A stretch of 39,952 nucleotides of DNA from Myxococcales bacterium (GTDB lineage Bacteria > Myxococcota_A > Polyangia > Polyangiales > Houyiibacteriaceae), in the NCBI GenBank assembly GCA_020351445.1, contig CP070713.1, forward strand, positions 2,015,412-2,055,363, given 5' to 3'. The notes under the pieces are model-generated. The model had not been told where the DNA came from, ran no database searches, and was given only the letters and a program-made list of their open reading frames with translations. A program made the translations under genes and the position numbers. The stretch's first letter is position 1, and the number at the start of each line of letters is the position of its first letter. Of this stretch, positions 1 to 39,952 are shown in pieces.

Positions 1-1
1 C

Positions 2-208
2 GGCGCCAACGAGACTAGCGGACTGCGGGCCTCGAATGAAGCCCCGGCCTTATCCTATTTCGGCAAGACCACTCATCACTCCGGCTCCAAAGAAAGGCTC
101 TACGGAGAGGTTCTCCAGCAGATTGCCCGTCTGGCGACTTCACCCTATGCGTCGCAGGGAATTGTCGACTTCTCGACGGCTCCGGAGGGCAGCGCTCTAT
201 CCGGCTGA
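2..208 (+). CDS. C-terminal end of an unrecognised protein (5' end outside window)
   Basis: This frame is open from the left edge and gives 68 residues before TGA at 206-208. Its composition looks protein-like (readable stretches are HHSGSKERLYGEV and QQIARLATSPYASQGIVDF) and lacks the Arg/Ser/Pro-rich look of shadow frames in this GC-rich DNA. I do not recognise the family. The last residues (about EGSALSG) are encoded by the complement of a tRNA-Arg-like 5' half, so the reading frame ends inside tRNA-derived sequence. That is what is expected if a gene end was joined to a tRNA gene by integration or deletion. It could still be a chance open frame, since only 68 codons are visible. Confidence 0.4.
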   Translation, partial: GANETSGLRASNEAPALSYFGKTTHHSGSKERLYGEVLQQIARLATSPYASQGIVDFSTAPEGSALSG

Positions 209-219
209 GCTACGCGTCC
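180..219 (-). pseudogene. 5' half of a tRNA-Arg (CCG-like), 3' half missing
   Basis: Read on the minus strand from 219, the sequence has a 7-nt acceptor strand (GGACGCG), TA, a D arm (GCTC, loop AGCCGGATA, GAGC), G, the anticodon 5' strand CTGCC and the loop CTCCGGA, which reads as anticodon CCG. After one further G the tRNA pattern stops: the expected GGCAG strand, T arm and matching 3' acceptor strand are absent from the following 180 nt to the window edge. It is therefore a truncated or interrupted tRNA. An intron in the anticodon loop is possible, but I found no convincing group I core, and an apparent coding frame runs antisense through the break. A truncated attachment-site remnant is more likely. 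Confidence 0.6.
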
Positions 220-445
220 TAATTAATTTTGTCCCGGTTTTTCCGAGAGAAACTCTCTATCGTGTGGCTACTCTTATTCCGCAGATCCCCTAGTGGCTAC
301 TCTTTTCTCAGCCACTGTGTTCGGGCTTCCTCGGCTCCTTATTGGGCTGAGCGGTCAACCGTGTCAATCGGGGCGGCGTGCCCGCTCTCACAGTTCGATC
401 TCGCGCTCTAGCTCCGCAGTCGCCAATCGGGTTCGGCGCTCGGGT
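209..445. other. Gene-poor interval between convergent features
   Basis: No convincing gene is seen here; the open frames have atypical composition. The interval starts AT-rich (about 220-235), which would lie just upstream of the tRNA fragment on the minus strand. It holds a short hairpin (GAGAG, 3-nt loop, CTCTC at 245-257) and a 12-bp direct repeat, GTGGCTACTCTT, at 264-275 and 293-304. Their function is unknown. Confidence 0.4.
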
Positions 446-1972
446 TCAGGCGTCGAAACCGGCGTATGACTTCGACGACGCACGCGTCTTCGAACGTCGT
501 CCCGGGGATCCTTCGGGAGCCGGCGCACAGTCGTCGAGCTCGAGGACACCTCGCCCTGAGAATACCGGATCGACGAACATGGCTCCGGACTTGGGCCCTC
601 CCCAGGTTCCGCAGCGGTGCAAGCTGTCTCCGATCTGAAGAGCTCGCACGACGTTACGGCCGCGGAAATCGAGACGAATCACCCCATCGGGCAGGCCCTC
701 CGCGATCTGGAGCGTGGCCGAGTCCGCGATCGCAGGCTGCTGAAGCGTCATCGAGCCGCCATGGACCACGATGTTGCCCACGCCTACTGCGGTTCGCGAC
801 GCTGCGATCAAGTCCGCGGCCTGCACGGTCACGCCTCCAGAGAAATCGTTCTGGCCTTTCAAAACGATCCGTCCACTGGCGAGACGAAGACCGCCTGGTC
901 CGGTGATATGGACCGGCAAGTCGCCATAAGAGACGCCATCGAACTCAGAAGGAGAGTTCTCGAAGACGCGCACCAGAAGAGCGTCTCCACCATCTAGAAC
1001 CGGCTCGTCGAGCGAGATGCGCCCACGCAAGCGGGCAGCACGTGCGAGTACGGGGCGATATCTCTGTTGGGGGCCCAAGCGCCGCTGGAGGACGCGCCCC
1101 TCTTCGTTCAACGCGAACCAAATCGTGCCGGTACCCACGCCGCCCGCCCTTGCACGGGCATGAGGACGGACCTTCGGCGCGGAGTAGTGCCCTTCCCCGT
1201 TCTTCCTCGAATCGGGGTCGAAGTGAACGGTCGCGCTCGAGTCGATGACGGGTACGGCGATGACTTTCACGGCGTCTTCCTGAAGCGTTCCGCGGCCGTC
1301 GTAGCCATTGGTTGCGGGATCGACCACGGTTGGCGGGCCCACTACGACGAAGACGTGTCCCGTGTCTCTCGGCTTGGGACGGCTCTCATCGGACGGCTTG
1401 GCGTAGCGGCCCATCGCGTAGGCGCCGATGTCGCCTGGCTGCAAGCGATCGAAGCTCGTCACCGGCTCGAAGCCCGTCGCCTTTGCGTGGTCACTGCGAA
1501 GGTACTGCGTCACCACGAACGCTCGCGACCAAGGTCTCCGACTCTCCCGCAACGCGAAGTCCTCGGAATAGACGCGGTTGTGCTCATCCAGTCGTCGCTG
1601 GGACTGCAAGACGGCTTCGTGGAGGGGCGAGACCGTGTTGAGCACGAAGCTGAGCCAGCCGGAGCAGTCCGTCGACGCGAGCGCAGAGTGTGCATCGGTC
1701 GACCCCAGTTGAACCTGCGGCTCACCCAACCGCTTTCTCGGGCCTAGTAGCCTCTGGTGACTATAGCTGTTGCTCGCAGGCGGCCTCCGGACGTCGTCGT
1801 TCAACACCTCGGTCGCCGAAGCAGAAAACCGGAGCATGCTCTCGGATAAATGTGCGGACGAGTCCGTGGCTGCGCGGCGCGATCTCCCGCTCTCGCCCGT
1901 GGTCGGCCCGCGGTGTGCCGTAGCGCACGACGCGACGAAAAGCAGCATCGCAAGACGTGTTCTCGGTAGCAC
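446..1972 (-). CDS. Secreted lipoprotein: Cys/His hydrolase-like domain plus autotransporter-type repeat
   Basis: I chose the GTG at 1972: AGGA lies 8 nt upstream, and it gives a short lipoprotein signal with lipobox VASC, lipidated Cys at residue 16 (508 aa). A TTG seven codons further upstream is possible. A Ser-rich linker follows. Residues about 100-220 hold DCSGWLSF (Cys103), LQPGDIGAY and DTGHVFVVVG (His206), the order seen in NlpC/P60 or CHAP-type cysteine hydrolases, so a cell-wall peptidase or amidase role is plausible but inferred. Residues about 370-480 resemble a passenger-associated transport repeat (FSGGVTVQAADL; then GTWGGPKSGA and FSGRGVLEL), normally found in autotransporter passengers. 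No beta-barrel domain follows. Two Cys flank the C-terminal part and might form a disulfide. The gene stands alone, 219 nt downstream of the SulP gene. Confidence 0.6.
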   Translation of the reverse strand: MLPRTRLAMLLFVASCATAHRGPTTGESGRSRRAATDSSAHLSESMLRFSASATEVLNDDVRRPPASNSYSHQRLLGPRKRLGEPQVQLGSTDAHSALASTDCSGWLSFVLNTVSPLHEAVLQSQRRLDEHNRVYSEDFALRESRRPWSRAFVVTQYLRSDHAKATGFEPVTSFDRLQPGDIGAYAMGRYAKPSDESRPKPRDTGHVFVVVGPPTVVDPATNGYDGRGTLQEDAVKVIAVPVIDSSATVHFDPDSRKNGEGHYSAPKVRPHARARAGGVGTGTIWFALNEEGRVLQRRLGPQQRYRPVLARAARLRGRISLDEPVLDGGDALLVRVFENSPSEFDGVSYGDLPVHITGPGGLRLASGRIVLKGQNDFSGGVTVQAADLIAASRTAVGVGNIVVHGGSMTLQQPAIADSATLQIAEGLPDGVIRLDFRGRNVVRALQIGDSLHRCGTWGGPKSGAMFVDPVFSGRGVLELDDCAPAPEGSPGRRSKTRASSKSYAGFDA

Positions 1973-2191
1973 GACTCGTTTCCTGTTCCCCAACTCGACC
2001 GGGCAAGCACCCGGCAGCTACACAGGCTAATGCGAGTGGCTTGTCGGTGCCAAATCCCTGTACGAACCAAGGGAAATCACTGCACGCTCGTTCCGTCACC
2101 CGGTCGTTGCGGACAAGTCTGGGTCATAGCCAGAACAAAGGCTCAGCCAGGGCGGCGAGCCGCGCGACATAAGAGAGGCCGTTTGTAGTTA

Positions 2192-3826
2192 CTATCTGCC
2201 TCCACCGGGTTGTCGCCGGCGTTTCTGGTCGCGGGGCGTGCGCACTCCGCCAGGGGTCGGTGGAATGACGGAGGTTCGGCGGGCGGCAGCGCGAATCCCG
2301 CCACGCGTGTAGCGACCGATCAAGGAGCGCCATTCCATGACGACTTGTCCGCCGGTCTCCTGGTGCTTCGACTGGAAAGCCGCGATGAAATCGAGGCATG
2401 CGTGGTCGATGAAGTCGAGCTCGTCGAAGTGCATGTGCAGCTCGGAGCCTGGTGGAACTTCTTCGAGGGCCGCCGCCAACATGGGGAGTGCAAGAAAGGT
2501 CGCGGCGCCATGCATGTGCAGCTCGACCTTGCCGTCCCTATCGATGCGCTCGATCTCCAAGTGAGCGAGCGAGTAGAGAAGGCGAATCGTCGAAAGCACG
2601 AGGCCGAGGACGATGCCAGTCAGAAGATCGATGGCGACGATGCCGACGACGGTCGCGACGTAGATGCCGAACACCGGCCAGCCGTACTCCAGCATTTCGC
2701 GAGGTCTCGATACTTGAAGCAGGCGAAGTCCGACGTAGATCAAGATCGCGGCCAGAGCCGACTCGGGCACGAAGGCGAGGAGCCCCGGCGCCAGCATGAC
2801 GAAGAGGAGAATCCAGCTCGCTTGCAGGATCGCGGACCACTTGGTGTGCGCGCCGGCCTCGACGTTGGCGGAGCTCCGGCTGATGACGCCGGTAATTGGA
2901 AGCGATCCCAGGGCGCCACAGATGAGGTTCCCAATGCCCTGAGCGGCTAGCTCGCGATCGTAGTCGGTGCGTCCGCCCTCGCCCTGCGACATACGCGAGA
3001 CGGCGGTGGCGCACAGCAGCGTTTCCGCGCTCGCAACGAAAGCCAGCGCCAGTCCCGAAATCAAAATGTCCGTGTCGAGCAGCTTTTTCAGTGAGCCGGC
3101 GTTGGGCAATGTGATGTATGAGAACAACGACTCGTCGACGACGACGTAATCAATGGGCAGATGCAGGACGGCGGCTGCAATCGACGCGACGAGCACGCCT
3201 GCGAGCGCGCCCGGCAAGTAGCGGACTCTCGCGGGGCGAAACCGATCCCAGAGCACGATCGTCAACAGGGTTGCAACACCGATCGACGCGGCGATGTAGT
3301 GGTAGCGCTCACCACCGGTAGAGAACGCTTTTCCGATGCCCGCGGGGATCTGGTAGAGGTTGTAGAGGACGCTCCCTTCAACGTCGTCGTCGAGCATCAC
3401 GTGAAACTGCTTGATTATGATGATGAGCCCGATCCCAGCGAGCATGCCTCGAATCACCGCTGGCGAAACCGCACGGAAGTAGGTTCCCAACTTGAGAAAG
3501 CCGGCCGTGGCCTGCACCGAACCCGCGATCAGGACGATCACGGCAATGCTCGCAATGCTGAACGGATCCTCGTCGGTGCGATACTTCTCGACCATCTCCA
3601 GCACAAGCACGCTTAGGCCGGCCGATGGCCCTGCGATCACGAGCGGCGCCCCACCCAAGTACCCGGCGACGATGCCACCGACAATCGCGGTGATGAGCCC
3701 CAGCATCGCTGGCATCCCCGACGCACGCGCAATCCCCATCGAAAGGGGAAGCGCGATCAAAAACACCACCACGGAGGGCGGTACATCCTTGATGACGCCC
3801 CTCAGCTTGTTGTTCAGCGAAGCGAT
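2192..3826 (-). CDS. SulP-family inorganic anion transporter with STAS domain
   Basis: An inner-membrane carrier of the SLC26/SulP family, which moves sulfate, bicarbonate or related anions. The N-terminal repeat has VVVFLIALPLSMGIA and GGAPLVIAGPSAGLSVLV, followed by many hydrophobic segments. A cytoplasmic STAS domain lies near the C terminus (HMHGAATFLALPML, then FDELDFIDHACLDFI), ending in a basic Arg/Pro/Gly-rich tail. The family pattern (LRGVIKDVPPSVVVFL) continues upstream of the first GTG at 3772. In that stretch the only candidate starts are ATC at 3824-3826, 6 nt after a strong AAAGGAG, and a CTG further in; a stop lies just upstream. I use ATC, giving 544 aa. Substrate cannot be read from sequence, and there is no carbonic anhydrase gene next to it. 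Confidence 0.85.
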   Translation of the reverse strand: MASLNNKLRGVIKDVPPSVVVFLIALPLSMGIARASGMPAMLGLITAIVGGIVAGYLGGAPLVIAGPSAGLSVLVLEMVEKYRTDEDPFSIASIAVIVLIAGSVQATAGFLKLGTYFRAVSPAVIRGMLAGIGLIIIIKQFHVMLDDDVEGSVLYNLYQIPAGIGKAFSTGGERYHYIAASIGVATLLTIVLWDRFRPARVRYLPGALAGVLVASIAAAVLHLPIDYVVVDESLFSYITLPNAGSLKKLLDTDILISGLALAFVASAETLLCATAVSRMSQGEGGRTDYDRELAAQGIGNLICGALGSLPITGVISRSSANVEAGAHTKWSAILQASWILLFVMLAPGLLAFVPESALAAILIYVGLRLLQVSRPREMLEYGWPVFGIYVATVVGIVAIDLLTGIVLGLVLSTIRLLYSLAHLEIERIDRDGKVELHMHGAATFLALPMLAAALEEVPPGSELHMHFDELDFIDHACLDFIAAFQSKHQETGGQVVMEWRSLIGRYTRGGIRAAARRTSVIPPTPGGVRTPRDQKRRRQPGGGR

Positions 3827-4131
3827 CCCCGACTCCTTTGCGCCTCAGCCCTCCAGTTGTGCGACACAGCTTATCCGTGGCCCGCCCAAAAATCGATGGC
3901 CAAATCGCCGCGTCGGCTGCGGTCATCGACTTCGAAGTCACCAGCCTCCAAGATAACCAAGAAAATACGCGGATTTTCCCGGCTTGCGTGCTGGAGCGAG
4001 CGCGCTCTTTGAGTTCGTATCTTGGGAGCGCCGCTCTTTGGGAATCGACTGCGTCGCGTTCGCAACAGGCCGCGCGGGTTCGATACACGCGAAAGAAAGA
4101 ACAGGCCGCGCGGCCACCAGAAAACCAGCTT
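3827..4131. other. Divergent intergenic region with short repeats
   Basis: No convincing gene is seen between the SulP start (minus) and the toxin-antitoxin operon (plus). AAAGGAG at 3833-3839 (minus sense) is the SulP ribosome binding site. A 6-bp inverted repeat, GAAAAT/ATTTTC with a 6-nt loop, lies near 3960-3977. AACAGGCCGCGCGG occurs twice, at 4064-4077 and 4100-4113, 36 nt apart. Promoters for both directions must lie here, but only the toxin-antitoxin one is recognisable. Confidence 0.45.
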
Positions 4132-4157
4132 GCAAAAGCTAGCGTTTGCTTTAATAT
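4130..4157 (+). promoter_or_regulatory. Toxin-antitoxin promoter with palindromic operator
   Basis: GCAAAAGCT/AGCGTTTGC at 4132-4149 is an 18-bp inverted repeat with one mismatched pair per arm, centred at 4140/4141. It sits between a possible -35 (TTGCAA, 4130-4135) and a possible -10 (TAATAT, 4152-4157) spaced 16 nt apart. This is the usual place for autorepression by a ribbon-helix-helix antitoxin. The predicted transcript start falls within a few bases of the ATG at 4167. Confidence 0.55.
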
Positions 4158-4166
4158 GTGAACACC

Positions 4167-4397
4167 ATGCCCAAGGACCAAGCTCAGCTTGCGGCGCGAA
4201 TCGACGCACGGGTCAAAGAGGCGGTCGAGGAGTATTGCCGCGCTAGGGGCCTCAAGATGAATCGTTTCATCGAGACCGCGCTGTTAGATCGTCTCGAGGA
4301 AATCGAGGATATCGAGGACGTGAAGCGACTCCGGACCGAACCGACGCGCCCACTCAAAAACGTCCTGCGCGACCTGAAGCGCGATGGCCTCCTATAA
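4167..4397 (+). CDS. Antitoxin of a RelE-type toxin-antitoxin pair (ribbon-helix-helix-like)
   Basis: A 76-aa charged protein. The N-terminal part (AARIDARVKEAVEEYC, then GLKMNRFIETALLDRL) fits a ribbon-helix-helix DNA-binding fold. The C-terminal part (KRLRTEPTRPLKNVLRDL) would be the flexible toxin-binding segment. The last 14 nt overlap the toxin gene, the standard coupled layout of type II systems. Two starts are possible: GTG at 4158 and ATG at 4167. I prefer ATG because the predicted -10 ends at 4157, which puts the transcript start almost at the ATG, and no Shine-Dalgarno sequence is present for either. By family knowledge the antitoxin neutralises the toxin and represses its own promoter through the palindrome at 4132-4149. 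Confidence 0.8.
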   Translation: MPKDQAQLAARIDARVKEAVEEYCRARGLKMNRFIETALLDRLEEIEDIEDVKRLRTEPTRPLKNVLRDLKRDGLL

Positions 4398-4644
4398 CGT
4401 CGAGCTCACCCGGACCGCGGAGAAACAGCTCAGACGGATCGCGAAACGGGACCGGAAACGCGTGGTTGAAGCGATTCAGGGTCTGGCTGAGAGGCCTCGA
4501 CCGCGCGGTGCCCGAAAGCTGCAAGGCTACGACGACATCTACCGCATCCGCGTGGGGCAGTATCGCATCGTCTATGAGGTCTTCGAGGATCGCGTGGTGT
4601 TGATCGTCCTCAAGGTTGGCCACCGAAAAGACATCTACAAATAG
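4384..4644 (+). CDS. RelE/ParE-family toxin
   Basis: An 86-aa basic protein with the typical RelE/ParE layout: an N-terminal helical pair (LTRTAEKQLRRIAKRDRKRV), a central RGARKLQGYDDIYRIRVGQY and the closing strand VLKVGHRKDIYK. The 'YRIRxGxYRIVYEV...GHRxxIY' pattern is that of RelE-type mRNA interferases, which cleave mRNA on the ribosome; ParE-type gyrase inhibitors share the fold, so the target is inferred. It overlaps the antitoxin by 14 nt, implying translational coupling and 1:1 production. Length is normal and no frameshift is seen, so the module looks intact. Confidence 0.88.
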   Translation: MASYNVELTRTAEKQLRRIAKRDRKRVVEAIQGLAERPRPRGARKLQGYDDIYRIRVGQYRIVYEVFEDRVVLIVLKVGHRKDIYK

Positions 4645-4672
4645 CCAGCCACGAAACGAGGCGGGAAGTCAG

Positions 4673-5119
4673 TCAGGTGCCCTGCGGGCGCCCGGCACCT
4701 AGGCCGAGGGCACGCTGAACGTCTTGCAGCACGGACGCCTCGATCGACTGCAAGCGCCCATCCGCGGCTGCGGCGATCTCTGCGGCGTTTTTCACGAGCT
4801 CTGCATGCTGGGGTACGCCTTTCACGCGCGCAACGCATTGGAGCGCGAGACGCTTTCCGTCTTCGGGATCAGCGAACATCGCTTCGGTTAGGTCTCCGAA
4901 GATCTTTGCGAGCGCTGCATAATCAATCGAGGCAAAAACATCGGATTTGGAGCGCAATATCCCGAAGAACCGATCGGCTTCCGCCGGGCTGAGCTCTCCG
5001 TCGGCGGCGGCGACGAGAACGAACGCGCCCGACAAGGCGCGCAATAGACCGTCAGAAACGCTGTCGTCGAAACGCTTCCATGCCGCGAGTGCATAGGCAA
5101 CCGACTCTTCCGGAATCAA
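4673..5119 (-). CDS. TerB-like (tellurite-resistance-type) helical protein
   Basis: About 148 aa with two copies of the acidic TerB-type motif: AAADGELSPAEADRF near the middle and AAADGRLQSIEASVL near the C terminus, each followed by a helix. TerB-like domains (also in the DjlA group) are all-helical, metal-binding and usually cytoplasmic; their exact function is often unknown. I chose TTG at 5119 because GAGGAG lies just upstream with good spacing. The frame remains open 17 codons further, to a TTG at 5170 without a ribosome binding site. No other ter genes are nearby, so a tellurite role should not be assumed. Confidence 0.7.
   Translation of the reverse strand: MIPEESVAYALAAWKRFDDSVSDGLLRALSGAFVLVAAADGELSPAEADRFFGILRSKSDVFASIDYAALAKIFGDLTEAMFADPEDGKRLALQCVARVKGVPQHAELVKNAAEIAAAADGRLQSIEASVLQDVQRALGLGAGRPQGT
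4675..4700. terminator. Strong hairpin between convergent toxin and terB genes
   Basis: AGGTGCC (4675-4681) and GGCACCT (4694-4700) form a 7-bp stem around a loop holding the palindrome GGGCGCCC. The hairpin covers the last codons of the TerB-like gene and lies about 30 nt after the toxin stop. It has no T tract, so intrinsic termination is uncertain; it may limit read-through from either side. Confidence 0.3.
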
Positions 5120-5240
5120 CGCTCTCTCCTCAAGGGCTGCAAGCCTAGCCCGATAACGGACGACGGCCAACGGGGGTCGTCGTTTTCTTGGGTCGTCCGG
5201 AGGATTTGATGCGTGGGAAGGTCTCGCAGCCGACGACGGC

Positions 5241-6935
5241 TCAGGGATTCATTTCGTATTCGTCTTTGAGGTCGTGCACTTGCTGCCATACCCGGTGGTA
5301 GCGTGCGTCGTCGGAAATCGGCTTCCGGATCATCTCGAGACAGCAGGCCATCTGCTTGTCGTTGCTCGAAGGCTTCGAGTACAGGTTGAGGGCGTGGCGT
5401 GAGAAATCTCGGACCATGAAATCGAAGATCTGGTCCACCAGGTCGTCTGAGACGTCATAGATGTTGGCGTTTTCCAAGATCAGCTGCCCGTATACAACCA
5501 ATGCGAAGATCTCGCCTCCTGCAAGAAGGAAATCGATATCCCTGCGCTGCGTTTCGTCCGGTGGCGAAGCAAAGAGCATCTTCTTGAAGGCCTCGATCTG
5601 CTCGCGAAACACCCGCAGGTTTGCGGTGTCCCGACTCGAGTACGCGATGTTGTAGTCGTGAAAGCGAATCTTGCTGAGCCCCTTCGTGGGGCCTTGGTCG
5701 AAGAGGAAGTCGTCGTTGGCGGCCTGGTCCTGACGCGCCACCTCGGCATAGTCACCGGGCGCGAAAAAGTAGTTTGCCATGAACTTCACGATGAGCGCGA
5801 TGTTGACGTGTACCGTTCCTTCGAGCTTCGGCAACGCGCGAATGTCCACGGCGGCTTGCTCGAAGTACATGTCTTTTTCGAAGCCCTTGGCCGCAATGAC
5901 ATCCCACAACAGGTTCATGACGTCTTCGCCTTGCGTGGTGACTTTCATCTTCACCATGGGGTTGTAAAGGAGATAGCGGCGGTCTTCGGGTGAAGCGACC
6001 CGCATGTAGTCCGCCGCCCGAAGCGCGAAGAGCTTCATCGCCACCAGGCGCGCGTACGCATCGGTGAACATCTGCTTCACATGCGGGAAGTCGGTGACGT
6101 ACATGTTGTACAGGCGTCGATTGGCCGCGTGGTGGATCGCTTCGTACAGTGCGTGCGTGCACATGCCGATCGAGGCCCACCCAAGGTTGTACTTGCCGAT
6201 GTTGACGGTGTTGAGCGCGCTGTTCCAGGCGTGGTCGCCCTTGGCGATGATGTCGGCTTCGGTGACGGGATAGTCCTGCAGCTCGTACTCGGACACGTAG
6301 TTCTGGCTCGCACACACGTTTTTCACCAAGTGATACCTCTCGTGTTGCGAGTCCACGCCGAAGAACACGTACTCTCCGGAGTCCTCGAACTTGCCGAACG
6401 TAGAGACGATGGCAGCCTTGTTGCCGTTGCCGATGTAATACTTGCCTCCGCGCGCCGTGTACTGCCCATCGCCGTGCGGCGTGAGCGTCATGTCAGTGGA
6501 ATACACATCCGCGCCGTGCTCTTTTTCTGACAACCCGAAGGCGAAGATCCCACCCTGCTCGAGCGCCTCAGCCGCTCGCTCTTTGATGGCTTGGTTGTCG
6601 CTCATCCAGATCGGCCCGAGACCGAGGACCGTCACCTGCCAGGTGTACCAGTACTGGAGCCCGTAGAAACCCAGGATCTCGGCAAACTCGCAGACCCGCC
6701 AGGTGTCCCACCGTGAATCGGCGGCTCCGTAGCCCTGGGGTGTGCACATCGTCGCGAAGATGTGTTCCTCTTTGACGAAATCGAGAAAGTCGGCGTACCA
6801 AACCCGGGCGTGATAGTCGTCCTTGATTCGGCCCTTGCCCTTGCGCTCGAAGAAATCGATCGTCTTGAGCATGACTTCGCGGGACCGTTCGTCGGGATAG
6901 GATCGGCGATGCTCTTTTGGATTGAGGAGGATCAT
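5241..6935 (-). CDS. Acyl-CoA dehydrogenase family protein
   Basis: A 564-aa FAD-dependent acyl-CoA dehydrogenase, which introduces the alpha,beta double bond in acyl-CoA, the first step of beta-oxidation. The middle domain shows FAFGLSEKEHGADVYSTDM and GGKYYIGNGNKAAI, the flavin-contacting region. The helical C-terminal domain includes LVAMKLFALRAADYM and MVKMKVTTQGEDVMNLLWD. It is longer than the usual 380-aa enzymes, with an extra C-terminal helical part (FDFMVRDFSRHALNLY), as in the long FadE-like groups. The start is ATG at 6933-6935; the frame stays open upstream, but that part is the antisense of the next gene. The substrate chain length cannot be read. The beta-oxidation gene at 37891 is a possible partner. 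Confidence 0.85.
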   Translation of the reverse strand: MILLNPKEHRRSYPDERSREVMLKTIDFFERKGKGRIKDDYHARVWYADFLDFVKEEHIFATMCTPQGYGAADSRWDTWRVCEFAEILGFYGLQYWYTWQVTVLGLGPIWMSDNQAIKERAAEALEQGGIFAFGLSEKEHGADVYSTDMTLTPHGDGQYTARGGKYYIGNGNKAAIVSTFGKFEDSGEYVFFGVDSQHERYHLVKNVCASQNYVSEYELQDYPVTEADIIAKGDHAWNSALNTVNIGKYNLGWASIGMCTHALYEAIHHAANRRLYNMYVTDFPHVKQMFTDAYARLVAMKLFALRAADYMRVASPEDRRYLLYNPMVKMKVTTQGEDVMNLLWDVIAAKGFEKDMYFEQAAVDIRALPKLEGTVHVNIALIVKFMANYFFAPGDYAEVARQDQAANDDFLFDQGPTKGLSKIRFHDYNIAYSSRDTANLRVFREQIEAFKKMLFASPPDETQRRDIDFLLAGGEIFALVVYGQLILENANIYDVSDDLVDQIFDFMVRDFSRHALNLYSKPSSNDKQMACCLEMIRKPISDDARYHRVWQQVHDLKDEYEMNP

Positions 6936-6998
6936 AGCTCTGCAGTGATACCACGGACGTAGAGCAAACCATACCGGCTTCCGCCTGAGCTTCGTGGT

Positions 6999-8033
6999 AT
7001 GAGGGGCGGCATGGGCTTGTGGCAAGCTGTAATGGTTTTCCTCCTGAGCGCCGCGGTCCTGGTATGGGCCGGCTCCTCGTTGGCGGGTTATGCCGATCAA
7101 ATCGCCGAGCGAATGAGGATGAGCCGGCTCTTCGTCGGTACCCTGATGCTGGCATTCGCGACCTCGCTGCCCGAGCTCGTCACAGACATCACGGCCGCCA
7201 GGGCCGGAGCCCCTGATCTCGCGGCCGGCGACCTGTTTGGCTCCTCGATGGCGAACATGGCCATCCTCGCGATCATCGACCTGCTCTACCGTGGAAGGGT
7301 GTGGCCTTCGGTCGAGCTCGGCCATGCGCGCGTCGCCGCAGTGGCGATCGGGCTCACGTCGATTGCCGCGCTGAATATCCTCACGCGATCCGAGGTCGGC
7401 ATCGGCTGGGTCGGTTTCGCCCCCATCCTCATCGCGGTGCTCTACGTCGTATCGATCGCTTGGTTCCGCCGCATGCCGCTCTTGGCACGCCCGGGCGTGG
7501 AAACCGCCCGAATCCCGATCCAGAAGCCCACGGGATGGAGCGAAGAGGCCTCCCGGCATTCGCTAGGTGGCCTATGGCTGCGCTTTGGGCTGGCTGTGTT
7601 CTTGATCTTCGTCAGCGCACCCGTGGTCACCTTGAGTGTGAAGGCGATCGCCGATTCGACGGGCATCGCGCAGACATTCCTGGGGGCGGCGCTACTGGCC
7701 ATCACAACCTCGATACCCGAGCTCGTCGCCTCCATCGCTTCGCTTCGAATCGGGGCCTACGACATGGCGGTCGGCAATCTGTTCGGTAGCAACGTCGCCA
7801 ACATGAGCGTCCTCTTGTTCGCCGATATCGCCTACACGGAAGGTCCTATCCTCGCAGCGGTCTCACCCACGCAAGCGGTGTCGGCAGTCGGCGCGATCTT
7901 GCTCATGGCGATCGCCGTAGCCGCCATCGTCGGCGAGTCGGAAAAGACGCGCTTCAGGCAGCTGGAACCGGACGCCTTCGTGCTGCTCATCGCCTACGCG
8001 GCGACCCTTGGGGCGATCGCGTTCTACGGTTAG
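6999..8033 (+). CDS. Sodium/calcium exchanger (CaCA) family membrane protein
   Basis: A 344-aa inner-membrane antiporter with two inverted alpha repeats. The first has LMLAFATSLPELVTDITAAR and DLFGSSMANM, the second has LLAITTSIPELVASIASLR and NLFGSNVANM. The conserved Glu in S(L/I)PELV and the GS(S/N) motif form the ion-binding site in this family (YrbG and related exchangers). About ten hydrophobic segments are visible, with a hydrophilic loop between the halves. The start is ATG at 6999 or ATG at 7011, which has GAGGGG close upstream. The last 4 nt overlap the stop of ppdK on the other strand. The transported cation is inferred from family only. Confidence 0.87.
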   Translation: MRGGMGLWQAVMVFLLSAAVLVWAGSSLAGYADQIAERMRMSRLFVGTLMLAFATSLPELVTDITAARAGAPDLAAGDLFGSSMANMAILAIIDLLYRGRVWPSVELGHARVAAVAIGLTSIAALNILTRSEVGIGWVGFAPILIAVLYVVSIAWFRRMPLLARPGVETARIPIQKPTGWSEEASRHSLGGLWLRFGLAVFLIFVSAPVVTLSVKAIADSTGIAQTFLGAALLAITTSIPELVASIASLRIGAYDMAVGNLFGSNVANMSVLLFADIAYTEGPILAAVSPTQAVSAVGAILLMAIAVAAIVGESEKTRFRQLEPDAFVLLIAYAATLGAIAFYG

Positions 8034-10747
8034 ACGCGTGCGCGCAGTGCGGATTGCGCCGCGGAGAGCCGAGCGATGGGAACCCGATACGGCGAGCAGC
8101 TCACGTAGTCGAGCCCGAGGCGGTCGCAAATCGCGATCGATGCTGGGTCGCCTCCGTGCTCACCACAGACGCCTGTCTCGATGTCCGCACGGGTCTTCCG
8201 TGCCTCGGTGACCGCCATGCGCATGATCTTGCCGACACCGTCCTCGTCCAGGGTGGCAAAGGGGTTCGCCGGCAGGATTCCGTCTCCGAGGTAACGCACC
8301 AGGAACCCGGATTCGGCATCGTCCCGGCTCATTGCAAACGTCGTCTGCGTGAGGTCGTTGGTACCGAACGATAGGAACTCGGCGTACTCGGCGATTTGAT
8401 CAGCGGTGAGTGCCGCGCGGGGGACCTCGATCATCGTGCCAAACTGGTACCCGATCTCCACGCCCTGCTCTTCCATCACCTCTTGGGCTTCGGCTTCGAG
8501 CACTGCGCGCTGGCGCCGAAGCTCGTTCACGTGGCTGGTCAGGGGGATCATGATCTCGGGGATCGCCTTGCGGCCCTCGCGGGTCACCTCGCAGGCCGCC
8601 TCGAAGACCGCCCTCACCTGCATCCGCGTGAGCTCTGGAATGAGAATGCCGAGGCGCACGCCGCGCAGGCCCAGCATCGGGTTCGCCTCGCGAAGCGAAG
8701 CAACTCGATCGAGCATCGCCTGTGTTTCCAATAGCTTGACCGTGATTCCTTCGACCTCTTCGAGAGTGCGCGCGTTGGTGATTCGGATTTGGAGGTCCGC
8801 GAGCTGTCGGGTCAGGTCCTCGAAGCTCGGCAAGAACTCGTGAAGCGGCGGGTCGATGAGCCGGATGATGACGGGAAGACCGTCCATTGCTCGGAAGAGG
8901 CCGGCGAAGTCCGCCCGCTGGAAAGGAAGGAGGGCATCGACCGCTTCACGTCGTTCCGCGGGCGACCGGGTCGTGATCATCCGCTGGACGGTGGGCAGCC
9001 GCTCGGCTTGAAAGAACATGTGCTCGGTGCGGCACAAACCGATGCCCTGCGCGCCGTACTTTCGGGCTCGCTCTGCATCCTCGGGATAATCCGCGTTGGC
9101 GCGAACGCCGAGACGCCGAAACTCGTCGGCCCAGACCATGAGACGCGAGAGCCACTCGTCCTCCATGTCGGGCACGACCGTCTCGAGCTGGCCGCTGAAC
9201 ACCTCTCCGGTCGTCCCGTCGACGGAGATCCATTCCCCTTCACTGATCTCGAGCGAACCCACCGTCATGACCCTGGCACCCAGGTCGATGCTGAGTTCAG
9301 ACGCGCCGACCACCGCGGGCTTGCCGAATTGCCGGGCGACGAGCGCCGCGTGACTCGTCCGCCCGCCGCTCGAGGTCAGAATGCCTTTTGCGGCAAGCAT
9401 TCCGTGCACGTCATCCGGCTTGGTCTCGGGCCTCACCAACAGGACGTCGCGGTTGCCCTCCTTGGCCCAGCGCTCCGCCAGGTCAGGATTGAACGCCACC
9501 ACGCCGGTCGCCGCCCCAGGCGACACATTCAGCCCCACCGCGATGACCTTGTGCCCCGCTTTGGCCGCCGCCGAGAACTGCGGATGCAAGAAGAACTCGA
9601 TCTGCTCGGGCGCGACCCGCAGCACGGCTTCCTCGCGACTGATCAAGTCCTCGTCCGCGAGCTCGACGGCGATCCGGACCGCAGCCTGAGCGGTTCGCTT
9701 CCCTGTGCGCGTCTGCAGAATCCACAGCTCCCCCCGCTCGACGGTGAACTCCATGTCCTGCATGTCGCGGTAGTGGCGCTCGAGCCGACGCGCGATGCCT
9801 TCGAACTGGGTGTAGACCTTGGGCATTTCGCCCTTGAGCTGCTCGAGCGGCTTGGTCGGCCGCGTTCCTGCAACGACGTCTTCACCTTGAGCGTTGGTGA
9901 GGTAGTCCCCCTCGAGCGCGTTCTCCCCGGTGGTCGCGTTGCGCGACATGGCAACGCCGGTCGCAGACCCTGCGCCGAGATTGCCGTACACCATCGTGAC
10001 GACGTTGACTCCGGTGCCGAGGTCGTGCGGTATGTTGGCGGCCTGTCGGTAGTCGCGTGCGCGTTTGCCGTTCCAGCTGTCGAACACCGCCTCGATCGCC
10101 ATCCGAAGCTGGTCCTCGGCGCCGGAAGGAAAATCCATGCGTGCGTGCCGGCGCACGATGTCCTTGAAGTCGCCGACCACCGAACGGAAGTCGTCTCCGG
10201 TCAGGTCCGCATCGCTGCTCACCGCGCGTCGCTCGCGTTGGTTCGCAAGCACGTCTTCGAAGGGCTCGTCCCGCACCCCGAGGACCACGGTGCCAAACAT
10301 CTGAATCAGCCGCCGGTAGGAATCGAATGCGAATCGCTCGTTGCCCGTGAGCTTGATCATGCCCTCGGTGACCTCGTCGTTGAGGCCGATGTCGAGGACG
10401 GTGTCCATCATGCCCGGCATCGAGAACTTGGCGCCGGAGCGACAAGAAACGAGCAGCGGGTTCGACGGATCCCCAAACCGCTTCCCGCTCTTGGCCTCCA
10501 TCGTACGAAGCGCCGCCAGCGCTTGCTCCCAAAGCCCCGGCGGCAGCTCTCCGCCGCGAGCCAGATAGGTGTTGCACGCCTCGGTCGTGATCGTGAATCC
10601 CGCGGGAACGGGAACCCCGAGCCGGTTCATCTCGGCGAGGTTTGCTCCCTTGCCACCCAGAAGGCCCCGTACGCGATCCCAGTCGCCCCCAACGGCGGCT
10701 TCGGCTTGGTCTAGCTCATCGAGCGTGTACACCCACTTTGTCGTCAT
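8030..10747 (-). CDS. ppdK: Pyruvate, phosphate dikinase
   Basis: A 905-aa enzyme interconverting pyruvate, ATP and phosphate with phosphoenolpyruvate, AMP and diphosphate. The N-terminal ATP-grasp part shows GLLGGKGANLAEM and SCRSGAKFSMPGMMDTVL. The swivelling phosphohistidine domain has GGRTSHAALVARQFGKPAVV with the phosphorylated His at about residue 466. The C-terminal PEP/pyruvate barrel ends with GVCGEHGGDP (Cys about 861) and YVSCSPYRVPIARL. Length and domain order are normal for PpdK, which separates it from the shorter PEP synthase. ATG at 10747 has AAGGGG 6 nt upstream. It is a single gene; its stop overlaps the exchanger gene's stop. By position near fumC it would serve gluconeogenic or anaplerotic flow. 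Confidence 0.96.
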   Translation of the reverse strand: MTTKWVYTLDELDQAEAAVGGDWDRVRGLLGGKGANLAEMNRLGVPVPAGFTITTEACNTYLARGGELPPGLWEQALAALRTMEAKSGKRFGDPSNPLLVSCRSGAKFSMPGMMDTVLDIGLNDEVTEGMIKLTGNERFAFDSYRRLIQMFGTVVLGVRDEPFEDVLANQRERRAVSSDADLTGDDFRSVVGDFKDIVRRHARMDFPSGAEDQLRMAIEAVFDSWNGKRARDYRQAANIPHDLGTGVNVVTMVYGNLGAGSATGVAMSRNATTGENALEGDYLTNAQGEDVVAGTRPTKPLEQLKGEMPKVYTQFEGIARRLERHYRDMQDMEFTVERGELWILQTRTGKRTAQAAVRIAVELADEDLISREEAVLRVAPEQIEFFLHPQFSAAAKAGHKVIAVGLNVSPGAATGVVAFNPDLAERWAKEGNRDVLLVRPETKPDDVHGMLAAKGILTSSGGRTSHAALVARQFGKPAVVGASELSIDLGARVMTVGSLEISEGEWISVDGTTGEVFSGQLETVVPDMEDEWLSRLMVWADEFRRLGVRANADYPEDAERARKYGAQGIGLCRTEHMFFQAERLPTVQRMITTRSPAERREAVDALLPFQRADFAGLFRAMDGLPVIIRLIDPPLHEFLPSFEDLTRQLADLQIRITNARTLEEVEGITVKLLETQAMLDRVASLREANPMLGLRGVRLGILIPELTRMQVRAVFEAACEVTREGRKAIPEIMIPLTSHVNELRRQRAVLEAEAQEVMEEQGVEIGYQFGTMIEVPRAALTADQIAEYAEFLSFGTNDLTQTTFAMSRDDAESGFLVRYLGDGILPANPFATLDEDGVGKIMRMAVTEARKTRADIETGVCGEHGGDPASIAICDRLGLDYVSCSPYRVPIARLSAAQSALRARV

Positions 10748-10921
10748 CGGAGCCCCTTCTGATACGGACGTCGAGTCGTCGAAGGGCCTTTACCCAAGAG
10801 CGAGTCACCGCGCAACGACGCGTGGCACTATGTCTATCGGTCAGGGGGCGGCGCCGGCCGTCGCCTTCCCGCCGGCGGCCGCCAGCCCCAGCCCGAGGCC
10901 GAGGCCGACTTCAAGGCGTCT

Positions 10922-13255
10922 ATGGCAGGCACGCGCCTTGCTCGGCCAAGCCTGGTGCTTCCCTGGATCGCAGCGGCATGGCTGAGCGGCTTGTTCATCG
11001 GTGCGCAATGGCAGCACGAGGTCGCTCCGGTGCTAGTCGGTGTCGGGTTGGTGGGGGCGCTTTGTATCGCAGCACACGGCCGGGAGCTCGGCGCCCGGCT
11101 CTGGAGTGCACCGCTTTCATTTTTCGCGTTCTGCTGCGGTCTCGGAGTCTCGCAAGCCGCACCGGCACCGTGTTTGGTTCGGGGGGAAGCGCAGCTCACC
11201 GCACGCGTCGAATCGGTGCGCCATGGATTCGGCGACGCGAGTCTTCGCTTGCGCGTCCTTGACGGGCGCCTCTTGGATTCGAGGCAAGCCGTTCCCGGCG
11301 GCCTCGGACTGACGGCCAAGGTCGAGAGCACGGGCGCGCCCCCACCCGGAAGCATCGTGGCCGTCGAGGCGGAGCTCCGTCCGCGCACCAGGCTCCGTAA
11401 CCCCTCCCCTCATCCGAGGCTTTCACCTCCGAGGGGTGACGGATGTTGGGCGCGGTGGCGGGAATCGCCGCCGCTCGAGATCATCGGGGTGCCCCGGTGG
11501 GTCGTCGTCGATGGGGCTCGTGCCCGGGTACGCGCGCACATGAACGAGGCCCTGCCCCAAGACGTGGCCGGCGTGGCCCGGGCGCTGGTGCTCGGCGACG
11601 GCGCGGCACTCGGATACACGCAGCGGCAAACGATTGCGGCGGTGGGCCTGGCGCACTTGTTCGCCGTGTCTGGGCTCCACGTCGCGCTGGTCAGTGGGAC
11701 CATGGTCCATTCGCTCCACTGGCTGATCCGCGGCTCGGCGATCGGCCTCGACCCTCGACGCGTTGCCGCGGCCCTGGGAATCCCGCTCACCCTGTTGCAT
11801 GCCTTCTTCGCGGGGGGGTCGCCCAGCGCATGGCGCGCCGCGATCACGGCCGCCCTCACCTGGTCGCTCGTCGTCATGGGCCGGCGCCCCTCTGCCGCCT
11901 CCGTCACCGCCGGAGCGGCCTTGATCCTCTCCGCCCCCGATCCCTCCATGGCGTTGCGACCGGCGTTCCTGCTCTCGATCGTCGCCACCTCAGCGATTGT
12001 CAGCGGGCCCCGTCTCGCGCCGGCCACGCGCTGGCCGCGTCTCGTCGCCTCCGCGACCCTCAGCGCTCGGACGCTCGTCGCAACTACGCCCATGGTGTGG
12101 TGGTGGTTTGGTGGGGTTCCGTTGATCGGATGGCTCACCAACATCCTCGTCCTGCCGTTTGGCAGTTGGGTGGTCATCCCGCTGGCCCATGTCTTCGCCC
12201 TGGCAACCGCGTTCCCCGCAGTTGCTGGGCCGGCAGGAGCGGCGCTGACGGTCGCCGTCCACGTCCTTCTCTCCGTCTGCGACACCTTGGCGCCCCTCTC
12301 GGTGACCCGGCGTCTCCCACCCCTCGACATCGCGCAAGGAGTCGTCGTGCTTGCAGGGTGCCTCCTCTTGCTGATCGTCCGGGGTTGGCGTGGGCGCATC
12401 GCTGTCCTGGCGGCGGCAACGCTGCTATGGCTCGGCGCGAATGGCGTGCTCGTCGCGCGCGAGCAGCCCCGTGACCTCCTTCGCGTATCGTTCGTCGACG
12501 TCGGCCAGGGCGACGCCACGCTGATCGACTTCCCGAACGGGCAGCTCGGCTTGGTCGACACGGGTCAAGGAGGCCGTCATCCCGCCGTCCGGGAGCTGCA
12601 CAGCCTGCTTGCCGCGCGCCGCCGCTCGCGGATCGACTTGCTGATCATCACGCACGGCCATCCCGATCACTACGGAGGTCTGCAACCTCTGATCGACGAG
12701 GTCGAAATCACAGAGCTCTGGCTCAATGGGCAGCTGCTCACTGAAGAGCGCGACGGAGCGATGGCACGCCTCGTATCCTCTGTGCTGGCACGTGGGACTC
12801 GGGTTCGGTTCGCGCCCGAGCTCTGCGACGACAGCCACCACTTCGGAGGCGCGCGCCTCGAGGTCCTGTGGCCCTGCCCCCGATACGACCCGGCTCTCGG
12901 GCTAAACGACAACTCGATCACCCTGAGGCTCGTTTTCGGCGGACGCTCCTTTCTACTCACGGGCGATCTCGAACGCGAGTCGGAACGACGGCTCGTAGAA
13001 TCCGGCAGGCTGCAGCCAGTCGATGTGCTGAAGGTCGCCCACCATGGCTCGCGGACCTCGACGACGCCCTTTTTCCTCGCGGCGGTGCACCCCTCACTGG
13101 CCGTAGTCAGCAGCGGTGCGGGCAACCGCTACGGGCATCCGAGCCCCTCGGTCATCGCCCGATTGCGCAAGGCAGGCGCGCGCGTTCTTAGAACGGACGT
13201 CCGGGGCGGCGTCATCATCCGCACGGACGGCGAGCAGCTCGAAATCCGTCGCTAG
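10922..13255 (+). CDS. comEC: ComEC/Rec2 DNA-uptake channel
   Basis: A 777-aa membrane protein that carries single-stranded DNA across the inner membrane in natural transformation. It has N-terminal hydrophobic segments and a DUF4131/OB-like region, then the competence domain with the hallmark HLFAVSGLHVALV and several membrane segments (about residues 240-510). A C-terminal metallo-beta-lactamase domain follows (VSFVDVGQGDATLIDF, HGHPDHYGG at about 578-586, LLTGDLE, VLKVAHHGS). All three usual parts are present and the metal-binding motif is intact, so the protein looks functional. The ATG has AAGG just upstream. No other competence gene is in the window. The last 4 nt overlap the convergent gene. 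Confidence 0.93.
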   Translation: MAGTRLARPSLVLPWIAAAWLSGLFIGAQWQHEVAPVLVGVGLVGALCIAAHGRELGARLWSAPLSFFAFCCGLGVSQAAPAPCLVRGEAQLTARVESVRHGFGDASLRLRVLDGRLLDSRQAVPGGLGLTAKVESTGAPPPGSIVAVEAELRPRTRLRNPSPHPRLSPPRGDGCWARWRESPPLEIIGVPRWVVVDGARARVRAHMNEALPQDVAGVARALVLGDGAALGYTQRQTIAAVGLAHLFAVSGLHVALVSGTMVHSLHWLIRGSAIGLDPRRVAAALGIPLTLLHAFFAGGSPSAWRAAITAALTWSLVVMGRRPSAASVTAGAALILSAPDPSMALRPAFLLSIVATSAIVSGPRLAPATRWPRLVASATLSARTLVATTPMVWWWFGGVPLIGWLTNILVLPFGSWVVIPLAHVFALATAFPAVAGPAGAALTVAVHVLLSVCDTLAPLSVTRRLPPLDIAQGVVVLAGCLLLLIVRGWRGRIAVLAAATLLWLGANGVLVAREQPRDLLRVSFVDVGQGDATLIDFPNGQLGLVDTGQGGRHPAVRELHSLLAARRRSRIDLLIITHGHPDHYGGLQPLIDEVEITELWLNGQLLTEERDGAMARLVSSVLARGTRVRFAPELCDDSHHFGGARLEVLWPCPRYDPALGLNDNSITLRLVFGGRSFLLTGDLERESERRLVESGRLQPVDVLKVAHHGSRTSTTPFFLAAVHPSLAVVSSGAGNRYGHPSPSVIARLRKAGARVLRTDVRGGVIIRTDGEQLEIRR

Positions 13256-14384
13256 GCCCCGATGGGCTTCTCGAACAGACGATAGCGCTTGTAGATCTTC
13301 GCGCCCATGCTCTGAATGGCCGTGTTGATCAGCCGGTTGTCCTCTAGCGTCCAGCCGAGCTCGGCCCATTCGTAGCCCTGCTTCAACCCACGGCGCACCA
13401 ACTCCCCGATGACGGCCAAAGCCAGCGGAGCATAGCGCTTCTTTCCACGGAACTCCGTCCGAATCCCGAGCAGCATCAGGCGAGCCGACTTCGGCCGGCG
13501 GATCTTCAACCGCCAGAGCAGCTTTGCGATGTTGACGGGGCTGAGCTTCCCATTGAGGTCGAAGATCGCTTCGTTGAGGTTGGGTAGGCACACGCAGATC
13601 GCGACCGGCTGCCCGTCGATTTCGGCAAAGAAGGAGAGCTCCTTGTCGAGGATGAGCTGCAAGTCGGCGGCCATCTTCTTGGCCTCGGCATCGGTTGCGG
13701 GCACGAAACCCCAGTTGTGTTGCCAAGCGTCGTTGAAGACGTCGAGGATGTCGTGGACTTCCTTTTTGAGCATGCGCGGGCGCACGGAGCGGAACCGAAC
13801 CTCCGGAAGGCTGTTGATCGTGTCCCAAGCCTTTTGGACACGAGGTGGCGCCGGAACAACGTCGTAGCTCCACCCATAGCAGTCCTTCACCTTCTGCAGG
13901 CCCGCCCCTTCGGCAAGCGCCCCCTGATACCAGCGATGATGTGGGGACATGATCGTCGGAGGCGATTCGAAGCCCTCGACGAGCATCCCGGTCTCCTCGT
14001 TGATCGACAGCGACAATGGACCTCGCATGACGGTTATTCCGCGAGCCGCCAGCCACTTCTCGGCGGCTGCGACCAACGCCGACGCAACCTCTTGGTCATC
14101 GATCGTGTCGAAGAAGCCGAAGAACCCAACGTTGTCCTCGTGGATTCGAAGGTGCTCGTGGTCGATCTGTGCCGAGATCCGGCCGACGGGATTCCCATCT
14201 TTCCAAGCTGTAAACAGCGCAACCTCCGCGTGCTCGAAGAACGGGTTCTTCTCCGGAGTCAGCCGGTCGGTGATCTCCATGTTCAAGGGCGGCACCCAGG
14301 CGGGGTCATCCCGATACACCTCGAAGGCGACCCGAATAAAATCCTTCAGATCTTTGCCGGGTTGATGCTGCTTGATCTCGACGC

Positions 14385-14388
<4 letters not shown>
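13252..14388 (-). CDS. GNAT-fold N-acetyltransferase-like protein (YghO-like)
   Basis: A 378-aa cytoplasmic protein. The N-terminal part ([19 protein letters not shown], then [13 protein letters not shown]) and the C-terminal part ([20 protein letters not shown], then [19 protein letters not shown]) resemble GNAT-superfamily proteins of the YghO type, in which a large insert separates parts of the fold. The C-terminal half carries the R-G-K/R-type region expected to hold acetyl-CoA. The substrate is unknown. Its ATG overlaps the fumC stop as ATGA, so translation is coupled to fumarase. A link with the TCA cycle is suggested only by this arrangement. The stop overlaps the comEC stop. Confidence 0.7.
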
Positions 14389-15776
<1,388 letters not shown>

Positions 15777-15843
15777 CTGACCTCCGGGCGCTCCCTTACC
15801 GCGTCCTTGACCCAATGTCGATTCCTCGTAGGAGCCTTGTCAG

Positions 15844-18000
15844 ATGCGCCCCGCACGCCCACAGGTTCCGCCTAAGCCGTGCCCCGCCTGCGGGCGGGAT
15901 GTCGACCCGTTGCGCGCTTCGCAGGTGGTGTGGCTCGAGGACGGGGCTCGGTTCCTTTGCGGCGGGGAATGCAAGGGCCGGTTCCTCCGTGGCGAGCGCG
16001 ACTTCGACGCCACTCCGCCCCGGCCCGAGGAGCGTCCCCGTGTCGAGCGTCCGTCGATTCCGGACCTGGTGCGCGAAGCCACAGTGATGCGGGAGGCCGA
16101 CGACGCAGCGGACGGCGAAGGCGCGCACGGACGCCAGTACGACCCGATCATCTCGACCGGCCTGGCCTTTGTCGCGCTCGGCCTGCTCTTTTTGGGGCCG
16201 AGCCTGGAGCTAGGATGGCTTGCGGCGTTTCTCATCGTTTTGTGCGCGGCCGTCAACGCGCGCATTCCACTCACCATCATTCGAGCAAACCAGTCCCTTC
16301 GAATCGTCGCACCGCTCGGCTTGGCGCTAGCCGCCGCAGCGGGGGTGCTGAACGATGACCCCGACGCGCAACGCTGGTCGCTCTTCGGAGCAGCTGGTGC
16401 GGCCGTCGCGGTATCGATCCGCAACTGGGTTCACTCGTCCCTATTCTCGCCCCTTCGCGCCGCGGCGCTGGAGCTTCGCGAGACCCTACCGTCAAACGCG
16501 CGTGTTCCAGCCCGCGACCCCTTGGCCTACGAAGAGGTCCCGGCTGACAGTTTGCGCCCAGGCGACCTCGTCGTCGTGCTGGAAGAGGAGCTGGCTCCCG
16601 CCGACGGTGTGGTCGAAGAGGGCTCGGGCTTGGCATTGCGCTACCCCAAAGCCGCGCACTCGAGGCCGTACACCGAGGGTGACTTCATCCTTGCCGGCAC
16701 ACGCATGTTGGAGGGCGCCGTCACCATTCGTGTCCGACGGACCGGTCGGGAGCGCGGCATCCTTCGCGCGATCGAGCTGGGTCGCCGCAAGCGGCAAGAC
16801 CGCGCCGTGACATCCCGGCTGCGGTTTGCGGTCACGCAGTGGAGCTGGCTAGCGTTGGCGCCAGCAGCCATTGCGGCGCTCGCTTGGGCTGGACCCGCCG
16901 GGGCCGCGACCTTGCTCCTTGGAATCCCGGTGCTCGCGCTCCTTGCTTCCCTCGATGTCCCGCTCGATGCAGGCGCCCTTGCCTCCGCGAGGCGAGGCAT
17001 GTTCTTTGGAAGCTCGCGGGCGCTCCGTCGCGCGGGACGAACGGGAACGACCGCCATTTTGTTGCGAGGCGCCCTGACCGCCGGCGAGCCGATCGTCCAG
17101 CAGGTGCATCCGCTCGGGAGCGCCGACCTCGGCCGCGTCCTTGCGCTTGCAGCCGCTGCCGAAAAGGCAGCAGAGGACCATCCCATCGCGCGTGCGATCC
17201 GCCGTTACGCGAAGGAGGAGGGCCATCTGGAAGCTGCGGTGCGCAAAGAGCGCCTACACGCTGGACTGGGCGTCACGGCGGTGACCTCCCACGGCATCCC
17301 CGTCGTCGTCGGTCGGCGGCAGCTCCTGCTCGACGAGGGCATCAGCGTCGCTACGGCGGACAGCGACGCCGCCCACATCGAGAACGAAGGGCTGACGCCC
17401 ATCTTCATCGCTATCGATGGCCAGCTCGAGGCGCTGGTCGCCATCCTCGACCCGACTCACGTGGGCGCGCGGGACGCCGTCCAGCGTATCGCCGACCTGC
17501 CCTGCGAGGTTGTCATCCTCTCCGGGGACGACCGCCGCACCGTAGAGCGCATCGCTACCCAGCTTGGCGCGCCGAGCGTCAAGGCACCTCTCCTTCCGCA
17601 CGAACGCGTGACCGAGGTGCGGGCGCTTCGCGAGACTGGTGGTGTGACCGCCACGATCGGCCGTGGTGGCGAAGACGACACGGTACTGGCCGCAGCGGAT
17701 GTCCCGATCTCACTTCGGTTGGTCGGCTCCGCTTTGGAGGACCGGGGCGTCGTGATCGCGAGCCACGACGTACGCGATGCCGCCGGTGCGCTATGGGTCG
17801 CCCGGGCGGTCCGGCGAGCGACATGGCGAAGCATTGGTGCGTGTGCCTTGGCGGCCGCCTTGGTCGTGCTCGGAGCGGCATTCGGTTGGATGACGCCTCT
17901 CATCGGAGCCCTGTGCAGCCTTACAACCGATGCATGGACGCTTCGGGCTGGCTCCCGCCTGCTTCGCCGTGTAGACCTGCGGGTGCCGATGCAGCAATAG
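15844..18000 (+). CDS. Degenerate P1B-type ATPase-like membrane protein (catalytic motifs lost)
   Basis: 718 aa. Residues 13-43 hold a four-Cys module (CPAC ... CGGEC) like a small zinc-ribbon or TRASH/YHS metal site. The rest follows heavy-metal P-type ATPases: four membrane segments (about 102-197), an actuator-like region, two segments (332-370), a cytoplasmic P/N region and two C-terminal segments (658-695). The nucleotide-domain HP pair (446-447), FIAIDGQLEALVAILDP and LSGDDRRTVERIATQLGA are recognisable. The catalytic parts are not: the DKTGTLT position reads LLRGALT (406-412), the TGES loop is absent (about 262-274), CPC reads IPV (361-363) and the GDGxND hinge reads GRGGED (606-611). 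The frame is continuous, so this is divergence, not a frameshift. ATP-driven transport is unlikely; metal sensing or scaffolding is speculation. AGGAG lies 9 nt before the ATG, and argH starts 13 nt after the stop. Confidence 0.78.
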   Translation: MRPARPQVPPKPCPACGRDVDPLRASQVVWLEDGARFLCGGECKGRFLRGERDFDATPPRPEERPRVERPSIPDLVREATVMREADDAADGEGAHGRQYDPIISTGLAFVALGLLFLGPSLELGWLAAFLIVLCAAVNARIPLTIIRANQSLRIVAPLGLALAAAAGVLNDDPDAQRWSLFGAAGAAVAVSIRNWVHSSLFSPLRAAALELRETLPSNARVPARDPLAYEEVPADSLRPGDLVVVLEEELAPADGVVEEGSGLALRYPKAAHSRPYTEGDFILAGTRMLEGAVTIRVRRTGRERGILRAIELGRRKRQDRAVTSRLRFAVTQWSWLALAPAAIAALAWAGPAGAATLLLGIPVLALLASLDVPLDAGALASARRGMFFGSSRALRRAGRTGTTAILLRGALTAGEPIVQQVHPLGSADLGRVLALAAAAEKAAEDHPIARAIRRYAKEEGHLEAAVRKERLHAGLGVTAVTSHGIPVVVGRRQLLLDEGISVATADSDAAHIENEGLTPIFIAIDGQLEALVAILDPTHVGARDAVQRIADLPCEVVILSGDDRRTVERIATQLGAPSVKAPLLPHERVTEVRALRETGGVTATIGRGGEDDTVLAAADVPISLRLVGSALEDRGVVIASHDVRDAAGALWVARAVRRATWRSIGACALAAALVVLGAAFGWMTPLIGALCSLTTDAWTLRAGSRLLRRVDLRVPMQQ

Positions 18001-18013
18001 CGGAGATCAAACG

Positions 18014-19405
18014 ATGAGTGACAAGGCATGGGGCGGACGGTTCGAAAAGGAGCTCGACGCCATCGCAGCGAGATTCAGCGCAAGCGTGGATGTGGACGGC
18101 CGCCTGTGGCCACAGGACATCGACGGCTCGATTGCACACGTGCGCATGCTCGCCGACCGGAAGATCTTGTCTAGCGACGACGCCAACGAGATCGTCGCCG
18201 GCCTGCAGACGATCCGCGCATCGATCGAACGGGGCGACTTCGACTGGGACGAAAGCAAAGAAGACGTCCACATGAACATCGAGGCTGCTTTGATCAGCGC
18301 GATCGGCGAAGCCGGCGGACGCCTCCACACCGGACGCAGCCGTAACGACCAGGTCGCGACCGACATGCGGCTTTGGACGCGGCAGGCGTGCGAATCGGTC
18401 GTAGCCGACATCGACGCGTTGCTCGAAGTCCTGGTCGATAAAGCCGATGGGCACGTCGACTTCCTGATGCCCGGCTACACCCATCTGCAACGCGCGCAGC
18501 CGGTGCGGTTGGCGCACCACTTGCTCGCGTGGGCTGAGATGCTCGAGCGCGATCGAGGCCGCCTCGTCGATGCAGCCAAGCGCATGAACGAATCCCCACT
18601 CGGTAGCGCGGCCCTCGCCGGCACGACCTTTCCGTTGGATCGCGAAGCCACCGCCAAGGCGCTCGGATTCAACCGCCCGATGCGCAACTCGCTCGACGCG
18701 GTTGGTAGCCGGGACTTTTTGCTCGAGTCGGTCAGCGCACTTGCGATTTGCTCCGTACACCTGTCGCGGATTGCCGAGGAGCTCGTCCTTTGGTCGAGTC
18801 AGGAGTTCGCCTTCATGCAGATGAGCGACGCCTTCACGACGGGCTCGTCGATCATGCCGCAGAAGAAGAACCCGGACATGCCCGAGCTCGTTCGCGGCAA
18901 AACCGGCCGGGTCGTCGGCTCGCTCGTCAACCTCTTGGTCATGCTCAAAGGCCTCCCGCTCGCGTACAACCGTGACCTTCAAGAGGATAAGGCGCCGGCG
19001 TTCGAGGCGTTCGACACGGTCCACGATTGCTTGGCCGTACTGAGCGGGGCGATCGCCTCGGCGAGGTTCGACAAAGAACGGATGGCGGCCGCCCTTCAGG
19101 CCGGCTTTCTGGATGCGACCGAGGTCGCCGACTGGCTGGCCTCTCGCGGCGTCCCTTTCCGGGACGCGCATCACGTCGCGGGCAAGCTCGTTCACCAGGC
19201 GATTCAGGAAGGCAGGACGCTTTCCGAGCTGCCGCTCGAGGCCTACGAGGCGGCCCACGATGCCTTCGACGACACGATCTTCCTCGCTTTGGACATGGAA
19301 ACCGCGGTCGAACGGCGCGACGTCGTCGGGGGGCCCAGCCGAGCCCGCGTGACGGATGCCATCGCCGAGCTGCGGGGTCGACTCCAGGCGCGACGGGACG
19401 CATAA
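18014..19405 (+). CDS. argH: Argininosuccinate lyase
   Basis: 463 aa; cleaves argininosuccinate to arginine and fumarate, the last step of arginine synthesis. Diagnostic stretches are KAWGGRFEKELD at the N terminus, DVHMNIEAALI, GGRLHTGRSRNDQVATDMRL, PGYTHLQRAQPVRLAHHLLA and the lyase-family signature GSSIMPQKKNPD, whose Ser is the catalytic base in the mobile loop. Length and all motifs are normal. It sits 13 nt after the degenerate P-type ATPase gene and 9 nt before lysA, so the four genes from 15844 to 21765 are probably one transcript. The fumarate released is the substrate of FumC, encoded divergently nearby. Confidence 0.96.
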   Translation: MSDKAWGGRFEKELDAIAARFSASVDVDGRLWPQDIDGSIAHVRMLADRKILSSDDANEIVAGLQTIRASIERGDFDWDESKEDVHMNIEAALISAIGEAGGRLHTGRSRNDQVATDMRLWTRQACESVVADIDALLEVLVDKADGHVDFLMPGYTHLQRAQPVRLAHHLLAWAEMLERDRGRLVDAAKRMNESPLGSAALAGTTFPLDREATAKALGFNRPMRNSLDAVGSRDFLLESVSALAICSVHLSRIAEELVLWSSQEFAFMQMSDAFTTGSSIMPQKKNPDMPELVRGKTGRVVGSLVNLLVMLKGLPLAYNRDLQEDKAPAFEAFDTVHDCLAVLSGAIASARFDKERMAAALQAGFLDATEVADWLASRGVPFRDAHHVAGKLVHQAIQEGRTLSELPLEAYEAAHDAFDDTIFLALDMETAVERRDVVGGPSRARVTDAIAELRGRLQARRDA

Positions 19406-19414
19406 AGGACCGCC

Positions 19415-20710
19415 ATGTCCAATGTGCACATCCCGGAGTCGCCTTGGTTCTCGTATCGAGATGGTGCACTCGCATGCGAGGCGGTCTCACTCGAGTCGAT
19501 CGCCGCGGACGTCGACACGCCTGCGTTCGTGTACTCGGGAGCCGCCATCGACGACGCCTACCGGTCGATCGATGAGGCGCTGTCCTTCGCGCCGCACCTG
19601 ATCGCCTATGCCGTCAAAGCCAACGGCAACCTGTCGGTGCTCGCCCGGCTGGCCTCTCAGGGGTGCGGAGCTGACATCGTCTCGGCTGGCGAGATGCAGC
19701 GCGCCCTCAAAGCGGGATTCCCGCCCGAGCGGATCGTGTACAGCGGTGTCGGCAAGCGCCGCGAAGAGATTGCAGCGGCCGCCGAGGCGGGCATACGCGC
19801 GCTACACGTCGAAAACATCCAGGAGCTCGACGTCGTCGAAAGCGTCGCGCAAGAGTTTGGTCGTCCACTGGCGATCGGCCTGCGGGTCAACCCCGAGGTC
19901 GACGCAAACACCCACCCGTACATCGCCACCGGTCTCCGCGAGTCGAAGTTCGGCCTCGCGATCCCCGTGGCCGAGTCGATCGTTCCCCGCGTCGTGAAGA
20001 GCCCGCACTTGGAGCTCGAGGCTGTGGCTTGTCACATCGGCTCTCAGCTTTCATCGCCGCGACCACTTCGTGACGCGATCGAGATCCTCGGCAACTTCGC
20101 AATGCACTGTATCGACCAAGGCGCGGCCCTGCGCGCAATCGATGTTGGCGGTGGTTGGCCGATGCATTACGGACAGGAAGTGGACCCCTATCCCGCGGCG
20201 AGCACATTTGGGGATGCGATCCGCGACGGCTTGGCAGCGGGCGGCATGTTGCGATCCGACATCGAGATCATCACCGAACCGGGACGCGCACTCGTGGGCG
20301 ACGCGGGCGTACTGCTGACGCGCGTTCTGTACACCAAAATGCAAGGCGATCGCCGCTTCGTGATTGTCGACGCGGCGATGACCGAGCTCATTCGCCCCGC
20401 TCTTTATGGCGCGTACCACGCGATCATGCCGATCGCGGAGCCCGACCCGAACGCCGTTCTCGTCCCTGTCGATGTCGTTGGACCGGTGTGCGAGTCCGGC
20501 GACTTCGTCGCCAAGGACCGCCCCTTGCCCCAAGTCGAGCAGGGTGACTTACTTGCCATCCGCGGTGCTGGCGCGTACGGACGGGAGATGCAGAGCATGT
20601 ACAACGCACGCTCGCTGCCACCCGAAGTTCTCGTCGACGGATCGCGCTCACGCCTGGTGCGTAGGCGGAGCGGTCCCGAAGCGTTGTGGCAAGGCGAGAT
20701 CCTCGCATGA
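19415..20710 (+). CDS. lysA: Diaminopimelate decarboxylase
   Basis: 431 aa; PLP-dependent decarboxylation of meso-diaminopimelate to L-lysine, the final step of lysine synthesis. The PLP lysine lies in AYAVKANGNLSVLARL (Lys68). Further family stretches are GCGADIVSAGEMQRALKAGF, VYSGVGKR, RVNPEVDANTHPYIATGL, the His of ACHIGSQL, the glycine-rich phosphate loop IDVGGGWP, ITEPGRALVGDAG, and the C-terminal GPVCESGDF with the partner-subunit Cys. Length is normal. It starts 9 nt after argH and its TGA overlaps the ATG of the next gene (ATGA), implying coupled translation. Confidence 0.95.
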   Translation: MSNVHIPESPWFSYRDGALACEAVSLESIAADVDTPAFVYSGAAIDDAYRSIDEALSFAPHLIAYAVKANGNLSVLARLASQGCGADIVSAGEMQRALKAGFPPERIVYSGVGKRREEIAAAAEAGIRALHVENIQELDVVESVAQEFGRPLAIGLRVNPEVDANTHPYIATGLRESKFGLAIPVAESIVPRVVKSPHLELEAVACHIGSQLSSPRPLRDAIEILGNFAMHCIDQGAALRAIDVGGGWPMHYGQEVDPYPAASTFGDAIRDGLAAGGMLRSDIEIITEPGRALVGDAGVLLTRVLYTKMQGDRRFVIVDAAMTELIRPALYGAYHAIMPIAEPDPNAVLVPVDVVGPVCESGDFVAKDRPLPQVEQGDLLAIRGAGAYGREMQSMYNARSLPPEVLVDGSRSRLVRRRSGPEALWQGEILA

Positions 20711-21765
20711 GTGGAGTGACGATCATCGGGAGCGGGCACCACGTGCCCGGCGCGCCGGTGACGAACGACGCCCTGGCGCGCGTGATGGACACGAGCGACG
20801 AATGGATCCAAGCGCGCACGGGCATCCAGCAGCGTTACTTCGCGCGCGACGGGCAGGGACCGAGCGACCTCGCCGTCGAAGCTGCCACAAAGGCGCTCGA
20901 CGACGCCGGCGTCGAAGCGACGGACGTCGACTACATCATCTTTGCGACGATGACACCCGATTACATGTTCCCCGGCTCGGGGCCGCTGCTCGGGGCAAAG
21001 CTCGGGATCTCGGGCATACCCGCGCTCGACATCCGGCAGCAGTGCGCGGCAATGCCGTACGCATTCCAGCTCGCCAACGGCCTCGTTCAATCCGGCGCGG
21101 CGGAGACAATCCTCCTGGTGGGTGCCGAGGTTCATTCCGGATTCATGCCCTGGACCGATTGGGACGTGGTTCGTTCGGAAGCCGAGCGGGAAATCAGTCC
21201 CCGAGCCTACGAGCGAGCGAACAAGCACCGGGGGCTGGCGGTCATCTTCGGGGACGGCGCCGCCGCGATGGTGCTGCGGCGAAGCAATGAGCCCGAGGGC
21301 GGTTTCATCGCAGCCGAGCTCCACAGTGACGGGGACTCCTTCGATCACCTGTTCGTCTCGGGCTGCGGGTTCCGGAGCATTCCTTATGTCACTCCGGAGG
21401 CTTTGCTCGCGGACGAGCACATCCCGCAGATGCGCGGCCCTTCCCTTCTGAAGAAGGCGGTCCAGACGCTGTCGCGAACCGTGAATTCACTTTGCGAGAC
21501 CCACGGCATCGCCCCAGAAGACATCGACTGCTTCATCGCCCATCAAGCGAACGACCGGATCAATCGCGCCGTGCGCCAGGCGCTCAAGGTCCCGCCCGAG
21601 AAGATCCCCTCGAACATCGCGCGCTACGGCAACACGTCGGCCGCTACAATCGGCATCCTGACCGACGAGCTTCGGCGCGACGGCAAGATCCGCGAAGGCG
21701 ACCTGCTGTGCTTCTTGGCGCTCGGAGCAGGCTTGAACTGGGGCGCCGCCCTCCTCCGCCTGTAG
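20707..21765 (+). CDS. Beta-ketoacyl-ACP synthase III-like (thiolase fold)
   Basis: 352 aa. The start ATG overlaps lysA (ATGA). The catalytic triad of FabH-type enzymes is in place: Cys113 in RQQCAAMPYAFQLANGL, His279 in CFIAHQANDRIN and Asn309 in RYGNTSAATIGI. The N terminus ITGSGxxVPxxxVTN-type (IIGSGHHVPGAPVTN) and TSDEWIQARTGIQQRYF are typical of KAS III, which condenses an acyl-CoA primer with malonyl-ACP to start fatty-acid synthesis. Compared with housekeeping FabH there is an insert after the nucleophile domain (about residues 155-180, WDVVRSEAEREISP). No fab gene is adjacent, so it may be a specialised starter-unit enzyme; the pairing with amino-acid genes is unusual. Confidence 0.87.
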   Translation: MSGVTIIGSGHHVPGAPVTNDALARVMDTSDEWIQARTGIQQRYFARDGQGPSDLAVEAATKALDDAGVEATDVDYIIFATMTPDYMFPGSGPLLGAKLGISGIPALDIRQQCAAMPYAFQLANGLVQSGAAETILLVGAEVHSGFMPWTDWDVVRSEAEREISPRAYERANKHRGLAVIFGDGAAAMVLRRSNEPEGGFIAAELHSDGDSFDHLFVSGCGFRSIPYVTPEALLADEHIPQMRGPSLLKKAVQTLSRTVNSLCETHGIAPEDIDCFIAHQANDRINRAVRQALKVPPEKIPSNIARYGNTSAATIGILTDELRRDGKIREGDLLCFLALGAGLNWGAALLRL

Positions 21766-21770
21766 CAGGG

Positions 21771-22847
21771 CTAGCCCATGAGGACATCGGGGCGCTCGCC
21801 GATCTTGGGCCGGATCACGCCGCGCTCGGTGTAGATCGCGTCGACCAGGCGCGCGGGCGTGATGTCGAACGCGGGATGCCGACACGGAATACCCTCGGGA
21901 ACGAGGGTGGCGCCTCCAATGCGGGCCACCTCGTCTCGCGAGCGCTCTTCGATGGGAATGTCCGCGCCGGATGGCGTGCGAAGGTCCACGGTGCTCCACG
22001 GGGCCGCGACCGTGAACGGCACATCGTGCTGATTCGAAAGCACGGCCAAGGGGTAGGTCCCGATCTTGTTCGCGATGTCGGAGTTGGCAGCGATGCGATC
22101 GCTCCCGACCACCACGAACTGGATCTCCCCCTTCTGGAAGAAGTGTCCGGCCATGTTGTCGGTGATCACCTCGACCGGGATCCCGTCTTGATGAAGCTCC
22201 CACGCGGTGAGACGCGCACCTTGCAGGTAAGGCCGGGTCTCTCCCGCAAGCACACGCACGTTCTTGCCCTGCGCATGCGCTGCGCGAATGACGCCGAGTG
22301 CGGTGCCATAGCCGCCGGTCGCTAGGGCGCCGGCATTGCAGTGCGTGAGAACCACGGCGCCATCGGGGACGTCGGCCGCCCCGAGCTCCCCCATCCGCTT
22401 GCACGATGCGACGTCTTCACGGTGAATCGCTTCGGCTTCCTCGAGCATCCCCTGGTATCGCGCCTCGGGCGCGAGCTCGGCGACGTCCCCTGCCCTGCGC
22501 GACATTCTCGCGATCGCCCACGCCAGATTGACCGCGGTGGGCCGCGTGGCGTTGACAAAGCGTCCAGCGGTCCCGTTGGCGACCAGAAACATCCGCGCGT
22601 CGCTCTTTTCGTCCCGCGCCACCATCGCGAGCGCATACGCAGCAGCAATGCCAATGGCCGGAGCCCCGCGGACGACCATGCCCCGAATCGCATCCGCAAC
22701 CTCGTCCGGCTTGCGGTAGCGGTGGTACCGCACCTCACCGGGCAAGAGCCGCTGGTCGAGCATGACGACCTCTTGCGTCGCGGGGTCGAACTCGACTGCA
22801 AACCAATCGGCGCCGCTCAAGGGTGCGCGCGAGAGGCCGGCGCTCAT
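21771..22847 (-). CDS. mtnA: S-methyl-5-thioribose-1-phosphate isomerase
   Basis: 358 aa; converts methylthioribose-1-phosphate to methylthioribulose-1-phosphate in the methionine salvage pathway. It matches the eIF2B-like MtnA family: [37 protein letters not shown] with the catalytic Cys170, [18 protein letters not shown] and [20 protein letters not shown] with the catalytic Asp250. The presence of both Cys and Asp supports the isomerase rather than an initiation-factor relative. The ATG overlaps the gatB TGA by 4 nt. No other salvage gene is next to it. The stop lies in the palindrome GGGCTAGCCC (21768-21777), 5 nt from the convergent KAS III stop. Confidence 0.95.
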
Positions 22848-24307
22848 TGCTCGTCCAGTAGCCGCCGAAGGATCTCGTTGACGGCCTTCGGGTTCGCCGC
22901 TCCCTTGGTCGCCTTCATCACCTGCCCGACGAAGTAGCCGATGATGTTGGTCTTGCCGTCCTTGTACTGGGCGACTTGCGACGGGCTAGCGTCGAGGATA
23001 CGGCGGACCTCTTCCTCGATGGCACCGGTGTCCGTGACCTGGGCCAAGCCCTGCTCGTCGATGATCGCTTTTGGAGCTCTGCCGGTTTCGACCATCGAGG
23101 CAAATACCTTCTTGGCGATCTTTCCGTTGATCGTTCCGTCTTCGACGCATCCGAGCAGCTCTGCGATCGCGCCGGGCGCCACCGGGAACAACGCTTCGAG
23201 GCCATCGGTCACGACGTGCCGCAACACCTCGGCCTGCACGAAGTTACCGACCTTCTTGCCGGCCTCCTTGGGCTTTTTTGCGGACTGCTCGATGAACAGG
23301 GTCGTGGCCTCCTCGAAATACTTGGCGACCTCGGGGTGAGCGGACAGCACACCCGCGTCGTACTCGGTGAGGCCGAGCTCCGTTCGCCAGCGCCTGCGTT
23401 TCGCCTCCGGAAGCTCCGGCAGCGCCGCGCGAAGCTCTTCGACCCGATCCTCGGTGACCACGACGGGTGGCAGGTCCGGGTCCGGGAAGTAGCGATAGTC
23501 GTGCGCCTCTTCTTTGCCGCGCATCGAGATCGTTTTGCCCTGGCCCTCGCTCCACGTGCGCGTCTCCTGAACGACGGTTCCCCCGCTCTGCAGCACACCT
23601 TCCTGGCGCGCGATCTCGTGCTCGATCGCCTTCTTCACGAAACGAAAGGAGTTGATGTTCTTGAGCTCGGCCCGCGTCCCGAATTCTTCCTGGCCCACCG
23701 GGCGAATCGACACGTTGGCGTCGCAGCGGAACGAGCCCTCTTCGAGGTTGCCGTCGTTGACGCCGATGAACATCAGCACGTCGCGAAGTTTCCTGAGGTA
23801 CGCCTCCGCTTCGTCGGCGCTCCGCAGGTCCGGCTCGCTGACGATTTCGATCAATGGCGTGCCACCCCGATTGAAGTCCACGAGCGTAACCGCACTCGAA
23901 CCCGCGCCGTGGATGTTCTTCGCCGCGTCCTCTTCGACGTGGATGCGGGTGATCCCGACCCGCTTCGTCGCTCCGTCGACTTCGATGTCGAGATGCCCTT
24001 TCCGATTGAGCGGCAGCTCGAATTGAGAAATCTGATAGCCCTTCGGCAGGTCCGGGTAGAAGTAGTTCTTTCGGGCAAAAACGCTGTGTGAGGCCACTTC
24101 ACATTCGAGCGCCAGGCCTGCTTGCACGGCGAGCTCGATCGCCTTTTTGTTGGGCACGGGCAGCGCGCCCGGGAGCGCCAGGCACACTGGACACGTGTGC
24201 TCGTTGGGGGGCGCCCCATACTCCGTGGGGCACCCACAAAACAGCTTCGTTCGCGAACGCATTTGGGCGTGCACTTCGAGGCCGATCACCGGCTCATACG
24301 CGGTCAT
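22844..24307 (-). CDS. gatB: Asp/Glu-tRNA amidotransferase subunit B
   Basis: 487 aa; the tRNA-binding kinase subunit of GatCAB, which converts Glu-tRNA(Gln) and/or Asp-tRNA(Asn) to the amidated forms. The N terminus [20 protein letters not shown], the zinc Cys set (24, 26, 39, 42), [12 protein letters not shown]-type [44 protein letters not shown] and [19 protein letters not shown] are hallmarks. The C-terminal helical and YqeY-like tail ends in [20 protein letters not shown]. gatC and gatA lie upstream in the same orientation but are separated by an oppositely oriented signalling gene. No Shine-Dalgarno precedes the ATG; TATAAC at 24316-24321 (minus sense) lies 8 nt before it, suggesting a leaderless message. 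Confidence 0.96.
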
Positions 24308-24315
24308 GCCGGCGG

Positions 24316-24321
24316 GTTATA
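24316..24321 (-). promoter_or_regulatory. Candidate -10 element directly before gatB
   Basis: TATAAC on the minus strand ends 8 nt before the gatB ATG, so a transcript from it would start at or within about two bases of the initiation codon. No good -35 is visible at 17 nt (ATGGCC), and no ribosome binding site lies between. It suggests leaderless translation but is only a single short match. Confidence 0.35.
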
Positions 24322-24408
24322 GCGCACCGCAGCCCGAAGGCCATGGCGTCTGGCCCCAGATACACTGGCATTTCCTTGGCGGTTTACCCATCATGAAACA
24401 GGGTGGAA

Positions 24409-25944
24409 ATGCCTTCGCAGGTTAGGCAAGGGAGTGAAGCGCCCAGAACCTTTCGGGTCCTGGTGGTGGACGACAGTGCGTCGATCCGTCGGCGTGTCGT
24501 GCAGAAGCTCGAGACGATGTCCTTCCACATCACTGAAGCGAGCTCCGGTGAAGAAGCGCTCGGGCTCACCCTGGAGCAAACCTTCGACCTCGTTGTGAGC
24601 GACATCGAGATGGGCGCGATCACCGGCGTCCAACTCTGCCGTGTCTTCCGCGGCGACCCGGGAATGGCTGACATTGCCTTCGTCCTCCTCACCGCGGCAA
24701 AGGAAGCCAAGACACGCTTCTGGGGCCGCAACGCCGGCGCCGACGTCTACCTCGCCAAAGAAGACATGGACGAGAAGCTGTTGCCGGCGATCGAAAAGCT
24801 GATGGAAGGCCGGTCTCCGCGGGACACCATCCGCCCCGAGCTCACCGGCACCCCGCTCGAACGCGTCAGCGCCGTGCTCGAGCATCATCTGTTCGACGTC
24901 GTCGTGCAGTCGGAAGTTCGTCGGCTGATGGACCACGTCCACGATCGCATCGGGTTTGGTGAAAAGGTGCTTGAGCTCGCAGCGGAAGTCGTCGGCTGCC
25001 CGTATCTCGTTCTTCAGCTTCTGGGGCCCGGCGGGCCGACCTACTCGATTCGCGCGCGCGGACCCTGGCCCGAAGACAACCCCACCGCAGGGTTGGCTGC
25101 CCTTGCGATCCCAGAGCAGAACCTCGGCGCCGCCCACACGACCATCGAGCCCGACCCCAAGTTCGGCACCGGCCAGCATGTCGTCGGGGGGCGCTCGCAC
25201 ACGTGCGAGATTCGAGTCAGGGACGAGAAGCTCGGGGCGCTGCAGGTCTTTGGCGGCAGCAACGTCTGCGCCGAGACGGACATCCGCAGCGTGGAGCTCA
25301 TCGCAGATGCGTTGGGTGTCGTCGTGAAATCTCTCTTCCTCGTGGAAGAAACACAGCTCCTGGCGCTGACCGACGGCCTCACGGGGCTCTACAACCGCCG
25401 CCACGCCAGTAAGCGCCTCGAAGAGGAAATCGCCCGCGCCCGCCGCAACAACTCTGGGCTTTGCGTGGCGATGTGCGACGTCGACCACTTCAAGGCGATA
25501 AACGACGAGTTCGGCCACAGCGCCGGCGATCGCGTGCTTCAGCAGATCGCGACGTCGCTCACGGAGTACGTCCGGCGAAACGACATCGTGTCGCGGTGGG
25601 GCGGCGAGGAGTTCCTCGTCATCTTTTCCGAGATCAAGCTCACCGCTGCTCGCATCGTCGCCGAACGGCTTCGCGGCCGGCTCGCGAGCACCCCGCAAGT
25701 TGACGGGGGCCCCGAGAAGATCAGCGTTAGCATCGGACTTGCGATGCTCCGCCCGGGCGTCACAGCCCATACGCTGATCGAACAAGCCGACCAAGCGCTA
25801 TACCGCGCCAAAGCCCGTGGGCGAAACCGCGTCGAGGTTGCAGGCGAGGAGCGCCGCAACAAACCCTCGGCCATCATCGAGAAACAGGACAACGGCAAGC
25901 CGAAGCAGGAAACCGGCAAACCGAAGCAGGCCGACACCAAGTAA
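24409..25944 (+). CDS. Response regulator with GAF-like domain and GGDEF diguanylate cyclase
   Basis: 511 aa. Residues about 15-130 are a receiver domain (VLVVDDSASIRR; phosphoacceptor Asp65 in DLVVSDIEMG; VLLTAAKE; the Lys in VYLAKED). A middle region (about 150-325) resembles a GAF sensor. The C-terminal GGDEF domain has LTDGLTGLYNRRHASKRLEE, CDVDHFKAINDEFGHSAGD and RWGGEEF (GGEEF at 398-402). RRND, five residues before GGEEF, is an intact inhibitory I-site, so cyclic di-GMP synthesis with product inhibition is expected. The tail carries two near-identical GKPKQ units. I chose ATG at 24409 with AGGG upstream; GTG at 24403 is possible. It lies on the opposite strand, between gatA and gatB; the cognate kinase is unknown. 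Confidence 0.88.
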   Translation: MPSQVRQGSEAPRTFRVLVVDDSASIRRRVVQKLETMSFHITEASSGEEALGLTLEQTFDLVVSDIEMGAITGVQLCRVFRGDPGMADIAFVLLTAAKEAKTRFWGRNAGADVYLAKEDMDEKLLPAIEKLMEGRSPRDTIRPELTGTPLERVSAVLEHHLFDVVVQSEVRRLMDHVHDRIGFGEKVLELAAEVVGCPYLVLQLLGPGGPTYSIRARGPWPEDNPTAGLAALAIPEQNLGAAHTTIEPDPKFGTGQHVVGGRSHTCEIRVRDEKLGALQVFGGSNVCAETDIRSVELIADALGVVVKSLFLVEETQLLALTDGLTGLYNRRHASKRLEEEIARARRNNSGLCVAMCDVDHFKAINDEFGHSAGDRVLQQIATSLTEYVRRNDIVSRWGGEEFLVIFSEIKLTAARIVAERLRGRLASTPQVDGGPEKISVSIGLAMLRPGVTAHTLIEQADQALYRAKARGRNRVEVAGEERRNKPSAIIEKQDNGKPKQETGKPKQADTK

Positions 25945-25959
25945 CCTGCGCCTGTGCGC

Positions 25960-25986
25960 ATTGCTCAGCCGATATGATCGAGCAAT
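25960..25986. terminator. Candidate bidirectional hairpin between convergent genes
   Basis: ATTGCTC (25960-25966) and GAGCAAT (25980-25986) form a 7-bp stem with a 13-nt loop, midway between the diguanylate cyclase stop and the gatA stop. There is no T tract. An 11-bp direct repeat, AATCGGAGCGC, follows at 25984-25994 and 26002-26012. Confidence 0.35.
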
Positions 25987-26020
25987 CGGAGCGCCCACGT
26001 GAATCGGAGCGCGTCGAGCA

Positions 26021-27484
26021 TTAATCGAGCGCGGCCGGTCGGGAACCGACGATGCCACAGCTGTCTTCGACCGCCTGCCCGGCGCTGCACAGGACCTCTT
26101 CCTCGAACGGAGGCGCCACGAGCTGGAGCCCGATCGGAAGCCCTTCTGCCGAAAGCCCGCACGGGGTGCTGATGGCGGGCAACCCGGCGAGGCTCGGCGG
26201 CAACGTGAAGATGTCGGCCAGGTACATCTGTAGCGGGTCGCCCGTCTTGTCGCCGAGCGCGAATGCGGGCGTCGGGGTGGTTGGCGTGCACACTACGTCG
26301 CAGCGCTCGAAGGCGGTATCGTAGTCGCGCCGGATCAGCGTACGGACCCGCTGCGCCTTGAGATAGAAGGCGTCGTAGTATCCCGCCGAAAGGGCGTATG
26401 TCCCGAGCATGATGCGCCGGCGAACTTCGGGGCCGAAGCCTCGTGCTCGCGTCGCGGTGTACGTCTCGACGAGGTCTTCGCCGGGAACACGAAGGCCGTA
26501 CCGCATCCCATCGAACCGAGCGAGGTTGCTCGACGCCTCGGCGGTCGCGACCAGGTAGTAGACCGATACCGCATGCTTGGCGTGCGGGAGCGACACATCG
26601 ACCAGGGTTGCGCCTTGCTTTTCGAGCGCGCTCAGGGCGGCCTCGACTCCAGAACGAACATCGGAGTCCTGAAGCCCGTCGAGCAGATCGCGAACCACCC
26701 CTACCCGCAGTCCCTTCACGCCTCGGTCGCAGGCGGCCAAGTATTCACCTGTTTCGCGGTCGGCCGACGTGGCGTCACGCCGGTCGTGCCCGGCGACCAC
26801 CTCGAGCAAGCCAGCAGCCTCCCGGACCGAGCGCGCCATCGGCCCGATTTGGTCGAGCGACGATGCGAACGCGACGAGCCCGTAACGGGACACCCGGCCG
26901 TAGGTTGGCTTGATCGCGGTGATCCCGCAGAAGGCCCCAGGCTGCCGCACCGAGCCACCCGTGTCGCTCCCAAGCGCCAACGGGGCCAGGCCCGCGGCAG
27001 TGGCGCAGGCGGAGCCACCCGAAGAGCCACCCGGGGCCCGACCGAGGGCCCAAGGATTGTGCACGACTCCAAAGGCAGAATTTTCGTTGGACGACCCCAT
27101 CGCGAACTCATCGAGGTTCGTCTTGCCGAGGATCACGGCACCCGAGGCGCGCAGCGCTTCGACGACATGCGCATCGTAGGGCGGAATGTATTCGCCGAGG
27201 ATCTTGGACGCGCAGGTGGTCCGAACGCCCCGCGTGCAGAGGTTGTCTTTGAGGGCGATGGGCACACCCGCCAACGGGCCGAGCTCCTCCCCGTCATCTC
27301 GTGCATGGTCGACCTGCGCGGCGGCGGCGAGCGCGCCCTCGTGATCGATGGTGAGGAAGCACGAGAGCGTCGGGTTGAGCTCTTCGATGCGCGCAAGGTA
27401 GGCGCGCGTGATGTCGACCGCACTCACCCCGCTGGCGACCTGCTCACGAATCTCGAACGCGCTCTGCCAAGGGAAGCCGCTCAT
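26021..27484 (-). CDS. gatA: Asp/Glu-tRNA amidotransferase subunit A
   Basis: 487 aa; the glutaminase/amidase subunit of GatCAB, which releases ammonia from glutamine and channels it to GatB. It has the amidase-signature triad at normal positions: Lys79 in GVPIALKDNL, Ser154 in APGGSSGGSA and the nucleophile Ser178 in GSDTGGSVRQPGAFCG. Further family stretches are LGKTNLDEFAMGSSNENSAF and IKPTYGRVSRYGLVAFASSL. I use the ATG at 27484, which overlaps the gatC TGA (ATGA) and matches family length; the frame stays open upstream only because it runs through gatC in another frame. The next gene in its direction, gatB, lies beyond the inserted cyclase gene. Confidence 0.96.
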   Translation of the reverse strand: MSGFPWQSAFEIREQVASGVSAVDITRAYLARIEELNPTLSCFLTIDHEGALAAAAQVDHARDDGEELGPLAGVPIALKDNLCTRGVRTTCASKILGEYIPPYDAHVVEALRASGAVILGKTNLDEFAMGSSNENSAFGVVHNPWALGRAPGGSSGGSACATAAGLAPLALGSDTGGSVRQPGAFCGITAIKPTYGRVSRYGLVAFASSLDQIGPMARSVREAAGLLEVVAGHDRRDATSADRETGEYLAACDRGVKGLRVGVVRDLLDGLQDSDVRSGVEAALSALEKQGATLVDVSLPHAKHAVSVYYLVATAEASSNLARFDGMRYGLRVPGEDLVETYTATRARGFGPEVRRRIMLGTYALSAGYYDAFYLKAQRVRTLIRRDYDTAFERCDVVCTPTTPTPAFALGDKTGDPLQMYLADIFTLPPSLAGLPAISTPCGLSAEGLPIGLQLVAPPFEEEVLCSAGQAVEDSCGIVGSRPAALD

Positions 27485-27786
27485 GAGTCGACCTCGAGCA
27501 CCAGGGGCACCGCATACCCACCCGCTTCGCTCTCGGGCGCCTGCGCGAGGGTCTCGGACCGGTCGCTGCATCGCTCCGGCACATCGGACCGCATCGGGGC
27601 GTCCATCGGAATCGAGTGAAGCGTCGGAGGCACGTCGGACACGTCCAGCTCATCGAGCCCCTCCATGTATCCGAGGATCGCGTCCAACTGGGCCTGCATC
27701 TCGCGCGCCTCATCGTCGGACAGCGTCAACCTGGCCAGCATCGCGACGTGCAAAACCTGCTCCAGGGTGATTTTCGCGTCCGGCAT
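27481..27786 (-). CDS. gatC: Asp/Glu-tRNA amidotransferase subunit C
   Basis: 101 aa; the small subunit that stabilises GatA-GatB. It shows the GatC pattern: ITLEQVLHVAMLARLTLSDD near the N terminus, the helix LDAILGYMEGLDELDVSDV, a PxxHxIPMDAPMRSDVP-type segment (LHSIPMDAPMRSDVP) and the terminal GGYAVPLVLE. It leads the gatC-gatA pair with a 4-nt ATGA overlap. The upstream region (27787-27911) is shared with the divergent histidine kinase gene. Confidence 0.93.
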   Translation of the reverse strand: MPDAKITLEQVLHVAMLARLTLSDDEAREMQAQLDAILGYMEGLDELDVSDVPPTLHSIPMDAPMRSDVPERCSDRSETLAQAPESEAGGYAVPLVLEVDS

Positions 27787-27859
27787 GGGGCGCCGAAGGT
27801 AGCAGATCCGGTCTTTGAGGCGAGGTCTGCGCAGTCACTCACCAAAACATTCCTTTCGA

Positions 27860-27908
27860 TTGACGAATCCATCCAAAACGTCCTACATTTTGCTTGAAAC
27901 GGACGTTT
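27860..27908 (+). promoter_or_regulatory. Kinase-gene promoter flanked by an 8-bp inverted repeat
   Basis: TTGACG (27860-27865) and TACATT (27884-27889) are spaced 18 nt apart and resemble a housekeeping sigma-factor promoter. AAACGTCC (27876-27883) and GGACGTTT (27901-27908) form a perfect inverted repeat with a 17-nt spacer that encloses the -10 element and the predicted start of transcription. That placement suits an operator for a dimeric regulator. A role as a transcript hairpin is less likely because only the right arm would be transcribed. Confidence 0.5.
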
Positions 27909-27911
27909 GCG

Positions 27912-29336
27912 GTGTCATTAGAACTAATCCGTTGGGTAGCTAACCAACTCCGCCTGGCCCTCCTCGAAGACGAGGAGGACGGGACGGTGAGGGGGAACGT
28001 GCACGCGCTCGCGCCACTCGGTGGAACCGCGCCGACCGATCTGTTCGCCGGGGCGCAACGACTCCTCGGCGACGTCGATGCCGAGCGGTTGGACAACGCC
28101 ATCGCAAGCGCGCGGGGAGGAAAGCAGGCGGCGTTTGCCCCGCGCCCTGGGGCGCACGTGCTCGCGATCCCGACCGGCGCCGGCCGCGCGGCGGTCTTGA
28201 TCACTTCCCAGGAGAGCCCGGTCGCTGAAAGCGTTCAAGCCAAGGCGGCCGCGGCGGACCTTGCTGCGGGCGTCTCTCACGAAGTCGCAAACGCGCTGAG
28301 CGCCATCGTCGGTTGGGCCCAGGTCGCACGCGAGCGTCCGGACAAGGCCCCGCCGGAGGAGGCGTTGGCGTTGATCGAAAAGAGCGCACAGGTCGCGCGC
28401 GATGCGACGCAAGACCTCTTGCGAATGGTGCGGCAAACGAACTACGAACGGACGCGCACCGATCTGTCGGTCGTCATTCGCGACGTGGTGCGCCTGCTTC
28501 GCCCCGAAGCACAAACCAAGCGCGTGACCGTGAACGCCGAAGTCGAGGACTCCTGCTGGGTCGAGGGCAAGCGGTCCCAGCTCTTCTCGATCGTCTGGAA
28601 TCTCGCGCACAACGCAGTGCAGATGGTTCCCGCAGGTGGAGCGGTGTCGATTCATACCCGGCCGCGCGGGACGCTCATCGAGCTCGAGGTCCGCGACGAC
28701 GGACCCGGGATGTCCGAAGCGCAGAAAGAGCGCGCCTTCGAGCCGTATTACACGACGCGATCGGAGGGTACCGGTTTGGGTTTGGCGATCGTTCGCGGCA
28801 CGGTGGAGTCTCTGGGCGGCCGAATCCGGCTCGACACGTCGCCCGGCCGAGGTGCGCGGTTTCGCATCCAGCTTCCGGAGGCGGGGGGCGAGCGTGAGTC
28901 CGAAATGGTGCCGAAGGCGACCCGGATCAGCCGCGTCATGAAGCCAGAGGAGGCGGAGCGTGCCCACGTCCTGGTTGTGGAGGACGACGAGGGCGTGCGG
29001 GGCCTCATCTCGATGACCCTCGGGCTGAGCAACGTCTCGTCGACTTGCGTGGGCACCGCCGCAGAGGCGCTTGCAAGCAAAGGGCCGTTCTCCGCAGCGC
29101 TGATCGACCTTACACTTCCCGACGAACGCGGCGACATCCTACTCGGACAGCTCCGCAAGAAGGGCCTAGTCACCCGCGCGGCGATCATGAGCGGCGCACC
29201 GGCGCCTGCCGATGCAGACCCCGATGGGCATCCAGAGCGCTGGCTCCGCAAGCCATTCGATCCGTCCGACCTTTTGGTAGCCGTGCGCGAGCTCATCGAA
29301 TCCGGCGCCGGAACCCAAAGCGCGGCGAGCTCCTAA
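27912..29336 (+). CDS. Soluble hybrid sensor histidine kinase with C-terminal receiver
   Basis: About 474 aa with no membrane segment. An N-terminal sensor-like region (1-110) of unknown type precedes a HisKA domain with GVSHEVANALSAIVGW (His about 123) and a HATPase domain: N box WNLAHNAVQM, G1 RDDGPGM, F box FEPYYTTRSEG, G2 GTGLGLAIV. A receiver domain starts at about residue 340 (VLVVEDDEGVR), with the phosphoacceptor Asp at about 399 in ALIDLTLPDERG and the conserved Lys in WLRKPFDP. Phosphorylation is expected to run His to Asp within the protein. I use GTG at 27912 because the predicted transcript start (about 27896) lies after a TTG at 27894. The stop overlaps the convergent gene by 4 nt. 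Confidence 0.9.
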   Translation: MSLELIRWVANQLRLALLEDEEDGTVRGNVHALAPLGGTAPTDLFAGAQRLLGDVDAERLDNAIASARGGKQAAFAPRPGAHVLAIPTGAGRAAVLITSQESPVAESVQAKAAAADLAAGVSHEVANALSAIVGWAQVARERPDKAPPEEALALIEKSAQVARDATQDLLRMVRQTNYERTRTDLSVVIRDVVRLLRPEAQTKRVTVNAEVEDSCWVEGKRSQLFSIVWNLAHNAVQMVPAGGAVSIHTRPRGTLIELEVRDDGPGMSEAQKERAFEPYYTTRSEGTGLGLAIVRGTVESLGGRIRLDTSPGRGARFRIQLPEAGGERESEMVPKATRISRVMKPEEAERAHVLVVEDDEGVRGLISMTLGLSNVSSTCVGTAAEALASKGPFSAALIDLTLPDERGDILLGQLRKKGLVTRAAIMSGAPAPADADPDGHPERWLRKPFDPSDLLVAVRELIESGAGTQSAASS

Positions 29337-30151
29337 CCGAAGCGCTCTGCAAGCGCCCGAATGTGAAGCGGCCCGGTGCCGCAACACCCGCCGATGACCG
29401 ACGCGCCTGCGTCTTTCCATCGCTCGGCAAGGACCGCATAGGCCTCGGCCGCGCGCGGGCTCGTAGCCGCCCAACCCAACCCCTCGTCCTCTCGGCCCGC
29501 GTTTGCGTACACGCCGATCGGTACTCCAAGCGGCGCGATCGCGTCGACGTACTCCCCGATCTCGGTCGCAGCGATGCAGTTCACCAACAGGCGCTCGATG
29601 CCGCTCGACACAGCATCCTTGCCGATCTGTGCGAGCTCCTCCGGAGAGAGCAGATCGCCAAAGGGCCCGGCGGTCAAAGACAGCCACGTAGGCAACCCGG
29701 TCGCGACGGCTTCTTCGGCGGCGACGATCGCTTCGGGTCCGTTTGCAAACGTCTCACAAAGAAGCACCTGGCAACCGGCGTTCGCCAGCGCCGACGCGAT
29801 CTTCCGGTGCTCCGTTCGAGCGGCCGCACCGGGGCTCAGATCGGGACGATAGCAATCCTCGACCGGCGCCATGCTCCCAAGCACCAAGTGCTCGGGCGGA
29901 ACCGCGTCTCGAGCAATGCGGACCGCGGCCTGGAGCGCAGCCACCCAACCTTTTCCAAGAGCGCGGGGTTGCGTTCGAAACGTATTGGCCGTGTGAAGCG
30001 AGGCCCCTGCGTGTGCATAGTCGGCGTGCAGCTGCGCCAAGAGGTCCGGCGCATGTGTAATCGCGCGAGCACTCCAATCCGGCGCCTCGAGCTCCAACCC
30101 ACGCGAGATCAGCTCGGTCCCGATCGCCCCGTCGAGGATCCGCACCGCCAT
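29333..30151 (-). CDS. Homocysteine S-methyltransferase family protein
   Basis: 272 aa, a zinc-dependent methyltransferase fold like MmuM, BHMT and the N-terminal domain of MetH. It opens with RILDGAIGTELISRG and ASLHTANTF. The three zinc Cys are present: Cys192 in LLVNCIA and Cys256-257 in VIGGCCGTGPLHI. GSMAPVEDCYRPDLSP and LLCETFANGPEA are also family-typical. The methyl donor (S-methylmethionine, SAM, betaine or folate) cannot be told from sequence. There is no cobalamin or folate domain, so it is a stand-alone enzyme. It may work with MtnA in methionine recycling. It lies between two kinase genes, convergent with one and divergent (55 nt) from the other. Confidence 0.88.
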   Translation of the reverse strand: MAVRILDGAIGTELISRGLELEAPDWSARAITHAPDLLAQLHADYAHAGASLHTANTFRTQPRALGKGWVAALQAAVRIARDAVPPEHLVLGSMAPVEDCYRPDLSPGAAARTEHRKIASALANAGCQVLLCETFANGPEAIVAAEEAVATGLPTWLSLTAGPFGDLLSPEELAQIGKDAVSSGIERLLVNCIAATEIGEYVDAIAPLGVPIGVYANAGREDEGLGWAATSPRAAEAYAVLAERWKDAGASVIGGCCGTGPLHIRALAERFG

Positions 30152-30206
30152 TGCAGGGCTCAGTCTAGCAACTGACCGGGCGGGGGGGAGCTGTTACGCT
30201 TCGACC

Positions 30207-32342
30207 GTGGACGCGCGGACCCAAACCTCGTTCATCGCCGCTCTGCTGTGCTTCGCGCTCGCCGCGAGCGTCCTGTTGCGCACGCAGCGCCAACGCGACC
30301 GCTGGCTTTTCGGCATCCTAGCGACCAACACGGGGCTTTGGTACGTCAGCGCATTCATGCTCGGCGTCGTGGGCCGAGAGCCCTTCTGGGAACGCTTCAA
30401 CTTGATCTGTGGCGTCCTGCTCCCCCTCTCTGCCGTGCGCTTCTTCAGCGTCTTGGTGCCTTGGGAAACCGGCCGTACGCGCTTTCTTCGGCGCGCGTCG
30501 GTCGTGGGGGCCGTGTTGCTCCTCGGCGCAATGCTCACCCCGTTTTACGATCACGCGGTCGTCGTCGGAGGCCTCCTTCTCTACGTCACGGTGTTCCTCT
30601 CTTTGGCCTTGGGCTACCTCTACAAGCTCGGCGACGAAACCGAGTCGCGCGTCGAAGGCGCACGTCTTCGTTACATCGCGCTGGTCGGCGGCTTTGGCGG
30701 CCTCTTCACGCTGATCGAGTACCTCCCCTACGCCGGTCTCGACATCCCCCCCGTCGGCACGATACTGATCCTCGTTTTTCTCTATGCCCTGTCGCAATCG
30801 ATCACCCACTACCGACTGATCGACCTCTACGAGCTCGCCGGCCGCTTGGGTGTGCTGACCGCGCTCGCGTTCGTGTTGGCCTTCATCCTTTGGTTGATGC
30901 GCTTGGTTTCGGGCGAGCAACTCTTCCTTCACGTGGTCGTGTCGGCGTTCGTCGTCCTCATCCTCTTCGATCCGGTTCGAACCAAGGTGCAGGAGTGGAT
31001 CTCTCAAGTGTTCTTCCACGAGCGGTTCGAGCTCGAGCGCACGATCCTCGCGCTTCGAAGGTCGGTCGCACACATCCTCGACGTCGACGAGCTCGGCGAG
31101 GTTTTGATCGAGGCTCTCGATGCGTCCCCCCGATTCACGCAAGGCGCCCTGTACCTGCTGGGCCCGGATGCCCGCGTGTTCATCCTGAAAGACCATTTCG
31201 GCCCCAAACCCGCGGAGCGCGTCGAAATGGCGCCGGCGCGACCCTTGCTCGATCGCTTGTCGCGGACCGGATCCGCCGTTCTCGAGAACGCCGAGCGCGA
31301 GCTCGAAGAACGAAGGCTCGTCGGCGACGACCGGGAAGCGGAAACCGCGCACGACATCGCGGTCACCATGCGCGCACTTCAGTCCTCGGTGTGCTTGGGT
31401 CTTCGAGGCGAGACCGGTCATCTCTATGGCTTTCTCACCGTTCGAGACGATCGCGTGCGTGACGCCTTCTCCAAGGAAGAGGTTCAACTCCTGGTCGGAC
31501 TGGCCACTCAGGTCGCCGTTACGGTCGAGAACTCCCAGCTCTACCAACAGATGAAGGAAAAGGACCGACTCGCGGCCCTCGGCGAGATGGCGGCCGGCTT
31601 GGCCCACGAGATCCGAAACCCGCTTGGCTCGATCAAGGCCAGCGCGCAGTACCTCTCCGAGACGGCGGAGCAACCGGAGGACCGCGGCGAGTTCCTCGAC
31701 ATCATCGTCGACGAGGTCGACCGCTTGAACCGGGTCGTCAGCTCGTTCCTCGATTACGCCCGGCCCGGACACACCGATCCCGAGCCGATCCACGTGAGCT
31801 CCGCGGTTCAACTGACACTTCAGTTCCTCCGCCCGGAATGCGACTCGGCCGACGTCTCTTTGCACGTCGCGGCGGACCCTGACGTTCCGAAGGTCCGCAT
31901 CGATATCGAGCACCTCCGGCAGGTCTTGATCAACCTGGTCCAGAACGCGGTCCAAGCCATGACGAGCGGCGGCGACATCTACGTCGAGACGCGCACCCAA
32001 GACCGCTTCCGCATCGGCGGAGGCGCTCGTCGCTGGGTTCAGATCAGCGTCCGCGACACCGGCCCCGGCATCGCGCCCGGCCTCCTCGCCAACGTGTTCG
32101 TGCCCTTCGTCACGACGAAGCAGCAAGGGACCGGGCTCGGCCTCGCGATCTCACAGCGCATCGTGTCCGAGGCGGGCGGCCGAATCGACGTTCGCAGCCG
32201 CGAAGGGTTTGGGACCACGTTCGTGGTACTGCTGCCGGCTGAGCCGGACTCTCCTCTGGATAGCTTCGAGGCCGAGCGCGAAAGCGATCACTCGCTCGAG
32301 CCGGAAGGCGCACCAACGCGCCTCGAGCCCGTCGAGCCCTGA
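30207..32342 (+). CDS. Membrane sensor histidine kinase (7TM-like, GAF, HisKA, HATPase)
   Basis: 711 aa. The N-terminal half has seven or eight hydrophobic segments (about residues 8-255), like a 7TM or MASE-type sensor. A GAF-like region (about 290-440) is followed by a HisKA domain, GLAHEIRNPLGSIKAS (His467), and a HATPase domain: INLVQNAVQAM, RDTGPGIAPG, FVPFVTTKQQGTGLGLAIS and EGFGTTFVVLLP. It has no receiver domain and resembles NtrB/AtoS-type kinases that feed separate regulators; none is adjacent. It starts with GTG at 30207 after a G-rich stretch. The acidic tail overlaps the convergent gene by 55 nt. Confidence 0.9.
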   Translation: MDARTQTSFIAALLCFALAASVLLRTQRQRDRWLFGILATNTGLWYVSAFMLGVVGREPFWERFNLICGVLLPLSAVRFFSVLVPWETGRTRFLRRASVVGAVLLLGAMLTPFYDHAVVVGGLLLYVTVFLSLALGYLYKLGDETESRVEGARLRYIALVGGFGGLFTLIEYLPYAGLDIPPVGTILILVFLYALSQSITHYRLIDLYELAGRLGVLTALAFVLAFILWLMRLVSGEQLFLHVVVSAFVVLILFDPVRTKVQEWISQVFFHERFELERTILALRRSVAHILDVDELGEVLIEALDASPRFTQGALYLLGPDARVFILKDHFGPKPAERVEMAPARPLLDRLSRTGSAVLENAERELEERRLVGDDREAETAHDIAVTMRALQSSVCLGLRGETGHLYGFLTVRDDRVRDAFSKEEVQLLVGLATQVAVTVENSQLYQQMKEKDRLAALGEMAAGLAHEIRNPLGSIKASAQYLSETAEQPEDRGEFLDIIVDEVDRLNRVVSSFLDYARPGHTDPEPIHVSSAVQLTLQFLRPECDSADVSLHVAADPDVPKVRIDIEHLRQVLINLVQNAVQAMTSGGDIYVETRTQDRFRIGGGARRWVQISVRDTGPGIAPGLLANVFVPFVTTKQQGTGLGLAISQRIVSEAGGRIDVRSREGFGTTFVVLLPAEPDSPLDSFEAERESDHSLEPEGAPTRLEPVEP

Positions 32343-33280
32343 TCGACCGACACGGTTTGCATCCGAAGCCGATAGAGGCGCACGTCGCGCCGTTGGAAGC
32401 TGTCTTCGGGCAGGTCGTTGTCTCGGAACAGCCTGCGATACGCGTCGGTCGGGGTGTTGGCCGCGCGGGTGGCGCCTGGCAGGAGGTAGCGCCAGCGTGC
32501 GGGCTGCTCATACGCCACCCCGTGCTGTGATTTCACGAGCGCGTCGATCAAGGACACCGCTCGCGGGTCGAACGTGCCGTCATCGAACAGGATCGCGACC
32601 TCGACATCGAGCTGATCGAGACGCTCGCCGAGCGGCCCACCCATCGTCTCGGTCCGTTCCTCCCATCGCTCGCGCGCGGCAAGCGATGCGGTGACCAGCG
32701 CTTCGGCGATCGATTGCGCGCGCGCCGAGCGCCAAAGCCGTGGGCCACGCCCACCGCTCAACAGCACCAGCACCTCCACCGCCTGAGCCCGTGTGAGCTC
32801 TTCGGGAAAGGCATCGAGCGGAGGCGGTGCGCTCCCCTCGAGAATGCCACGTGCCACTCGGGCGAGCACACGATCGGAAAGCACGACCGGCCACTCGGTG
32901 TCATCGATGACGTAGAGAAGCCCCTCCGGCGTGAGGGCTTCTCCTCGGAAACCTCGGATGACGCCACCGGAAGCAAACCGGTCGACGAGCGGCAGCTCTG
33001 CCCCCGACGGCGCCTCCGGCGAAACCGCAACCCACAGGCCCCTGAGCCCGGCGTCCCCTAGTGCCTCGCGAAGACGCGCTGGGTCGATGCCTCGCAGCGC
33101 CTCCTCTATGGCGGGATGTGCATCGACTCGATCCCAGTCGAGCCCAGGAGGCGGCGATACGAGCGCCACGACGTCCGTCCACTGCATGAGCACCGCCGAG
33201 GCTTGCGGCCGGCTCTGGCGCCACAATACCAGGGCTCCGAGGAGGCCCACGATCACCAACAACCAAGTCCGCTTTGCCAC
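32288..33280 (-). CDS. Membrane-anchored protein of unknown function
   Basis: 330 aa; I do not recognise it. The GTG at 33280 has AGGG seven nt upstream and gives an N terminus KRTWLLVIVGLLGALVLW, one membrane anchor or uncleaved signal with the rest expected outside. The remainder is soluble-looking: VALVSPPPGLDWDRVDAHP, ALGDAGLRGLWVAVSP, FASGGVIRGFRGEALTPEG, LYVIDDTEWPVVLSDRVL and RRLFRDNDLPEDSFQRRDVR, without Cys pairs or known catalytic motifs. The frame remains open further upstream, but that part covers the start of trmL on the other strand. It starts only 28 nt from trmL, divergently, and its last 18 codons lie antisense to the end of the kinase gene. Confidence 0.65.
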   Translation of the reverse strand: MAKRTWLLVIVGLLGALVLWRQSRPQASAVLMQWTDVVALVSPPPGLDWDRVDAHPAIEEALRGIDPARLREALGDAGLRGLWVAVSPEAPSGAELPLVDRFASGGVIRGFRGEALTPEGLLYVIDDTEWPVVLSDRVLARVARGILEGSAPPPLDAFPEELTRAQAVEVLVLLSGGRGPRLWRSARAQSIAEALVTASLAARERWEERTETMGGPLGERLDQLDVEVAILFDDGTFDPRAVSLIDALVKSQHGVAYEQPARWRYLLPGATRAANTPTDAYRRLFRDNDLPEDSFQRRDVRLYRLRMQTVSVDQGSTGSRRVGAPSGSSE

Positions 33281-33308
33281 GCTGCTACCCTGTATCGTAA
33301 GAAGCGGC

Positions 33309-33818
33309 ATGCCCCAAGGCCCCAAGCTGCGCGCCCACCCGATGGCGAGCCCGTTCCACGTGGTCTTGGTGGAGCCCGAGATCCCGCCCAACACCGGCGC
33401 GATCGCCCGTACCTGTGGGGCTACCCAGTCGCCGCTTCACCTCGTAGGGCCGCTCGGCTTCCAAATCGACGAGCACGCCGTGCGCCGCGCAGGCCTCGAC
33501 TACTGGGAGCTCGTCGAAATCCACCGACACGAATCGTTCGAGGCTTTCGAAGAATCCGATCCACAGCGCCGAATTCATTTGTTTTCTGCCGGGGCTTCGA
33601 GGTCGTATCTCGAAGCGGCGTTCGAACCCGGCGATGCCCTCGTGTTCGGCCGAGAATCGGTGGGGCTTCCGCCCGAGCTGCTTCAAGACCGCCAAAACGT
33701 CTGGGCCATCCCCACCCTCGGCGCGGTTCGGAGCCTCAACCTGAGCAACGCCGTGGCCATCGTTTTGTACGAAGCATTACGCCAAAATCAGGCGCTCGAG
33801 GACACCTTTCTGGGCTAG
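33309..33818 (+). CDS. trmL: tRNA (cytidine/uridine-34-2'-O)-methyltransferase
   Basis: 169 aa SPOUT methyltransferase that 2'-O-methylates the wobble base of tRNA-Leu isoacceptors using SAM. It follows TrmL closely: VVLVEPEIPPNTGAIARTC, LHLVGPLGFQIDEHAVRRAG, LDYWELVEIHRHESFEAF, LVFGRESVGLPPELL and the knot motif RSLNLSNAVAIVLYEALRQ. The start is ATG at 33309, which gives a slightly long N terminus; an ATG at 33342 would give the usual length but has no ribosome binding site. The adjacent Cys-rich lipoprotein gene starts 46 nt later in the same direction and is probably functionally unrelated. Confidence 0.93.
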   Translation: MPQGPKLRAHPMASPFHVVLVEPEIPPNTGAIARTCGATQSPLHLVGPLGFQIDEHAVRRAGLDYWELVEIHRHESFEAFEESDPQRRIHLFSAGASRSYLEAAFEPGDALVFGRESVGLPPELLQDRQNVWAIPTLGAVRSLNLSNAVAIVLYEALRQNQALEDTFLG

Positions 33819-33864
33819 AGGGCAACCGGCTTGAATACCTCCAGGCGGGGCGCGTCCGAGGAGC

Positions 33865-34818
33865 ATGGCCAATTCACGCGCGACCTCTCTCCTCCCTCTG
33901 GTGCTGCTCCTCGTCGGCTGCCCCGTCTACGGGCCGGAGCCCGTGCAGCGGGATGTCCAAGTCTCGTGCCAGGGCGACTTCGATTGTCCTTCAGACACAT
34001 TCTGCGATTCGGGAACGAGCAGCTGTATCGCCTACGACTTTGGGATCTGCCTCACCGACGGTGATTGCCCGGTCGGCAGCTACTGCGATCGTGCCGACGG
34101 CGGTTGTTACATTCCCGCGATCGCCGAATGCACCGTCGACGGCGACTGCATGTCCGGCTTCGAGTGCGACTTCCGGGACAGCTGCCGACCCGAGACCGAC
34201 GGCAACTGCTTGGTCGACGGCGACTGCACCGGCGGTACAGCCACCGGTGAGCTCTGCATCGAGAACTCGTGCACCCCGGTCGCGGAGACCTGCCAGTTCG
34301 ACTTCCAGTGCTCCGCCGGGTTCACCTGCGCCAACAACCGCTGCCGGCTCCTCTGTGGTCCCGACACCACCTGTCCGACCGGCACCGCTTGCGAAGATAG
34401 CCTGTGTCAGCCGATCGTTGGGGAATGCATCGACAGCAGCCAGTGCCCCGATCTGAAGACCAACTGCGTCGAGGGAACCTGCCTGCGACGCTGCGACGAG
34501 GGTTGCGACGCCGCCATCGAGGTCTGCGACGCACAGGGCTTCTGCCGGCCGCGTACGAGCCCTGACCCCGAGGCGCCCACGCCCTTCTGTCGCGATGACG
34601 CGGATTGCGATGGCAGCCTCTGCGTGGAGGGTCTGTGCCGCACGGAATGCGACATCACCGCGCCGGAACCCGATGACCTCTGTGCGTCATACGACGGCCA
34701 GGTGCCGCTCTGCGGGCCAGATAACCTCTGCTACGCCGAAAGCGAATTGCAGAGCGACTGCCGGATCCAGAGCGACTGCCCCGATGGGGAGAGCTGCATC
34801 GACGGCAAGTGCCGCTAG
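33865..34818 (+). CDS. Cys-rich lipoprotein with repeated DxDC-type motifs
   Basis: 317 aa. The N terminus SLLPLVLLLVGC ends in a lipobox (LVGC), so it is a lipid-anchored surface or periplasmic protein. The mature part is a run of short units of the kind C-x(4,5)-DC-P-x-G-x-x-C-x(5,8)-C, for example GDFDCPSDTFC, DGDCPVGSYC, DGDCMSGFEC, SSQCPDLKTNC and QSDCPDGESC. More than 40 Cys are expected to pair as disulfides. Such small Cys-rich repeats are frequent in myxobacterial surface lipoproteins; their function is mostly unknown, with adhesion or a protective stalk possible. GAGGAG lies immediately before the ATG with very short spacing. The stop overlaps the convergent epimerase gene by 4 nt. 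Confidence 0.82.
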   Translation: MANSRATSLLPLVLLLVGCPVYGPEPVQRDVQVSCQGDFDCPSDTFCDSGTSSCIAYDFGICLTDGDCPVGSYCDRADGGCYIPAIAECTVDGDCMSGFECDFRDSCRPETDGNCLVDGDCTGGTATGELCIENSCTPVAETCQFDFQCSAGFTCANNRCRLLCGPDTTCPTGTACEDSLCQPIVGECIDSSQCPDLKTNCVEGTCLRRCDEGCDAAIEVCDAQGFCRPRTSPDPEAPTPFCRDDADCDGSLCVEGLCRTECDITAPEPDDLCASYDGQVPLCGPDNLCYAESELQSDCRIQSDCPDGESCIDGKCR

Positions 34819-35939
34819 TCCAACTGATAGCGCAACCGCCGGACGTCCTTGAGCACGCGGTCGATCGAATGTGCGGGCTCGTACTCCAGCTCCGTGCGGG
34901 CCCGCGAGTCGTCGACCATGCACACATACCGTAGGTGGTCGAGCTCCTGCGCTGGAAACGAGCTGAGCCGCAGCTTCCAAAGCTGGTCGAGGGCAACCTT
35001 TGCAATCGGCGAGGGAACCAGACGGGGGCGCCCGCCTGCTTGGCGCACCAGATGGGAAAGCGGCATTTCCCCTGGGCCCCGGATGTTGAAGATGCCTCGG
35101 AGACCGGGACGAAGCGCGAGCCGGATCGCCCGGACGACGTCTCTTTCGTGGACGACCTGCGTCATCGGGTCGAAGCCCATGACCATGACCGGCCGCTCGA
35201 GGCGAAGGTAGTTGCTGGCTGCGTTGTGAACCCGGCCGACGATGTGGCAGGGCCGGAGCACGACCGTCTCCGTGCCCGGGTGCTTCCAGAAGAAGCTTTG
35301 GGCGAGCATATCGAGCTCGACCAGGTCGCGCATCCCGCCGTAATGCTGGGCGCCGAGCAGGGGTGCGTCCTCGGTGAGGAACTGCGGGTTGTTGGGCTGC
35401 GGCCCGTACACGTTGGCACCCGAGAGCACAACCAGCTTCGGGACCTCGTACTGCGACATGTAGCCGAGCAGCTTTTGGAAGGCGACGATGTTCCACGAGT
35501 GCCGCTCGCTCTCGCTGCGCCTTGGGTCGTGAAGGACGCCGAGGTGCACGACGGCGCGGATGTTCCTGCCGCGGAAGATGTCTTTCATCTTCTTGCGCCG
35601 CATGTCGACCTGATGGTGGACGATGTCCTTGGGCCGGTCGTCAAACGGGCGTCGATCCACCCCCACCACTCGATCGGTCCGGTGGAGCTCGCGCGCGAGA
35701 AGCTTGCCCAGACGCCCACAGATGCCGGTGATCAACACTGCACCCTCAGTAGCCGGCTTCGGGCGCTTGCCCAGGGTCGGGGCGGCCGGTACGGATCGCT
35801 CCGCTCGCCTTTGGGGTTCAACTCCATGACTGAACACACCGCGAGCTACCGGCGCCCTCGCCGACGGGCGATTCCGAACGGGCTCTCGCCCCCTTCGTGC
35901 GCTTGGCTTGTGACGATTTGTGGGTTGAGGATCGGGCAT
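34815..35939 (-). CDS. NAD-dependent epimerase/dehydratase (extended SDR) family protein
   Basis: Up to 374 aa. The Rossmann start VLITGICGRLGKLLARELH (GxxGxxG) follows a basic, Pro-rich N-terminal extension of about 65 residues. The protein then shows AVVHLGVLHDPRRSES and LVVLSGANVYGPQPNNPQF, with a Tyr-containing segment AQHYGGMRDLVELD in the usual YxxxK region, although the Lys is replaced (Arg at that position). HERDVVRAIRLALRPGLRGI and NIRGPGEMPLSHL fit nucleotide-sugar epimerase-like proteins. The substrate is unknown. The start may lie further in, for example at the GTG before FSHGVEP, because the extension has little conservation-like character. It follows the acyltransferase gene by 26 nt on the same strand, so the two are probably co-transcribed. 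Confidence 0.78.
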   Translation of the reverse strand: MPDPQPTNRHKPSARRGREPVRNRPSARAPVARGVFSHGVEPQRRAERSVPAAPTLGKRPKPATEGAVLITGICGRLGKLLARELHRTDRVVGVDRRPFDDRPKDIVHHQVDMRRKKMKDIFRGRNIRAVVHLGVLHDPRRSESERHSWNIVAFQKLLGYMSQYEVPKLVVLSGANVYGPQPNNPQFLTEDAPLLGAQHYGGMRDLVELDMLAQSFFWKHPGTETVVLRPCHIVGRVHNAASNYLRLERPVMVMGFDPMTQVVHERDVVRAIRLALRPGLRGIFNIRGPGEMPLSHLVRQAGGRPRLVPSPIAKVALDQLWKLRLSSFPAQELDHLRYVCMVDDSRARTELEYEPAHSIDRVLKDVRRLRYQLD

Positions 35940-35965
35940 CGGCCAAAATCGTTACTGGTGTCGGG

Positions 35966-36895
35966 TCAGATGAATACGCCCTTACGTTCACGCAAGCCGC
36001 GGTTCACCATGCTTTGAATCGTGCTCTTCACGAGCCAGACTTTTTCTTCGATTGCAGAATCGTCGTCGTCGGGGTCTCCGGCGAACCGGAACGGCTCTCC
36101 AAAGTAGAGGCGGTATCTCGTGGGGAGTGGCGCGATCATGCCGAAGAATATCTGCGGCATCACCGGAAAGGCCGGCATCCTGAGCAGGCGCGCCAGGGGC
36201 TTGAAGTCGGCGATCGAGGGATACTGCTCTTCCCCGCCGATGACTGCGACGGGGACGATCGGTGTCTGGGTTTCGAGCGCGAGCCGCACGAAGCCCAGGC
36301 CGAAGTCGGTGAGCTGATAGCGTTGATCGAAGGTTTTGCTGATGCCGCGGGCGCCCTCGGGGAAGACGATGAGGCTTTCCTCCTGCTGGAGCAGCCGTCG
36401 GGCGTTCTCTGGGGAGCCGACCACCTGGCCTAGCCTCGGGTACAGGGTCGAGATGAAGGGTAGCTCGGCCGTCCAGGTTTCGACCATGCTCCGGGGGAAG
36501 CGGGGCGGGTTGGCGTCGAGCATCATGGCGCTGCCGATCATCACGGCATCGATGGGAAGCTGACCCGAGTGGTTGGCCACGATGAGCACCCTCCCCGCCG
36601 GGACGCGGTCGATGCCGAAGATTTGCGTTCGGAAGTAGCGACGGTGCAGGAGGGCAGCCACGGCGAGTGCATAGCGGCTGGTCTCGGGATCGAAGCCGAA
36701 CGGATCGTGACCGACCTCGTTGGGGTGAGTCTCGATGCCAGCAATGCGAGCGTCGATGTCCTGACCCACCACCTCTTCGGCCAATCGAACGACGCGATCG
36801 CCGACGGAACGAATCGCCTGCCGCAATGGGGACTCCCCCAGCAACCGCGTGCGGCGCCAGCCCGCGAATGGAACGATGGACCCCCCTTGCCCCAT
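35966..36895 (-). CDS. Lysophospholipid acyltransferase (PlsC-like) family protein
   Basis: About 309 aa. Motif I is NHSGQLPIDAVM, with His and Asp separated by six residues as in some MGAT/DGAT-like bacterial groups rather than the usual four. Motif III is IVFPEGARGISK. Further stretches are DPFGFDPETSRYALAVAALL, LYPRLGQVVGSPENARRLLQ, PIVPVAVIGGEEQYPSIAD and the C-terminal IYFGEP-type YRLYFGEPFRF. Such enzymes acylate glycerol-phosphate or lysophospholipids, or make neutral lipids, at the inner face of the membrane. ATG at 36895 fits the family; the frame extends upstream, antisense to the phosphatase gene, which I reject. It leads the pair with the SDR gene. Confidence 0.85.
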   Translation of the reverse strand: MGQGGSIVPFAGWRRTRLLGESPLRQAIRSVGDRVVRLAEEVVGQDIDARIAGIETHPNEVGHDPFGFDPETSRYALAVAALLHRRYFRTQIFGIDRVPAGRVLIVANHSGQLPIDAVMIGSAMMLDANPPRFPRSMVETWTAELPFISTLYPRLGQVVGSPENARRLLQQEESLIVFPEGARGISKTFDQRYQLTDFGLGFVRLALETQTPIVPVAVIGGEEQYPSIADFKPLARLLRMPAFPVMPQIFFGMIAPLPTRYRLYFGEPFRFAGDPDDDDSAIEEKVWLVKSTIQSMVNRGLRERKGVFI

Positions 36896-37000
36896 GAGGC
36901 CATCGTGGAGACAGAAGGAGCACGCGTCAATTGGAAACGGCCCAACAGAGTCGCAACATCGACACTTCACGGAGCCCGTGAGACAGGTCATGCTCCGCCC

Positions 37001-37804
37001 ATGAGCAAAGGGTTCGACATCGATCGTATCGGTGGGCTTCGCGCGATGCGTTCGCTCGAGGAAGTGGTCGTCCGCGCCGGCGACGCTGCGATGCAACACT
37101 TTCGGCAAGGTGTCACGCCCGAGAAGAAACCCGACCGCAGCCCGGTGACTGCGGCAGATCGCGAAGTCGAGCACGCGATTCGCGATCACGTGCTGGCGGA
37201 GTACCCACAGGCGGAATTTTTCGGCGAGGAGACCGGTCGACATGGTGACAACCCCGGGCTCCGATTCATCGTTGATCCGATCGATGGAACGAGAGCCTTC
37301 ATTCGCGGGTTGCCCACCTGGTCGGTCCTCGTCGGGATCGAAGCAGACGGCGTACCGGTCGCCGGCATCGCGTACATGCCGGCCGCCGGGGATTTGTTTG
37401 CCGCCGTGCAGGGCAACGGCGCGACTCACAACGGCGCGCCGGTTCGAGTGTCCAAGGTGACCCCCCTCGCGGACGCGACCGTGACACACGGCTGCCTCCA
37501 GCAATTCACCGAGGGCGGTGTAGGAGACGCATTGGTCCGGCTGGCGAATGCATGCGATTCGGCGCGCGGATTTCCCGACTTCGACGGCTACCGGCAGGTC
37601 CTCCTGGGCCGTTCGGACGCCATGGTCGACCCGGGGGTGAAGCCCTATGATATTTGCGCGCCGGCGGTTCTCATCCGCGAGGCGGGTGGGCGATTTACTT
37701 CGCTCCAGGGCGAAGAGACGATCTACGGCGGCAGCGCCATCGCAAGCAACGGCGCCATCCATGACGAATTGGTCGCGGCTCTGTCGGGAACTCCTTACCA
37801 ATAA
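37001..37804 (+). CDS. Inositol monophosphatase family phosphatase (HisN-like)
   Basis: 267 aa, magnesium-dependent phosphatase. Metal-binding motifs are GEETG (75-79), VDPIDGTRAFIRGLPTW (from residue 91) and the C-terminal DPGVKPYDICAPAVLIREAGG, where the usual WD is YD. The DPIDGTRAF...PTWSVLVGI and PYDIC patterns are closest to histidinol-phosphatase (HisN) members, which finish histidine synthesis, rather than to SuhB or CysQ. Substrate is inferred, and no his genes are adjacent. The ATG at 37001 is divergent from the acyltransferase start with 105 nt between them, and 86 nt separates it from the next gene downstream. Confidence 0.85.
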   Translation: MSKGFDIDRIGGLRAMRSLEEVVVRAGDAAMQHFRQGVTPEKKPDRSPVTAADREVEHAIRDHVLAEYPQAEFFGEETGRHGDNPGLRFIVDPIDGTRAFIRGLPTWSVLVGIEADGVPVAGIAYMPAAGDLFAAVQGNGATHNGAPVRVSKVTPLADATVTHGCLQQFTEGGVGDALVRLANACDSARGFPDFDGYRQVLLGRSDAMVDPGVKPYDICAPAVLIREAGGRFTSLQGEETIYGGSAIASNGAIHDELVAALSGTPYQ

Positions 37805-37890
37805 TCGAGCGAACCAGAAGATCGACGTAACGGCTTGCTTTCGGGCGCGTCTTGCGGAAGGTTCAGCCGCTCGAACCTCAGGAGAGAAGT

Positions 37891-39952
37891 ATGACGAAAC
37901 CAGTACGGCGAGCAGGTGTGATCGGAGCGGGCGTTATGGGCAGCGGCATCATGGCGCACTTCGCCAACGCCGGGGTCGACGTGGTGATGCTCGACATCGT
38001 GCCCCCCGGGCTGAGCGATGAAGAAAAGAAGAACCCCGAAAAGCGGAACCAGTTCTCCGCCGGGGGCCTCAAAGGCGCGCTCAAGGCGAAGCCGGCGGCG
38101 TTCTTCCATCCGAATTATGCGAAGCGCGTCACGATCGGGAACCTCGAGGACGACATCGAGCTTCTCAAGGGGTGCGACCTCGTGATCGAGGCGATCATCG
38201 AGAACATCGACATCAAGCAGAGCCTGTTCGAAAAGCTGGAGAGCACCCTCGATGAGGGGACCGTCGTTGCGTCGAATACGTCGGGGCTTCGCATCGCCGA
38301 CATGCTTCAAGGCCGTGGGGATTCGTTCCGCAAGAATTTTCTCGTCATGCACTTCTTCAACCCGGTTCGTTACATGAAGCTCCTCGAGCTCGTGGCCGGT
38401 GACGACACCGACCCGATGGTCATGCACCGGATGAAGCTCTTCGGAGAGAACCAGCTTGGCAAGGGCATCGTCATCGGCAAGGACACCCCGAACTTCGTCG
38501 GCAACCGCATCGGCTGCTACTCGATGTCGCTCACCATGAACGAGATGCTCGAGGAGGGCCTGACGCCCGAAGACGTCGATGCGATCACTGGCCCGCCCAT
38601 GGGGCATCCGAAGAGCGCGAGCTACCGCACCGCCGACATGGTCGGTCTCGACACCTTCAAGCACGTTTCGGACAACTGCTACGCGGCGCTGCCCGACGAC
38701 CCGGAGCGCGACGTCTTCAAGCTGCCGGAGTTCATGAGCGTGATGGTCGAGCGGAAGATCCTCGGCAACAAGACCCGGGGCGGCTTCTACAAGCGTACGA
38801 AGGAAGGGGTTCAGACCTTCGACCCGGTGAAGCTCGAATACCGTGCCAAGGCCGGCGACGAGGACATCAAGAAGTTCTGTAAGAGCCTCAAGGGCTCGCC
38901 TGCGGATCGCGTCAAAGCGCTGGTCGAGAACGACGGCCCCGCGGGCAAGTTCGCCTGGAAAGTGCTGTCACGGACCCTCGCCTACTCGGCCAACAAGATC
39001 GGGGAGATCACCGACGACGTCGAAGCCGTCGATGACGCGATGAAGTGGGGCTACAACTGGGATCTCGGCCCGTTCGAGACCTGGGACGCCATCGGGTTCA
39101 AAGCCGGCTACGACCGCATGAAGGCCGAAGGGCTTTCTCTGCCAGCGTCGATCGACAAGATGGCCGAGTCGGGCGCCGAGAGCTTCTACACCGACGACGG
39201 CCGCGTGTTCAACTTGCTCGAGGGCGAGTACGAGCTGCGCGACATCGATTCCCGCAACGCGAGCCTGGCGGTGGTGCGCCACGGAGAGGCGCCGGTCTTC
39301 AGCAACCGTGGCGCGGAGGTTTGGGACTTCGGCAATGGCGTGCTGGGCCTGACCTTCACCACGAAGGCCAACAGCATCGACGACACCATCGTCGAGGCCC
39401 TCGACCAAGCGGTGGAAATTGCGGAGCGGGATTTCCGCGGGCTGCTGATCTACAACCAAGGCGACCACTTTTGCGTTGGTGCCAACCTCTTCGCAGTAGT
39501 CATGGCCGCACAGCAAAAGGCCTGGGATCAGCTCCGGGCGACGATCAGCGGGCTACAGGGGGCCGTGCAACGGATGAAGTACTCGACCATCCCGGTGGTG
39601 GCGGCTCCGTTCGGTATGACCGTCGGTGGTGGCTTCGAAGTGTGCATGGGTGCAGACGCCGTGCAGGCAGCCTCGGAAACCTACGTCGGCCTCGTCGAAG
39701 TGGGCGTGGGTCTTCTACCCGGCGGCGCGGGCAACATGAACATGCTCTGGCGCGCGCTCGAGGGGATTCCGGACGGCACCGACGTCGACACTCTCCCCTT
39801 CGTCTCGCGCAGCTTCCAGAACATCGCGATGGCGCGGGTTGCCACGGGAGCCGGCGAAGCGCAGGAGTTCGGTTACTTCCGCAAGTCAGACGGCATCTCG
39901 TTCGACAAGGCGCGGCTCCTGACCGAAGCCAAATCCCGCGTGATCGGCATGG
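37891..39952 (+). CDS. 3-hydroxyacyl-CoA dehydrogenase / enoyl-CoA hydratase fusion (3' end outside window)
   Basis: The frame is open from ATG at 37891 (AGGAG 7 nt upstream) to the window edge, 687 codons. The N-terminal NAD domain starts RRAGVIGAGVMGSGIMAHF, with VIEAIIENIDIKQSLF, ASNTSGLRI and MHFFNPVRYMKLLELVAG. The dehydrogenase C-terminal domain has GKDTPNFVGNRIGCY and PPMGHPKSASYRTADMVGLD. From about residue 475 an enoyl-CoA hydratase domain begins (LGLTFTTKANSIDD; YNQGDHFCVGANLF; PFGMTVGGGFEVCMGAD; VGLVEVGVGLLPGGAGN). The dehydrogenase-first order matches the FadN/YusL type rather than FadB. It catalyses two consecutive beta-oxidation steps. A thiolase gene would be expected beyond the edge. 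Confidence 0.92.
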   Translation, partial: MTKPVRRAGVIGAGVMGSGIMAHFANAGVDVVMLDIVPPGLSDEEKKNPEKRNQFSAGGLKGALKAKPAAFFHPNYAKRVTIGNLEDDIELLKGCDLVIEAIIENIDIKQSLFEKLESTLDEGTVVASNTSGLRIADMLQGRGDSFRKNFLVMHFFNPVRYMKLLELVAGDDTDPMVMHRMKLFGENQLGKGIVIGKDTPNFVGNRIGCYSMSLTMNEMLEEGLTPEDVDAITGPPMGHPKSASYRTADMVGLDTFKHVSDNCYAALPDDPERDVFKLPEFMSVMVERKILGNKTRGGFYKRTKEGVQTFDPVKLEYRAKAGDEDIKKFCKSLKGSPADRVKALVENDGPAGKFAWKVLSRTLAYSANKIGEITDDVEAVDDAMKWGYNWDLGPFETWDAIGFKAGYDRMKAEGLSLPASIDKMAESGAESFYTDDGRVFNLLEGEYELRDIDSRNASLAVVRHGEAPVFSNRGAEVWDFGNGVLGLTFTTKANSIDDTIVEALDQAVEIAERDFRGLLIYNQGDHFCVGANLFAVVMAAQQKAWDQLRATISGLQGAVQRMKYSTIPVVAAPFGMTVGGGFEVCMGADAVQAASETYVGLVEVGVGLLPGGAGNMNMLWRALEGIPDGTDVDTLPFVSRSFQNIAMARVATGAGEAQEFGYFRKSDGISFDKARLLTEAKSRVIGM

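Follow-up and report, generated by a model that had tools for sequence, protein, structure and literature searches.

Introduction

P-type ATPases are treated in review as pumps in which a conserved Asp, phosphorylated in turn, underlies the cycle (PMC10654040). Human TMEM94 is a P-type-ATPase-like protein for which neither ATPase activity nor Mg binding was found, yet which binds AMPPCP with micromolar affinity (Li et al., 2025; PMC12134183); its function as a Mg pump is disputed. CATP-1 from Caenorhabditis elegans is an animal Na/K-type pump homologue and not a case of clade-wide catalytic loss. A literature search for a bacterial family of P-type pseudo-ATPases, or for a link of such proteins to arginine, returned nothing direct; few subscription papers were covered, and such a family may have been described elsewhere.

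Here, we describe gene X, which lies in a 39 952-nucleotide stretch of DNA from a Myxococcales bacterium (contig CP070713.1); this whole stretch is referred to as the window. The closest known relatives of its product are the P1B-type ATPases (CopA and ZntA; models TIGR01525, TIGR01511 and TIGR01512), with which it shares the domain order, the eight helices and the fold of the A, P and N domains. It differs from them in lacking the DKTGT, TGE, CPC and GDGxND motifs, in having lost the conservation of the transmembrane region and in scoring below the family cut-offs. TMEM94 resembles X in having a P-type fold from which TGES is missing (PMC12134183), but it is eukaryotic, has ten helices, is nearest to the Ca pumps and retains a proposed phosphorylation Asp (D417), whereas X has no such Asp.

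Domain organization and predicted structure

The reading frame of X is continuous on the forward strand from an ATG at 15844 to a stop codon at 17998-18000 (Table 1). The protein exceeds the Pfam gathering score for E1-E2_ATPase (E-value 2.9e-11) and for HAD Hydrolase (1.2e-10). The P1B models of NCBIfam also match, all below their own cut-offs; the best is that of the heavy-metal P1B subfamily (TIGR01525), with 194.7 bits against a curated cut-off of 346.25.

An AF2 model of X built on 37 sequences has a mean pLDDT of 84.6 and a pTM of 0.77, with low confidence for residues 55-97. All eight helices are present, and residues 27-48 form a hairpin followed by a helix. A comparison of the model with CopA had been proposed as a check, and the closest solved folds are indeed P1B ATPases (CopA, PDB entry 7r0g; TM-score of 0.69 with Foldseek); the best match in a profile search of structures is likewise CopA (3j09; 1.6e-85). 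Pfam, the profile search, AF2 and Foldseek thus agree on a P-type ATPase fold and descent for the A, P and N domains and the membrane helices.

Table 1. Positions of gene X, its parts and its neighbours in the window.
Feature	Position	Strand	Evidence
fumC, class II fumarate hydratase, divergent from X	14385..15815	-	TIGR00979, 788 bits
Gene X, P1B-type pseudo-ATPase, 718 residues	15844..18000	+	ORF; Pfam/NCBIfam; AF2 and Foldseek match to CopA; dN/dS
N-terminal four-Cys finger (residues 13-43), CPAC...CGGEC, TRASH/FCS/DUF7576-like	15880..15972	+	Cys conservation; sub-threshold Pfam; model
Helices MA, MB, M1 and M2 (residues 101-199)	16144..16440	+	AF2 helices; pump conservation lost
A (actuator) domain (residues 201-320), without TGE loop (aligned at about 269-270)	16444..16803	+	Pfam E1-E2_ATPase; alignment
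Helices M3 and M4 (residues 322-382), CPC lost, IPV at 361-363	16807..16989	+	AF2 helices; alignment; conservation
Former DKTGT site, now LLRGA (residues 406-410)	17059..17073	+	Asp in 0/99 members
N (nucleotide-binding) domain (residues 426-525), E440, H446-P447, G474xG476	17119..17418	+	Clade conservation at pump level
P domain, second half (residues 526-642), SGDDR, LLPHER, GRGGED	17419..17769	+	Pfam HAD; Lys to Arg at 588, Mg Asp to Arg at 607
Helices M5 and M6 (residues 643-713)	17770..17982	+	AF2 helices; conservation comparison
argH, argininosuccinate lyase, 13 nt downstream of X	18014..19405	+	TIGR00838, 616 bits; conserved neighbour
lysA, diaminopimelate decarboxylase	19415..20710	+	TIGR01048, 450 bits

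Loss of the catalytic motifs

X is almost certainly a P1B-type ATPase pseudoenzyme without pumping chemistry. Motifs were called on an alignment of 99 X members and checked against bona fide pumps. The original prediction held that DKTGT has become LLRGA within one uninterrupted frame, and the alignment confirms this. At the nucleophile column (residue 406 of the window protein) Cys was found in 61 members, Leu in 15, Ser in ten, Ala in four and Pro, Asn and Val in two each; none has Asp, and no orthologue with DKTGT was found. The Thr of DKT is replaced by Arg in 83 of the 99 members and the Lys of LPxxK by Arg in 91 (Arg588 in the window protein). The predicted loss of the TGES loop was also borne out: TGE is absent on alignment with the pumps, the Glu column being occupied by Ala in 82/99 members and otherwise by Ser, Gly or a gap.

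Two of the predicted replacements need qualification. The hinge motif GDGxND is indeed replaced (by GRGGED in the window protein), but not all of its Asp residues are lost: the first, the Mg Asp, is Arg in 47/99 members, His in 38/99 and Asp in one, whereas the second (D611) is kept in 95/99. The CPC metal site of M4 is absent from X on alignment with the pumps, and the window protein has no Cys at this position; the register of the IPV assigned to the site is uncertain by one residue.

In the members with Cys at the nucleophile column (61/99), an Arg follows two residues on, which is a Cys/Arg phosphate-site pattern; it does not occur in the window's genus. A functional pump with shifted motifs was considered and rejected, since a DKTGT-like motif occurs nowhere in the members.

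Conserved regions and selection

Conservation in X was compared with that in 25 pumps by counting strongly conserved columns per region. The transmembrane region of X has none, against 16 (M1/M2), 13 (M4), 15 (M5) and ten (M6) in the pumps, and the metal-binding residues of the helices (CPC in M4, YN in M5 and M..SS in M6) are gone. The N domain has 12 such columns in X versus 13 in the pumps, and the finger has eight versus none.

Within the N domain, the GxG glycines (G474 and G476), E440 and P447 are kept in 85-98 of the 99 members; for the HP motif, the His is kept in 68 and the Pro in 90. The original prediction had noted that the HP pair and the ATP-domain strands remain; the GxG and E440 are kept as well, and this residue conservation suggests that X may still bind nucleotide. 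Charged or polar residues that are newly conserved in X include R467, E513 and the set R539/R543/Q547/D551. The last four recur every four residues on one P-domain helix, a pattern expected of a binding face. The A domain is missing from three proteins of two lineages (L075 and L088 of genus g6, and L187 of f9), in which the finger and the P/N scaffold are kept and argH adjoins.

The additional N-terminal Cys module of the original prediction is real. Among the 97 members with an N terminus, 96-97 carry each of C13, C16, C39 and C43, and this conservation suggests that the module could bind metal. The Cys spacing and the hairpin-helix layout of residues 13-48 are shared with the TRASH, zf-FCS and DUF7576 zinc fingers, but the matches of X to all four Pfam models of this kind that were tested fall below the gathering score (the best being 22.1 against 27 bits).

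Selection was estimated by the Nei-Gojobori method from the 12 closest pairs of genus g1. The resulting dN/dS is 0.13-0.21, far below the value near 1 named as grounds for refutation, and the protein is under purifying selection. The P and N domains are the most constrained, with a pN/pS of 0.11-0.14, whereas the ratio reaches 0.36-0.43 in the linker and the first helices.

Distribution and phylogeny

All 34 genomes of the window's family match the profile at 1e-3, some of the matches being ordinary pumps or fragments, and most genera of this family yielded a full-length X. Across the order 178/184 genomes match at 1e-20, a count that includes ordinary pumps. A four-Cys finger or a changed P site was read in families f1-f4, f6-f10 and f12. 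The best match outside the order in the samples searched scores 311 bits, with an alignment that begins after the finger, and DKTGT is present in the six best matches outside the order and in eight class-level matches. In a tree of 39 X proteins and 31 pumps the two groups are split by one branch (SH-aLRT of 100). A scan of named genomes gave only four close relatives, in records labelled 'Myxococcales bacterium SG8_38' and Deltaproteobacteria MAGs. The X clade spans one myxobacterial order, probably the GTDB order Polyangiales. The apparent absences of X from G001, G005, G030 and G179 are contig ends, where a fragment of X adjoins argH.

Arginine gene neighbourhood

Loci were tallied by the author from tables, and NCBIfam was used to check what the neighbours are. 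In six families (f1, f2 and f6-f9), argH comes next after X in 34 of the 35 assessable loci. In f1 this arrangement, usually with lysA next, occurs in 28/29 loci, the exception (G011) having been read over 1.5 kb; in f2, f6, f7, f8 and f9 it occurs in 6/6. Upstream of X, fumC was found in all 14 loci read from genus g1. In f10, argD or argD-argF lies directly upstream of X in 55/59 assessable loci, and in several argF overlaps the start of X. In three f12 genomes argH is head-to-head with X. The loci read from f3, f4 and part of f12 have no arginine-gene neighbour. Both arginine contexts may be what is left of a single ancestral cluster, in which case they are not independent.

In much of f10, and also in f4, the gene immediately after X belongs to the Fur family (L060-L069, L174, L176 and others). 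The argH genes of some f10 and f4 genomes have far lower TIGR00838 scores, as if of another type, and in several genomes with such an argH it lies side by side with argF.

Both argH and argF are present in genomes without detected X, so a requirement for X in arginine synthesis is rejected and X is accessory at most. In G010 (99% complete), X is missing from between argH and fumC, which are oriented towards each other, whereas the arrangement in the window is fumC-X-argH; X is thus dispensable there. A GGGTGC repeat between these two genes (L190, 1340-1760) marks a probable site of X deletion.

Possible roles of X

The loss of the pumping parts, the selection on the remainder and the usual arginine cluster suggest that X probably senses or organizes rather than pumps. 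The original prediction combined a pseudoenzyme, which is strongly supported and withstood both refutation tests set for it, with a role as a sensor, regulator or scaffold, which is plausible only. Of the roles considered, the likeliest, and one that we regard as quite possible, is that of an accessory protein, bound to the membrane, by which enzymes of the arginine pathway are regulated or scaffolded; this tentative proposal draws on gene order, on the retention of the N domain and on the relaxation seen in the membrane part. On this reading, X descended vertically from a heavy-metal ATPase of P1B type and no longer pumps. Its transmembrane part would now serve mainly as an anchor, nucleotide would still bind to the N domain, the site once phosphorylated would form a putative basic pocket with Arg/His at three catalytic positions, and the finger would bind zinc. 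Such a protein might read the state of a nucleotide or an anionic metabolite, and regulate, or hold at the membrane, at least one of ArgH, ArgD and ArgF. Against an arginine role, neighbours in an operon need not interact, and metal is suggested instead by the finger and, in f10 and f4, by the adjoining Fur-family gene.

These last features favour the main rival, a non-catalytic metal sensor in which the finger would bind a transition metal and the P1B body would pass the signal on, either to a pump or to genes under Fur control, the arginine neighbours being incidental. The near invariance of the four Cys residues and the P1B ancestry fit such a sensor, but the metal-binding residues of the helices are lost, the window's family lacks the Fur neighbour and the arginine link is much commoner; we consider it unlikely, although not markedly so. 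A facilitator or channel that works independently of phosphorylation and passes some small solute (arginine or ornithine, for example) would account for the eight retained helices of the AF2 model and the adjoining arginine genes, but is improbable given the empty count of strongly conserved transmembrane columns and the relaxed dN/dS in the first helices. It is very improbable that the P domain has been re-tooled into a Mg-independent enzyme, for instance with a Cys nucleophile and an Arg phosphate binder: the frequent Cys at the nucleophile column and the Arg/His replacements are suggestive, but Leu occupies this column in the window's genus, and Ser, Ala, Pro or Asn in other members, so that there is no common nucleophile. 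A decaying pseudogene or a frameshift, sequencing or assembly artefact, which the disappearance of the catalytic motifs might have suggested, is refuted by frames that are open across the order, purifying selection and near-invariant residues, and retains practically no probability.

A more specific form of the arginine proposal is a one-time conversion of a P-type ATPase into an allosteric sensor in the ancestor of the order, with the N domain occupied by nucleotide, the Arg/His pocket by an anionic metabolite, and the two together setting the activity or membrane location of arginine enzymes. In this full form we regard it as distinctly unlikely.

Implications

Annotation by homology would label X a metal exporter, which is impossible by the known mechanism. 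The gene neighbourhood supplies arginine biosynthesis as a defined candidate pathway for X, a lead that was absent from the original prediction. A whole clade has here lost catalysis under selection while retaining the scaffold, an arrangement in which the pump and non-pump functions of P-type ATPases are naturally separated. If X were an allosteric sensor, an amino-acid pathway in these bacteria would be under the control of a former pump.
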